Shown in pieces: positions 1 through 64,000 of a stretch of 64,000 nucleotides of DNA. The notes under the pieces were generated by a model. That model was not told the DNA's origin, ran no database searches, and was given only the letters and a program-made list of their open reading frames with translations. The stretch spans positions 1 through 64,000 of the forward strand of contig JACQAK010000039.1 of NCBI GenBank assembly GCA_016194985.1, given 5' to 3'. This DNA comes from Bacteroidota bacterium (GTDB taxonomy: Bacteria > Bacteroidota > Bacteroidia > B-17B0 > Aurantibacillaceae). How positions within the stretch are numbered: the first letter of the stretch is position 1; each line of letters opens with the position of its first letter. The translations under genes were made by a program, and so were the position numbers.

Positions 1-441
1 CATCAGGTACCTAAAGACCAATTAAATGCTCAGAAACTGGAAGCATCTTATGCCGGTATCCTTGGAAAAAAGATGGAACCTGTTATTAAACCCCTGGGGT
101 TTGACTGGAAAATTGGGATTGCTCTGATTACTTCATTTGCAGCCAGAGAGGTTTTTGTGGGAACGATGGCTACTATATATAGCAGTGGCGATTCTGATAA
201 CACAGAAACACTCAGAGAAAAATTAATTGCCGAAAAGAATTTTGAAACACAAAAGCCCGCTTATACATTGGCAGTGTGTTGGTCGTTATTGATATTTTAT
301 GCCTTTGCCATGCAATGCATGAGTACACTAGCTACCACATATCGTGAAACCAAACACTGGAAATGGCCTGCTATACAATTGGTTTTTATGACAGGTCTGG
401 CATACCTTTCTTCTTTTGTGGTGTATTCTGTGCTAAGCTAG
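1..441 (+). CDS. feoB: Ferrous iron transport protein B, C-terminal part (5' end outside the window)
   Basis: Frame 1 is open from base 1; ITSFAAREVFVGTMATIY and LAVCWSLLIFYAFAMQCMSTLATTYRET are FeoB C-terminal membrane signatures. Confidence 0.85.
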   Translation, partial: HQVPKDQLNAQKLEASYAGILGKKMEPVIKPLGFDWKIGIALITSFAAREVFVGTMATIYSSGDSDNTETLREKLIAEKNFETQKPAYTLAVCWSLLIFYAFAMQCMSTLATTYRETKHWKWPAIQLVFMTGLAYLSSFVVYSVLS

Positions 442-479
442 TGTCCTTTTTGTAGTTTATTTTTTCTCTAAAAACTTTT

Positions 480-2549
480 TTGTATTTTCATACGGTGTTT
501 AAATTCTTAGAAAAAATAGATCAAAAAAGGTATCTACAATTATTTTTAATAACGTTTGCAACACACGTTTTAATGTTTAAAAACGGATTTACGTTTTATA
601 GCGATGATGTATACGTTTTATACAATCCTATCGTAAAACATATTTCTTTCGAGAATTTAAAACTAATGTTCACAACCTATTTTGATGGACATTATCACCC
701 GCTAACCCTGTTAAGCCTTGCGATTAATTATGCGATAAGCGGAGATCATGCTATAAGCTATAACTTCACTAATTTACTAATTCATTCCTGTAATTCGGTT
801 TTGATTTATATAATCTCCAAACAATTATTTAAACGACAGGACTTTGCTTTTGCAATAGCGTTGATTTGGGCCTTACATCCTTTACATGTTGAATCTGTGG
901 CACGTATTACCGACAGAAAAGATACGCAGTATGTGTTCTTTTTATTAGTAGCATTAATTAACTATTTACGTTACAGACAAAGTACTCACACTAAATTTAT
1001 AGTGTACGCGGTTGTGGCGTTTTTATTATCTCTATTATCCAAAGGCCAGGCCCTTATTTTACCATTGATTATTTTATTGATAGAGTGGTATTATGCCAAA
1101 TCAGGAGATAAAAAGCCAAATTATAAGCTTGCACTTTATCTCCTTCCAATTAGTATTTTATTTGGCTGGTTGGCTTACCGGGCCCAATTATTTTCCGGTT
1201 ACCTCAGTTCAATGGATACTATTTCGTTCACTCAAATAGTTTTCTATCCAAGTACCGTTTTAAGTCACTATATACTTAAACTTATTGTTCCGGTTAATTT
1301 ATCTGCACAATACACAATTCCTAAAATCTCAGAGATTAGCTCTCATTATTATTTATTAATTATACCTGCTTTGATAATAGGACTGCTGATATGGTTTACC
1401 ATTAAAAAAAAGTACATCTGTTTTTTTGGAACAGTGTTTTATTTGATAACAGTTTCTATTATGTTAAGAGTTGTTCCTATTGCAGAAAATTTTATGCCTG
1501 ACCGATACAACTATTTACCCTCCTTTGGTTTTTGTATTGTTTTAGCAGAATTGTTTTTTTTCTTACAATCAAAATATGCCGCACTGAAGTGGATCAATTA
1601 TTTAGCTTATGGTTATTTGATGTTTATTGGCGTTTCCTCTTTTTTAAGAGTAACGATCTGGAAAAACGGATTGTCTGTTTGGGAAGATGCCTATAAAAAA
1701 TATCCTAATGATACGGATGTGTTGCAAAACATGGGAGATATTTATACGGCGAAACAACAACCTGATAAGGCAATTTTGTATTTTCAGAAAGCCATTGATT
1801 CAGACTCGTTAAATCTATTGGCCAGATTTTCGCTCTACAAGGTTTATAAATCAATATCGCAGGAAGAAAAGGCCGAAGCTGAATTAAGAAAGACACTTAA
1901 ATTAAGCCCAATTACAGCGAATCAGTATTCTAATCAAAGCATTATTTTTTCTCAATTGGGAATGTATGACAAGGCAATACAGCTTAATAATGTGGCAATA
2001 CAACAACAACCATTATTTTTAAAGTTTCAGGTAAATGATTTAAGTTATCGGTTATATACCATGAATTTTGATGCCGCGTATAAAAAAATTAATGAGTTGC
2101 TTCAGGAAAACCCTTATTGTTCCAATATTTTATATGAGATGAGGGCAAAGATAGATATGGCAGCATTTAACACAATAGATGCCTCTGCCGATATTGAAAT
2201 GGCAAAAAATTTGGGAACATCAAAGGATCTGATAGCAAACCTAACAAACATTAATAACACTGTTGCTAAACATGCATCTACGTATAACTCTTCTGATTTT
2301 GATAAACTACTTCAGGCCGGAAAAGAATTGTACAATAATAAAGCGTATATTAATGCATTAGCATTTTTTGAAAAATGTAATAAAATAAAGCCAAACAACG
2401 AATCAGTGTTGAATAATATTTGCGCTTGTTATTTTAACTTGTCCAGACCAGACAAAGTGAAGGAATATTATTCGGAGATTCTTAAGAATAATTTCCAAAA
2501 GAATGTAAATCTCGAAAAATACCTTTTAAGTAATACTATAAACTTATAG
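480..2549 (+). CDS. Multi-pass membrane glycosyltransferase-like protein with C-terminal TPR repeats (TMTC/PMT-like)
   Basis: Hydrophobic N-terminal half with ALHPLHVESVARITDRKD motif, followed by TPR-like repeats (NMGDIYTAKQQPDKAILYFQKAI...); TTG start assumed. Confidence 0.7.
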   Translation: MYFHTVFKFLEKIDQKRYLQLFLITFATHVLMFKNGFTFYSDDVYVLYNPIVKHISFENLKLMFTTYFDGHYHPLTLLSLAINYAISGDHAISYNFTNLLIHSCNSVLIYIISKQLFKRQDFAFAIALIWALHPLHVESVARITDRKDTQYVFFLLVALINYLRYRQSTHTKFIVYAVVAFLLSLLSKGQALILPLIILLIEWYYAKSGDKKPNYKLALYLLPISILFGWLAYRAQLFSGYLSSMDTISFTQIVFYPSTVLSHYILKLIVPVNLSAQYTIPKISEISSHYYLLIIPALIIGLLIWFTIKKKYICFFGTVFYLITVSIMLRVVPIAENFMPDRYNYLPSFGFCIVLAELFFFLQSKYAALKWINYLAYGYLMFIGVSSFLRVTIWKNGLSVWEDAYKKYPNDTDVLQNMGDIYTAKQQPDKAILYFQKAIDSDSLNLLARFSLYKVYKSISQEEKAEAELRKTLKLSPITANQYSNQSIIFSQLGMYDKAIQLNNVAIQQQPLFLKFQVNDLSYRLYTMNFDAAYKKINELLQENPYCSNILYEMRAKIDMAAFNTIDASADIEMAKNLGTSKDLIANLTNINNTVAKHASTYNSSDFDKLLQAGKELYNNKAYINALAFFEKCNKIKPNNESVLNNICACYFNLSRPDKVKEYYSEILKNNFQKNVNLEKYLLSNTINL

Positions 2550-2562
2550 CTAATAGCAGAAA

Positions 2563-3390
2563 GTGAACTACAGTCAATTACTTCATAAGGCCATAATCGC
2601 CGCCGTTTTAGCAGCAAAAGAAATCCTTGATGTTTACGAAACAACATTTGAGGTAGAATATAAGGAAGATAAATCCCCGGTGACATTAGCGGATAAAAAA
2701 GCAAGTGAAAAAATCATTGAACAACTGCAACAGTTTAGCGTCCCTGTGTTAAGCGAAGAAGGAACAATCGACAGTTTTGAAATCAGAAAAACCTGGAAAA
2801 AACTATGGATCGTTGATCCACTGGATGGAACCAAAGAATTTGTGAAACGCAACGGAGAATTTACAGTGAATATAGCATTAGTGGAAGATAACGTTCCAAG
2901 CCTTGGCGTTATTTATTCGCCAGTATTTAAAGATATTTATTTTGCAGCTAAAGGAATAGGGGCATTTAAAATTCACAGAAAAGCGATGACGGCTTTTGTT
3001 GGTACTATTCAGCAGTCAACATTGGAGGAGTTATTAAACAATGCTGTTAAATTACCAATTGGTTCTGATAGGCAAAACTATGTGGTTGTCGCCAGCCGCT
3101 CACATATGAGTTCAGAAACACATAAACATATTGAGCAGCTAAAATTAAAACATAAACATGTAGAGATTGTAACAACCGGAAGCAGTATTAAAATGTGTTG
3201 GGTGGCAGAAGGAGTCGCAGATGAATATCCTCGTTTTGGACCAACTATGGAATGGGATACCGCTGCCGGACAAGCTATTTTGCAGGAAGCAAATGCCTCA
3301 TTAATTGATTTTGAAACCAAAGAGCCCATGACATATAACCGCCAAAACTTATTGAACAACTGGTTTATTGCTAAAAGCAATTTGCGTTAA
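2563..3390 (+). CDS. cysQ: 3'(2'),5'-bisphosphate nucleotidase (inositol monophosphatase family)
   Basis: LWIVDPLDGTKEFVKRNGEFTVNIALVE and WDTAAGQAILQEA motifs. Confidence 0.88.
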   Translation: MNYSQLLHKAIIAAVLAAKEILDVYETTFEVEYKEDKSPVTLADKKASEKIIEQLQQFSVPVLSEEGTIDSFEIRKTWKKLWIVDPLDGTKEFVKRNGEFTVNIALVEDNVPSLGVIYSPVFKDIYFAAKGIGAFKIHRKAMTAFVGTIQQSTLEELLNNAVKLPIGSDRQNYVVVASRSHMSSETHKHIEQLKLKHKHVEIVTTGSSIKMCWVAEGVADEYPRFGPTMEWDTAAGQAILQEANASLIDFETKEPMTYNRQNLLNNWFIAKSNLR

Positions 3391-3463
3391 GGAGTGAAGT
3401 GTAAATCTTTTTTGGTAGCTAATCATGCCTTAGCATGAACAGACGATAAGAGAGTACAATCAA

Positions 3464-4147
3464 CTAAACTAAATTCAACTCCTTTTCTATAATTCTATTT
3501 ATTTCATCCGCCTGAAAAACAATCATAGCATGCGAACCGTTAGTAATGCTGTGATCAGGCTTTACATATTTATATAACAAGAGTCGGTCCTTTGTTCCAT
3601 GAATATGAACGATGTTATTCGGAAATGATTTCCCATTCCAGTTTACAATCATAGAAATACAATACCTGAAATAATCTTTTGTCATACTGTTTACCATATC
3701 TAAAAACTCCGGAATATAAGCTTTTCCAAACCCAATGATCCATCGCCCCTGATTGGCCATTTTACGATGCTGCCGCTCACTTGGCAATTTATAAACCGGT
3801 ATATATTTAAATAAACGGATAAACCAGGGTAGTTCTTTTCTTAATTTAGAGCTAGATACTAAAAACGTTTTTTCAGGAGAAATAATTTTTGATAACTCCA
3901 CGCACAACATCCCTCCAAATGATACGCCCAATAAACAAAAAGGAATGGCCGTATTTATTTGCGGTAAAAATTTTTGAGCATACGACTGCATCGTGTCATT
4001 TTTTTCGGGCACCGGCCAACTCAGTATAATGATTTCAACACCGTCAATTTTGGTATTTACATATAACTTTTCTGTGGTTCCTAATCCGGGTATAGCGTAA
4101 ATTACCATTAAACAAAGGTAATAAGATAAAGAGACCCCATCATCCAC
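3464..4147 (-). CDS. Alpha/beta hydrolase family protein (true start probably the internal MVIYAIPG Met near 4108)
   Basis: GVSFGGM nucleophile elbow, IVHIHGTKDRLL and GSHAMI near the C-terminus. Confidence 0.65.
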   Translation of the reverse strand: MDDGVSLSYYLCLMVIYAIPGLGTTEKLYVNTKIDGVEIIILSWPVPEKNDTMQSYAQKFLPQINTAIPFCLLGVSFGGMLCVELSKIISPEKTFLVSSSKLRKELPWFIRLFKYIPVYKLPSERQHRKMANQGRWIIGFGKAYIPEFLDMVNSMTKDYFRYCISMIVNWNGKSFPNNIVHIHGTKDRLLLYKYVKPDHSITNGSHAMIVFQADEINRIIEKELNLV

Positions 4148-4190
4148 CTACAGAAACAACAAATGTTAAATTTTTTCGGGTTAATAACTT

Positions 4191-4223
4191 TTTGAGGTAT
4201 TTATCGTTATCGCATTATATTTG
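4191..4223 (+). promoter_or_regulatory. Bacteroidota-type promoter upstream of enoyl-CoA hydratase (TTTG - 21 bp - TATATTTG)
   Basis: TTTG at 4191-4194 and TATATTTG at 4216-4223 match the TTTG/TAnnTTTG consensus; located just upstream of the ATG at 4240. Confidence 0.55.
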
Positions 4224-4239
4224 TTCCAACAAAATATAA

Positions 4240-5040
4240 ATGAAAATGACAGTAGAAATGGCTTTAGAAAATATTACCACTGAGTTAAAGAATGATGTGT
4301 TGGTTATTACCATCAATCGTCCCGATAAATTAAATGCGTTGAATAAACAAACCATCGAAGAACTTCACGAAACTTTTGTGGATGCAGAAAACGATAAAAA
4401 CATTCGCTCGTTAATTATTACAGGATCAGGGCAAAAAGCATTTGTAGCGGGTGCCGACATTGCAGAATTTGCAAATTATACCGTAGAAGAAGGAAAACAA
4501 TTAAGTTCTATAGGGCACTTTAAAATATTTAATTTCATTGAGAATTACAGTAAGCCTGTTATTGCAGCCGTTAATGGCTTTGCCTTAGGCGGTGGATTAG
4601 AATTAGCGATGGCTTGCCATATCCGTGTAGCCAGCGCCAATGCTAAAATGGGATTGCCTGAAGTGAGTTTAGGGGTAATTCCGGGTTATGGCGGAACGCA
4701 ACGTTTGGCACAATTAGTAGGAAAAGGAAAAGCTTTTGAAATGATTGTAACAGCCGATATGATAAGTGCTGAAGACGCTCTTAAATGGGGATTGGTAAAC
4801 CATGTTACAACACAGGAAGAATTATTGAACAAGTGTTTTGAAATTACTTCTAAAATCAGTACAAAATCCCCGGTAGCAGTTAGAACTGCCATTAAAGTGA
4901 TTAATGCGGGATACAACAATAAACAAAACGGTTACGAAGTTGAAATCGAAGAATTTGGTAAAAGCTTTTCCAGTGGCGATTTTAAAGAAGGTGTTTCGGC
5001 CTTTTTAGAAAAACGTAAAGCAAACTTCCCGGGAAATTAA
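4240..5040 (+). CDS. Enoyl-CoA hydratase/isomerase
   Basis: AFVAGADIAEF, GFALGGGLELAMACHIRVAS, LPEVSLGVIPGYGGTQRL crotonase motifs. Confidence 0.92.
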   Translation: MKMTVEMALENITTELKNDVLVITINRPDKLNALNKQTIEELHETFVDAENDKNIRSLIITGSGQKAFVAGADIAEFANYTVEEGKQLSSIGHFKIFNFIENYSKPVIAAVNGFALGGGLELAMACHIRVASANAKMGLPEVSLGVIPGYGGTQRLAQLVGKGKAFEMIVTADMISAEDALKWGLVNHVTTQEELLNKCFEITSKISTKSPVAVRTAIKVINAGYNNKQNGYEVEIEEFGKSFSSGDFKEGVSAFLEKRKANFPGN

Positions 5041-5130
5041 GAACATAATTTTTCGTGATTGCATGTATAATTTTTTGTAAGTTCAAGTAATCGAAACAAG
5101 ATCATTAGTCATTTATAGCATATTAATCAC

Positions 5131-5655
5131 ATGAGTGTAACACGCCCGTTCAACTTTAAAAAATGGATCGATGAAAACAGAGATCTGTTAAAGCCTCCTG
5201 TAAATAATAAAGTGGTTTATAAGGATACTGAATTTATTGTAATGGTAGTGGGTGGTCCTAACTCACGTAAAGATTATCACTTTAATGAAAGTGAAGAGTT
5301 TTTTTATCAGTTGGAAGGAGACATCATTGTTCAAATCCAGGAAAATGGGAAGGCTGTAGAAGTCCCTATTAAAGAAGGCGATATCTTTTTATTACCTCCC
5401 AGAGTTCCGCACAATCCCATCCGTTTCAAAAACACGATAGGATTGGTAATGGAACGGCGAAGAAGAGAGGGTGAGCAGGACGGCTTGATGTGGTTTTGCG
5501 AGAAATGTAATCACCAATTGTATGAAGAAAAATTTGTATTAAATGATATTGCCACTCAATTTCAGGGAATCTTTGCCAAGTTCTATAATTCGGATGAATT
5601 AAAAACTTGTAAATCATGTGGTTACAAAATGGAGCCTCCTCCGGTCATTTCTTAG
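5131..5655 (+). CDS. nbaC: 3-hydroxyanthranilate 3,4-dioxygenase
   Basis: Cupin core DYHFNESEEFFYQLEGD, PPRVPHNPIRF; C-terminal rubredoxin-like CEKC...CKSC site typical of bacterial HAO. Confidence 0.9.
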   Translation: MSVTRPFNFKKWIDENRDLLKPPVNNKVVYKDTEFIVMVVGGPNSRKDYHFNESEEFFYQLEGDIIVQIQENGKAVEVPIKEGDIFLLPPRVPHNPIRFKNTIGLVMERRRREGEQDGLMWFCEKCNHQLYEEKFVLNDIATQFQGIFAKFYNSDELKTCKSCGYKMEPPPVIS

Positions 5656-5765
5656 CCAAATTTGTATAAATTCTGTATTTAAACTAGCAGAAGTACTGTT
5701 TTATCGAGTAAAGATGTCGCTTATCATCTGATTTTGCCGTAACTTTGCGGTATTAATTAGTTAAC

Positions 5766-8700
5766 ATGAGCAGGTTTTTAATATTCGCATTTATTTTTTT
5801 GTCGTTTTTTGCAAAAGCGTCACACATATCCGGAGGACAAATTACGTACAAGTGCCTGGGGAATAATGTCTATGAAGTGAAGCTTACTTATTTTTGGGAT
5901 TGCCAGGGAGGCTTTAATCCCGGCACATCACAAACAATAGATGTGAACGGTTGTGGAAATGTTTTATCACTAACAGTAAATCAAAGCTCTTTAACTCCCG
6001 GAGATGGTATTCCGGCAGACGGTTTGTGCGCAAATAGCGGACTTACCACCTGTAAAAAGAGAATTGAATACATTGGAACAATCACGCTCCCGTCTACCTG
6101 TAACAGCTGGACATTCTCTATTGGAAGTTGCTGCCGGGGGGGTAATATTACAAATATTTCGGGAGGAACATCCGCAAGCTATTATCATTTCGCCACTTTA
6201 AATAATGTAGCAGCACCGTGTAATAACTCAGCTGATATTTCAATAGGCACATTACCTAATTTTTGTGTTAATCAATCGGCTTGTTTTAACTTAGGAGCAA
6301 CGGAAATCGATGGTAACACTCTTAGCTATGCCTTTATTGATGCATATCAAACCGCAACAACCTTTGTAACATATAATGGTGGATACAGTGGAACAGTTCC
6401 TATTACAGGAATTACGATTGATCCCGCCACAGGTCAGATTAATTTTACCCCTACCACTATTGGTGATTTTGTGATCACCGTGCAGATTACCGAAAAAGAT
6501 GCCAATGGAAATATTGTAGGAACAATTATGCGTGATTTTCAGGTTATAGTTACAAACTGTAATAATCAAACGGTTACCTGCGGACAGGGAGGAATCACAA
6601 ATGTTACTTCAGGAACAGTTCCCTCCGGAAACTCCAATACCTTGCAGATTTGTGAAAACATTCCTTTTTGTTTTGATGTGAATTTTACAGACCCTGATGT
6701 TGGAGACTCCGTAAAATTATCATCTCCTAATATGTCTACTACACTTCCCGGGTCATCTATGGTTTTGACATATACTCCCGGAATTAAAAATAAAGTGAAT
6801 GCCCATATTTGCTGGACACCACCACAAGGAAGTTCCGGATTAAACACAAGTTTTGTATTAATTGTAAAAGATAATGCCTGTCCTGTTCCGGGAACACAGG
6901 TGTTGAATTATTTTATTGATGTATTACCTGCAACAAGTGCAGGACCAGATAGAACTATTTGTGGAACACAAGCAGCATCTATCACTGCCACAGGATCTTC
7001 AACCGTGTTTGCATGGACGGATCTGGCAGGAACTCCTGTTCCGGTTGGTTCGGCCTTTAGTTGTAACCCTTGCAGCAATCCTGTTATTAAACCCGCAGTA
7101 ACATCTACCTATGTTGTTACCAATGTTGGGGGTGGACAAAACTGTAAAAATAAAGACACCTTGGTTGTTAATGTAGTTCAGGACTTTACTTTATCAGCCA
7201 ATGTTATTAATACAAGCGGCTGTTTAAATTCGGCAGTACAGTTTACAAGTAGTGTTAATCCTGCAGGGCCGGGATATACATATACATGGAGCCCATCAGC
7301 ACCCTTAACCTCTACTAATACTGCTAACACAAGTGCTGTTTATTCAATGCCCGGCACGTATAATTATACATTAACGGTGTCAAATGCCCAGGGTTGTAAA
7401 AAACAAACTTCCAATATTGCGTTTACAGCTAATCCTGTTGTATCGCCGCAATTTACGGTTGTGCCAACAAACACGGTCATTTGCTCAAATGGATCCATAC
7501 CTTTATCGGTTAATTTTGGAACTTCTTTACCAACCTCTTGTGGTTTGGCTGCTACGGGTTGTGTGAGTCCGGCTATAAGTCAAGTAGGAAGTGGCAGCTC
7601 ACAGAACACAAATACAGGATGGCCTTGTGTTTTTGGGAATTATTATAAAAACAACCGTCACCAATTACTTTTTACTGCCGCAGAATTGAATGCAGCAGGT
7701 ATTACTCCCGGAAAGCTAAGCAGTATCGCATTTAATGTGGTCTCCATGAATCCGGCCCAGGTTCCAACGTCCAGTAGTTCTTCGATCTATTCGAGCGTAC
7801 CATTTAATTATACGATTAAAATAAAGTGTACAACAGCCAATGTGCTAACCAGTACATTTGATGATACAGGCCTAGTTCAGGTATATAATGGGAACTATTC
7901 TGCTGTTGTTGGATGGAACACGTTCAATTTTAATCAGGCATACGAATGGTCGCCCGGATCAAATATTTTGATTGACATTTGTTATAATTTACAAACATAT
8001 TACACTTCAAACCCCATTATGAACAGCACAGCTACTCCGGGGATTATGTGTATTTACGATTATTCAGATAGTTCGCCAATGTGCGGTTCCTCAGGGTTTC
8101 CTACAACATCCAATAACCGTCCAAATGTTCGCTTTGGTAATTGTCCGTCAACTCCTCCTCCTTCTTCTTTTTCTTATTCATGGACTCCATCAACAGGTTT
8201 AAGTAGTACAAGCGTGTCTAATCCTACAGCCAATATTTCTTCTTCCATACAATATACGGTAACCGTTACACCGTTATCGGCTGCTACCTGCTCAAATGTT
8301 GGAACTACCAGTTTAACGATCATTAGCCCTGCCACCCCTTCAATTACAACCTCCACATCTACTATATGCTCAAATGCTCCGTCGTTTAGTTTAACAGGCT
8401 TACCGGCAGGTGGTACATGGAGTGTTACACCGGCAACATCAGCCTCTGGTATGTTTACGCCATCTTTGGCAGCTGTTTGAAACAATACCATAACGTACCA
8501 ATATGGTGGTGTGGGCTGTCTGCAAACAACAACTGCGGTTATACCGGTTGAATTATATATTCCTTCAACTATTTCAGGAACCATTAGCCCTATATGCCTC
8601 CCAAGTCCTCCTATTAACTTAACTACAGCTCTACCAACATCAACACTGGGTCCTGGAGTTTGGTCGGGGCCGGGAGTTACGGGAACAACCTTTGATCCAT

Positions 8701-10055
8701 CGATTGCAGGAACCGGAAATCAAATTTTAACGTATGGTACAAATCCTGGTTCAATGTTTTGTTCATCAACGAGTAGCATAGCAGTACTCATAAATTCTGC
8801 AAGTCAGCCAATAATGCCAATTATTAATCCTATGTGTACAAATGGTCCGACATTAGCTTTGTTGGGAAATCCAACAGGTGGTACATGGCAGGGATCAGGA
8901 ATTAGCGCTCTTGGCATTTTAACGCCTTCTCTCGCTACCACAGGAACAAATACATATACCTATACAGTAGGCTCATCTACGTGTTCGGCGTTTAATACCA
9001 CAACTATTACTATTGTGCAATACGCTCCTGTGTTAATAAGCCAGCCATTAGGTTCATTTTGTATTTATGACCCTGCTGTTAATTTGCAAAGCATTACTCC
9101 CACAACAGGCGGCGTTTGGTCAGGAACAGGAGTTACCGGAAATTATTTTACACCTGCATTGGCAGGAGCGGGAACATATACTATTTCTTATACCACAAAT
9201 CCTTCACCTCTGGTATATTGTGGCGGTGTTGGAACCACCACGGTAGTGGTGAATGCTAAACCGGAAGCTAATGCGTATCCTAACATAACAGAAGGGTGTA
9301 ATCCCGTATTGGTAAATTATGCTACATCTACTGTTCCAACAGGTCTCGGCATCTGGGATTTTGGTGATGGAACGGCCAGAGACACCGGGTTACAGGTAAG
9401 CCATCTATATAATGTTCCGGGAACATATACAGCTACTCTGTATTATACGGATGATGTTGGATGTAAAGACACAACGGTTGCAACCAGCGGAATAGAGGTT
9501 TTTGCCTTACCGGTTGCTTCATTTGAACCATCTTTAACTGAGACAACCGTTGTTGATGGTCAGGTTCAATTTACAAATCATTCAACCGTGTTAAATGACA
9601 ACACTTACTCCTGGGATATTGGAAATGGTATGTATACAAGCGCTAACCTAAATGAAGCCTATGAATTTACTCATTCGGGACTTTATGTGGTTTCATTATT
9701 TGCTACCACCAGTAAAGGTTGTGTAGATGATACCTCTGTTGTGATTCGGGTGAATCCGGATGTGGTGTTATATGTGCCTAATGCATTTACGCCAGGAAGC
9801 GACGGATTGAATGATGTGTTCTATATTGGATTGCCACCTTCGGGAGTTGACTATTCTACATTTCATCTTACAATTTATGACAGATGGGGTGAGCTGGTTT
9901 ACGAAACTAATGATGTAACAATGTATTGGAATGGCGCCAAACATAATTCAGGGCCTGTTTTAAAACAGGAAGTGTATGTTTGGAAAATTTCGTTTGAAGA
10001 CGAAAAGAAACAGTATTATGAAAAAATGGGACACGTCTCCCTGCTTCGAAAATAA
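5766..10055 (+). pseudogene. Large secreted repeat protein with gliding motility-associated (T9SS type B) C-terminal domain; interrupted by one in-frame TGA at 8478-8480
   Basis: ORFs 5766..8480 and 8511..10055 share a reading frame (both starts divisible by 3) and read through as TPSLAAV*NNTITYQYGGVGC; PKD-like domain; C-terminal LYVPNAFTPGSDGLNDVFYI...FHLTIYDRWGELVYET. Confidence 0.85.
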
Positions 10056-10092
10056 TGTAAAAGCCCTGCTAACGTAGCAGGGCTTTTACATT
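10054..10092. terminator. Bidirectional intrinsic terminator between convergent genes
   Basis: Perfect 18-bp arms AATGTAAAAGCCCTGCTA-acg-TAGCAGGGCTTTTACATT. Confidence 0.85.
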
Positions 10093-11179
10093 ACGCCTTT
10101 TTATAAATCAGTTCTGCAGGCGTATTTAAAAATTCTCCAAACGCTTTAACAGCCTTGGTTATAACGGATGTATCAGGCAAAGGATTTTTTTCAAAAAATT
10201 CCAGCTCAACAATTACCTTATCTTTTTTATGCGTCCGTTTCCAGATACCTGTCACACGACCATCCATAACAATGATAGGATAAAAGATGCCGTTGTTTGA
10301 AAACGCTCGGGCTTGGTGTTGAGAAGAAATGGCAGCACTTCGGTCTTTGTAGCTGATCAAAAATTCATCGAAGGAAGGTAATAAATGAACAGAAGATGAG
10401 GATTTTTTTGTGGAGGAAAGCGAAGAATGGAACCAATAAAGCTTAGTGTCTATGGTATCCGACACAAGTGTATTTTTAATCATTTCCAATGCATGATTGG
10501 CATCTTTAACCAGCAATCCCGACCACCAGGTAAAATCCTGAAGTGTTGCAGGGCCATGACTTGAAAAATAGATCGTTGCTAATTGTGCCAGAGCTTCGTC
10601 TTTACTATAAGACTTTACTTTCTTTACCCGCGTACTTAGCAGGGCATAGGTTTGTTTTTTATTTTTTAAGGCACCGCTGCCAACAATGGCATCCAGTTCG
10701 GCACGCATCATTAAATGGCTGGCGCGGTTATTATCAGTTTTTATTCCGGCTTTATGAAGGTGCAGCATGATCTCTTCCCTTGTTAAGTGCCCGCCATCTG
10801 CTAAAACACGTTCAATGATCGCGTTGCTTTTCAAATAAACGCTTTCAGAAAGTTGAAGCTCTTTATTACGCGATTGCATGATACGTTTAATTTGTGGGGC
10901 ACTTAGCTCCAGCATCCAATATATATCTTCTGAAGCCACTAAATGCCATGTGGGGCGCAATACATGAGTTCGTATAATATCACCATTATTAATAGCTTCC
11001 TGAATGGATGTGTCTGTATGATTTTTTAATCTGCTTCCAATAGCCCATTTTGCCATGTGATAATCCTGTGCCTGTATGGCACCCATCCAGTGTACTATAT
11101 CTGTTATTGTATCAAAGCTTCTGGCAGTGAGGTGTTGGGATCGAAGTCTGTAATGGGATATGTTGGTGGAGGTTATCAA
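10091..11179 (-). CDS. Winged-helix DNA-binding domain-containing protein (AlkZ/YcaQ-related HTH_42 family)
   Basis: Length, LTARSFDTITDIVHWMGAIQAQDYHMAKWAIGSR and R(T)HVLRPTWHLVASEDIYWML motifs. Confidence 0.8.
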   Translation of the reverse strand: MITSTNISHYRLRSQHLTARSFDTITDIVHWMGAIQAQDYHMAKWAIGSRLKNHTDTSIQEAINNGDIIRTHVLRPTWHLVASEDIYWMLELSAPQIKRIMQSRNKELQLSESVYLKSNAIIERVLADGGHLTREEIMLHLHKAGIKTDNNRASHLMMRAELDAIVGSGALKNKKQTYALLSTRVKKVKSYSKDEALAQLATIYFSSHGPATLQDFTWWSGLLVKDANHALEMIKNTLVSDTIDTKLYWFHSSLSSTKKSSSSVHLLPSFDEFLISYKDRSAAISSQHQARAFSNNGIFYPIIVMDGRVTGIWKRTHKKDKVIVELEFFEKNPLPDTSVITKAVKAFGEFLNTPAELIYKKA

Positions 11180-11264
11180 AACAGTGATTCGTTTATCGTG
11201 TGAATACTACAAACAAAGATAGAACGTTTGATAGATTTACAAACGTTTATATGATGATTCCAAA

Positions 11265-11296
11265 AAAAACGCCTGCTAATTTAGCAGGCGTTTTTT
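11265..11296. terminator. Intrinsic terminator downstream of the act/cta operon
   Basis: AAAAAACGCCTGCTAAATTTAGCAGGCGTTTTTT hairpin with T-tract on the minus strand. Confidence 0.85.
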
Positions 11297-11318
11297 AAAC
11301 TTTAAAATATCAGTGTGA

Positions 11319-12934
11319 TTAATGTCCACCACCATCATGTTCGCCATCAGCTAATGGTACAGTTTGAGGGATGAAATCATGCTCAGCACCCGGCTTGCTA
11401 TAATCGTAAGCCCAACGGTGAACTACAGGTAACGGACCAGGCCAGTTACCATGAATATTGGCCATAGGAGTTGTCCACTCTAATGTATTTGAATTCCAAG
11501 GATTTTGAGGAGCTTTTTCTCCACGGAAAATACTATAGAAGAAATTGAAGATAAAAATAAATTGTGCTAATGCAGCAAGAATAGCAAACACGGTTACAAT
11601 CTCATTAATATCTACTAAGTTATCAAACATTGGGAAAGCACTGTTGGTGTAGTAGCGACGAGGAACGCCGGCTAATCCTAAGAAGTGCATTGGGAAGAAT
11701 ACGCCATAAGCACACACAAATGTTACCCAGAAATGTAAGTATCCTAATTTTTTGTTCATCATACGTAAGAACATTTTCGGGAACCAGTGGTATACACCGG
11801 CAAACATACCGAAGATAGCACTTAAGCCCATTACAATGTGGAAGTGAGCTACCACGAAGTAAGTATCATGTACGTTGATATCTAATGTAGAATCTGCTAA
11901 GATAATACCTGTTACACCACCTGTTACGAAAGAAGAAACTAAACCAATAGAGAATAACATAGCCGGTGTATATTGGATGTTACCTTTCCATAAAGTTGTA
12001 ATGTAGTTGAACGCTTTTACGGCAGAAGGAATAGCAATTAATAATGTAGTAAATACGAATACAGATCCTAAGAATGGATTCATACCGGTTAAGAACATGT
12101 GATGACCCCAAACGATGAAGGATAAGAAACCGATTGCTAACATTGATCCAATCATCGCTCTGTAACCAAAGATTGGTTTACGGGAGTTAGTAGAAATAAT
12201 TTCAGAGGTAATACCTAAAGCAGGTAATAATACGATATATACTTCAGGGTGACCTAAGAACCAGAATAAGTGTTCAAATAATACAGGGCTACCACCAACG
12301 TTATCTAACGGGCTAATAATGAAGACACAACGAATAAAGTCATAGAAATTAACCACATGGTCATCCCTAATTTTGAACCAGGCATTGCTTCAGGTAATGC
12401 AGACAGAGGAGGGTAGATTGTCCATCCACCAGATGCAGGACCATTTTCAGTATATAAAGACGCTAACATGATCACACTTGATAAGAAGAAGAACCAGTAT
12501 GATAACATGTTTAAGAATCCTGATGCCATATCGCGGGCACCTACTTGGTAAGGAATTAATAAGTTAGCGAAAGTACCGCTTAATCCACCGGTTAATACAA
12601 AGAATACCATGATGGTACCATGAATAGTAACCAAAGCCAAATACATATTTGGATCAAGAATACCATCTTTACCCCATTTATCGCCAAGGATAGCGTTAAT
12701 GAAACCGAATTTCTCACCCGGCCATGCTAACTGCATACGGAAAATGATAGACATCGTCATTGCAATTACAGCCATGATGATAGCGGTAATCAAAAACTGA
12801 CGTGAGATCATTTTGTGATCCATACTAAAGATGTATTTACTCACAAAACTTTCATGGTGTTCATCATCATGATCGTGTGCGTGACCGTGGTGACCTGCGT
12901 GTTCTGTTAAATCTGCTGAATGTGCGTGTGACAT
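11319..12934 (-). pseudogene. ctaD: Cytochrome c oxidase subunit I, disrupted: internal deletion with frame change near 12305-12325
   Basis: 12934..12305 encodes the N-terminal part (ending GMTMWLISMTLFVVSSLL-AR*); 12356..11319 encodes the C-terminal part (GGSPVLFEHLFWFLGHPEVYIVLLPALGITSE...HDTYFVVAHFHIVMG). The two are in different frames and the segment normally between them is absent. Confidence 0.9.
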
Positions 12935-12971
12935 ATGATATGCTTTAATTTAAGTACTACAATTTTTTTAT

Positions 12972-14009
12972 TTATTCTGCTTTTGCGGCTAATGTTTTTA
13001 CTGCTTTTTGTTTTGCTAACCAAGCGTTGTAATCTTTTTCGCTTTCTACAACAATGATCATTCCCATATTGTAGTGAGATGAACCACAAATTTTATTACA
13101 TACTAATTGGTAATCAAACTCAACAGGTTCTTCTCCTTTTTTAGCACGAACCTCATTGATACCTGCCATTAACTGAATCACGTAAGGATCTTTACGCATT
13201 TCTGCAGTTGTTTTATTAGGCGTAAATTTAAACTCAGTTACCATACCCGGCACACAGTTCATTTGAGCGCGGAAGTGAGGCATGTATGCAGAGTGAATCA
13301 CATCACGTGAACGCATTTTAAATTGAATTTCTTTTCCTACCGGAATGTGGAATTCATTTTTTACAATAATATCATCATAACCTGTAGCGTCTAATGTATC
13401 CAAGCCAACAGAGTTTCCTCCATCAATCTGACGGTAATCAGTAGACCCTAAGGTTTTGTCTTTCCCAGCATAACGGGCTGTCCAGTCAAATTGTTTAGCG
13501 TATAATTCAATTGTTATTTTATCAGGGTTTGCGTTTCTTGAAGTAATTTCATTCCAGTATTTTAAACCAAAAATAATGATGAAAGCTAAAACCACAGCAG
13601 GAACAATTGTCCAAAGCATTTCTAAGCGGTTATCATGAGCTAAGAATGTAGCTTTTGTATCTTTTGTTCCACGGTATTTATATGAGAAATAAAATAATAC
13701 GGCATTGGTTAACACAAATACAAATGAAATTAAATAGATATTATAATCCCATAATGTATCTATTTTTAATCCATGAACAGAGGCTGCTCCCGGTAAAGAG
13801 TTATCACCCCAACGATTTATTTGCCAAAAGAAAAAAGCAAGAAAAGCAAATCCAAAAAGCAACATGGCTCTTCCGTTGAATGCATTATCACTGTCGCTAA
13901 CCGACCACTCATTACCTTTCTTAAATTGGCGTGATAGTTCAACAACACGCATTAATTGGTGGACAGCGATGATTAAAAGTACAAGTCCGATTAAGATTAA
14001 CAATTTCAT
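12972..14009 (-). CDS. ctaC: Cytochrome c oxidase subunit II
   Basis: DVIHSAYMPHFRAQMNCVPGM and CuA site CNKICGSSHYNMGM. Confidence 0.95.
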   Translation of the reverse strand: MKLLILIGLVLLIIAVHQLMRVVELSRQFKKGNEWSVSDSDNAFNGRAMLLFGFAFLAFFFWQINRWGDNSLPGAASVHGLKIDTLWDYNIYLISFVFVLTNAVLFYFSYKYRGTKDTKATFLAHDNRLEMLWTIVPAVVLAFIIIFGLKYWNEITSRNANPDKITIELYAKQFDWTARYAGKDKTLGSTDYRQIDGGNSVGLDTLDATGYDDIIVKNEFHIPVGKEIQFKMRSRDVIHSAYMPHFRAQMNCVPGMVTEFKFTPNKTTAEMRKDPYVIQLMAGINEVRAKKGEEPVEFDYQLVCNKICGSSHYNMGMIIVVESEKDYNAWLAKQKAVKTLAAKAE

Positions 14010-14119
14010 ATCTCGTTTTTATTTTTTTAGTTGTCTTGTGATTTAGCTGGTTTAAAGAGAACCTACTATTTCACATCAAATAATTTTACAGTTCTTTGTT
14101 TGAATTCTTTGTTTAACAA

Positions 14120-15352
14120 TTAGTAAGAGTGGTGAGCACTTTCTTCCAGGAATGGGTGATTTTTTACCATTAAAGGACGTTTAGAAAGATTGGTTAACAC
14201 TACATACATAAATACACCCAAGAAAAACAAGAAGTTACCTAATTCCATCCAGCTTAATCCTGTCCAGTGGTGACCAACTGTTCCAGGCATTACCACCATA
14301 ATGATATCTAAATAATGTCCGATGAAAATAATAACACCTACAAAGATCAGGAAGAAATAATTTCTTTTTGAATCGCGGCTCATTAACATGATCATTGGGA
14401 AGGCAAAGTTGACAAATAATACAGTCCACATTAAGGCTTTATAAGATTCCCAACGTGTTTGGAAATACACAACCTCTTCCGGAATATCAGCATACCAAAT
14501 TAACATGAATTGAGAGAAGTATAAGTATGTCCATAAGAAAGAGATAGCAAACATCCATTTACCGATATCATGAACAGTACTTTCAGTTACAAACTCGAGG
14601 TAACCTAATTTTTTTAACCAAACGATTAAGATTGTTACAGTAATCATAGCACTAACCCACATACCAGAGAAGATATACCAACCCATCATGGTAGAGAACC
14701 AGTGTGTATCAATACTCATGATCCAATCCCAGGCAGATGTAGAAGATGTTACAGCAAAAACCACCATGAACCAAGCGCTTAATTTCACATTTTTCCAGTG
14801 GAATCCTTTTGCTTCTTCGTGTCCTAAAGCGTCAGCATCTATAGAGTTTTTACGTAATTTCCAGGTAAACATAACCCATGCTACCATGTATAAAAGAGTA
14901 CGAATCCACCAAAACACACCAAAGTAACCAATTTTACCGGCAATTACTTTATCGTAGTTTTCAGAACCTTCTGTAGCAACACCTTCTGTCATCCATGGAT
15001 AAATAGCGTGCACATGAATTTGTCCTAAAATAAATACTAATAATAAGAAAGATAAACCAACAGGTAGATACCAGCTAACGGCTTCAATAATTCTTTTGAT
15101 AGTAGTTGCCCAACCTGCTTCTGCAGCATATTGCAATCCTAAGAAGAAAGCAGCTCCTAAAGCAATAGCCATAAAAAAGAATGATCCTGCAAACACATTT
15201 GCCCAGGCACGTGTTTGGTGATAATGATGATCATCAGGTTGTTTATCAAACATAAACATACAGATGATGGATACTAAACCAACAGCCATCAAGATATATG
15301 ATGTCATTTTAGCTTTAGCGGGTACTACGAAATTTAATTTATCAGTGTTCAT
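14120..15352 (-). CDS. actF: Alternative Complex III quinol:cytochrome c oxidoreductase membrane subunit ActF
   Basis: Multi-pass membrane protein in act operon order; HAIYPWMTEG, SAWDWIMSIDTHWFSTMMGWYIFSG motifs. Confidence 0.9.
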   Translation of the reverse strand: MNTDKLNFVVPAKAKMTSYILMAVGLVSIICMFMFDKQPDDHHYHQTRAWANVFAGSFFFMAIALGAAFFLGLQYAAEAGWATTIKRIIEAVSWYLPVGLSFLLLVFILGQIHVHAIYPWMTEGVATEGSENYDKVIAGKIGYFGVFWWIRTLLYMVAWVMFTWKLRKNSIDADALGHEEAKGFHWKNVKLSAWFMVVFAVTSSTSAWDWIMSIDTHWFSTMMGWYIFSGMWVSAMITVTILIVWLKKLGYLEFVTESTVHDIGKWMFAISFLWTYLYFSQFMLIWYADIPEEVVYFQTRWESYKALMWTVLFVNFAFPMIMLMSRDSKRNYFFLIFVGVIIFIGHYLDIIMVVMPGTVGHHWTGLSWMELGNFLFFLGVFMYVVLTNLSKRPLMVKNHPFLEESAHHSY

Positions 15353-15390
15353 ATTAAAAAATTCTGTCGTATTTAAAAATTCGTTCTTAA

Positions 15391-16035
15391 TTAATGTTTT
15401 GCTGGTTCAACGGTAGCGGTAACTGCTGCTGCTTTTGCTGTACTATCAACAGCTACAGTTTTTGGTCCTTGTAATTTTTGTACATAATACACTAATTTCC
15501 AACGTTCTTCCTGAGTAAGCTGACTAGCATGAGAACCCATTGAGTTTTTACCGTAAGTAATAGAATGGAAAATTTTTCCTTCCGGTAAATTTTTCAAAGC
15601 TCCGTTATATGCCGGTGGAGGCCCAGGTAATTTTAAACCAACTTTTCCGTCTCCTGCACCTGTAGCACCATGACAGTGTACACAAAATTTACCAAATAAC
15701 ACTTCTCCTTCTTTTTCAACAGCTTCTGAGTAAACAATAGGATTTTTTAAATATAATCCGGCTTGCTCATACCCTTCAGGAGTATTAGGATAAACATAAG
15801 GCATATATCCTCTTGCAATAGTTCCGGCAACAGGTAGCATCGCGTTATCTAAAGTATCGCCATTAATAACGTGGGTTCCATAGTATTCTACAGATGGGGA
15901 ACGATACATATCCGGCATAAATTCAAAACCAGGACTGTTCGCGTCTTTTTTACCACATGATGTAAAACCTGCAACTAACATAACTGCAAACGTTCCGCAA
16001 GCTACTAGTTTAAGATTTTTGTATGATAAGTTCAT
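15391..16035 (-). CDS. actE: Alternative Complex III monoheme cytochrome c subunit ActE
   Basis: Lipoprotein-like signal (FTSCGKK), DMYRSPSVEYY, single CVHCH heme motif, operon position. Confidence 0.88.
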   Translation of the reverse strand: MNLSYKNLKLVACGTFAVMLVAGFTSCGKKDANSPGFEFMPDMYRSPSVEYYGTHVINGDTLDNAMLPVAGTIARGYMPYVYPNTPEGYEQAGLYLKNPIVYSEAVEKEGEVLFGKFCVHCHGATGAGDGKVGLKLPGPPPAYNGALKNLPEGKIFHSITYGKNSMGSHASQLTQEERWKLVYYVQKLQGPKTVAVDSTAKAAAVTATVEPAKH

Positions 16036-16053
16036 ATCGTTGTGTTTATCTAA

Positions 16054-16602
16054 TTAATATTTTGGTTCAATTGTAATAGTGCCTTTGTAGTTTACTTCTT
16101 CAGCACCTGTAGCGCGTAAAATCTCATCAGCTTTTTTAGATTGCTCATCGTTTAACTCTAAATAAATCATGAATTTATCGTCAGTTGTACGAGGATCAGG
16201 ATTTTTAGCTTTAGCACCCGGTACTAACCAGCAACGTAATAAATACGTTAATGACATACCATGAGCAGCACAAAACACTGTTGATTCAAATGAAATTGGA
16301 ATGAATGCCGGAATGTTTGAATAGTAATTCCAGTTTGGTTTACCACCGATATCATTCGGCCAGTCATGAATCATCATATACCACATCATTAATGTAGCTA
16401 ATGATAACCCGGTAATACCATAGATAAATGCACAAATAGCGATACGTGTGCGAGGTACACCAACAATTGGGTCTATCCCGTGAACAGGAAATGGAGTAAA
16501 TACATCTTTAATACGGATACCTGATGCACGCAATTTTGAGCATGCCTCTAATAAAGGTACTTCGTCTGAATAGATGCCGTGTATAATTTGTTTAGTTGCC
16601 AT
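16054..16602 (-). CDS. actD: Alternative Complex III subunit ActD (DUF3341)
   Basis: VFTPFPVHGIDPIVGV...AFIYGITGL, HDWPNDIGGKPNWNY; operon position. Confidence 0.9.
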   Translation of the reverse strand: MATKQIIHGIYSDEVPLLEACSKLRASGIRIKDVFTPFPVHGIDPIVGVPRTRIAICAFIYGITGLSLATLMMWYMMIHDWPNDIGGKPNWNYYSNIPAFIPISFESTVFCAAHGMSLTYLLRCWLVPGAKAKNPDPRTTDDKFMIYLELNDEQSKKADEILRATGAEEVNYKGTITIEPKY

Positions 16603-16637
16603 ATTATTATTTCTAATATCTTAATTCTAAATCGTTA

Positions 16638-18026
16638 TTAGTGATGAGCGTGATTTGCTGCTAATTTTTTATGTTCTTCTCCGGAAGATTTCAGGATTGA
16701 TTTTAACTCAGCCTGAGCAATTACCGGGAATGTACGTGAATACAATAAGAACAGGGTGAAGAACATTCCAATGGTACCAACAAAGATACCCACATCAATA
16801 AAAGTTGGAGTGTATGAGTTCCAGGTAGATGGTAAATACGTACGACATAATGTTGGAACGATAATTACAAAACGCTCAAACCACATACCGATATTTACTA
16901 CAATAGATAATACGAATGTGAAAGGAATGCTGGTACGTAATTTTTTGAACCAGAATAATTGAGGAGAGATAACGTTGCAGGTCATCATACACCAGTATGC
17001 CCATGCCATTGGACCAGTTGCTCTGTTTAAGAATGCATATTGTTCCCATTCAACACCAGAATACCACGCAACAAATAACTCAGTTAAGTAAGCCACACCT
17101 ACAATAGAACCTGTAACGATAATTACAATGTTCATGTATTCGATGTGTTTAATGGTTAAGTAAGCTTCTAATTTGTAAACTTTACGAACGATGATCATTA
17201 ACGTTAATACCATGGCGAATCCTGAGAATACCGCACCGGATACGAAGTATGGAGGGAAGATGGTTGTATGCCAACCCGGAACTACAGAAGTAGCAAAGTC
17301 AAAGGATACGATAGAGTGAACGGAGAATACTAACGGAGTTGATAAACCTGCTAATACTAAGGATACTTCTTCGAAACGAGACCAGTGACGAACAGATCCA
17401 CCCCAGCCAAATGATAATAAAGCATATGCTTTTTTCATTCTTGGTTTAACTACTCTGTCGCGAATCATGGCAAAATCAGGAATTAAACCGATATACCAGA
17501 ACACGATAGATACAGTAGCATAGGTTGATACCGCAAATACGTCCCATAATAGCGGAGAGTTAAAGTTAGGCCATAAAGAACCAAATTGATTTGGCAAAGG
17601 GAATAACATATAATCTAACCAAGGACGACCAGTGTGTAAGGTTACGAAAATAGCCGCACACAATACCGCGAAGATAGTCATCGCCTCAGCAGAACGGTTA
17701 ATTGCCATACGCCATTTTTGACGGAATAATAATAATACGGCCGAGATCAATGTACCGGCGTGACCAATACCAATCCACCAAACGAAGTTAGTGATATCCC
17801 ATGCCCAGTCAACACCGTTGTTAGAACCCCAAGCTCCAATACCAACGCCAATAGTGTATGATAAACATCCGATACCCCACATGAAACCTAATACAGAGAT
17901 GGTAAATAAAATATACCATAATCTGTTTGCCTTACCTTCAATAGGTGCAATAATATCATCGGTGATGTTTCGGTAAGTTTTATTACCTAAGATCAAAGGC
18001 TCTCTTATCTGTGATTCTGCGTGCAT
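16638..18026 (-). CDS. actC: Alternative Complex III NrfD/PsrC-like membrane subunit ActC
   Basis: VDWAWDITNFVWWIGIGHAGTLISA; PLVFSVHSIVSFDFATSVVPGWHTTIFPPYFVSGA. Confidence 0.93.
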   Translation of the reverse strand: MHAESQIREPLILGNKTYRNITDDIIAPIEGKANRLWYILFTISVLGFMWGIGCLSYTIGVGIGAWGSNNGVDWAWDITNFVWWIGIGHAGTLISAVLLLFRQKWRMAINRSAEAMTIFAVLCAAIFVTLHTGRPWLDYMLFPLPNQFGSLWPNFNSPLLWDVFAVSTYATVSIVFWYIGLIPDFAMIRDRVVKPRMKKAYALLSFGWGGSVRHWSRFEEVSLVLAGLSTPLVFSVHSIVSFDFATSVVPGWHTTIFPPYFVSGAVFSGFAMVLTLMIIVRKVYKLEAYLTIKHIEYMNIVIIVTGSIVGVAYLTELFVAWYSGVEWEQYAFLNRATGPMAWAYWCMMTCNVISPQLFWFKKLRTSIPFTFVLSIVVNIGMWFERFVIIVPTLCRTYLPSTWNSYTPTFIDVGIFVGTIGMFFTLFLLYSRTFPVIAQAELKSILKSSGEEHKKLAANHAHH

Positions 18027-18069
18027 ATTATTTTAATTCAGAATTTATAATTTAATTTTTTACGATTTA

Positions 18070-21000
18070 TTATGAATGGTGTTCTTCTTTATGTCCTTCT
18101 TCAGCGTGAGCTGCAGGTTTTGCAGAAGCGTGCTCTCCATGATGAATAGGCTCTTCCTGATTTCTTACTTTTAATAAATAAGATACAGTTGGCTTGATAC
18201 CTACTTCTTCTAACAAGAAATAGTTTTTATCATCATTTCTCCAGGTGTTGATTGCAGAAGCTTCATCGTTAACGTCACCAAACATGATAGCGTTTGTAGG
18301 ACAAGCCTGTTGACAAGCTGTTTTGATAGAACCGTCTACGATTGGCATTTTAGCAGCTTTAGCTACCAGTTTACCAGCTTGTAAACGTTGTTGGCACATT
18401 GAACATTTTTCCATAACCCCACGAGAACGAACTACTACGTCTGGGTTTAATACCATACGTCCTAAGTCTTGTTGAGCTGGGTTAATGTCTGTGAACATTT
18501 CATTGGCATTGTAGTTGAACCAGTTGAAACGACGAACTTTGAAAGGACAGTTATTAGCGCAGTAACGGGTTCCGATACAACGGTTATAAGTCATCATGTT
18601 CAATCCTTCTGTACTGTGGCTGGTTGCTAATACCGGACAAACCGTTTCGCAAGGAGCGTGATTACAGTGCTGACACATCATTGGCTGGAAAGTTACCTTC
18701 GGATTTAAAGAAGGGTTTTCCATATCTAAATACATTTGTTTTGCACCTACATGTTCTTCATGAGCTTTTTCTCTGTTCATGTCAGATGTGTAGTAACGGT
18801 CAATTCTTAACCAGTGCATTTCACGTGTTTTACCAACTTCTTCTTTACCAACTACGTGTACGTTATTTTCTACTGTACAAGCTACAACGCAAGCCGCGCA
18901 GCCAATACAAGAAGTCATATCAATGGTTAATCCCCATTTGTTGTTCATGCGAGGATGTGCATCCCATAAATCAATTTCTTCAACCGGTTTTTTACCACCA
19001 CCGTGCATTGGTAACATGGCTGCCGGATTCCAAACTTCTTTTTCTTTGGTTTTATATTCGTTTAAAGAAACTTCTCTTAAGATGTACTCTTCACGACCCA
19101 TGATGGTATGGTGAATTTGAGTAGCTGCAAATTTATGTTCTTCAGCTGTTTTAGCAACCGCAACAGATAAGCTTACATTTTGTAAAGTATCGTTTGCAAC
19201 AGTTACAAATGGATAAGCGTTAACACCTACACCGTTAGCAACTTTCATACTTTCTGCAGAACGTCCGTAACCAACAGCTAAACCAATGGTTCCGGCTGTT
19301 TGTCCCGGTTGAGGGTATACAGGAACTTTAATCGTTACGCCATTAACCGTTAAGTCAACAACTGAACCAATAATATCCTGACGTTTCATTTCATTTAAAC
19401 CCAATGCAGTTACATCTGCCGGATTCATGGTAATGTAGTTATCCCAGGTTACTTTAGAAATAGGATCAGGTAACTCCATTAACCATGGATTATTACTTTG
19501 ATTTCCGTTTCCTAAACCAACTTTTTCGTAAACTACTAATTCGAACTGACCACCTTTTGCAGAAGTTGCAGCAGCGGCAGCTTTATTGTAATCAGGGTTT
19601 GGTAAAGAAGACACTACTTCGGTAGTAGCGGCAGCAGTATGATGTGCGGCAGCAGCCTCGTGATGAGCAACCGGAGCCTCAACGTGAGCTGTAGTATCTG
19701 CTACTGCTTCGTTGATAATAGCTGCTACACCGGCCATTAACGGCTTACCTGTAGAGTCTTTAGCCATTGGCGCGATTACGGCATCTTTCAATACAGATAC
19801 TTTTAATACACCATCGTGTAAAGTATGTGCCCAGAAAGAAGAGAAATCCAGGTATTTTCCTTGTTGAGGGAATACGTGATTGTTCCAGTAACCTTGTAAG
19901 TAAGATAAGTAATCAGATTTAATACCTGACCATTTTAATAGAGTGTCTTGTACCTGACGGGTTCCTTCATATCGAGGGGCCGCAAAGATTTGACGGATAG
20001 TTGGTTGTTGTAAAGAGTAATGACCGCGTTTTGGATTAGCATCACCCCAAGATTCCAGATAGTTATTATCAGGACAAACAAAATCAGCTAACTGAGATGT
20101 TTCGTCTAATGATTGAGAGAAAGAAACTTTTACAGCTGCTTTTTTATAAGCGTCTGCAAATTTTAAAGAAGCAGGTGCTGTATAAACAGGGTTACAGTTG
20201 TAGGTCATTAACACACCAACTTTACCTGCATTTAAATCAGCTACTAAGTCAATAAATTCTTTATCGTCGCCTTGTTTTAAATTGTAGTACATTTCAACAT
20301 CTACCGTTTTACCGTAGTTGTCTAACATTTTATTGATTCCGTTTACCAATGTTTGGCAAGCTTCATCGTTAAAACCACATACAACAATTGATTTTCCTTT
20401 ATTTTCTACTAATTCTTTTGCGGCTTTAGCAATTGCTTTTGCTGCATCAGGATTAGATACTTTAGCATCCGTTACTTTTGAGTTTCCGGTAGCGCCTGCT
20501 ACTTCATTAAATAAAGAAGCAATCACTTTACCATATTCAGAAGCTTTGATCATGTAACGCTCATCAGCGTTAGCACCAGTTAAAGATAAATTGGCTTCGA
20601 AATGGTAGTGTTTACTCATTTCTAAGTTCTCACGGTTTACTTTACGTGTTTTGCTGTATTGGTTAGCAAATTCGATAGGGTTTAACCATGTTCCAAGGAA
20701 ATCACAAGCTACACCAACAATGGTTTTTGCTTTAGAGAAATCATAAGAAGAAACAACAGATTTACCAAATACATTTTTATTAGCTTTAATCAACGCTGAA
20801 TAAGAAACAGCATCGTAAGTAACGTGTTTGGTGTTTGGATATTTAGCTGTAAATTCAGCAATAACAGCCTTAGTTGAAGGACTGATGATCGTAGAACTTA
20901 AGATAACGTTAGTTCCGGAAGTTAATGATTTTGCTACGGCATCATCTACATTTTTCCAGGTAGTTGGATTTCCTTTAGCTAACGGGCCGTTTAAACGGGC

Positions 21001-21438
21001 ACCATCATATAAACTTAAAACAGAAGATTGAACACGTGCACTTGTAGCACCATGGCTTACTTTTGATAAGTCGTTTCCTTCAATTTTAATAGGACGCCCT
21101 TCGCGAGTCTTTACTAAAACAGATGCGTAATCATGCCCATCATAAAATGTAGAGGCATAAAAGTTAGCAACACCTGGCGTTACCTCTTCCGGTTTTACAA
21201 CGTAAGGAATAGATTTGTTAACAGGTGTTTCGCAAGCTGCTAAAGCAACGGCTGCTGTGGAGAAGCCCATTACTTTTAAGAAATCTCTACGGCTTGTTCC
21301 TTTAGAATTGGCATCATCACCGGTAAGGAATTCTTCCATCGGTAAAGTTTCTGCGAACTCATTGTTTTTGCTTTGTAAAAAGTCTTCGCTGTTGTTTAGT
21401 TCAGGTAGGCCTTTCCAGTATTTTTTCGACATAGTCAT
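18070..21438 (-). CDS. actB: Alternative Complex III molybdopterin-like/iron-sulfur subunit ActB (TAT-variant signal)
   Basis: SRRDFLKVMGFSTAAVALAAC signal; ferredoxin clusters CIGCAACVVACTVENN, CQHCNHAPCETVCPV, CIGTRYCANNCPF, CSMCQQRL. Confidence 0.93.
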   Translation of the reverse strand: MTMSKKYWKGLPELNNSEDFLQSKNNEFAETLPMEEFLTGDDANSKGTSRRDFLKVMGFSTAAVALAACETPVNKSIPYVVKPEEVTPGVANFYASTFYDGHDYASVLVKTREGRPIKIEGNDLSKVSHGATSARVQSSVLSLYDGARLNGPLAKGNPTTWKNVDDAVAKSLTSGTNVILSSTIISPSTKAVIAEFTAKYPNTKHVTYDAVSYSALIKANKNVFGKSVVSSYDFSKAKTIVGVACDFLGTWLNPIEFANQYSKTRKVNRENLEMSKHYHFEANLSLTGANADERYMIKASEYGKVIASLFNEVAGATGNSKVTDAKVSNPDAAKAIAKAAKELVENKGKSIVVCGFNDEACQTLVNGINKMLDNYGKTVDVEMYYNLKQGDDKEFIDLVADLNAGKVGVLMTYNCNPVYTAPASLKFADAYKKAAVKVSFSQSLDETSQLADFVCPDNNYLESWGDANPKRGHYSLQQPTIRQIFAAPRYEGTRQVQDTLLKWSGIKSDYLSYLQGYWNNHVFPQQGKYLDFSSFWAHTLHDGVLKVSVLKDAVIAPMAKDSTGKPLMAGVAAIINEAVADTTAHVEAPVAHHEAAAAHHTAAATTEVVSSLPNPDYNKAAAAATSAKGGQFELVVYEKVGLGNGNQSNNPWLMELPDPISKVTWDNYITMNPADVTALGLNEMKRQDIIGSVVDLTVNGVTIKVPVYPQPGQTAGTIGLAVGYGRSAESMKVANGVGVNAYPFVTVANDTLQNVSLSVAVAKTAEEHKFAATQIHHTIMGREEYILREVSLNEYKTKEKEVWNPAAMLPMHGGGKKPVEEIDLWDAHPRMNNKWGLTIDMTSCIGCAACVVACTVENNVHVVGKEEVGKTREMHWLRIDRYYTSDMNREKAHEEHVGAKQMYLDMENPSLNPKVTFQPMMCQHCNHAPCETVCPVLATSHSTEGLNMMTYNRCIGTRYCANNCPFKVRRFNWFNYNANEMFTDINPAQQDLGRMVLNPDVVVRSRGVMEKCSMCQQRLQAGKLVAKAAKMPIVDGSIKTACQQACPTNAIMFGDVNDEASAINTWRNDDKNYFLLEEVGIKPTVSYLLKVRNQEEPIHHGEHASAKPAAHAEEGHKEEHHS

Positions 21439-21473
21439 CTGTGATATTTCTTGTAATTACCGGTTTCTAACAA

Positions 21474-22802
21474 TTAATAGTGACATTTAGCGCATTCAAG
21501 TCCTCCGATTTTATCAACCGTAAACTTAACATCGTACTGTCCTTTATATTTTTCTTTTAAAGCTTTGTGCATTTTGTCGTAGTAGGCGTTTCCTTCCATA
21601 GCTACTTCTGTTTTTCTGTGACACTCAATACACCATTTCATGGTTAATGGAGATTTTTGTTCAACAGTAGTCATTTTCTTCACATCACCGTGGCAGGTAG
21701 CACACTCTTGTTTACCTACTACTACGTGTTGAGAGTGATTAAAATAAACGTGATCAGGTAAAGTGTGAACTTTGATCCATTTGATAGGATTTTGAGGATT
21801 TGCATATGTTCCTGTTTTTGGATCGAAACCAGAAGCAGCGTAAATTTTTGCAATTTCTTTATCACCGTATTGAGGACCGGTTTGGATTCCTTTATGGCAG
21901 TTCATACAAATATTAACTGTTGGAATTCCGGCGTGACGTGATTTTTCAACGGAGTTGTGGCAATATTGACAAGCTATTTCGTTATCGCCGGCGTGTAATT
22001 TATGAGAGAATTTGATTGGTTGTTCAGGATGATAACCTTTTTGTGTTTGCCAATCATAGTAAACACCTAATCTGTAGCAGGCATCCCAGCATGATTTCAT
22101 TCCGCCAAACGCAATAATGATCACAAATACACCAACTAAACGACGGTGACCGCTGATCCATTCTTTTACTTCCTGGCCAAAAGTCATTTCAGGAGTTTCA
22201 GCTTTTCCTTCTTTACGATTGTAAGAGTTTTGTAATGAATGACGAACACTGCGTAAAGCACCAATGATGATAGCAATGATCACAATACCACCTAATAATA
22301 AGTATAATGGATCAATACCGCCTTTTTCTTCTTTAACTTCTCCAGATTGATCTGCAGTAGCTACTTTATCACCACCTGCACCCGGAGGAGGAGGAGGGTT
22401 TTTGATATAAGCTAAAATTGCATCAACGTCTTTGTCGGTTAACTGACCTTCAAAAACAGTCATGGCTGCTTTACCATTTTCATTGTAAATTTTGTTGGCA
22501 TACGCATCACCGCCTTTGATCAACTTTTCGTTGTTCAGGATCCAGTTGTGTAACCAATCTCCTTTTGGAGCACGGTCAAACACCCCTGCCAAGCCGGGAC
22601 CTGTTAATTTTTGGTCTGTTACTGTATGACAAACGGCACAGTTTTGCTTAAACAATTTGGCACCATCTTGTGCGTTCAATCCAAAGGAGAAAGCAAAAAA
22701 CAGGAAAACCGCGCCAAATAAGGATTTTAAAGAGAAATGAGACATATTATTATGCATAGAATTATATCTAATTTTGTATGTTTTAAGGCAGTTTAATGAC
22801 AC
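21474..22802 (-). CDS. actA: Alternative Complex III multiheme cytochrome c subunit ActA (fused N-terminal monoheme cytochrome c)
   Basis: Six CXXCH motifs: CAVCH, CQYCH, CMNCH, CATCH, CIECH, CAKCH; start possibly the internal Met MSHFSLKS. Confidence 0.92.
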   Translation of the reverse strand: MSLNCLKTYKIRYNSMHNNMSHFSLKSLFGAVFLFFAFSFGLNAQDGAKLFKQNCAVCHTVTDQKLTGPGLAGVFDRAPKGDWLHNWILNNEKLIKGGDAYANKIYNENGKAAMTVFEGQLTDKDVDAILAYIKNPPPPPGAGGDKVATADQSGEVKEEKGGIDPLYLLLGGIVIIAIIIGALRSVRHSLQNSYNRKEGKAETPEMTFGQEVKEWISGHRRLVGVFVIIIAFGGMKSCWDACYRLGVYYDWQTQKGYHPEQPIKFSHKLHAGDNEIACQYCHNSVEKSRHAGIPTVNICMNCHKGIQTGPQYGDKEIAKIYAASGFDPKTGTYANPQNPIKWIKVHTLPDHVYFNHSQHVVVGKQECATCHGDVKKMTTVEQKSPLTMKWCIECHRKTEVAMEGNAYYDKMHKALKEKYKGQYDVKFTVDKIGGLECAKCHY

Positions 22803-23076
22803 TTTAATGACAAAAAATTTCCGACAAAAATAACAGAAGATTATATAAGTCGGTAGATTTTTTTAGATTTTATTAACATCTTCTGTAATTTATAACAATT
22901 CTAAATAGCGCCTGAACTTTTTTGTTTACAGGGGATTTAGAGGGGTGTTTTTTTATATAGATGAACTATAACTTTTTTAAATCAAAGCCTTATTTTTTAT
23001 CGATGAACTAAGGGATGAGTGGTTTTAAAAATCCTAGCTATATCGCCTGCCAAAGGAGGAGAATGTCCGTTTGGAT

Positions 23077-23535
23077 TTAATCTTCCCAGTAATCGATAAT
23101 CAGACCATCGTTTGGACTAATGCCAATTGAGCGTTTTTCGGTTCCAAAATTAATAATGAGGGCATCGTTTAAAAACTGCTCGTCTTCGCGGCTTAATTCA
23201 AAGGCTTCGATGGTTTCTCCAATCACATCGGTCCACATTTTGGTAGTGGATGCGTCAATAGGAATCATTCTGATCTTATCTCCGAATTCCTGTTTTAGTT
23301 GGGCTTTTTCCTCTTCAAAACTAAAATCTGCCAGAATATCAATGCCCGTACTTTCTTCGTTACAGGTAATCACTAAATTGGTATCGTCTGTAAATACTAA
23401 TTCTACATTATCAATCAGGTCTACCTGTGCATCAGGGTTAAAGCGATTGACCCAAAAATAGATAACTACTTTTTTAAGTGTTTTGCCTTCGGCGGCGGTT
23501 AATAATTTTAGCTGGTGATCGGTAAAGTGAGACAT
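23077..23535 (-). CDS. Conserved hypothetical protein
   Basis: Complete 152-aa ORF with good start context; no family recognised. Confidence 0.6.
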   Translation of the reverse strand: MSHFTDHQLKLLTAAEGKTLKKVVIYFWVNRFNPDAQVDLIDNVELVFTDDTNLVITCNEESTGIDILADFSFEEEKAQLKQEFGDKIRMIPIDASTTKMWTDVIGETIEAFELSREDEQFLNDALIINFGTEKRSIGISPNDGLIIDYWED

Positions 23536-23542
23536 ATTTTTA

Positions 23543-23620
23543 GTGATGAGTTATAAGTGATGAGTTATGAGATGGGGTATAAATCATGAATTATAAAACT
23601 CATAACTTATAGCCCATCTC
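23543..23620. repeat. 14-bp tandem repeat followed by imperfect hairpin in an intergenic region
   Basis: GTGATGAGTTATAA/GTGATGAGTTATGA at 23543-23570; GAGATGGGGTATAAATCATGA (23569-23589) pairs with the reverse complement of CTCATAACTTATAGCCCATCTC (to 23620) with few mismatches. Confidence 0.6.
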
Positions 23621-23628
23621 TCTTAACT

Positions 23629-24618
23629 TTATAAAGATAGCCATGCTTTGGCGGCGGTTCCCATAATGATCGTTTTTTCGTTATCGGAAAGTGGTGCTTC
23701 GCGAACTAACGTTCCAGGCACTGCTTCTCCTAAAGGAAACGGATAATCAGATCCCTGAACGACTTTATCTGCACCTACCAGATCAATAATGTATTGCAGC
23801 ATTTTATGATCGCATACATGTGAATCGACCCAGAATTTCCCCAGGTATTTTTTCGGATTAAATTCATTATCGATGGCTACAAGATCAGGACGGCACTCCC
23901 AGCCATGTTCAATGCGGCTGATGGTGGGCAGGAAAGATCCTCCTCCGTGAGCAAAACAAACTTTCAGATTGGGGTATTTTTCGAAGATACCGCCAAATAT
24001 CATAGAGCAAATAGCGCGACTGATCTCTGCCGGCATACCTACCAGCCATGGTAACCAGTATTTGGTCATGTGTTCTTGCCCCATCATTTGCCATGGATGT
24101 ACTAAAATAGCGGCATTTAATCGTTCGCAGGCGGCCCAGAATTCGTGAAACTGTGGTTCTCCTAAATTTATATTATTAACATTGCTTCCTATCTGAACGC
24201 CTTTAAACCCTATACTCATGCAGCGTTCCAATTCCTGAACAGCTAACTTAGTATCCTGCATAGGTACGGTAGCCAGTCCGATAAATTTATCAGGATAACG
24301 GTTTACGGTTTGCGCTATATCATCATTTAAAAACTGAGAAATCTCAAGGCAATCGTTTGGTTTGGCATCATAACTAAACATTACCGGAATGGTGCAAATG
24401 ACCTGCATATCAGCTTTATGTTCTGCCATCTCCTTAATACGAACTTCGGGATCCCAGCAATTTTCAACGATTTCCCGGAAGCGTTTATCGCCCTGCATCA
24501 TCCAGGCTCTGCCAGGTTGATGGTGGTCTAACTGAATAAAATTACCATACCCGAATTTTTTAGTGAAATCGGGAATGTGTTTCGGGATAATATGTGTGTG
24601 AGTATCTATTGTAAACAT
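23629..24618 (-). CDS. Amidohydrolase, 2-amino-3-carboxymuconate-6-semialdehyde decarboxylase (ACMSD) family
   Basis: N-terminal DTHTHIIP, ILVHPWQMMG, CFAHGGGSFLP, QGSDYPFPLGE metal-site motifs. Confidence 0.85.
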   Translation of the reverse strand: MFTIDTHTHIIPKHIPDFTKKFGYGNFIQLDHHQPGRAWMMQGDKRFREIVENCWDPEVRIKEMAEHKADMQVICTIPVMFSYDAKPNDCLEISQFLNDDIAQTVNRYPDKFIGLATVPMQDTKLAVQELERCMSIGFKGVQIGSNVNNINLGEPQFHEFWAACERLNAAILVHPWQMMGQEHMTKYWLPWLVGMPAEISRAICSMIFGGIFEKYPNLKVCFAHGGGSFLPTISRIEHGWECRPDLVAIDNEFNPKKYLGKFWVDSHVCDHKMLQYIIDLVGADKVVQGSDYPFPLGEAVPGTLVREAPLSDNEKTIIMGTAAKAWLSL

Positions 24619-24683
24619 GGGTTAAATTTACTACTTTGAAAAGAAAGTAAAGCAATAAATTATTTACCGGAAACAGAAAAAGC

Positions 24684-25574
24684 CTAGCGGGATGGTTTTA
24701 ACTTCAGGTTACTGAGTAATGAGGCCAGCGCTCCGCTGTTGCGGTTCAGTTTACCAAAGATTCTTAGTACATAATCCAGATTATCGGTTTGGATAAAGTC
24801 CGGTTGTTTTGAAATGGCGTCGTAATTTTCTTTGTTTGTGTCTAAGCCATATAAGGTCACTCTTACATTGCGGCTATGCGCATCTGCTATCTGAGCAGCA
24901 TTGATAGTATTGTTATCAACGGAGATGCCATAAAAGCCATTTTCAGACGCTGTTTTAATATCATTATCGATGTCTTGTGCCAGATAAAATAATTTCAAAT
25001 ATGCGTTTTGTGATTTGACTAAATTTAAAAAGGCGGGATCTGAACTCTCCACAAAGACATTTTGATCGAGGCCATAATTAGTAACGGTTGATGCGATGCT
25101 TTTGGCAAAACGTTGTTAGTACTCGTTATCATCTCCGGTTCCGGGCGTTAGTTTGCAATCGAATGTAAAGGTATATTTTGAAGGAGAGCCGATCGTTTGA
25201 ATAAACTCCTCAAAGGAAATCACATTGAGATTTTTCAGGATCAATGAATGTAAGCGGCATGTTTCTATATCCGACCAGTTCAAATCTCTGATAACGCCCC
25301 CGCACTCTGTGATACTGGATAAATCGTCGTTATGAAAGATTACCAATACACCATCTTTGGTAACCTGAATATCCATTTCGGTTCCATCGGCTCCTTTATT
25401 TAAGCAGGTTTCGAGACTTAATAATGTATTGGCGGGATAAACCGATTTGGAACCCATGCCTGCATGGCCAAAACAGCCAATCTTGTCTCCGTTGAGATTA
25501 TCTAATGAGATATTTTTTTTGCAGGAGAAGGCGCCCAAAAACAGGATAATAGCCAGGATTAGTTTAAAGTTCAT
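24684..25574 (-). pseudogene. Glycerophosphodiester phosphodiesterase family lipoprotein, interrupted by in-frame TAA at 25116-25118
   Basis: ORFs 25574..25116 and 25052..24684 share a frame; read-through gives GDDNEY*QRFAKSIASTVTNYGLDQNVFVESSDPAFL; GDPD motifs GHAGMG...PANTLLSLETCLNKGADGTEMDIQVTKDGVLVIFHND. Confidence 0.85.
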
Positions 25575-25694
25575 AGGACAGCGGTTAAGTAAAAAATTCT
25601 TTTTACTCTGACCTTAGGTCGCTACGAAGGTTTAATATAAATTCCCTCAAAGTTATACTTAGAGGTGAATGGATAAGATGTGGCGGTTAATGGA

Positions 25695-27440
25695 TTATTT
25701 ACTGTTGGTCATCAACTCTTTAATGTACTTAACAGGAGCGCTGCCATAACTTAAAAATTTTTCATGAAACTGCTTTAAGTTGAATTTGTCGCCTTGTGCT
25801 TTTTTTAATTCTTCTCTGAAATCGTAGATCTCTGTAAAGCCTGTGAAATAGGAGCAAAGCTGAACCTGAGTTACTGATACGCGTTTCCACTTTCCTTCTG
25901 CCTCTGCTTTTTGTTGGAAGGCTTCGTCTACTAATAAATGCATGGCGTCTTCTTTGCTTAAGTTATTAGCATGAACACCATAATCTAAAATAGTGTTGCA
26001 GGTACTACGTAAATTCCATTTGTAATACATCAGCCACATTTCTTTTTCATTATTACCGTATCCGTTTTCTAACATCATACGTTCGGTGTATACAGCCCAG
26101 CCTTCTACCATAGCCCCATTACCAAAAATAGATTTGATAATGCTTGGCGATTGATTGGAGTATACTAACTGTGTGTAGTGTCCCGGAATGGCTTCATGAA
26201 TATTTAAGATCTGAAGGATGTAATAATTGTATTCTCTTAAATAACTTTCGATGCGGTCTTTTTCCCAACCAGCAAAGCTGCCTACATTATAATAGGTGTT
26301 TCCGTTTTTATCATACGGACCGGGAGATGAGATAGAGGCACCTGCTACGCCAGCCATATACGCCGGTTCTTTGCGCACTACTAATGGTTTTGAAGGGTCG
26401 ATATAAATTAAATCTTTTTGTTTGATAAAGTTAACGAGTCTGGGGATCTGGTGTTCGATCTCTGTTTGAAAAGAATCTGCCTGCACATGTTTCACAGAGA
26501 TCACATCTATTAACTGTTTAATAGCCACCAATTTATCTTCCGGCATTTTTTTATCTTTCATATAGCCGGCCCAAAGCTCTTTGGTGATGTCAAACATTTT
26601 AGCATGTAAGTCGGCTTTATGTTCTACCGCTTTTTTATAGATCTCGTCGGCCGTGTAGCTCGACTGAATATCATGCTCGAATTTCCTGGCATATAATTCT
26701 TTTCCTAAGCGAAAGCTGCGCGGCGTGGTATTTTTAAGATCTTTTAAGAAGTTCGCGTAGTCATTTATGGCAGTGATAACCTCCTTAGCTCTTGCTAAAA
26801 TTTGTTCTTTTTGTTTGGCATCTAAATGTGATTTATTTAAGGCTACTTTTAAATCCGTATCAAAGGTGGATATACCACCCAGGTTTTGATCAATGGCTAA
26901 TTGTGTGTGTTCTATCGTTGGGTTTTTGATTTGCTGCTTGGCCGTTTCATAATACGCTTTTACGTTTTTCATACGTAAATAAAAATTTTGTAAACGAGTA
27001 TCTAATGAGTCATAATTGTTGGCCAGCATTTCCGCAAAACTTCCGCACACATTGTATTCAGAAGGATTCCATTCGTAGGATTTGAATTGAGTGGTGTACC
27101 ATTCGGTAGATGTTAATTGTCCTTCGATGAGGTGATAATCCGTTTTGTTATTATCCGATAAGGCATTTAGATCAAATGTTTTCAAAGAATCTGAGTTGGC
27201 TTTGCAAAAAGCCAGTTCTTTTGTTCGTTGTGCCTCATCCGGAATCGTTAATACACTATCATAGTTATGAAAACCCTGACTACTGGCCCATCCGGGGTAT
27301 AGTTCCCATAAATGCAGAATAAAACGCTCTTTATAGGCATCAAAGGCGGCATCCTGATTTTGAGAAGTTGCTTCTGATTTTTTTTCGCTGCTGCAGGCAG
27401 CAAAAACAATAAGGGCACACAGTGTAATGAGGTTTTTCAT
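25695..27440 (-). CDS. DUF885 domain-containing lipoprotein (predicted metallopeptidase-like)
   Basis: HEAIPGHYTQLVYSNQ and EGWAVYTERMM motifs; lipoprotein signal FAACSSEKK. Confidence 0.85.
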   Translation of the reverse strand: MKNLITLCALIVFAACSSEKKSEATSQNQDAAFDAYKERFILHLWELYPGWASSQGFHNYDSVLTIPDEAQRTKELAFCKANSDSLKTFDLNALSDNNKTDYHLIEGQLTSTEWYTTQFKSYEWNPSEYNVCGSFAEMLANNYDSLDTRLQNFYLRMKNVKAYYETAKQQIKNPTIEHTQLAIDQNLGGISTFDTDLKVALNKSHLDAKQKEQILARAKEVITAINDYANFLKDLKNTTPRSFRLGKELYARKFEHDIQSSYTADEIYKKAVEHKADLHAKMFDITKELWAGYMKDKKMPEDKLVAIKQLIDVISVKHVQADSFQTEIEHQIPRLVNFIKQKDLIYIDPSKPLVVRKEPAYMAGVAGASISSPGPYDKNGNTYYNVGSFAGWEKDRIESYLREYNYYILQILNIHEAIPGHYTQLVYSNQSPSIIKSIFGNGAMVEGWAVYTERMMLENGYGNNEKEMWLMYYKWNLRSTCNTILDYGVHANNLSKEDAMHLLVDEAFQQKAEAEGKWKRVSVTQVQLCSYFTGFTEIYDFREELKKAQGDKFNLKQFHEKFLSYGSAPVKYIKELMTNSK

Positions 27441-27449
27441 GAATGAGGT

Positions 27450-29483
27450 TTAAAATAGATTATTTAAAATAGTTTCGTCTACCAAATTAGGAAGCGTTAC
27501 TTTTAGATTAGGCGTGCGTTCCATTTCGCGTTTGATGGCAAAATTCGCTTCTTTGTTGCGGGCCCAGCTACGACGGGCAATTCCATTATTCACATCCCAG
27601 AATAACATGGACTTTAAACGTCTGTCGGCATCGGCACTTCCGTCCAACACCAATCCAAAACCACCGTTAATCACTTCTCCCCAACCAACACCACCACCGT
27701 TGTGCAAACTGATCCAGGTAGCGCCACGGAAACTGTCGCCAACAAAATTTTGAACGGCCATATCTGCGGTGTATTTGGAACCATCATAAATATTGGATGT
27801 TTCACGATAAGGCGAATCGGTTCCGCTTACATCGTGGTGATCGCGTCCTAAAACCACCGGCGCTGAAATTTCTTTATTGGCAATAGCTTTATTAATAGCT
27901 TCAGCTATTTTTACTCGACCCTCGCTATCAGCATATAAAATGCGGGCTTGCGAACCAACCACTAATTTATTTTTCATCGCATCACGAATCCAGATGATAT
28001 TATCGCTTAGTTGTTGTTTGATTTCTGCAGGAGCTGTTTTGTAAATTTCTTCTAACACTCCCAGGGCAATTTCATCGGTTTTGCGTAAATCATTTTCGTT
28101 GGCACTGGTGCAAACCCAACGGAAAGGCCCAAAACCGTAATCAAAACACATGGGCCCTAAAATATCCTGCACATAACTTTTATATTTAAAAGTAGCGCCA
28201 ACGTGCCCGCCTTTAATGGCTTTTTCTGTTTCGTAAATATCGGCACCCGCTCTTCCGGCTTCCAATAAAAAGGCATTTCCGTAGTCGAAGAAATACATGC
28301 CTTTGGCGGTTAATGTATTTACGGCATTTGCATGACGTACTAACGTTTTCTGAACTTCCTCTTTAAATTTATCAGGATCAGAAGCCATTAAGGCATTACT
28401 TTCTTCTAATGATAAACCGGCGGGATAATAACCACCAGCCCATGGATTGTGTAAAGACGATTGATCAGAACCAATATCCACAGGCATGTTTTCTTTTACC
28501 AAACGTTCCCATAAATCAACCACATTGCCCTGATAGGCCAATGACACTGCTTCTTTAGTTGATTGCGCTGTTTTGATGCGAGGGATTAATAAATCCAGAT
28601 CATCAAATACCTCATCTACCCAACCTTGTGAGTGGCGCGTATGAACTGCTTTAGGATTAATCTCTGCGGTTACCGAAACCAGATTGGCAATTTTTGCTGC
28701 TTTGGGTTGAGCACCACTCATACCTCCCAAGCCACAGGTAACAAATAATTTTCCTTTACGCTCTTCTTCTGTTTTACAGATTTTACGGGCAGCATTCATG
28801 ACTGTGATGCAGGTACCATGTACAATACCTTGCGGACCAATATACATGAATGAGCCGGCTGTCATTTGCCCGTATTGAGTAACGCCTAAGGCATTAAATT
28901 TTTCCCAATCATCCGGCTTGCTGTAGTTAGGAATCATCATGCCGTTTGTAACCACTACTCGGGGAGCATCTTTATGCGATGGGAATAAACCCATTGGATG
29001 CCCACTATATAATACCAATGTTTGTTCATCGGTCATAGTAGCCAGATACTGCATGGTTAACAGATACTGGGCCCAGTTTTGAAACACAGAGCCGTTACCG
29101 CCATAGGTAATTAATTCATGCGGATGCTGTGCCACCGCATAATCTAAATTATTACTCAGCATATGCATAATAGCAGCTGCCTGCAAACTCTTATGAGGGT
29201 ACTCATTAATAGGGCGGGCAAAAATTTTATAATCCGGGCGGAAACGATACATATAAATACGGCCGTATGTTTTTAGTTCTTCTGCAAACTCTTTGGCTAA
29301 AATAGCATGATGCTTGGGCTCGAAATAACGCAAAGCATTTTGAATGGCCAGTTTTTTTTCTTCTCCATTTAAACTATCTTTACGTTTTGGTGCATGATTA
29401 ATCGTGCTTTCGTAAGATTTTGGCTGAGGTAATTCGGAAGGAATACCGTTAAGTATATGTTGTTGAAATGCGTTTAATTCCAT
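27450..29483 (-). CDS. hutU: Urocanate hydratase
   Basis: TYGGNGSVFQNWAQYLLTMQYL, YSGHPMGLFPSH, GGMSGAQPKAAKIA, GRDHHDVSGTDSPYRET, SLHNGGGVGWGEVINGGFG. Confidence 0.93.
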   Translation of the reverse strand: MELNAFQQHILNGIPSELPQPKSYESTINHAPKRKDSLNGEEKKLAIQNALRYFEPKHHAILAKEFAEELKTYGRIYMYRFRPDYKIFARPINEYPHKSLQAAAIMHMLSNNLDYAVAQHPHELITYGGNGSVFQNWAQYLLTMQYLATMTDEQTLVLYSGHPMGLFPSHKDAPRVVVTNGMMIPNYSKPDDWEKFNALGVTQYGQMTAGSFMYIGPQGIVHGTCITVMNAARKICKTEEERKGKLFVTCGLGGMSGAQPKAAKIANLVSVTAEINPKAVHTRHSQGWVDEVFDDLDLLIPRIKTAQSTKEAVSLAYQGNVVDLWERLVKENMPVDIGSDQSSLHNPWAGGYYPAGLSLEESNALMASDPDKFKEEVQKTLVRHANAVNTLTAKGMYFFDYGNAFLLEAGRAGADIYETEKAIKGGHVGATFKYKSYVQDILGPMCFDYGFGPFRWVCTSANENDLRKTDEIALGVLEEIYKTAPAEIKQQLSDNIIWIRDAMKNKLVVGSQARILYADSEGRVKIAEAINKAIANKEISAPVVLGRDHHDVSGTDSPYRETSNIYDGSKYTADMAVQNFVGDSFRGATWISLHNGGGVGWGEVINGGFGLVLDGSADADRRLKSMLFWDVNNGIARRSWARNKEANFAIKREMERTPNLKVTLPNLVDETILNNLF

Positions 29484-29537
29484 AACGTAAGATTGAGTGA
29501 TATTGATTTATTTGACGTGTTGAATTTACAAGATTTT

Positions 29538-30797
29538 TTATTTAAACGTAATACTTACCTGATGAAGATCGTCTTTATAAACATAAGAGATGCTGTACAG
29601 GTAGTAGTCTACTATTTTTTTGATGATGGACAAACCTAATCCCAGTGATTGTTGAGGTTTCTGACTATAAAACCGATCAAAAAAGCGATCGGTTGATTCG
29701 GTTGGCGCTATTCCGGTATTGGCAATGGTAAGCTGATAACCATTAAGGGTGACAAATATTTTTCCATTTTTCAAGTTGTGTTTAATGGCATTTTTAAATA
29801 AATTATCAATAAGTATTTCCGACAGATAGACATCCATCACGATCGTTTTATCTTCTATATAATTTTCGGATAAAACGATTTGCTGATCCTCCATAAAATC
29901 CGAAAAATAATCTATTCGCTGTTGTAAAAGTTCTTTGAGGCTAATCTCTTTTAACGAGTTATATTGCCTGTTATCCAGTTTACTTAATAAGGACAATCCC
30001 TTATTAAGATTAAATAAATTTTTCACGGCTTGTGCGGCATCCATTAACAATACAGCCTGTTCGGCCGTTAAATGTTTATCCTGAAGGCAACGTTCGATCT
30101 TGGTATTTATAATGGCTAAGGGTGTTTGTGTTTCATGAGTCATGTTTTCTATAAACTCTTTAATAGAGTTATAGTCGTCTATCATTTTATCCGACATTTC
30201 GCCCACTTTGGACCCCAGGATCTCAAATTCTTCGGTATTTGTTTTTGGGGGAATAATCCGTTCCAGTTTTTGTACGGAAAACTTCCCGATGATTTTTACT
30301 AATTTATAAAACGGGCTGTAAAGTGTATAATATACATAGATATTAATGAGCACCAGTAATATCAACATAATGGTACCCGAAGTAAACATCACCGATCCAA
30401 TGCTTTCGCCTATTCCTTCACCTTTGTCGACGGTTTTTGAAATAGTGATCCGGTAATATTTTTTGGCCTGATCAACATCGAACAGTATTTTTTTTAGTTT
30501 AACAATTCTGTTTTTATGACTGTCCCAAACAGCCATGTCTTCAATAACAGGTTCTTTATATTGAATGGCATTTATATAATGGATTTTAACGTTGTCACCC
30601 ATGTTATATTTCAGAACATCAATATCCACACCGGCGCTTAATCGCTTTTTAATAAAATTTTGCTGAACATACAAATCCTCCAGTACTTCTGTATTTAACT
30701 TTCCCTTCAAAAACTGAAACAACACCAAGCCTCCTAAAAACAATATAACAATTGCAATGAGGGAATTTATAAGGATGTTCTTATAGACAATTTTCAT
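29538..30797 (-). CDS. Sensor histidine kinase (paralogue of 32221..33492)
   Basis: Two TM segments, H-box FIENMTHETQTPLAIINTKIER, G-box SLGLGLSIIKKIVDYY. Confidence 0.88.
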   Translation of the reverse strand: MKIVYKNILINSLIAIVILFLGGLVLFQFLKGKLNTEVLEDLYVQQNFIKKRLSAGVDIDVLKYNMGDNVKIHYINAIQYKEPVIEDMAVWDSHKNRIVKLKKILFDVDQAKKYYRITISKTVDKGEGIGESIGSVMFTSGTIMLILLVLINIYVYYTLYSPFYKLVKIIGKFSVQKLERIIPPKTNTEEFEILGSKVGEMSDKMIDDYNSIKEFIENMTHETQTPLAIINTKIERCLQDKHLTAEQAVLLMDAAQAVKNLFNLNKGLSLLSKLDNRQYNSLKEISLKELLQQRIDYFSDFMEDQQIVLSENYIEDKTIVMDVYLSEILIDNLFKNAIKHNLKNGKIFVTLNGYQLTIANTGIAPTESTDRFFDRFYSQKPQQSLGLGLSIIKKIVDYYLYSISYVYKDDLHQVSITFK

Positions 30798-30906
30798 CGC
30801 TTAAAAATAAGTATATATAATTGTAAATTGGGTATAATTTTTTACCCTACGGAATGCGTTGTTTTATTGGTTAAACTTTTTGCCATATCAGATGTTTAAT
30901 AGATAG

Positions 30907-32229
30907 ATGGAAAAAATAGCGTTGTTTTGGTTTAGGAGAGACCTGCGGTTAGAGGATAATGCAGGTCTTTATCATGCACTTAAAAGTGGAATTCCTGTTT
31001 TACCTCTGTTTATATTCGATAAACAGATACTGGATAAGCTGGAAGATAAAGCTGATGGCCGGGTGGAATTTATTCACACCGCCGTTTCAAAATTAAATGA
31101 TCAGTTAAAGGAACTGGGGTCTTCTATTCAGGTATTTCATTCAACACCAGAGCTTGTATTTAAAGAGTTGGTTAAAACATATACTATTGCCGCTGTTTAC
31201 ACAAACCACGATTATGAACCCTATGCCAACGAAAGGGATCAGTCGGTAAAGGAATTGCTTCTGCAACATCATGTAGATTTTAAATCGTATAAGGACCAAT
31301 GTATTTTTGAGAAGAATGAAGTGACGAAGGATGACGGAAAACCGTACACAATTTTTACGCCCTATAGCCGAAAATGGAAACTGAGATTAACAGATTTTCA
31401 TGTGAAGCCCTATCCTAATAAAAAGTATTTTAAACAATTTCTTAAAACCAACACGGGCATCATTCCTTCTTTGAAAGAGATTGGATTTGAGCCAAGCGGA
31501 TTGGAAATGCCATCTAAAACGATCAGCAAATCGGTCATAGTTAATTATAAAGAGCAGCGAGACTTTCCGGCCATGAAAGGAACCAGCAGGCTAAGCTTAC
31601 ATTTGCGTTTTGGAACAGTTAGCATCAGGGCGTTAGCTAAGCAAGCGTTAGCATTAAATGAGACATGGCTGAACGAATTGATCTGGCGGGATTTTTACAT
31701 GATGATTTTGCATCATTTTCCGTATGTGACAACAAATGCATTTAAGCCTCAGTATGACCGCATTGAATGGAGAAACAACGAACAGGATTTTAAAGCCTGG
31801 TGTGAAGGAAAAACGGGATTTCCCATTGTGGATGCCGGAATGAGAGAATTGAATGCCACAGGCTTTATGCATAACCGCGTACGAATGATTGTGGCGAGTT
31901 TTTTGGTAAAAGATTTGTTGATTGACTGGCGTTGGGGCGAAGCCTATTTTGCACAAAAATTATTGGATTTTGATTTAAGTGCCAATAACGGTGGCTGGCA
32001 ATGGGCAGCTGGTAGCGGTTGCGATGCAGCACCTTATTTCAGAGTGTTTAATCCTACTGAACAAATGAAAAAATTTGACCCGACATATGAGTATATTAAA
32101 AAATGGGTCCCTGAGTTTAACACAGCGCAGTATGTTCAACCAATAGTAGATCATAGTAAAGCAAGAGTAAGAGTACTGGCGGTTTACAAAGAAGCGTTAT
32201 CAGAAAACAAACAAACGACCTTATTTTGA
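30907..32229 (+). CDS. Deoxyribodipyrimidine photolyase / cryptochrome family
   Basis: LFWFRRDLRLEDNAGLYHAL; LNELIWRDFYMMILHHFP; GFPIVDAGMRELNATGFMHNRVRMIVASFLVKDLLIDWRWGEAYF; DLSANNGGWQWAAGSGCDAAPYFRVFNP. Confidence 0.95.
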   Translation: MEKIALFWFRRDLRLEDNAGLYHALKSGIPVLPLFIFDKQILDKLEDKADGRVEFIHTAVSKLNDQLKELGSSIQVFHSTPELVFKELVKTYTIAAVYTNHDYEPYANERDQSVKELLLQHHVDFKSYKDQCIFEKNEVTKDDGKPYTIFTPYSRKWKLRLTDFHVKPYPNKKYFKQFLKTNTGIIPSLKEIGFEPSGLEMPSKTISKSVIVNYKEQRDFPAMKGTSRLSLHLRFGTVSIRALAKQALALNETWLNELIWRDFYMMILHHFPYVTTNAFKPQYDRIEWRNNEQDFKAWCEGKTGFPIVDAGMRELNATGFMHNRVRMIVASFLVKDLLIDWRWGEAYFAQKLLDFDLSANNGGWQWAAGSGCDAAPYFRVFNPTEQMKKFDPTYEYIKKWVPEFNTAQYVQPIVDHSKARVRVLAVYKEALSENKQTTLF

Positions 32230-33492
32230 TTTTTCGCTAAAATCAATGGTTACCTGATGATGTTCATTTTCATAGTTATATGAAATGGAATACGCGTAAT
32301 AATCCACAATTTTTTTAATGATGGATAAGCCTAGTCCTAATGATTGGTATGGTTTCTGACTGTAAAATCTATCAAAATAATTGGTGGTAGGAACTTTAGG
32401 TTCTTCGCCGGTATTGGCAACCGTTAACTGATTGTTTTTGATGCTAATAGATATATGACCGTTTTGGATATTATGCTGTATGGCATTTTTTATCAGATTG
32501 TCGATCAGTATTTCAGACAAGGAGGCGTCCATGAATAGTTTTAAATCGTTCGCATATGTTTCGGTAATCGTTAGTTTTTTATTCTCACTAAAATCCGAAA
32601 AGTAAATGAGTCGTTGTTGAATAAGTTCTTTAACAGAGATTTCTACAGGAGTGTTGTATTGTTTATTGTCTAAACGGCACAATAAGGTTAATCCTTTGTT
32701 GATATTAAATAATTTGGTAACAGCTTTAGAGGCATCACTTAATAAAATAGCTTGTTCTTCGGATAAATCTTTGGCCTGAAAACTGCGTTCGATTTTAGAA
32801 TTGATAACTGCTAATGGCGTTTGAATTTCATGCGTCATGTTTTCCATGAACTCTTTGATAGAGGCATAATCGGCAATCATCTTCTCCGACATTTTACTAA
32901 CCTCTTCTCCAAGAGTTTTAAACTCCTGCGTGCTTGTAGTTGGTGGAATAATTTTTTGAAATTGTTGAGTCGAAAAACCTTTAATGTCTTTAATAAGTTT
33001 ATAAACCGGCGAAAATAATTTATGATACACAAAAACATTAATGAGTACCAAAATGGTGAACATACATAAGCCCGAGATAAAAATGATAGCAGACATACTC
33101 CCTGCCAAGCCCTCATCTTCATCTATGGTTTTGGAGATAGAGACTCTGTAAAATTTATTGTTTTGCTCCACATCAAAAACAATTTCTTTTGAAGTGAAAT
33201 GTTCTTCTTCCCATTCTTCTTTCACTTCCACATCCTTCATAATGGGTTCTTTGTATTGCAATGTTTGTATAGGCTCTATGCTCAGCCGATCGCCAATGTT
33301 GTAGTTAAAATAATCGATATTAACGCCGTGTTTCAAATGCCTCATCATAAAATGACGCTCTATTTGAAGGTGTTCAGTAACTTCCTTTTCCATGTTCTGT
33401 TTCAAGAAATAGAACAGAGAATATTCTCCCACAAACAGGATCATTAAAGAGATAATGGCGTTAATGAGGATATTTTTATAAACTAATTTCAT
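32221..33492 (-). CDS. Sensor histidine kinase (paralogue of 29538..30797)
   Basis: H-box FMENMTHEIQTPLAVINSKIER, G-box SLGLGLSIIKKIVDYY; N-terminus near-identical in pattern to the other kinase (MKLVYKNILINA vs MKIVYKNILINS). Confidence 0.88.
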   Translation of the reverse strand: MKLVYKNILINAIISLMILFVGEYSLFYFLKQNMEKEVTEHLQIERHFMMRHLKHGVNIDYFNYNIGDRLSIEPIQTLQYKEPIMKDVEVKEEWEEEHFTSKEIVFDVEQNNKFYRVSISKTIDEDEGLAGSMSAIIFISGLCMFTILVLINVFVYHKLFSPVYKLIKDIKGFSTQQFQKIIPPTTSTQEFKTLGEEVSKMSEKMIADYASIKEFMENMTHEIQTPLAVINSKIERSFQAKDLSEEQAILLSDASKAVTKLFNINKGLTLLCRLDNKQYNTPVEISVKELIQQRLIYFSDFSENKKLTITETYANDLKLFMDASLSEILIDNLIKNAIQHNIQNGHISISIKNNQLTVANTGEEPKVPTTNYFDRFYSQKPYQSLGLGLSIIKKIVDYYAYSISYNYENEHHQVTIDFSEKSK

Positions 33493-33508
33493 GAGTTACT
33501 TAACAGAA

Positions 33509-34189
33509 TTATTTATCAAATTTATATCCGACACCATATACAGATTGTATATAATCTTTGCTGCCTGCCGCTACTAATTTTTTACGAAGATTTTTAACGT
33601 GGGTATAGATAATTTCATTGGAAACGTCCATATCGGAGTGGTTATTCCAAACTGTATAACCAATGGCTTCTTTGGTGATCACTTTTCCGGCATTCGAAAT
33701 AAAATACAGGAGTAATTCATATTCCTTAGATGTTAAATTGATAACCTGATCGAGAACACTTACCTGTAACTTAGTGGTATCAACTTTGATTTCGTTATAG
33801 TCGATCACATTATCTCCTTTGTGAAAATTTCTTCTGATTAGAGATTTCACCCGGGCGTTTAGTTCGGATAAATGAAAAGGTTTTGTTAAAAAATCATCAG
33901 CGCCGGCATCAAGTGCTTTAATACGCATGTCCAGCTCATCTATGGCTGAAAGCACAATAATACCAGAAGTGATTTTTTTCTTTTTGATGTAATGAATCAA
34001 ATCAATACCATGTCCGTCAGGCAGTTTCAGATCAATTAAGGTGATGGCAAACTCCTCATAATTTAAGGATTGCAAAGCGTCATTGTATAAATTTACAACA
34101 TGACACTTGTACTTAAAGTCGGATAGATATTTTGCGACCTCATCGGCTAAATTTACTTCATCCTCAACAATAAGAATATTCATACACAA
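33509..34189 (-). CDS. Response regulator, OmpR family
   Basis: ILIVEDEVNLADEVAKYL, LIDLKLPDGHG, KALDAGADDFLTKPFHLSEL receiver; C-terminal winged helix YTHVKNLRKKL...YIQSVYGVGYKF. Confidence 0.92.
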   Translation of the reverse strand: MCMNILIVEDEVNLADEVAKYLSDFKYKCHVVNLYNDALQSLNYEEFAITLIDLKLPDGHGIDLIHYIKKKKITSGIIVLSAIDELDMRIKALDAGADDFLTKPFHLSELNARVKSLIRRNFHKGDNVIDYNEIKVDTTKLQVSVLDQVINLTSKEYELLLYFISNAGKVITKEAIGYTVWNNHSDMDVSNEIIYTHVKNLRKKLVAAGSKDYIQSVYGVGYKFDK

Positions 34190-34358
34190 TTGATAAAACG
34201 TCTATACAAAAGTATTTAAAATTAAGGTATCTTGTTTTGTAAACTTTTTGTAATTCCAAAAATAATCCAAAAAGCCATAATTTATAAGGCGTCTAAATAA
34301 AAAATCAGCGTTTCTTCAGATTTTAAAAGTACTTTTGATAACATAATTTCACATCAAT

Positions 34359-34748
34359 ATGAAACAGTTTTTTTGCTCGGATACTTTTAAATCTTTAAGC
34401 ATTTTTATTGCTTTAGGTATTATGTTTGGTTCATGTAAACATAAAACTAAATTCGAAGAATTGCTGCCGGTAAGCTACTCTACCAGTATAGCGCCTATCA
34501 TTAGTTCTAATTGTGCCTTTAGTGGTTGCCACGGTGATTCTGCTTTTCAAAAATTCAGTCTTACGTCATACGATGCATTAATGAACGGAGGAATTTCAGC
34601 AGGTTCGCCTGAAAAAAGTAAAATCTACTCTGTTATTAAATCATTGGATAAGGATAAGATTATGCCCAAACAGCCCTATGCCGAATTATCTGAAAAACAA
34701 ATTCAATTGATTTATATTTGGATTGGACAAGGAGCAAAAAATAATTAA
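34359..34748 (+). CDS. Small c-type-cytochrome-like lipoprotein with CX4CH motif
   Basis: Signal/lipobox FGSCKHK; SSNCAFSGCHGDS; KIMPKQPYAELSEKQIQLIYIWIGQGAKNN typical of cytochrome c-like planctomycete/Bacteroidota domains. Confidence 0.7.
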   Translation: MKQFFCSDTFKSLSIFIALGIMFGSCKHKTKFEELLPVSYSTSIAPIISSNCAFSGCHGDSAFQKFSLTSYDALMNGGISAGSPEKSKIYSVIKSLDKDKIMPKQPYAELSEKQIQLIYIWIGQGAKNN

Positions 34749-34761
34749 TTTAATAAAATCT

Positions 34762-35424
34762 ATGAAAAAAGTACTACTATCAGTTTTATCAGTGAGTGCA
34801 CTCTGCCTTTTGAATAGTTGCTATTATGACAATTTTAAGGAACTGCACCCACAATCGGCACCCTGCGATACTTCCAACACGGTTACCTATCAGGCTAACG
34901 TGAAAGCTATTATGGACGCTAATTGTATTAGTTGTCATAGTCCGGGTGGCGGAACACAACCTTATTTGGATAGCTATCAAAATCTATCGACTTACTCTTC
35001 AGATCAATTACTTGCTGTTTTGGCGCCAAATGCATTAAAACCAATGCCGCCATCTTCGGCTTTATCTGCTTCTGATGTTGGTTTGATAACCCAGTGGGTA
35101 AAAGGTTGCCGTCCGTTTGGGGCTATTATTAATACAGCATGCGACACTTCCGCCGCTATGAGTTTTTCTACAGACATAGTGCCTATTTTAAGTGCTAATT
35201 GTACAAACGGGTGCCATGACAATGTTGGCCTTGGTCATTCATTAATAACGGTTGCAGACGTTCAAAATGATACGTTTATAGTTTTTAATAATGTTTCTTC
35301 TTTAGTGTATAGTTTAATAGACACCGTACCTAGTAGACGAATGCCTTTAGGACGCCCTCATTTATCTGACTGTCAGATTGCCAAAATAAGAAGATGGGTT
35401 TTAGAAGGAGCTAATGATAATTAA
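34762..35424 (+). CDS. Cytochrome c-like lipoprotein, two domains (CXXCH and CX3CH motifs)
   Basis: MKKVLLSV signal with LLNSC lipobox; NCISCHSPGG and NCTNGCHDN; MP-containing C-terminal motifs twice. Start chosen inside ORF 34723..35424. Confidence 0.72.
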   Translation: MKKVLLSVLSVSALCLLNSCYYDNFKELHPQSAPCDTSNTVTYQANVKAIMDANCISCHSPGGGTQPYLDSYQNLSTYSSDQLLAVLAPNALKPMPPSSALSASDVGLITQWVKGCRPFGAIINTACDTSAAMSFSTDIVPILSANCTNGCHDNVGLGHSLITVADVQNDTFIVFNNVSSLVYSLIDTVPSRRMPLGRPHLSDCQIAKIRRWVLEGANDN

Positions 35425-35428
35425 TTAA

Positions 35429-36253
35429 ATGCAATCAATTCATATGAAAAAATTATATATAACATTCCTGGCAATTCTTGCCTTTTCAACTGTTGCATCT
35501 GCTCAAAGTGCCGACGATCTTTTAAACATGGTGCAGGAAAAACCAAAAAAAGAATATGTTACGGCTACATTTAAAACAACCCGTTTGGTAAATTTTCATA
35601 CGGTAGAGGTGTTGAGTCGCCGAAGTCTGGATTTTAGAATCTCTCACCGTTTTGGTGATTTTAACTCAGGAGCCTATAATGCCTGGGGCGTAGATGGCGG
35701 AGCTAATATTCGTTTATCACTGGAGTATTGTCACGGTAGTCGTTTAATGTTTGGTATCGGAAGAACGTCCGGGAAAAAAATTGCAGATGCATTTCTAAAA
35801 TACCGCTTATTAAAACAAACAACCAAAGGAGGCGGTATGCCGGTGAGCGTTACCTTGTTTACAAGCGTTTATCATACGTTTATGCAAAACGTGATCATCG
35901 ACGGAGAAAATAAATATCAGTCTATTCCCGACAGGTTATCTTTTTGCCACCAGATTATGATCGGTAGAAAATTCAATTCCCGCTTTTCTTTTCAGTTAAC
36001 AGGAGCCATGGTGCATGTTAATCTGGTAGATAAGATCACTGATAAAAATGATTGTTATATAGTAGGAGCTGTAACACGCTTTAAGTTTGCGAAACGTCAG
36101 GCTATTACTTTAGAGTATGGCTATAGATTGAATAAATACAGCAAAGATCAATACTTTATGTATACCAATACAAGCTGGAGCAATTGGGGAATTCGTTTAG
36201 GATTTAATATCTCCAGAGTGTTTAGCTTACAGGGAAAAAATAAAGAAGAGTAA
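35429..36253 (+). CDS. DUF5777-type beta-barrel protein
   Basis: Signal peptide; TFKTTRLVNFHTVEVLSRRSLDFRISHRFGDFNSG start of barrel; position between cytochrome-like and YceI genes. Confidence 0.65.
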   Translation: MQSIHMKKLYITFLAILAFSTVASAQSADDLLNMVQEKPKKEYVTATFKTTRLVNFHTVEVLSRRSLDFRISHRFGDFNSGAYNAWGVDGGANIRLSLEYCHGSRLMFGIGRTSGKKIADAFLKYRLLKQTTKGGGMPVSVTLFTSVYHTFMQNVIIDGENKYQSIPDRLSFCHQIMIGRKFNSRFSFQLTGAMVHVNLVDKITDKNDCYIVGAVTRFKFAKRQAITLEYGYRLNKYSKDQYFMYTNTSWSNWGIRLGFNISRVFSLQGKNKEE

Positions 36254-36274
36254 TAACAACTATAAAAAACAAGT

Positions 36275-36817
36275 ATGAAAAAGGGATTATTAGTAGGTTT
36301 ATTGGCTATTGGATTAAATAGCTTCTCGCAAATATATGTGGGAGAAAAATGTAAGATCACATTTTTTAGCGAAACAAAATTAGAAAACATCGATGCTACA
36401 AACTCTGTAACCAAGCCGGTATTTAATGCTAAAACAGGAGATTTTGCGATCAAAGCATCTCAAAATGCATTTGTGTTTAAATCCGCATTTATGCAGGAAC
36501 ACTACAACGAGAATTATGTAGAATCAGAGAAATTTCCATACGCTACGTTTAAAGGTAAAGTACAAGAAACAATAGATTATAGTAAAGACGGAACTCACAA
36601 TGTAACCATGGTTGGTACGTTAGATATGCATGGGGTTGAGTTGCCAAGAACTATTTCAGGAACGATTTCAGTGAAGGGAGGAACTATTACTATGGATTCG
36701 AAGTTTGATGTAAAAGTAGCAGATCATAAAATCAAGGTACCATCTTTATACGTTGAAAAAATTGCAGAAAGTGTACAGGTAACATTTCACACAGAAATGG
36801 CGCCTCTTAAAAAATAA
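36275..36817 (+). CDS. YceI family protein
   Basis: Lipocalin-like pattern: KITFFSETKLENIDATNS...F.MQEHYNENYVESEKFPYATFKGKV...GTLDMHGVELPRTISGTISV. Confidence 0.8.
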   Translation: MKKGLLVGLLAIGLNSFSQIYVGEKCKITFFSETKLENIDATNSVTKPVFNAKTGDFAIKASQNAFVFKSAFMQEHYNENYVESEKFPYATFKGKVQETIDYSKDGTHNVTMVGTLDMHGVELPRTISGTISVKGGTITMDSKFDVKVADHKIKVPSLYVEKIAESVQVTFHTEMAPLKK

Positions 36818-36831
36818 GCATGAATTCAGTT

Positions 36832-36868
36832 AAAAAAATCCCATCCACCAGGTCGATGGGATTTTTTT
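36832..36868. terminator. Intrinsic terminator
   Basis: AAAAAAATCCCATCcaccaggtcGATGGGATTTTTTT. Confidence 0.8.
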
Positions 36869-36894
36869 ATTTTACAGCATAGACGATTTGCCCA

Positions 36895-38130
36895 ATGCAT
36901 AAAGCAAAAAACCCACTTATATTTCTTTTTATAACGGTATTGATCGATTGTATTGGGATCAGAATTGTGTTTCCTGTTTCGGCCAGTATTATAGAAGAAG
37001 TAAGTGGTGCCAGTATTAATGAAGCCATTGTGTATAGCGGGTGGATGATGACAGCCTATGCCGTGATGCAGTTTGTTTTTTCTCCTTTATTAGGAAGCTT
37101 AAGTGACCGTTTTGGTCGCAGGCCTGTTTTATTACTGTCGTTATTAGGATTGGGGATAGATTACCTGTTTATGTCTTTTGCCGACACATTACCGCTGTTT
37201 TTTGCAGGAAGAGTTGTTGCCGGAATTTGCGGGGCCAGCTTTGCTACCTGTTTTGCCTATATTTCAGATAGTAGCCCGGCAGACAAGCGAGCTCAAAATT
37301 TTGGACTCATAGGAGCGGCCATAGGCATGGGATTTATTATCGGTCCTTTTGTTGGCGGTTTGTTGAGCGAATTTGGCATACGGGTACCTTTTATGGCCGC
37401 TGCCTGCTTATCCTTCTTTAATTTACTGTATGGCTTTTTTATCTTACCCGAATCCCTCAAGCCTGAAAACCGACGAGCGTTTGACATTAAAAGAGCCAAT
37501 CCTTTTGGCGCATTCATGCAGCTCCGTAAAAACAAAGAGATCCGCAATTTAGTGGTAGTAATGTTTTTGATTTACCTGTCAGGACAGGTAATGCCATCTA
37601 TATGGCCTTTTTATATCAAGTATGTGTATCACTGGAGCGATCTTGACATTGGCTATTCATTGGCTTTTTTGGGAGTAATGGTGGCCATTGTAAAAGGAGG
37701 CCTTATTCAATGGAGCCAGAAGACGTTTGGGCCCGTTTATTCTGTTTATACGGGGTTATTATTTTGCATGGCAGGTTTAGTATTATTTGCTTTTGCAGAT
37801 CAATCCTGGATGGTTTATGCCATTACACTGGTATATTGTTTGGGAGGTATTGCTCCGCCATCTATACAGGCCATTATTTCAGGTAAAATGCCTGCTAATG
37901 AACAAGGCGAGTTACAGGGAATGATGACTTCGTTGGTCAGCCTGGCCAATATCATTTCACCTCTTGTGATGACACATTTGTTCTATGGCTTTACAAAGCC
38001 AAATGCTCCCTTGCATTTTGCCGGAATGCCTTTTATCGCCGCCGCCGCTATTATTTTGGTCGGTTTATGGCTTTGCCATTATGAGTTTAGAGGGAGAACC
38101 ATGTTTGACACCCGGCGCCCCATTTTATGA
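36895..38130 (+). CDS. MFS transporter, TetA-like
   Basis: SPLLGSLSDRFGRRPVLLLSLLGLGIDYLFM and YISDSSPADKRAQNFGLIGAAIGMGFIIGP. Confidence 0.88.
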   Translation: MHKAKNPLIFLFITVLIDCIGIRIVFPVSASIIEEVSGASINEAIVYSGWMMTAYAVMQFVFSPLLGSLSDRFGRRPVLLLSLLGLGIDYLFMSFADTLPLFFAGRVVAGICGASFATCFAYISDSSPADKRAQNFGLIGAAIGMGFIIGPFVGGLLSEFGIRVPFMAAACLSFFNLLYGFFILPESLKPENRRAFDIKRANPFGAFMQLRKNKEIRNLVVVMFLIYLSGQVMPSIWPFYIKYVYHWSDLDIGYSLAFLGVMVAIVKGGLIQWSQKTFGPVYSVYTGLLFCMAGLVLFAFADQSWMVYAITLVYCLGGIAPPSIQAIISGKMPANEQGELQGMMTSLVSLANIISPLVMTHLFYGFTKPNAPLHFAGMPFIAAAAIILVGLWLCHYEFRGRTMFDTRRPIL

Positions 38131-38238
38131 AATCCAAAAATACTACAAAAACCCTTTATTTATAGGGATTTTAAATAAGAACTCAGCATCTCTTCAGAAT
38201 TGTGAATTATCTTTGAAGCAAGTTTAAAAACAATAACA

Positions 38239-39069
38239 ATGAAAAAACTTTTACTAGCAATCAGTACTATGATAGTGGCAACTTTTGCTACTTCTAAATT
38301 AATAGCACAAACTACAGGAACGCTGACGTTTGTGTTTACAGAAGCATCTCACCCTACATCTGCAACCTATAACGGAAATGCTCAACATGATTTAGCGGTT
38401 TGGATTCAAACAAGCGCAGGGGCATTTGTGAAAACAAAATTACGTTATGTGGGTTCAGGAACAAACGATCACTTACCAACCTGGGCCACTCAGGCTTCTT
38501 GTACGGGAGGTAGTGCTACATCTGCAGGGTGCAATACATTAGACGGCACAACCGGAGCAACCAGAACAGCCTGGTCTACCTATACAGTTACCTGGGATGG
38601 AAAAAAAGGAGCGGCAGCTACCGGAACGTTACAAGCTGATGGCGTGTATAAAGTAGCGATTCAATCTACTTGGGATCATGGTACAGCAGGAACTGCAACA
38701 TCAACGTTTACCTTTACCAAAGGACCCAATGTAGATCACCAAACACCGGCTAATACAGCAAACTTTACCGGAATCACCATTAACTGGCAACCATCTACAG
38801 TAACAGGTATTGATGAGAGCATAGCAACTAATCCTGAGATTTCTGTGTATCCTAATCCTACAAACGGGGTTATTAATGTTGATTATTCAAACGCAAAGAC
38901 TATCAGAGTGATTAATGCCTTAGGAACATTGATATATGAAGAAAAAATTGAGCAATTGTCACAAGGCACAAAAAGCATTGATCTGAATAATTTTGCCAAT
39001 GGTATTTACATGATCACGGTTTCTAATGAAAACGGCTCATCTAATCACAAAGTTATTTTAAATAAATAA
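38239..39069 (+). CDS. DUF2271 domain protein with T9SS type A C-terminal sorting domain
   Basis: DUF2271-like core (LAVWIQTSAGAFVKT...TWDGKKG...DGVYKVAIQSTWDHG); C-terminal ISVYPNPTNGVINVDYSN...GIYMITVSNENGSSNHKVILNK. Confidence 0.8.
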   Translation: MKKLLLAISTMIVATFATSKLIAQTTGTLTFVFTEASHPTSATYNGNAQHDLAVWIQTSAGAFVKTKLRYVGSGTNDHLPTWATQASCTGGSATSAGCNTLDGTTGATRTAWSTYTVTWDGKKGAAATGTLQADGVYKVAIQSTWDHGTAGTATSTFTFTKGPNVDHQTPANTANFTGITINWQPSTVTGIDESIATNPEISVYPNPTNGVINVDYSNAKTIRVINALGTLIYEEKIEQLSQGTKSIDLNNFANGIYMITVSNENGSSNHKVILNK

Positions 39070-39087
39070 TTCATACTAGTAACGATT

Positions 39088-39123
39088 TAAAAAGCTGTTT
39101 TCATTTGGGAACAGCTTTTTTTC
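39088..39123 (+). terminator. Intrinsic terminator
   Basis: AAAAAGCTGTTttcatttgggAACAGCTTTTTTTC. Confidence 0.8.
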
Positions 39124-39144
39124 TGTTATACGGTTTTCTGCAGC

Positions 39145-41439
39145 GTGCGTAAAAGTTTTTACATAATTGTTTTGTTTTTTATTTATCTGAGCAATTATTC
39201 ATGGTCTCAGAATGTAACTATTAAAGGGGCAATACAAGATAAGGAGACCGGAATAAACGTAATAGATGTATACGTTAGTATCGATAAAACAAACAGTCAC
39301 GCTCATTCTGATGATAAAGGAAATTTCCTTTTTGTGAATATGCCTTTTGGTAAGTACGATCTTGAGTTTGAAAAAGCCGGTTACGAAAAACAGGTAATAA
39401 CAACGGAAGCCTTTTCCGGTGATACTATAAACATCACCGTTCTGTTGGTATCAAAATCGGTTAATTTAAATGAAATAGCGATTGCTGCCGACAAGCCTGT
39501 ATCAGCTGCTTCCTCCACGTACATTAGCCAATCGGGTTTTGCAAACAGACCTAAAAATTCGGCGCAGGATCTATTGCGATTAGTGCCGGGTTTATTTATT
39601 GCCCAGCATGCCGGAGGAGGGAAGGCCGAGCAGATTTTTATACGAGGCTTTGATTGTGACCATGGAACCGATATTGCCACATTTGTGGATGGCATGCCGG
39701 TTAACATGCCCAGTCACGGCCACGGACAAGGATATGCTGATTTGCATTTTTTGATTCCTGAGGTTGTGGAAGGGATGAACGTATTTAAAGGAACGTCTTC
39801 GCCTTTATATGGCGATTTTGCAACCGGCGCTGCTGTTGGTTTTAAAACCTATGATTCGTTACCGGCTAATTTAATTCAGCTGGAAACAGGATCTGTGCCA
39901 AGCACTAATGCTATAACAAGTACAAGAGGTTTGGCACTCATGCAATTGCCGATTAAGAATAACCGGGTGTCTTCTTATTTTGCAGCAGACGTCATCAATA
40001 ATAGCGGATATTTTAAAATTAATCAGGATTTTAAGAGGGCAAATATCTTTTCAAAAACAACGATTACCTTAAATGAAAACAGCAGGGTACAATTTTCGGT
40101 TTCAGGATTTGGTTCTTCCTGGAATGCATCAGGGCAAATACCGGAGCGGGCGGTTGCTGCAGGATTAATATCACGTTACGGAAGTATTGATCCTAATGAA
40201 GGAGGAACGACCCAACGGAATAATTATAATTTAATCTATAACGCAAAATTAGGTTCGGGAGAGTTTGAAACACAGGCGTATGTGAGTACATATCGCTTTA
40301 AATTATTTTCCGACTTCACCTTCTTTTTAAATGATTCTGTAAATGGCGATATGATCGAACAGGATGATAATCGAACCGTGAGAGGATTAAATGCCAAATA
40401 CACCGTTGGACATAAGCTCTTTCACATGTATAATAAATTTACCATCGGTGCCGGTTTTCGTTCAGACGATATTGAAAATCAATTATGGCATGCTCCACAG
40501 AGAGAACGGCTTAGCGCCACAGCACATTCTAATATTCATCAACGATCTAATGCCATATTTTTGAATGAAGTGTTTCGCTTCAGCAGTCATTTCAGGATAG
40601 AGCTGGGAGCCCGCTATGATTATTTTATATTTGATGTAGAGGACTTGTTGCCAACCGATTCTGTGCATACTAATTACTCCGGGTATAATTATCAATCGGC
40701 CATTAATCCCAAATTAAATTTAATTTACACGGTTAACGATAGGCTTCAGTTCTTTTTTAATACAGGGAGTGGTTATCATTCTAATGATGCGCGTTCATCA
40801 GTTCAGGATAAGAAGCAACACCATTTACCTATTGCAGTGAGTTCGGAAATCGGCACTTTGTTTCATATTAAAAACGCGGTTGTTTCGGCGGCTGTTTGGG
40901 GAATGGATTTAAGCAACGAACTGGTATATGTTGGTGATGACGGAACCACTGAAAATAAAGGAGCCAGCAGACGTTATGGTTTTGATGTAAGTGCCAGAAC
41001 ACCATTAGTACCCTGGTTATTTTTAGATCTGGATGTAAACATGTCTCAGGGACGATTGATTGATACACTATTCGGATATCAAAAAACAACGAACTACTAT
41101 ATTCCTTTAGCCCCTACGTTAACATCAGCAGGAGGGCTGACAGTAAAAGTAAATGGATTTGAAGGAGGCCTGCGTTATCGCTATATGAAAGACAGGCCAG
41201 CTAATGAATCCGGTACAATTATAGCGCATGGATACCATGTAGTGGATTTAACCGCGAACTATAAAACCAAACATTACAAGATAGGATTGGTTATAGAAAA
41301 CCTATTGAATACTAAATGGAATGAAGCGCAGTTTGATACCGAAACACGTTTGAAAAATGAAAGCAAACCGGTAGAAGAATTGCATTACACGCCCGGAACC
41401 CCCTTTTATGCAAAACTTATTTTGGGCTATATGTTTTAA
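39145..41439 (+). CDS. TonB-dependent outer-membrane receptor with carboxypeptidase-like N-terminal domain
   Basis: Signal peptide, IKGAIQDKETGINVIDVYVSI...; plug SAQDLLRLVPGLFIAQHAGGGKAEQIFIRGFDCDHGTDIATFVDGMPVNMPSHGHGQGYAD; C-terminal barrel strand. Confidence 0.9.
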   Translation: MRKSFYIIVLFFIYLSNYSWSQNVTIKGAIQDKETGINVIDVYVSIDKTNSHAHSDDKGNFLFVNMPFGKYDLEFEKAGYEKQVITTEAFSGDTINITVLLVSKSVNLNEIAIAADKPVSAASSTYISQSGFANRPKNSAQDLLRLVPGLFIAQHAGGGKAEQIFIRGFDCDHGTDIATFVDGMPVNMPSHGHGQGYADLHFLIPEVVEGMNVFKGTSSPLYGDFATGAAVGFKTYDSLPANLIQLETGSVPSTNAITSTRGLALMQLPIKNNRVSSYFAADVINNSGYFKINQDFKRANIFSKTTITLNENSRVQFSVSGFGSSWNASGQIPERAVAAGLISRYGSIDPNEGGTTQRNNYNLIYNAKLGSGEFETQAYVSTYRFKLFSDFTFFLNDSVNGDMIEQDDNRTVRGLNAKYTVGHKLFHMYNKFTIGAGFRSDDIENQLWHAPQRERLSATAHSNIHQRSNAIFLNEVFRFSSHFRIELGARYDYFIFDVEDLLPTDSVHTNYSGYNYQSAINPKLNLIYTVNDRLQFFFNTGSGYHSNDARSSVQDKKQHHLPIAVSSEIGTLFHIKNAVVSAAVWGMDLSNELVYVGDDGTTENKGASRRYGFDVSARTPLVPWLFLDLDVNMSQGRLIDTLFGYQKTTNYYIPLAPTLTSAGGLTVKVNGFEGGLRYRYMKDRPANESGTIIAHGYHVVDLTANYKTKHYKIGLVIENLLNTKWNEAQFDTETRLKNESKPVEELHYTPGTPFYAKLILGYMF

Positions 41440-41489
41440 GGAGTGAGAGAGGAAATAGGATTAACGGGAAGTTCTCATTTCAAGGAATA

Positions 41490-41912
41490 GTGCAACATTT
41501 CAAAAATTATTGTACCTTAGTATCGGTGAAAAAATTAGTACCCATATTTTTATTGTCAATTTATTTGATTTCTGTAACAGAGTTGCATGAGTTTTTTAAA
41601 TTGCCACAATTGGTGGAACATTTTATGGAACATAAATCCGGAAATAAGAAAACCACCATTCTGGATTTTTTAGTGATGCATTACACAAGCTCTGATGACG
41701 GGGATGGAGACAAAGCAGAAGATATGAAGCTCCCGTTTAAATCCCATCATGATTGTGAAAACTTAGCGAATACCGGCTTTATTTCATTTAACTCTTTTTC
41801 ATTGGCAATAAAATCAAGCCCTATCGAATCCAAAGAATATAAAACCTATTCCACTAATTTTATTAGTTCTTCTTACCTTTCTTCTATCTGGCAGCCGCCA
41901 AAATCCTGTTAA
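41490..41912 (+). CDS. Hypothetical protein upstream of RND efflux genes
   Basis: ORF with N-terminal hydrophobic segment, co-directional with cusA-like gene. Confidence 0.5.
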   Translation: MQHFKNYCTLVSVKKLVPIFLLSIYLISVTELHEFFKLPQLVEHFMEHKSGNKKTTILDFLVMHYTSSDDGDGDKAEDMKLPFKSHHDCENLANTGFISFNSFSLAIKSSPIESKEYKTYSTNFISSSYLSSIWQPPKSC

Positions 41913-41998
41913 TTTCCATTTGATTTTTTAATGGCCCGTGTACACCCGTATACCTGTTATTGTTTTAATGCTATCAAATAAAATTAACACATACTCAT

Positions 41999-44900
41999 AT
42001 GCTAAATAAAATTATTGAGTTTTCCATCAGGAATAAACTCATTGTAGGGCTTTTTGTGATAGCTCTGATTGGTTATGGAACTTACGAAGTGACCAAACTA
42101 CCAATTGATGCGGTACCTGATATTACCAATAATCAGGTACAGGTTATTACAGTGGCACCATCGTTTGGAGCTACGGATATCGAGCGTTTGGTAACGTTTC
42201 CGATCGAACAGGCCAATAACAATATTTCCGGATTAAAGGAGATCAGAAGCTTTTCCCGTTTCGGATTATCTTTGGTAACCATCGTATTTAATGATGAAAC
42301 CGATATTTATTGGGCGCGTCAACAAGTATCCGAACGCTTACAAAAAATACAATCACAGATCCCTCAAGGGATTGGAACTCCCGAATTGGGGCCCGTATCA
42401 ACAGGATTGGGAGAAATTTACCAATATGTGGTGCGCGCCAAAGCGGGCTACGAAAAAAAGTATGATGAAACAGAACTACGAACGATTCAGGATTGGTTGG
42501 TTCGCCGACAGTTATTAGGAGTTAAAGGCGTGGCTGAGGTAAGTAGCTTTGGTGGTAAATTAAAGCAGTTTGAAATTGCGGTTGATCCTAATAAACTACA
42601 ATCCTATAACATTACCATTCATGATGTATTTAACGCGCTTGAAAAAAACAACCAAAACACCGGAGGTACCTATATTGAAAAAGGCCCGACGGTTTTATTT
42701 ATCAGAAGTGAAGGCTTGCTTGGAAGCATCCATGATATTAAAAATATTTCGATTAAGGCTACCGAAAGCGGGAATCCTTTATTTATAAGGGATGTAGCTG
42801 ATGTAAGGATTGGACATGCCACCCGTTATGGTGCTATGACGTATAATGATGAAGGAGAAGTATCGGGAGCGGTGGTAATGATGCTGAAAGGCGCCAATAG
42901 CAGTGATGTGATCAGGAATGTGAAAGAACGCGTTATTCAGATTCAGAAGACATTACCCGAAGGAGTAGTGATAGAGCCGTTTTTAGACCGAAGTAAAATG
43001 GTGAATAATGCCATTGGTACGGTGGAACAAAATTTAATGGAAGGTGCCTTGATCGTTATTTTTGTTCTGGTATTATTCTTAGGGAATTTCAGAGCGGGAT
43101 TATTAGTTGCCTCCGTTATTCCTCTGGCCATGCTATTTGCCATCATTTTAATGAATACGTTTGGTGTTAGTGGAAACTTAATGAGTTTAGGAGCTCTTGA
43201 TTTTGGATTGATCGTGGATGGCGCTGTTATTATTGTAGAAGCAGTGATGCATCAGCTCACACACGGAAAAAAATTCAAAACGATTGCTCAGTTGAATCAG
43301 GAGCAAATGGATAATGAGGTAACACTATCGGCCAGTAAAATGATGAATAGTGCGGTGTTCGGACAGGTGATCATTTTGGTTGTTTATCTGCCCATATTTA
43401 CCTTACAGGGCATCGAAGGTAAAATGTTTAAACCCATGGCACAAACAGTGGCTTTTGCTCTGTTAGGCGCTTTTCTGTTATCATTAACCTATATACCCAT
43501 GATGAGCGCTTTGTTTCTGAGCAGGAAAACCAAACACAAAGAAAACATATCGGATAAATTAATGATCAAAGTAGAGAGAGCTTACCAACAGGCATTGGCC
43601 ACTGTTTTACGTTATCCTAAAATGGTAATTACTACCGTTATTGTATTATTTATATCCGCAGTTATTACCTTAACATTTTTGGGCGGCGAATTTATTCCTG
43701 CTTTAGAGGAAGGCGATTTTGCTGTTGAAACCAGATTATTATCAGGAAGTAGTTTAAATACAACCATTGAGAACACACAAAAGACAGCTCATATATTGAA
43801 GACCCGGTTTCCGGAAGTGATCAAAGTGGTTACTAAAATAGGAAGCGGGGAAGTGCCTACAGATCCTATGCCTATGGAGTCGGCAGATATGATGGTAATT
43901 TTAAAGGATAAAAAAGAATGGACTTCTGCAAAAACATTTAATGAATTGGGAGAAAAAATGAGTAAGGCGGTGGCAGATGTACCGGGTGTTACCACCAGTT
44001 TTCAATATCCTGTGCAAATGCGTTTCAATGAATTGATGACCGGAGCCAAGCAGGATGTGGTGTGTAAAATTTTTGGTGAAAATCTGGACACACTGGCGTC
44101 TTATGCCGAAAAACTCGGAGCCATTGCCACACATGTAGAGGGGGCTAAAGACTTGTATATAGAGCCTGTTACGGGTATGCCTCAAATCATCATTGATTAT
44201 AACCGTGCGGCCATTGCACAATATAATTTGAATATTGCGGATATCAATAAAGTTATTAATACAGCTTTTGCGGGACAAAGTTCAGGGCAGTTGTTTGAAG
44301 GAGAAAAACGATTTGATGTAGTAGTCCGTTTGAGTACGGACAAGCGAAAAAATCTGGAAGATGTGAAAAACCTTTTGATTCCAACAGTACAGGGCACACA
44401 AATACCGCTGTATCAACTGGCCGATGTGAGCATTAAAAACGGACCTAATCAAATACAACGTGAAGATGCAAAACGACGAATCGTTGTAGGGTTTAATGTT
44501 CGTGGCAGGGATGTGCAAAGCATTGTGAATGAGTTGCAACAAAAAGTGGATCAGCAAATTAAATTCCCGTCGGGTTATTATGTTACCTATGGCGGCGCTT
44601 TCGAAAACCTGAATGCGGCTAAACAGCGCTTAATGATAGCTGTTCCGGTGTCGTTGGTATTGATCTTCATTTTGTTGTTTTTTGCGTTTAATTCGGTAAA
44701 ACAGGGATTATTGATTTACTCGGCTATTCCCCTGTCTGCTATTGGAGGCATTTTCTTTCTGGCATTAAGAGGCATGCCTTTTAGTATTAGTGCTGGAGTC
44801 GGGTTTATTGCGTTGTTTGGAGTCGCCGTATTAAACGGAATTGTATTGATTGCTGAGTTTAATCGATTGAAAAAAGAAGGCGCTAAAAATCTGCACCGGA

Positions 44901-45154
44901 TTGTTTTAATGGGAACTAAGGTTCGTTTACGTCCGGTGATGATGACTGCTTTTGTGGCTTCTTTAGGGTTTTTGCCGATGGCTATTAGTAACGGAGCAGG
45001 AGCTGAGGTTCAGCGACCATTAGCAACTGTGGTAATAGGAGGGTTGATGATTGCAACATTCTTAACACTGTTTGTATTACCGATACTGTATATCCTGTTT
45101 GAAAAAGGGGTGAAAACAGGCAATAAGCAATTGGAAATAAATAAGGAATTATAG
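41999..45154 (+). CDS. Heavy-metal efflux RND transporter, CusA/CzcA family
   Basis: KLPIDAVPDITNNQVQV, ERLVTFPIE, DFGLIVDGAVIIVEA, GGEFIPALEEGDFA, full length 1051 aa. Confidence 0.93.
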   Translation: MLNKIIEFSIRNKLIVGLFVIALIGYGTYEVTKLPIDAVPDITNNQVQVITVAPSFGATDIERLVTFPIEQANNNISGLKEIRSFSRFGLSLVTIVFNDETDIYWARQQVSERLQKIQSQIPQGIGTPELGPVSTGLGEIYQYVVRAKAGYEKKYDETELRTIQDWLVRRQLLGVKGVAEVSSFGGKLKQFEIAVDPNKLQSYNITIHDVFNALEKNNQNTGGTYIEKGPTVLFIRSEGLLGSIHDIKNISIKATESGNPLFIRDVADVRIGHATRYGAMTYNDEGEVSGAVVMMLKGANSSDVIRNVKERVIQIQKTLPEGVVIEPFLDRSKMVNNAIGTVEQNLMEGALIVIFVLVLFLGNFRAGLLVASVIPLAMLFAIILMNTFGVSGNLMSLGALDFGLIVDGAVIIVEAVMHQLTHGKKFKTIAQLNQEQMDNEVTLSASKMMNSAVFGQVIILVVYLPIFTLQGIEGKMFKPMAQTVAFALLGAFLLSLTYIPMMSALFLSRKTKHKENISDKLMIKVERAYQQALATVLRYPKMVITTVIVLFISAVITLTFLGGEFIPALEEGDFAVETRLLSGSSLNTTIENTQKTAHILKTRFPEVIKVVTKIGSGEVPTDPMPMESADMMVILKDKKEWTSAKTFNELGEKMSKAVADVPGVTTSFQYPVQMRFNELMTGAKQDVVCKIFGENLDTLASYAEKLGAIATHVEGAKDLYIEPVTGMPQIIIDYNRAAIAQYNLNIADINKVINTAFAGQSSGQLFEGEKRFDVVVRLSTDKRKNLEDVKNLLIPTVQGTQIPLYQLADVSIKNGPNQIQREDAKRRIVVGFNVRGRDVQSIVNELQQKVDQQIKFPSGYYVTYGGAFENLNAAKQRLMIAVPVSLVLIFILLFFAFNSVKQGLLIYSAIPLSAIGGIFFLALRGMPFSISAGVGFIALFGVAVLNGIVLIAEFNRLKKEGAKNLHRIVLMGTKVRLRPVMMTAFVASLGFLPMAISNGAGAEVQRPLATVVIGGLMIATFLTLFVLPILYILFEKGVKTGNKQLEINKEL

Positions 45155-45166
45155 AATAAAGACCAA

Positions 45167-46370
45167 ATGAAATATTATAACATAAAGAAAAGGAAGTATA
45201 TAACAATTAGCGTTTGCCTGTTGCTGGTGGTTTGTTGCTCATTCTTAAAAGCTCAAACACCTATTAGTTTGCAAGCGGCTCTTGATACGGCCCTTAAAAA
45301 TAATTTATCTGTAAAAAACGAAAAACTGAAATCAGATTATCAGAAAAAAATTATTAAAACATCTGCATCTATTCCACAGGCAAATTTAATGGGAGAGTAC
45401 GGGCAAATTAATAGTTCCTACAGCGATAATCGTTTAGGAATGTCACAGTCCTTTAATTTTCCTACAGTATACGTTCGCCAAAAGCAGCTGCTTAATGAAG
45501 AATGGAAAACATCGGTATTGAGCATTGCTTTAAAAGAGTCGGAAATAAAAAAGCTGGTGAGACAAGTGTTTTATACTTATGTCTTCTTAAAACAAAAAGA
45601 AATACTCTTACTAAAAAATGATAGCATTTATGCCAATTTTTTAGAAAAAGCCAATAACCGTTTTTCAAAAGGAGAAAGCAATATTCTTGAAAAGACAACG
45701 GCAGAGTCTCAACGAGGTACGATGGCTATTCAGCTGAAGCAAGTGCAACAGGATTTAGAAATAACACAATTGCAATTCAGCCTACTGTTAAATACGAGCA
45801 CTCGTTTTACACCGAATGATGCGTCGGGTAAATTGTCTGTTGAAATTAATTTAGATAGCAGTGTGGTAACACAACATCCGTTCTTAAAAATGATCGAACA
45901 ACAAAAAAAGATATCTGGCATTAACCGAAAGCTGGAAAAATCAAGATTGTTGCCGGATTTGAATATTGGTTATTATAATATGACTATGAGAGGCTCCGGT
46001 GCGGACAATGTGGTATATACCACTTCTGCAAGATTTCAGTCGGTACAGCTGGGCGTGGGTGTTCCTTTGTTTTTTGGTGCACAAAAGGCAAAGATCAATG
46101 CTTCTAAGATCACACAGATCATTTCCGAGAATAGTTATTTACAGGAAAAGAATTTTCTGCAAAACCAGTATCAGTCTGTATTGAGCCAGTACGAAGCCAA
46201 TGCCTCAGCGGTTAAGTATTATGAAACAACTGCACTGAAAAACGCAGATCAATTATTTGGAATGGGTGATGCTTACCAATCAGGCTATCGGCATACAATC
46301 CAATTATCTGGATGCTGTCAAAAATTTAAACGAAACAATTATTCAAATTAATTATTTAATCAGTAAATAA
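45167..46370 (+). pseudogene. TolC/CusC-like outer-membrane efflux protein, frameshifted by a short internal deletion near 46247-46262
   Basis: Frame 2 encodes most of the protein to NADQLF; the expected C-terminus continues in frame 3: INYLEWVMLTNQAIGIQSNYLDAVKNLNETIIQINYLISK* ending at 46370. Confidence 0.85.
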
Positions 46371-46377
46371 CATCATT

Positions 46378-47511
46378 ATGAAACACGTATTAATTTTATG
46401 TATTGGTCTGCTACTGCTAACCTCTTGTGGCGGCCATAAAAGCGAAGAAACAGAAGCGGCTTCGTCAATCGAAACATCTGTGGCTCTGACGGAAGCTCAA
46501 TATAAAAACTCCGGGATAATGATTGGTAACGTTGAGAAAAAAGAGATCTCCACCGTCCTGAAATTGAATGGTAAAATTGATGTGCCGCCGCAAAACATGG
46601 TATCCGTGAGCACCCCATTTGGTGGATTTTTAAAGTCCACCAAATTATTGCCGGGGATGCATGTTAAGAAAGGTGAAGTGATTGCCAGTATGGAAGATCA
46701 GCAATACATTCAGTTGCAGCAGGATTATCTGACCACGAGATCAAAACTGTTGTATGCTGAAAACGAGTATAATCGCCAAAAAGAGTTGAACCAGAGCAAA
46801 GCCAGTAGCGACAAGGTTTTTCAGCAAACACAAATGGAGTATACAACACAAAAAATTGCGTTGAGTGCTCTGGCCGAAAAATTAAGGTTGATCAATATTA
46901 ATCCGGAATCGCTCAATGAATCTAATTTATCCAGAACCATTAATGTGTACTCTTCCATTGAAGGCTTTGTATCTAAGGTCAATGTTAATATCGGGAAATA
47001 TGTCAATCCATCGGATGTATTGTTTGAATTAATTAATCCGGAGGATATCCATTTAAATTTAAAAGTGTTTGAAAAGGATCTGAGTAAGTTATTCATCGGA
47101 CAAAAATTAGTAGCTTATAACAATAATCAGCCGGATAAAAAACACCCCTGCGAAATTATTTTAATAAGCCAGGATTTGTCTGCCGACAGGAGTGCCGATG
47201 TACATTGCCATTTCGAAGACTATGATAAATCTCTGCTTCCGGGCATGTATATGAATGCAGATGTAGAGTTAAAACTGGCCAATGTGAAGGCGATCAACGA
47301 TGAAGCCATAGTTGGCTTTGAAGGAAAAGACTATGTGTTTGTTGCAAAAGGAGATCGTCAGTTTGAGCTGCTGGAAGTGATCAAAGGGAGTTCTGAAAAT
47401 AACTTTACCGAAATTAACGCAGCCGGCGGTAAAGATATTTCCCAATTACACATTGTAACAAAAGGTGCTTACTCGTTATTGATGCAACTGAAGAACAAAG
47501 CCGAGGAGTAA
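46378..47511 (+). CDS. Efflux RND transporter periplasmic adaptor subunit (CusB-like)
   Basis: Lipoprotein signal LTSCGG; LPGMHVKKGEVIASMEDQQYIQLQQDYL; SSIEGFVSKVNVNIGKYVNPSDVLFELIN. Confidence 0.88.
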   Translation: MKHVLILCIGLLLLTSCGGHKSEETEAASSIETSVALTEAQYKNSGIMIGNVEKKEISTVLKLNGKIDVPPQNMVSVSTPFGGFLKSTKLLPGMHVKKGEVIASMEDQQYIQLQQDYLTTRSKLLYAENEYNRQKELNQSKASSDKVFQQTQMEYTTQKIALSALAEKLRLININPESLNESNLSRTINVYSSIEGFVSKVNVNIGKYVNPSDVLFELINPEDIHLNLKVFEKDLSKLFIGQKLVAYNNNQPDKKHPCEIILISQDLSADRSADVHCHFEDYDKSLLPGMYMNADVELKLANVKAINDEAIVGFEGKDYVFVAKGDRQFELLEVIKGSSENNFTEINAAGGKDISQLHIVTKGAYSLLMQLKNKAEE

Positions 47512-47512
47512 T

Positions 47513-48523
47513 TTACTCTTCTGCTTCTGTTACAAATGTATTCAATCCAGGGGTTTCATATACCTGATAATTTCCTTTATCGTCGGAATAGATGAGGTAG
47601 GCTTGTAGCTCTGGGTGTGCTGCTAAAAACACCTTTGCTTTTTCAAGCCCCATCACTAATACTCCGGTAGCATTGGCATCCGAAGAAATACATTCTTTAG
47701 AAAAAATGGAGGCGCTTAACAAATTGTTTTTTGTTGGATAACCTGTTTTTGGATCAAGATGATGTGCATATTTAACTCCGTCTTCTATCACAAAGCGCCT
47801 GTAGTTTCCGGAAGTAGCAATGGCCAGATTCTCAAGTTTCACAATCGCTTTCACAGGGTTTTCAGATTCTTTATTGTCAATTGGTTTTTCAATACCTATC
47901 GTCCAGTTATTACCGTTTGGTTTTTTCCCTTTGGCGTATACTTCTCCGCCAATTTCAACCATGTAAGCTTTAATACCTTTGGAATTTAAAAATCCGGAAA
48001 CAACATCTACGGAGTAGCCTTGTGCAAAGGCATTAAAATCAAGGGATACGCGGGGATCTTTTTTAACAACGGTATTACCTTTTAATTCTATTAAATCAAA
48101 GCCCACAAATTTTAAGATACTATCGATCTTTGATTTTTCTATTTTTTGTTTTTTACCGGGTCCAAATCCCCAGGCATTTACTAAAGGATATACGGTTGGA
48201 TCAAAGGCGCCATCGGTATTTTTCCATACTTCCTTTGCCTTGTTAAAACAAGCAATAAAGTATTTGTCGACCTTCACATTTTTTTGATTCGAGTTGATTC
48301 TTGAAATAATGGATGTTGGCAAATAGGTGGAAACGGATTTATCAAAATTCTGAAGGATCGTTTCTATTTCTGGTTGAAAATTTCTGTTCAGCGAATCAAA
48401 ATAGGTGATATGATAGGTTGATCCCTGCGCATTTCCCCATAGTTTGATAGGCTCTGATTGTGCAAGTGCCAGCATGCCGGCAAATACAGTAAGCCCGATA
48501 GTATATAATCCTTGTTTCATCAT
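47513..48523 (-). CDS. apbE: FAD:protein FMN transferase
   Basis: GSTYHITYFDS, VSLDFNAFAQGYSVDVVSGFL, VEIGGEVYAKGKKPNGNNWTIGIEKP, HHLDPKTGYP, SSDANATGVLVMG. Confidence 0.92.
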   Translation of the reverse strand: MMKQGLYTIGLTVFAGMLALAQSEPIKLWGNAQGSTYHITYFDSLNRNFQPEIETILQNFDKSVSTYLPTSIISRINSNQKNVKVDKYFIACFNKAKEVWKNTDGAFDPTVYPLVNAWGFGPGKKQKIEKSKIDSILKFVGFDLIELKGNTVVKKDPRVSLDFNAFAQGYSVDVVSGFLNSKGIKAYMVEIGGEVYAKGKKPNGNNWTIGIEKPIDNKESENPVKAIVKLENLAIATSGNYRRFVIEDGVKYAHHLDPKTGYPTKNNLLSASIFSKECISSDANATGVLVMGLEKAKVFLAAHPELQAYLIYSDDKGNYQVYETPGLNTFVTEAEE

Positions 48524-48644
48524 GATCTCTCGTTTTCCTGAATAGCAAAGGTATTATTTTAAGGCATAAACATGTTGGAGTATTTTTGAATATACGTTAA
48601 AAAAATAGCAGGATACAAAGGAAACTACTAGCTTTGTAGCGGAT

Positions 48645-49253
48645 ATGAAAATAGTATTTGCGTTCAGTTTTTATTTTTTGATCTTCCTTGCCGGACATGG
48701 ACAATCGTTAAAAGATGAATACAACGAGTGTGCCGTGGAAAGAATTAATCAGGGAGATTATAAAGGAGCCATAGAGTATTTCACCAGAGTAATTGAGATT
48801 AGTCCTAACGACTCCATGGCTTATTTCGACAGAGGAATGGCTAAAGATGTACTAAAAGATTATAAAGGAGCGATTGAAGATTTTACGAAACAAATTGAGA
48901 TCGATCACGAAAGTGTGGATAGTTATTTTTTGAGAGGTATTACAAAAAACAAATCAAAGGATTATGAAGGTGCCATAAAGGATTTTACAAAAACCATTGA
49001 ATTGGAAGATTCTAACGCCGATGCCTGGTTTTACAGGGGACTTCTTAAGTTGAACATGAAAGATTATCCAAATGCCCTGGCGGATTTCAACCATGCGATT
49101 AACTATAATGCGAATAAGCCGGAGTATTATCTGGAGAGAGGAAAACTAAAACTTGTTTTAAAAAAGAAGGACGACGCTTGTTCTGATTTTATGCTCTATA
49201 AAAAGGTAGGAGGTGATCCTAAAAAGATAAGCATCAAAATGCCTTGTGATTAA
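48645..49253 (+). CDS. Tetratricopeptide repeat protein
   Basis: Successive ~34-aa TPRs (GDYKGAIEYFTRVIEISPNDSMAYFDRGMAKDVLKDYKGAIEDFTKQIEID...). Confidence 0.88.
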   Translation: MKIVFAFSFYFLIFLAGHGQSLKDEYNECAVERINQGDYKGAIEYFTRVIEISPNDSMAYFDRGMAKDVLKDYKGAIEDFTKQIEIDHESVDSYFLRGITKNKSKDYEGAIKDFTKTIELEDSNADAWFYRGLLKLNMKDYPNALADFNHAINYNANKPEYYLERGKLKLVLKKKDDACSDFMLYKKVGGDPKKISIKMPCD

Positions 49254-50485
49254 TTGAAGGGAAATACCAGGCTTACACAGGCTCCCGGTTCATTTCTAAA
49301 CACTACTTTTGCATCGATCTGATCAGCTAAAGATTCTATTAAAGAAATTCCTAAGGATGTATCGCTTCGTTTTTCAATATCAGAAAAACCAATACCATTA
49401 TCGGACACCGAGATCTGAATTCGGTCGTAAATGATCTGCATCCTGATATAGATCGTAGGATTTTCGGGATGATGCTGAAAGGCATGCTTTAAGGAGTTAG
49501 TTAAAGCTTCATTAATGATTAAGCCTATGGGAACCGCTTTGGTAATTTCCATTTCCACTTTATCCAACTCCTCTTCAATTTTTATTGACCCGGTAGCATT
49601 AGAAAAGCTGGTAATGACTTCCTTAACAAGTTCGGACACATAGATCTTAAAATCAATTTTTGACAAATTATCTTTTTTGTATAGTCGTTCATGAACCATA
49701 GAGATACTCATCACACGGTTTCTGGATTCGATCATTAATTGTTTGGAGGTATTGCAGGGAGCCTTTTCTGTTTGAAGATTAAGTAGTCCTGTAATAACTG
49801 CCAGATTGTTTTTTACGCGGTGTTGTATCTCTGCCAGTAACACATCTTTTTCTTTAAGAGATTGCGAGATCTTTAATTGAGCCTCTTGCTCTTTATGTAA
49901 TAAGGCAATGGCTTCATTATTCTGGCGATTTATCAGCTTCACTACCAGATATACCAACAGGATGGTTAAAGAAACGGTGAGTCCGCAATTATACATTAGC
50001 AAAATCCTGTTATCGGCTTCTGTTATATTTGCCAGCTTGAGACTATCGATATTAAACGTCATGGCAGCCACAAAACCAAGCAAAATAATAATGAAGAAAA
50101 TAATAGTACGGGTATTTGTTTTGGTAGGATTATGGAGCAAAGCCACACAAAACACTACCGGAAAATAATAGAGATAATTGCCAACGGAAATATCGTATTG
50201 TTCGTTTAGGATAAATATGCAAAAGTTGATGCAGATAACGAAAATGTAGGTAGCGGTGTTGTATTTCTTTTGCCAGTTAAAAAACAAAATAGACAACGAT
50301 GACATGGCTGTAAAGAGTACCACCGGGGTAGGGTAGTTTCCGGTAATAAAAAAAACGGTTGTAATACCAAGCACCAACCCCAAAAGAGTAATTAAGGCGA
50401 ACAGATTTACAATTCGCGCTTCACGCTTTTGGTAAAATTCCATTTCAGAATTTACCCCAAGATTAATTAAATTTCCAAAAACCAT
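49250..50485 (-). CDS. Sensor histidine kinase, HisKA_2 type with N-terminal membrane region
   Basis: EIQHRVKNNLAVITGLLNLQ H-box; IGLIINEALTNSLKHAF N-box; ISVSDNGIGF. Confidence 0.9.
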   Translation of the reverse strand: MVFGNLINLGVNSEMEFYQKREARIVNLFALITLLGLVLGITTVFFITGNYPTPVVLFTAMSSLSILFFNWQKKYNTATYIFVICINFCIFILNEQYDISVGNYLYYFPVVFCVALLHNPTKTNTRTIIFFIIILLGFVAAMTFNIDSLKLANITEADNRILLMYNCGLTVSLTILLVYLVVKLINRQNNEAIALLHKEQEAQLKISQSLKEKDVLLAEIQHRVKNNLAVITGLLNLQTEKAPCNTSKQLMIESRNRVMSISMVHERLYKKDNLSKIDFKIYVSELVKEVITSFSNATGSIKIEEELDKVEMEITKAVPIGLIINEALTNSLKHAFQHHPENPTIYIRMQIIYDRIQISVSDNGIGFSDIEKRSDTSLGISLIESLADQIDAKVVFRNEPGACVSLVFPFN

Positions 50486-50529
50486 TTATGGTGAAATATG
50501 GTTCAAGATAATCATTTTTTCTAAAAATA

Positions 50530-50560
50530 AAAGTCCTGTAATTATTAATTACAGGACTTG
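50530..50560. terminator. Intrinsic terminator downstream of leuS
   Basis: AAGTCCTGTAATtattAATTACAGGACTT; T-rich upstream on plus / A-rich. Confidence 0.7.
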
Positions 50561-50587
50561 AAATGTAAGATTTTTTTGAGATAATGT

Positions 50588-53500
50588 TTAAACCACCATA
50601 TTCACAATTTTCTTGTGAACCACAATTACTTTTTTAGGCTGCTTGCCATCCAGGAATTTGGAGGTTTGTTCGTTGGCCATTACAATCGCCTCTACTTCAG
50701 GAGCGGTTAATGTAGCTGCTAACTCCAGTGTAAATTTAACTTTTCCATTAAAGGATACAGGATAATTCACGCTGTCATCTACTAAATAAGCTTCGTTAAA
50801 ATCAGGGAACGGAGCAGTGGAGATACTTTCAGCATGCCCTAACTGTTTCCATAATTCTTCGGCAATGTGCGGCGCATAAGGCGATAAACAAATCAATAAG
50901 GGCTCAAGAACAGCACGCTTATTACATTTGGCATCCGTTAATTCATTTACGCAGATCATAAAATTACTGATGGAAGTATTGAACGAAAAACGCTCAATGT
51001 CTTCGGTAATTTTTTTAATGGTTTTATGTAAGGTTTTTAATTCACCTTTAGTTGGTTCATCATCACTTACTGCAAATGTTCCTGTACCATAAAACAATTT
51101 CCATAATTTTTTTAAGAAGCCGTGCACGCCTGTAATACCATTAGTATTCCAGGGTTTACTTTGTTCTAAAGGACCTAAGAACATTTCATATAAACGCAAG
51201 GTGTCAGACCCAAATTTTTCTGCAATGTCATCTGGTGTTACAACATTGTATTTTGATTTAGACATTTTTTCTACTTCAGTACCACAGATATAATCTCCGT
51301 TTTCTTCTAGAAGAAAGTGAGCACTTTTGTATTCTTCCCGCCAGTTTTTAAAAGACTCGACATTTAATATATTTCCTTTGGAAACGAGATTTACATCAAC
51401 ATTTATTTGAAATATACTTTCATTAAAAGATAGTTTACCAACCTTGTCAGGATGCAATGCCTGCAATTGTTTAGTAATTATATTTCCAATTTCAGAAATT
51501 TTATCTATAGCCATTTGTCTATCAGCGGTCCATTCTTCTTTATTAAATGAATCAAATAGACTCTTGGACACAAAAACAGGAGGAATCTCTTTTACTGGCA
51601 ATAACTCTTTTTTTGAATCAGGTGAATCTGCTATTGAAGTATGAGAAACACCAAAGGACACTCTAAATGCTTTTGAAGATAATCCCTGTATCATTCCTTG
51701 ATTGATCAACTTCTTAGCCGGTTCATCAATATCAATGTAGCCAAGGTCTTTCAGGAATTTGGTCCAGAAACGTACATACAATAAATGCCCTGTGGCGTGC
51801 TCACTACCACCAATGTATAAGTCGACCTGTTGCCAGTAGTCAGTTAATTTTTTATCCGCAAATACCGAACCATTATGAGGATCCATATAACGTAAAAAAT
51901 ACCAGCTACTGCCTGCCCAACCCGGCATTGTCGAATGTTCATAATCAAACTCTCCTTTGTATTTCCAGGACGAGGACGCACGAGCCAAAGGCGGCTCACC
52001 ATCTTCCGTTGGTAAATATTTATCTACCTCCGGTAATACCAAAGGCAATTCATTTTCTGCCAATACATACGGAATATCATTTTTGTAATACACCGGAATG
52101 GGCTCTCCCCAATAGCGTTGACGGCCAAACACGGCATCGCGCAAACGGAAATTCAATTTCTTTTTTCCTAAACGCTGGATCTCAATTTCCTGCATGGCTA
52201 GTTTCATGGCGTCCTTTACCTGCAAGCCATTCAAAAAATCAGAGTTGATCAAAATACCCTCTTTGGCATCATAGGATTCTTTTTCCAGATCACCGCCTTT
52301 TACCACTTCTATAATCGGTAAGCCAAAGTGTTTGGCAAAACTATAATCTCTGCTATCATGCGCCGGAACAGCCATCACCGCACCTGTGCCGTATCCTGCC
52401 AATACATAGTCGCCAATCCATACCGGAATTTGTTTTCCTGTGAAAGGATGTTCCACATACGAACCGGTGAACACGCCTGTAATTTTAGTCACATCCGCCT
52501 GACGCTCGCGTTCGCTTCTGTTTTTTGCCTGTGTAACATAAGCCTCCACAGCAGCTTTATTTTCTGCAGTGGTTAAGCTTTCTACTAATTCATGTTCAGG
52601 GGCGATGGTTAAAAAGGATACACCGAATATTGTATCAGGACGAGTTGTGAATACTTCAATGTCATGCTGAACTTGTTTCAGCATCTCTTGAGACCCTGAA
52701 ACAAGTTCAGGGTGACGAATTACTTTAAATCTCAATGAAGTTCCTTCACTTTTTCCTATCCAGTTGCGTTGTGCTTCTTTTAAGCTGTCTGTCCAATCCA
52801 ACGTATCCAATCCGTCTAACAATCTTTGTGCGTAAGCGTTAATGCGCATACTCCACTGTTTCATCAGTTTGCGTTCTACGGGATATCCGCCGCGTTCACT
52901 CACGCCGTCTTTCACTTCATCGTTGGCCAACACGGTTCCTAATTGCGGACACCAGTTAACGTAAGCCTCGCCTAAGTAGGCAATACGATAGGCCATTAAA
53001 ATATCGGATTGTTCTTTTTCTGTAAAGGCTTTCCATTGCGCCGCAGTAAAGGATTGCACAGACTCTTCGCAAGCTGCATTTACCTTGCTGTTTCCATTAG
53101 TTTCAAACTCAGAAATCAGTGTTGAAATGGTTTCTGCCTTATCACTGCTTTTGTTGTACCACGAATTAAAGAGTTGTATAAAGATCCACTGGGTCCATTT
53201 GTAATACTCCGGGTTGGAGGTTCTTACTTCTCTGTCCCAGTCAAACGAAAAACCAATTTTATCCAGTTGTCTGCGGTAAACAGCAATGTTGTTTTCGGTG
53301 GTTATTTTAGGATGTTGCCCTGTCTGGATCGCATATTGTTCGGCAGGCAAGCCAAAGCTATCGTAACCCATGGGATGTAATACATTAAAGCCTTTATGGC
53401 GTTTGTAACGGGCTACAATATCAGAAGCAATATATCCTAAAGGATGTCCCACATGTAAACCCGCACCGGATGGATAGGGGAACATATCCAATACGTAGTA

Positions 53501-53596
53501 CTTAGGTTTATCTCCACCGTCTTTGGCGGCAAAGGTTTTATGTTTTGCCCAATATGCCTGCCAATTACTTTCTATCTCTTTAAAATTGTATTCCAT
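50588..53596 (-). CDS. leuS: Leucyl-tRNA synthetase, with an in-frame palindromic repeat insertion and an unusual extra segment
   Basis: [70 protein letters not shown]. Confidence 0.95.
52661..52716. repeat. Palindromic repetitive element within leuS
   Basis: GTCATGCTGAACTTGTTTCAG (52661-52681) and CTGAAACAAGTTCAGGGTGAC (52696-52716) are inverted, 19/21 matching; encodes [19 protein letters not shown] on the leuS strand. Confidence 0.9.
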
Positions 53597-53679
53597 AGTT
53601 CGTTGATTTTGCGAGGTGTAAAGATAAGATTTACCAGCAAAGAGACAAGGAGTTTTTGAGGTTTAGGATTTGGGCGTGT

Positions 53680-53832
53680 CCGCCAGCCGGCGGATTCAAT
53701 CTTTTACGCAACGGAGTGGCGTAAAAGGATTTATGCTCGCATCCCTCACGCTTTTAGGTACGATTGAAGTTTAAATTTCGATTGGGAATATGAAATTGCG
53801 TGAAGGATTTCCACTACAATCCCTCACGCAAA
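53680..53832. repeat. Intergenic cluster of three hairpin-forming inverted repeats
   Basis: TCCGCCagcCGGCGGA (53680-53695); CTTTTACGC/GCGTAAAAG (53702-53728); TTGCGTGAAGGATT/AATCCCTCACGCAA (53797-53832). Confidence 0.75.
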
Positions 53833-53855
53833 CTTTATTTAAATTGAGGTAGCGG

Positions 53856-54419
53856 TTATTCTGCGATTGTATGTAAGGCAAAATTATCAGGATTGCGCCC
53901 TATTTTGTTTTTATAGAACTCCATGATCAATTTCATATCCTCGTTAAAGTTACCGGTTGGATAAATTAATTTATCAATACCGCATTCTTTTTTGGCATAG
54001 TCTATAAAGCCAAGCGCAATAGGCACTTTGGCCTTTAACGCTACATGATAAAATCCGGTTTTCCATTTGTTAACGGCAGAGCGCGTTCCTTCAGGAGTAA
54101 TTAGTAATAAGAGGTCTTTGCGTTCATTAAATAAATCAACCATCGCATCCACCGTTCCCTTTCTTGATCCATCAGGGTTTGTGCCTCTGTCAATGGGGAG
54201 TGCTCCTAGCTTTTTCATTAAGCCTTTAAACGGAAATTTATACCATTCTTTTTTGATCGTAAAACGCGAATTGATATTCATGTCTTTTAATGCGCCCATT
54301 GCATAGATAAAGTCCCAGTTACTGGTATGAGGGGCTGCAATAATCACACATTTTAAAATATCTTTAGGCAAATAGTGTGTTACTTTCCAGCCTTTTAATT
54401 TGAAGAAAAAATTGAACAT
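53856..54419 (-). CDS. 1-acyl-sn-glycerol-3-phosphate acyltransferase-like (PlsC domain) protein
   Basis: APHTSNWDFIYAMGAL (HX4D), KEWYKFPFKGLMKKLGALPIDR, LLLLITPEGTRS. Confidence 0.88.
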   Translation of the reverse strand: MFNFFFKLKGWKVTHYLPKDILKCVIIAAPHTSNWDFIYAMGALKDMNINSRFTIKKEWYKFPFKGLMKKLGALPIDRGTNPDGSRKGTVDAMVDLFNERKDLLLLITPEGTRSAVNKWKTGFYHVALKAKVPIALGFIDYAKKECGIDKLIYPTGNFNEDMKLIMEFYKNKIGRNPDNFALHTIAE

Positions 54420-54521
54420 AGAACCAAAATTAATGAATGAGTATAATCAACCCTATACCTTTTTAGGAATAGATATACAAGTTACAAATAAAATATTAAT
54501 TATTAAAATATGGAAAAAGGA

Positions 54522-55415
54522 CTAATACTTGATTCCGGAAACACCAATGTTTTCAATAGGATGCCAGGTTGTTTTAATTTCCTGCAAGTCGGTAATATAA
54601 TAAGGCCCTTGCTCTTTTTCGTCGCTCCAGTTTTTATTCCAGGTAAACACACGCTTCACATTTAAGGATGCATTTTCGCCAATGGTTTTATTGAAATCCT
54701 TTTCGGCATTACAATTAATAACGGCATTCACATCCATGTGAGAAGAAAAATGAGCGTGTAATTCTTTTCGGTTTCCGGTCACAATATTTACAACACCTCC
54801 GGGAACATCACTGGTAGCAATCACTTCAGCAAAAGTAATAGAACAGGTTGGCTTGCTTTCTGATGCTAACACAATGCAAGTATTTCCTCCGGCAATGCAA
54901 GGTGCAACTACTGATACCAGGCCTAATAAAGCCGTTGATTCATCAGCCAGAATAGCTACTACACCCATTGGTTCCGGTACCGAAAAATTAAAATGCGACG
55001 TTGCCACAGGATTAACCGCACTGAATAATTGCTGATATTTATCGCACCATCCGGCATAATATACTAATCGATCGATACTTTGTTCTACTTCTTTTTTGGC
55101 AGCAGTAGCCGTATAACCTAATTGTTTCAATTCCTCTAAAAACTGTTCTTTGCGTCCTTCCAGCATTTCGGCTATACGGTATAAAATTTGTCCGCGGTTA
55201 AATGCTGCACGGGAACTCCAGCCGCTAAATGCCGCACGGGCTGCAACAACAGAGTTTCTAAAATCTTTTCGGGAAGATAAACTAACGTTTACAGTCATGT
55301 TGTTTTTTAATTTTAAAGGATAATAGCGTCCACTCTCAGTACGGGGGAATTGTCCGCCAATAAATATTTTGTATGTTTTTAAAACTTCTATTCTTTCCAT
55401 AATGTTTAACCGCAA
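54522..55415 (-). CDS. Truncated aldehyde dehydrogenase-family protein without the catalytic domain (pseudo-ALDH); start probably MERIEV at 55400
   Basis: ALDH N-terminal features (YKIFIGGQFPRTESGRYYPL, AARAAFSGWSSRAAFNRGQILYRIAEMLE, PEPMGVVAILADES) but ends at GVSGIKY before any catalytic Cys region. Confidence 0.85.
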   Translation of the reverse strand: MRLNIMERIEVLKTYKIFIGGQFPRTESGRYYPLKLKNNMTVNVSLSSRKDFRNSVVAARAAFSGWSSRAAFNRGQILYRIAEMLEGRKEQFLEELKQLGYTATAAKKEVEQSIDRLVYYAGWCDKYQQLFSAVNPVATSHFNFSVPEPMGVVAILADESTALLGLVSVVAPCIAGGNTCIVLASESKPTCSITFAEVIATSDVPGGVVNIVTGNRKELHAHFSSHMDVNAVINCNAEKDFNKTIGENASLNVKRVFTWNKNWSDEKEQGPYYITDLQEIKTTWHPIENIGVSGIKY

Positions 55416-55542
55416 AGATCGCTGAGTTTTTTTCGCAAAGACCTCAGAGAAAATCTGCTATATTTTAATTGTTACTGGTTATTATTTTTAATCATTATAT
55501 TTTTTGCGTTCTCTGTGTTTTTCTCTCTGCTTCTTAGCGGTT
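55408..55542. repeat. Inverted-repeat element A (left side of GxxExxY gene)
   Basis: Starts AACCGCAAAGATCGCTGAG and ends TTCTTAGCGGTT; internal CGCAAAGACCTCAGAGAA vs TTGCGTTCTCTGTG inverted. Confidence 0.75.
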
Positions 55543-55580
55543 ACTAAACAATTACTTTAACCGCAAAGATCGCCGAGTTT

Positions 55581-55964
55581 TTATAAATTATTTACTACTC
55601 TTTTAATTCCGTCTTTTACTCTAGTCACATTGAAATTAATTAATAATCCCAATTTTACATGACTTAATTTTAAATAAGTTAACACTTGTGCTAAATGCAC
55701 ATCGGTTAGCCCTTCGCATGCCTTTATTTCTATAATTACTTTGTTTTCTACTATTAAATCCAATCTATAACCAACTTCTAATTTTACTTCTTCATATACT
55801 AAGGGCAAAGCTTTTTGCTTCTCAACTTTTAATCCTTCTTTAATCAACTCATAATACAAACACTCTTCATATGCAGACTCTAATAATCCTGGGCCTAATG
55901 CAGTGTGAACTTTTATAGCACATCCAATTATTATTTGCGACAAATCGTTCTCAATCATATTCAC
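55581..55964 (-). CDS. GxxExxY protein (PD-(D/E)XK nuclease-like superfamily)
   Basis: GCAIKVHTALGPGLLESAYEECLYYEL; ...GYRLDLIVENKVIIEIKACEGLTDVHLAQVLTYLKLSHVKLGLLINFN. Confidence 0.93.
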   Translation of the reverse strand: MNMIENDLSQIIIGCAIKVHTALGPGLLESAYEECLYYELIKEGLKVEKQKALPLVYEEVKLEVGYRLDLIVENKVIIEIKACEGLTDVHLAQVLTYLKLSHVKLGLLINFNVTRVKDGIKRVVNNL

Positions 55965-55970
55965 TTATTT

Positions 55971-56092
55971 AACCGCAAAGACCGCTGAGATTTTTCGCAG
56001 AGGTCGCAAAACAGTTATGTTACTATTCTCTTTTGTATTATTTAACCTTCCTCTTGCGTTCTTTGCGTTTTTCCCTCTGTCTCTTTGCGGTT
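55971..56092. repeat. Inverted-repeat element C (right side of GxxExxY gene)
   Basis: Starts AACCGCAAAGACCGCTGAGATTTTTCGCAGAGGTCGCAAAA; ends TTGCGTTCTTTGCGTTTTTCCCTCTGTCTCTTTGCGGTT; a further direct copy AACCGCAAAGATCGCCGAGTTTTT begins at 55559. Confidence 0.75.
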
Positions 56093-56097
56093 AAACC

Positions 56098-57606
56098 TTA
56101 AAACTTCAAATAAGGCATTAAACCATGCAATCCGCCTTCACGGCCAAATCCACTTTCTTTATAGCCTCCAAACGGAGATGTTGGATCGAACTTATTATAG
56201 GTATTAGCCCAAACCACCCCGGCACGCAATTTAGAAGTCATATTAAAAATACGGGAGCCTTTATCGGTCCATACGCCGGCACTTAAACCATAAGGAATAT
56301 TGTTGGCTTTTTCAATCACCTCTTCAATGGTTCTGAATGTTTGAACCGCTAATACGGGTCCAAAAATTTCTTCCTGAGAAATGCGGTGTGATTGAGAGGT
56401 GTTTAAAAATAAGGTTGGGCGAACAAAGAATCCTTTTTTAGGAATAGAGCAAGAGCTTTGATACATCTCAGCTCCATCGTTTACCCCAATTTTTAAATAC
56501 TCATTGATTTTATTCAATTGCATTTTAGAATTGATAGCACCGATGTCTGTATTTTTATCTAAAGGATCACCAACAATTAACGTTTCTAATCGGTCTTTTA
56601 ATTTGCGGATCACTTCATCGGCAACGCTTTCCTGAACAAATAAACGGGATCCTGCACAACATACATGTCCCTGATTAAAGAAGATACCATTTACAATTCC
56701 TTCTACAGCCTGATTAATGGGAGCATCTTCAAAAATAATGTTAGCTGCTTTTCCACCTAACTCAAGCGTTAATTTTTTATCTGTTCCGGCAATGGCTTTC
56801 TGGATCCATTTACCAACGTTTGTGCTGCCGGTAAAGGCTATTTTATTAATGTCTTTGTGATTCACCATAGAAGCACCAACCGGGCCATGGCCTGTAATGA
56901 TATTAACAACACCATCCGGCAATCCGCTTTCCTGAATAATTTCGGCAAGCTTCAATGCGGTTAAAGAGGTGGTTTCAGCTGGCTTCAATACAACCGTATT
57001 TCCTGTGGCCAAAGCCGGCGCAATTTTCCAGGCAGCCATGAGTAATGGAAAATTCCATGGGATCACTTGCCCTGCAACGCCTAAGGATTTTGGATGACGG
57101 TTAGGAAACGCATATTCTAATTTATCGGCCCAGCCGGCATAATAGAAAAAGTGATTGGCTGCTAAAGGCACATCAATATCACGGCTTTCACGAATGGATT
57201 TTCCACCATCCATGGTTTCAATAACAGATAGTTCACGGGCTCGCTCCTGAATTAAACGCGCTATACGGTAAATGTATTTAGCACGTTCTTTCGCCGGCAT
57301 TTTGCTCCATGTTTTATCATAGGCACCACGAGCTGCTTTCACAGCAGTATCTACATCTTTATCATTAGCCTCTGCAATGCTCGAAATTTTTTCTTCGGTA
57401 GCAGGATTAATAGTATCGAAATATTTACCTGAATTTGGTTTTACAAATTTACCATTGATAAACAACTCATATTGTTTTTGTAAACGGATATGATCGGTTG
57501 CTTCCGGTGACGGCGCATATTTCCAATCGGTAAAGTATTCTAATTTTTTAGCTTCTTTTTTTGCCATTTTTTGTTTTGTTTTTGAACGCAAAAGATTAAT
57601 ATTCAA
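56098..57606 (-). CDS. Aldehyde dehydrogenase family protein (catalytic)
   Basis: VIPWNFPLLMAAWKIAPALATGNTVVLKPAE, ELGGKAANIIFEDA, NQGHVCCAGSRL, QEEIFGPVLAVQTF. Confidence 0.93.
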   Translation of the reverse strand: MNINLLRSKTKQKMAKKEAKKLEYFTDWKYAPSPEATDHIRLQKQYELFINGKFVKPNSGKYFDTINPATEEKISSIAEANDKDVDTAVKAARGAYDKTWSKMPAKERAKYIYRIARLIQERARELSVIETMDGGKSIRESRDIDVPLAANHFFYYAGWADKLEYAFPNRHPKSLGVAGQVIPWNFPLLMAAWKIAPALATGNTVVLKPAETTSLTALKLAEIIQESGLPDGVVNIITGHGPVGASMVNHKDINKIAFTGSTNVGKWIQKAIAGTDKKLTLELGGKAANIIFEDAPINQAVEGIVNGIFFNQGHVCCAGSRLFVQESVADEVIRKLKDRLETLIVGDPLDKNTDIGAINSKMQLNKINEYLKIGVNDGAEMYQSSCSIPKKGFFVRPTLFLNTSQSHRISQEEIFGPVLAVQTFRTIEEVIEKANNIPYGLSAGVWTDKGSRIFNMTSKLRAGVVWANTYNKFDPTSPFGGYKESGFGREGGLHGLMPYLKF

Positions 57607-57619
57607 GCGAATAAAAAAA

Positions 57620-58363
57620 TTAATTTACACGTTTAATTTCATACTTATAGTTAGTCGTTTTAGCTATCCAGCTTCCATGGCCATTTATTGTTTGGGTTGA
57701 AGTTAAGCCTCCACCAATGGTCAAGATAAAAGTTGAATTTAAAGGAATAGATAAAAGTTCAGGGGCTTTAATTGTGTCTACAATAGTATGTGATAATGGA
57801 GGATAACTAATTTGAGTATACATTTTAATAAACGGATAAACATATCCGTCTTGATCAGATAATATAATTGAAGAACTCCGTTGTGGATTTATAATCTTTA
57901 TAGGAATTCCAATATTAGCATCAAATGTTAGAGGAACTATAGTTGAATCACCATCAATAGTAAAAATTGAAAGGGAATCATTATATTGAAAATTTCCAAA
58001 GTCAGAAGATATAATATTCCAAGACGACTTGTTAATCAGCTTTAAAAAATTTGGAGATGAATTTACTTGACCAGAAAAACTATTATTTATATCTGAAACA
58101 TAGCCGTTATAATTTGTACTTGTAAAAGGAAGCCAAGGATTGTTTGTGTAGGTCGTTTCCGTATAGAGACCATTAAACAAAAAACTAGTATCAAATGTGC
58201 CCCCAGAATTTTTTGTCATTATAAGATAGGTATGCAAATTGCAGTCATATGCTAAAGGTTGTGCATTATTAACAATCGGGGTTTCTGCAGGCGAAGAAGA
58301 CTTTTTCTTACATGCGAAAACAATCATAAACAAAAAAAATGGTAAGTAACTTTTAAATCTCAT
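57620..58363 (-). CDS. Hypothetical lipoprotein
   Basis: Signal with lipobox (FLFMIVFACKKK); no family recognised. Confidence 0.6.
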   Translation of the reverse strand: MRFKSYLPFFLFMIVFACKKKSSSPAETPIVNNAQPLAYDCNLHTYLIMTKNSGGTFDTSFLFNGLYTETTYTNNPWLPFTSTNYNGYVSDINNSFSGQVNSSPNFLKLINKSSWNIISSDFGNFQYNDSLSIFTIDGDSTIVPLTFDANIGIPIKIINPQRSSSIILSDQDGYVYPFIKMYTQISYPPLSHTIVDTIKAPELLSIPLNSTFILTIGGGLTSTQTINGHGSWIAKTTNYKYEIKRVN

Positions 58364-58380
58364 ATTGTAATTTTTAGGTT

Positions 58381-59283
58381 TTAATCCACTGAAATATAAT
58401 CTTTACTATAATATACACCTTTAGCTTCTTTTTCTAATTGCAGGATCAGATCATTGGCTAAAGAGCTTGCTCCAAAACGGAACCACTTATTATCCAGCCA
58501 GGCACTGCCTACAGTTTCGTGTAACATCACTAAGTATTGTAAGGCGCCTTTTGCCGTGCTGATACCACCGGCAGGTTTCATCCCCACCATGATCCCCGTT
58601 TTATAATAATAATCTTTTATAGCATCTAGCATCACCAGGGTAACAGGCATGGTTGCTGCTACTCCGATTTTACCGGTAGATGTTTTAATAAAATCCGCTC
58701 CTGCATAAATAGCTATATCGCTTGCGCGGCGAACATTATCTAAAGTAGAGATCTCTCCGGTTTCGAAAATAACTTTCAGGCGGGCATTGTATTTATGTGT
58801 CAGATCTTTGATAGCAGCAATTTCATCAAATACAAAATTATAGTTCCCTTTCAAAAACTCACCACGACTAATTACCATATCAATCTCGTCAGCACCATTA
58901 TCCAAAGCAAATTTGGTATCCAGTAATTTGATTTGCATGGTGGAATTACCGCTTGGAAACGCTGTTGATACCGAAGCAACTTTTACCTGACTCCCTTTTA
59001 ACGCATCTTTGGCTGTTTTTACCATCGTGGGATACACACACACGGCTGCTGTTGTTGGCAAGTCGGGCAAAGCAATATGCGGATGCATGGCTTTGTAACA
59101 CATTTGAATTACTTTTCCTTCAGTATCTTTTCCTTCCAGCGTTGTTAAATCTATCATGTTCAGTGCAAGTTTCAAAGCCTGCACTTTACTTCCTTTTTTA
59201 ATACTGCGTGTATTAAAACGAGCCACTCTTTCCTCTATTCCTACTTGATCAATAGTTGGGCTGTTTCTAAAATCGTATGCCAT
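58381..59283 (-). CDS. deoC: Deoxyribose-phosphate aldolase
   Basis: AAVCVYPTMV, STAFPSGNSTMQIKLLDTKFALDNGADEIDMVISRGEFLKG, KVIFETGEI, GADFIKTSTGKIGVAAT, GMKPAGGIST. Confidence 0.93.
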   Translation of the reverse strand: MAYDFRNSPTIDQVGIEERVARFNTRSIKKGSKVQALKLALNMIDLTTLEGKDTEGKVIQMCYKAMHPHIALPDLPTTAAVCVYPTMVKTAKDALKGSQVKVASVSTAFPSGNSTMQIKLLDTKFALDNGADEIDMVISRGEFLKGNYNFVFDEIAAIKDLTHKYNARLKVIFETGEISTLDNVRRASDIAIYAGADFIKTSTGKIGVAATMPVTLVMLDAIKDYYYKTGIMVGMKPAGGISTAKGALQYLVMLHETVGSAWLDNKWFRFGASSLANDLILQLEKEAKGVYYSKDYISVD

Positions 59284-59478
59284 GTTAATGTTTATTAAAA
59301 CAGGTTATTTAGGTCAAAAGTAAGATATTTAATTGTATTTTTAAATTCTAAATTTGGAAGATCCGGAGTTGTTAAAATAACGTAGTTCCTTTTGAAATAA
59401 TTGACATAAATGGATAGAGTTAGTTTAACAGAAATAGTGTAAAGCTGTTGACGGAGTTCTTCAAATAAGGAATATTTA

Positions 59479-60720
59479 ATGTTTGCACTTTGCGATAAAA
59501 TAATTTCGAAAAACAAATTGAAACCACACAGAAAGCTGTTTGGAAAATACAACTATTCCGCTTTCGAAGAAGTTAATGCTATTCCTGAAACAGATTGGAA
59601 CACCGCTATCAAAGATCATAACGTATTTTTGTCCTATGCTTACCTAGGCCTCATACACCAACAAAAAACAGAGAGCTTCCGCTTTCGATATGTGATTGTA
59701 TATAACCGTCAAACACCCATTGGCGTGTTATATTTTCAGATCAATGACTTTTCTGCTTCATTATTTGGGGAATTGATTTCTCAGCAAATAAGCGAACTGC
59801 AAAGTAAACGAGCCTCTGTTTTCCAAAAATACATTAAGCATAATGAGAACGAAACAATCATGCGCTTGGTAACCTGTGGCAACAATTTTATCAGTGGCGA
59901 ACATGGATTCTTTATCAATATCAATAACAAAAAAACAATTTTTAAAATTGTGGAAGGGGTAATTGATGCGGTAGCCCGAGAAGAAAAGCTAAGAGGAAAA
60001 ATATCCGCTATTTTAGTAAAAGACTTTTATGAAGAAGGCTTTGGCGATAAAGATTGTTGGTATTGTACAAAGTTTATTCATTTCAATGTAGAACCAAATA
60101 TGATTATTGATTTGCCGCAAGGCTTGTCAAACCTTTCAGACTACACAGCGCATTTCTCTAAAAAATACAGAAACAGGGCAAAGCATATTTTAAAAGCAAG
60201 TTCGACACTCACCAAAAAGAGATTGAGTCCGGCCGATGTGATCAAATATAACGATACAATGTATGAACTCTATACTCAGGTATTTAATCATGCTAAATTT
60301 AAGCTTGCGCATTTATCTAAGAATTACTTTAAGGATGTTGTCTCCACACAAGCCAATTTGTTTTACATAGATGCCTGGTTTAAAGATGAACAAATGGTAT
60401 CGTTTGCAAGCGGCTTTTATTTAACCAACGAAATTGAAGCACATTATATAGGGTTTAATTATGAACTCAATAAAGAATTTGATTTATATCAAACCATTCT
60501 TTACAGTTACATTGAAGAAGCAATAAGGGCAAATAAGCAAAGAATTAATTTGGGTCGTACGGCCTCCGAAATTAAAAGCACAGTTGGTGCAAAAGCACAT
60601 GAGCTTATCTGTTATATTAAGCCACAAAATACGGTATCAAAACTAATATTGAAACCCTTTATGCAGTTTTTGCAGCCAACCGATTGGGTTCCAAGAAACC
60701 CATTTAAAGATGAAGCATAA
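59479..60720 (+). CDS. GNAT/FemAB-like acetyltransferase family protein
   Basis: FSKKYRNRAKHILKAS, VSFASGFYLTNEIEAHYIGFNYELN, INLGRTASEIKSTVGAKAHELICYIKPQN. Confidence 0.6.
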   Translation: MFALCDKIISKNKLKPHRKLFGKYNYSAFEEVNAIPETDWNTAIKDHNVFLSYAYLGLIHQQKTESFRFRYVIVYNRQTPIGVLYFQINDFSASLFGELISQQISELQSKRASVFQKYIKHNENETIMRLVTCGNNFISGEHGFFININNKKTIFKIVEGVIDAVAREEKLRGKISAILVKDFYEEGFGDKDCWYCTKFIHFNVEPNMIIDLPQGLSNLSDYTAHFSKKYRNRAKHILKASSTLTKKRLSPADVIKYNDTMYELYTQVFNHAKFKLAHLSKNYFKDVVSTQANLFYIDAWFKDEQMVSFASGFYLTNEIEAHYIGFNYELNKEFDLYQTILYSYIEEAIRANKQRINLGRTASEIKSTVGAKAHELICYIKPQNTVSKLILKPFMQFLQPTDWVPRNPFKDEA

Positions 60721-60751
60721 AAAAAGCAGGAATTTAAATCCCTGCTTTTTG
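60720..60751. terminator. Intrinsic terminator between convergent genes
   Basis: AAAAAAAGCAGGgatt-type hairpin: AAAAAAGCAGGAATTTAAATCCCTGCTTTTTG. Confidence 0.75.
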
Positions 60752-60770
60752 ATTTCAATACGATATACAA

Positions 60771-61265
60771 TTAATCGTCTGTTGGATCCGGAGCCTTTTT
60801 AGCAGCCGCTTTTTTTGGCTTTATTTTTTTAGGCCATAACACATTAATTAATTCGTTATGTACAGTGATCATTGATTCGCTGATACCATTTACGATATCC
60901 ACATCTTTATTGGAGTTGTTTTTCCAGGTACGTAATACTTCTTCTTCGGTATTATCTTCTTTAATAATATAGAATTTAACTAATTTTTTCTGGCGTACTT
61001 CTGCTTTTCCGCTCCAGCAATTGGCTTTAGAGCCAATACGGGAAGTAATGATCACATCTGTATAAACACCATCTTCTACTTCGTCGGCACCACGTTCATC
61101 AAATTTCTGGGACCATTTATTGTAACAGGTCAATTCTCTTGGTTCTTCCGTTTGAGCCTGTACTTGAATTGTTGTTGAAGATATAGCAAATGCTAAAAGT
61201 AATTTTTTAATCATGGGTTTGTTTTTTCGAAACATAAATATATAATATATCACATGTAAAGGCAA
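60771..61265 (-). CDS. Hypothetical secreted protein (start probably MIKKLLLAF, near 61214)
   Basis: Signal peptide MIKKLLLAFAISSTTIQVQAQ; no family recognised. Confidence 0.6.
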   Translation of the reverse strand: MPLHVIYYIFMFRKNKPMIKKLLLAFAISSTTIQVQAQTEEPRELTCYNKWSQKFDERGADEVEDGVYTDVIITSRIGSKANCWSGKAEVRQKKLVKFYIIKEDNTEEEVLRTWKNNSNKDVDIVNGISESMITVHNELINVLWPKKIKPKKAAAKKAPDPTDD

Positions 61266-61337
61266 ATATTTTACGGCAATAATAAAAAATTATTTATATG
61301 AAGGCAGAATGATTTGAAAAAGAACTTGTTTTTTTGA

Positions 61338-63002
61338 TTACTTCACGATAATTAATTTAAATTTCTCTTTTTGATTTATAGATGAACTGTTTGCAAAAAG
61401 CTGACTGGATTTTTCATCTACACTGACATATTTCCCATTTGTTGCTTGCAAGGCGATAATATCGTTAGAGAGCTTTATTAACTTAAATAGTTCCCATGAG
61501 CCGGCATTTAATCTTGTGGCTGTCATTTCGCATTTATTATTAAGTTCGGTGGATATAAATTTATTGGCATGAGAATAGAGAAGTACATGTTCTTGATCCA
61601 ATTTTACCATTGAGAATGTTTCCCAAAGCCCTACATTATCTCTGTTAACTACTAAGGTATTATTTATGTTTTCGTCTGCGCAAACAAATTTTCGATTAAA
61701 AGAAGATTGTAAATTAAACGTTATTCGTTCATCCCATTTATGCTGAGCTTCAATTCGTATCAAAGAGCCTGTTTCTTGTTGTTTAGATTGAGCTTCTTTG
61801 GTTAGTTTTTCCATTAAAGAGGGTAGTAAGGGTATAGATTTAGCAATCTCATCTACCATAGTGTTTGAACTATTATTAAGGTAGTAATCAGCAACACCAA
61901 AAGGGAAAGTCTCAAAATTGCTAATATTACTTATTAAAATAACATAATTGGAACTATTTAGTTCCCCTATTATATCAAGGTCTTTTAGTGGGATGCCCGG
62001 CGCCTCATTTATAGGAAAGGATGTGGTTGAGAAGTAATACCAGTATTTTGAATCATCCGAAAGAATATATTTTAGAGCGTTTTGATCTTTGATTTGCCAG
62101 AAATAACTATCACCAATAATGATGGCTTTTGGACGGTAATTAGTTTTACTGGACTCTATAAATTGATGTCTGGGGTAAACATATTGTGCCTGACCTAAGC
62201 TGAATAATAGATTTAGAGGACCTTCGAAATCAGCGTCTGCACCTCTGGCGGTATCTGAAAATTCGACATCCAAAGGAGTATATTTTGGAATGGGTCTTGG
62301 TGTTGTTTTTTCGATATAATGCACTAATGTATCTTGCGCAATTGATGCACCATAAGTAGACCAATGAAATCCTGTTTTTGTAAACAAAGGATAAGGGCTG
62401 GTAGGTTTTAATTGCCTGAAGTAGGCACAGTAGTCAATAACCGGAATATTTCGTTTTTTGAAGCCTTCAATAAAATCTTTATAATCAGTCTGCGTTTTAG
62501 GAGGGCTATTTAAATAGGGTCTTGGAAGGTATTCCGGAATAACACTTTCTTTTGAAGGCGCTATTAGCACCAAAAAATGACCCCCATGTTTCTCCACTCC
62601 GTTTTTCAAAAACTCTATTTTATCAAGCGTTGCATTATTTTTTTCCGAACCATTATATGCAATTCCTAAGGTTCGTTTGGTAGAGCCCAAACTGAATATA
62701 AAATCGTCTTTCCCGGCAATATTATCAGAGATGCTAAGCTCATGAAAAAGCAGGTAGTTTATGCTGTTTTTCATTTTCACAAAAAAAGGTCTGAATCCAA
62801 AATCAAAATTTTCATAATCTTCAACCTGTTTTTGAAACGCCAGTGTTTTTACAGAATCAAGAGAAAAATGAGGACGTTCGGGTTTAATATATGCCCCTTT
62901 TAATTCAGATTCTTTAAATAGTTTAAAGCGTTGCTGGATAATAGGTACCCAAAGCACAGCAAAAAACATCACAAATAGTCCTATTTTAAAACCTTGCCGC
63001 AT
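61338..63002 (-). CDS. DHHW/AlgJ-AlgX-like SGNH O-acetylation protein with C-terminal fascin-like beta-trefoil domain
   Basis: HFLVLIAPSKESVIPEYLP, FTKTGFHWSTYGASIAQDTLV, AIIIGDSYFWQI; C-terminal repeats RKFVCADENINNT / ANKFISTELNN / NGKYVSVDEKSSQ. Confidence 0.75.
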   Translation of the reverse strand: MRQGFKIGLFVMFFAVLWVPIIQQRFKLFKESELKGAYIKPERPHFSLDSVKTLAFQKQVEDYENFDFGFRPFFVKMKNSINYLLFHELSISDNIAGKDDFIFSLGSTKRTLGIAYNGSEKNNATLDKIEFLKNGVEKHGGHFLVLIAPSKESVIPEYLPRPYLNSPPKTQTDYKDFIEGFKKRNIPVIDYCAYFRQLKPTSPYPLFTKTGFHWSTYGASIAQDTLVHYIEKTTPRPIPKYTPLDVEFSDTARGADADFEGPLNLLFSLGQAQYVYPRHQFIESSKTNYRPKAIIIGDSYFWQIKDQNALKYILSDDSKYWYYFSTTSFPINEAPGIPLKDLDIIGELNSSNYVILISNISNFETFPFGVADYYLNNSSNTMVDEIAKSIPLLPSLMEKLTKEAQSKQQETGSLIRIEAQHKWDERITFNLQSSFNRKFVCADENINNTLVVNRDNVGLWETFSMVKLDQEHVLLYSHANKFISTELNNKCEMTATRLNAGSWELFKLIKLSNDIIALQATNGKYVSVDEKSSQLFANSSSINQKEKFKLIIVK

Positions 63003-63005
63003 GGA

Positions 63006-64000
63006 TTAAAATTTAAAGTAGATAAAAGGATTAAAGTCGCTGGATGTTATCTCCCCAACACAAATACCTAAGCTAAGGATAATACATAAGATAGTTAAAA
63101 CAGTTCGCTTAAAACTAAAATTAAGAGGAGAGTCATCTGACTCTGTTATTTTTAATTTATAGAATAAAGGAATAAAGGATAGGATAACGGCTACCCCTAA
63201 AATGGAAAGCAAATGGTTAGAAAAAAAAGATTCTTTGAATGTGAAAGAAAACATTTTTTTAAAGAAACTCATTGCTTGTTGGATATTTTGAGAACGGAAT
63301 AGTACCCAACCAAGTGTAACGACAAAAAATGTAAATAATACACGAAAGAAGGCCCCTATTTTTGAGGTAAGCTTGAGAAGAAATAAGCGTTCTATTGCCA
63401 GAAAAAAACCATGATAAGCCCCCCATAAAATAAAGCTCCATTCGGCCCCATGCCAAAACCCCGAGATTAAAAAAACCACCCATAAATTAGTCCAATAGCC
63501 ATATCCGAGTACCCCGAAAAGTCAAAATAAATTTGCATGGTATAGGTAATAGCACCCATCCAGGACAATACAAAATCCAACTCATCGGCCTGTAAGGCAA
63601 AAATACGATCAGCTTCTTTACCTAATACATTAGCAATTAATACCTTTTTTGCTAATCCAATCGAAAAACGTAAAAATCCTAATAAGACTTCGTCAACATT
63701 AAATTTTTTATCTCTTCCCTGAATCTGGTCGGAAATTTCATTGTACCTAATAATTGGTCCTGCAATCAATTGAGGGAATAGTAATATGTACAATGCATAA
63801 TCTGATATTTTTTTCATAGGAGGCTTTACGCCCCGGTATACATCAATAATGAAACTTAATTGATGGAATGTAAAAAATGAAATACCTATCGGCAACGCAA
63901 TTCGTAATATGTGTATTGGATTTATACCTAACATACCAAAAAGAACATTGGCATTATCAATAAAGAAATTGGCATATTTAAAATATAATAAAAGGGATAG
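63006..64000 (-). pseudogene. MBOAT family O-acyltransferase (AlgI-like), partial at window edge; internal deletion with frame change near 63475-63490
   Basis: Upstream frame: ALPIGISFFTFHQLSFIIDVYRG...IYFDFSGYSDMAIGL; downstream frame: NLWVVFLISGFWHGAEWSFILWGAYHGFF; segment between is missing and frames differ. Confidence 0.87.

Follow-up and report, generated by a model that had tools for sequence, protein, structure and literature searches.

A candidate two-part genetic element in Bacteroidota: GxxExxY genes and their flanking heptamer arrays

In a 64-kb stretch of Bacteroidota DNA, analyzed as a whole and called the window below, a small GxxExxY gene is enclosed by repeats between two ALDH genes. 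Comparison of its homologs and their flanking sequences supports the view that the gene and its repeats evolve as a single unit. This suggests that enzyme and repeats constitute an undescribed two-part genetic element, which is probably mobile. On balance, we favor assigning the block to a two-part selfish repeat/enzyme system that resembles REP-RAYT and is built on a PD-(D/E)XK nuclease. The GxxExxY family is already known by name, from its motif only. A literature search, made mostly without subscription journals and preprints, returned no function for GxxExxY; as far as the matches show, neither the two papers that name GxxExxY nor the one that names PF13366 is about repeats. A search for the repeat words gave no relevant match among the matches listed, and we found no paper describing the association of gene and repeats.

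Table 1. Features of the inserted block and of its neighbors (positions in the 64-kb window)
Feature	Position	Strand	Remarks
Whole inserted block, TTTAACCGC...GCGGTTAAA	55405..56095	.	Between two ALDH genes; several congeners are without the block
GxxExxY gene	55581..55964	-	127 aa from GTG; ATG at 55958 possible
Repeat element A, upstream of the GxxExxY gene	55971..56092	.	122-bp inverted CRCNRAK array pair (AACCGCAAAG...CTTTGCGGTT)
Single arm, directly 3' of the GxxExxY stop codon	55559..55578	.	AACCGCAAAGATCGCCGAGT on the + strand; in inverted orientation to element A's distal arm
Repeat element B, distal downstream	55408..55542	.	135-bp inverted pair, same heptamer class as element A
Downstream ALDH-family gene	54522..55400	-	Host operon; true start 55400
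Upstream ALDH gene	56098..57606	-	Host operon

The block described by the first-pass annotation, a GxxExxY ORF within inverted repeats between two ALDH genes, is present at these positions (table 1). Read on the coding strand, the first ALDH gene is followed by the 122-bp inverted pair (56092-55971), the GxxExxY gene, the single arm (55578-55559), the 135-bp inverted pair (55542-55408), and the second ALDH gene. The outer inverted arms (55400-55418 and 56082-56100) are 19 nt long and 95% complementary. Three direct copies of TTTAACCGCAAAGA(T/C)CGC(T/C)GAG start at 55405, 55556, and 55968. With at most one mismatch, the core word AACCGCAAAGA occurs nine times in the window against 1.1 expected, a number reached in none of 100 shuffles, and six of the nine copies fall inside the block. 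The doubled heptamer CRCNRAKNNCRCNRAK is found three times in the 64 kb (0.19 expected), each time in the block. As single-stranded DNA, the element at 55971-56092 is predicted to fold strongly (z -4.0) and that at 55408-55542 weakly (z -1.6). The same annotation had the left repeat overlap the 5' end of an ORF. The overlap with the ALDH ORF is an artefact, because the TTG start at 55415 is a mechanical call and aligned relatives conserve an ATG at 55400. No transposase gene was found in the block, Rfam returned nothing relevant, and comparison with phages gave no match; PADLOC reported a single weak Cas4-like match. Elsewhere in the window (50588-53596), a leuS-like ORF contains an in-frame stretch of 19 residues (letters not shown), which resembles the repeat-derived coding insertions of other bacteria.

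The product of ORF 55581-55964(-) is a clear member of the GxxExxY family, matching PF13366 (E 6e-44, 149.6 bits) and TIGR04256 (E 9e-46, 155 bits) above the curated cut-off. The motif G26-x-x-E29-x-x-Y32 is invariant. The putative active site consists of E29, D69, and E79-x-K81, each at least 99% conserved (D69 100%, E79 99%, K81 99%). The predicted structure (pLDDT 93.5) has the alpha-beta fold of a PD-(D/E)XK core with D...ExK. Its nearest folds according to Foldseek are Cas4 SSO0001 (4ic1) and lambda exonuclease, at an E value of only 2e-3. For close pairs, dN/dS lies mostly at 0.01-0.13 and reaches 0.42 in a single pair; the gene is under purifying selection. Taken together, the protein is maintained and is probably an active PD-(D/E)XK nuclease. 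The gene was detected in 120 of 248 sampled Bacteroidota genomes (48%), with up to 10 copies per genome. PF13366 is reportedly called "transposase-like" in Pfam's own note.

We analyzed the flanks of GxxExxY genes in two sets of loci, the relatives of the window protein and a phylum-wide set added later. Inverted similarity between the two flanks exceeded all 20 shuffles at 76 of 104 loci in the first set and at 98 of 127 in the independent second set, where the shuffles are the main control because only 4 control ORFs were available. The repeat unit is a degenerate heptamer, CRCNRAK, represented by CGCAAAG, CACAGAG, CACGGAT, CGCAGAT, and others. Over 260 bp of flank at 233 loci, it occurs 1000 times in the expected sense, versus 77 in shuffles. 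Sense-to-antisense ratios of 470:193 upstream and 530:167 downstream indicate inverted arrays. Within these, heptamers mostly start 8-12 bp apart, with peaks at 9 and 10. The arrays are characteristic of GxxExxY genes: these loci carry 4.29 units on average, versus 0.15 for Y1_Tnp, 0.17 for IVP, and 0.23 for DUF559 genes with comparable flanks in the same or closely related genomes, and at least three units are present at 175 of 233 GxxExxY loci versus 0 of 63 Y1_Tnp/IVP/DUF559 loci. CRCNRAK arrays also flank GxxExxY genes in Gemmatirosa and on Bacteroides plasmids, and weaker traces were seen in Treponema, Fusobacteria, and Sphingomonas. In Sphingomonas parapaucimobilis, fabD is separated from fabG, and the fab operon thereby interrupted, by a GxxExxY gene (L484, 1471-1899). 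Within co-directional gene pairs, 175 GxxExxY genes lie in sense and 8 in antisense orientation, a striking bias that can be explained if the unit has no promoter of its own and lives on read-through. A special preference of the units for operons was not retained: co-directional neighbors on both sides were found at 175 of 210 GxxExxY loci and, nearly as often, at 58 of 78 control ORFs.

The heptamer variant follows the protein rather than the insertion site or the host, as seen from the protein tree, from nearest neighbors, and from paralogs. The left and right arrays of one locus agree at heptamer positions 2, 5, and 7 (r 0.88, 0.88, and 0.94); at the degenerate position 4 the correlation is 0.41. 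For the tree, one locus was kept per site family, the 175 loci representing 103 unrelated sites. Positions 2, 7, and 5 change 14, 8, and 13 times on it, lower than in all 500 shuffles (means 29.1, 20.1, and 32.9). The nearest protein found at another site and in another genome shares the variant triplet in 46% of cases, versus 13% at random. Conversely, only 5% of paralog pairs from the same genome share their heptamer type, versus 12% of pairs between genomes.

At heptamer position 2, G in the CGC type and A in the CAC type, the variant also covaries with the C-terminal tail of the protein. Residue 127 is reached by all 79 CGC-type proteins, typically ending in ...VNNL, versus 21 of 66 CAC-type proteins; the other 45 end before it, typically in ...KRVIL. 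Both sets show a significant association of the tail with this position (P 3e-7 and 2e-14, values that ignore relatedness). Residue 127 differs in 92% of the closest pairs of opposite type, versus 16% of distance-matched pairs of the same type. As the tail-coding end of the gene lies next to the downstream array, physical linkage could contribute to this covariation; the upstream array changes as much as the downstream one. Links between Q10 and position 5 and between H20 and position 7 were lost on correction for 127 columns.

We compared the ALDH-ALDH spacer across the genus and the family. It is empty (12-15 bp) in four congeners (G003, G009, G017, and G034), thus providing the empty sites that the first-pass annotation had proposed to look for. 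G000, G008, and G015 have a GxxExxY gene with repeats in it, as do more distant Bacteroidota (L036, L042, and L060). In G018, both repeat ends surround the last ~30 bp of the gene; this copy is an internally deleted GxxExxY element. One repeat end is left in G011. In G010 and G001, the spacer is occupied instead by a DUF559 nuclease gene that inverted repeats of the CCCCTCTTT type enclose, and in G002, G005, G007, G012, and G013 by other small repeat elements. These varied contents imply that the GxxExxY gene is not fixed at this locus and mark the spacer as a hot spot. Among congeners (L163-L175), different species of the one genus have, between them, about five distinct repeat elements there.

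Inverted pairs with no gene between them occur away from GxxExxY genes. The genome of the window contains four, 97-123 bp long, at other places. Fourteen of the 15 pairs listed for the genus lie between co-directional genes; one of the 15, in G008, is the array beside a GxxExxY gene and no true solo element. When the flanks of solo elements are joined across them, they match uninterrupted spacers of relatives. In a scan of 396 genomes of the phylum, gene-less pairs of 90-120 bp were detected in 11 genomes, whereas a reversed control pattern was detected in no genome. Each of the 11 has a GxxExxY gene, versus the base rate of 120 in 248, and the four genomes of the genus that are devoid of the gene have no gene-less pairs; the repeats are thus not distributed independently of the gene. 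Where both neighbors are known, the pairs of the phylum occupy 18 co-directional, 10 convergent, and 1 divergent spacers, a placement resembling that of REP sequences. Solos are few, up to 13 per genome under the strict pattern. G003 has seven, yet its two GxxExxY matches belong to other heptamer classes, in an assembly that is 76% complete. In L415/L434 (G275:C12:5029-5381), a GxxExxY gene is directly adjoined by three gene-less elements in tandem, spaced about 110-130 bp. Both of the orthologous solos L202 and L201 contain in their interior a ACAAATATAATT-like core, possibly a Bacteroidota promoter read from the opposite strand.

Target-site duplications, another mark of insertion considered at the outset, did not hold up. 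The first 42 elements gave a 6-bp duplication signal at register 12 (z 4.2), and an earlier held-out set contained only 6 usable elements. In a prespecified test of 34 new solo elements, the observed value was 1.47 for 1.62 expected (p 0.84). As the register-12 signal was not replicated in held-out elements, the 6-bp duplication was dropped. Alignments of filled and empty sites did not fix the element ends, because the spacers are short and A-rich.

The most economical reading of these data is a mechanism in which the enzyme recognizes the arrays and acts on the gene-less pairs in trans. A small sequence-specific GxxExxY nuclease would recognize iterated heptamers (here CGCAAAG/CGCTGAG) in inverted arrays flanking its own gene. 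Gene and arrays would move as a unit of ~440-640 bp into intergenic spacers, mainly inside operons and in the sense direction, where the inserted unit would be expressed by read-through. Cleavage followed by host repair would copy the unit, and recognition of the arrays beside its own gene would spread or maintain them. The gene-less pairs (~90-130 bp) would be nonautonomous derivatives. The C-terminal tail would partly set the specificity, and paralogs of the same genome would thereby diverge to different heptamers. DNA binding, cleavage, and movement are steps that we infer for the protein. The first-pass annotation had suggested a self-contained mobile or repeat-processing unit whose nuclease acts on its own repeats. 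Its view of a single gene/repeat unit agrees with the empty sites in congeners and with the gene-less copies elsewhere, and self-contained mobility would be possible; action of the nuclease on the repeats, by putative cleavage, is favored by the covariation of heptamer and protein. Against mobility, several sites, among them the ALDH spacer and a spacer that precedes a cyclase-like gene in Flavobacterium, are filled in many species, and much of the inheritance may therefore be vertical.

The main rivals to this reading are an immobile regulatory role of the arrays and an intron-less homing element. In the former, which we regard as unlikely, the arrays would be DNA operators or RNA processing hairpins controlling the read-through expression of an autoregulated GxxExxY gene, and the solos would be decayed remnants. 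The arrays do lie tight on both sides of the ORF, their 8-12 bp spacing would suit a protein array, one element forms a strong predicted hairpin, and co-inheritance at one site is seen for many loci. Even arrays that were mere operators of the gene would produce the linkage between heptamer class and protein lineage. An immobile operator nevertheless fits poorly with unrelated sites as numerous as those on the protein tree, with heptamer class tracking the protein across them, or with the deletion derivative at one site; solo pairs at many sites with empty counterparts in relatives speak against it too, and copies elsewhere would be superfluous for an operator. Homing, to which we give a low probability, would have the nuclease cut allelic sites free of the unit, which would then be copied by repair from the filled homolog, the arrays being target half-sites or by-products. 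Homing enzymes of the PD-(D/E)XK type exist, the same operon spacers are recurrently occupied in different genera, and no target duplication was found. However, the sequence that a homing enzyme recognizes would need to be in host genes, yet it is the array that covaries with the protein, and solo arrays at nonhomologous sites are left unexplained.

It is very improbable, in our judgment, that GxxExxY is passive cargo, trapped in a MITE-like repeat family that is moved by an unrelated transposase. The TIR-like ends (TTTAACC...GGTTAAA), the MITE size of the solos, and the similar operon-spacer architecture of IVP and DUF559 genes, with other repeats, agree with this scenario. It is opposed by the covariation of heptamer class with GxxExxY residues, by the restriction of solos to genomes with the gene in the 396-genome scan, and by the lack of heptamer arrays at IVP and DUF559 genes and at Y1_Tnp genes, the one transposase type tested in the genomes. 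A Y1 transposase was rejected as the mobilizer since its genes have no heptamer arrays in the repeat-carrying genomes, and IVP genes were rejected as carriers of the GxxExxY repeat since their loci have repeats of their own.

Among known systems, the closest parallel to the selfish repeat/enzyme reading is the REPtron, or REPIN-RAYT, in which the gene of the TnpA-REP enzyme is flanked by its own repeats, which are also scattered as inverted pairs some 100 bp long, and in which each paralog of a genome has its own repeat class and coevolves with it (PMC3116915, PMC8266576). Similarly, GxxExxY genes are flanked by cognate repeats that are also dispersed as inverted pairs, and paralogs of the same genome have distinct repeat classes. 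The GxxExxY system is not a REPtron, since its enzyme is a PD-(D/E)XK protein (PF13366) and not a Y1-HuH transposase. Moreover, its repeats form inverted blocks, each an array of direct heptamers, instead of single REP hairpins, and the gene itself is multicopy and travels with its arrays. Cas4-like and lambda-exonuclease-type nucleases are nearest in predicted fold, but GxxExxY is much smaller and has no Cas context. Like MITEs and ISs, the family has inverted ends, gene-bearing and gene-less copies, and an internally deleted copy; unlike them, it showed no target duplication that held up, and no transposase was found in the block.

The intervening sequence of 23S rRNA genes is likewise a small selfish unit of ~430 nt, with one small ORF, IVP (S23), between terminal inverted repeats (PMC4990558). 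The GxxExxY unit shares this plan of one small ORF between inverted repeats but differs in its location in a protein operon, in its unrelated protein (PF13366 and not PF05635), and in its repeats. IVP genes of the genus (L132-L161, PF05635, four-helix bundle) are also located in operon spacers, enclosed by inverted iterated repeats of their own, with units such as AAAGTTT, GATTAGGCAATAG, and AAAGATT; their inverted flanks exceed all shuffles at 13 of 30 loci. Small DUF559 nuclease genes (L168, L173, and L213-L226) are flanked by inverted CCTCCTTTGAAGGAGG or CCCTCTTTGAAGAGGG repeats, and one type of them sits in the same ALDH spacer in two species.

It is possible, though doubtful, that GxxExxY units are minimal autonomous mobile elements of ~440-640 bp in which a PD-(D/E)XK nuclease of ~125 aa takes the place of the transposase and uses its C-terminal tail, in part, to read a modular heptamer code. 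Under this doubtful reading, the units may form a branch of a broader class of operon-spacer elements with one gene each, to which IVP and DUF559 genes and their respective iterated repeats would also belong. A predicted cognate DNA site for GxxExxY is now available to test, together with a natural specificity series (CGC, CAC, ...GAT, and CACATAG) and, in the C-terminal tail, a candidate specificity element. Should the GxxExxY nuclease spread its unit, the system would resemble transposition while operating without any known transposase, and it would account for a widespread class of operon-spacer repeats as well.
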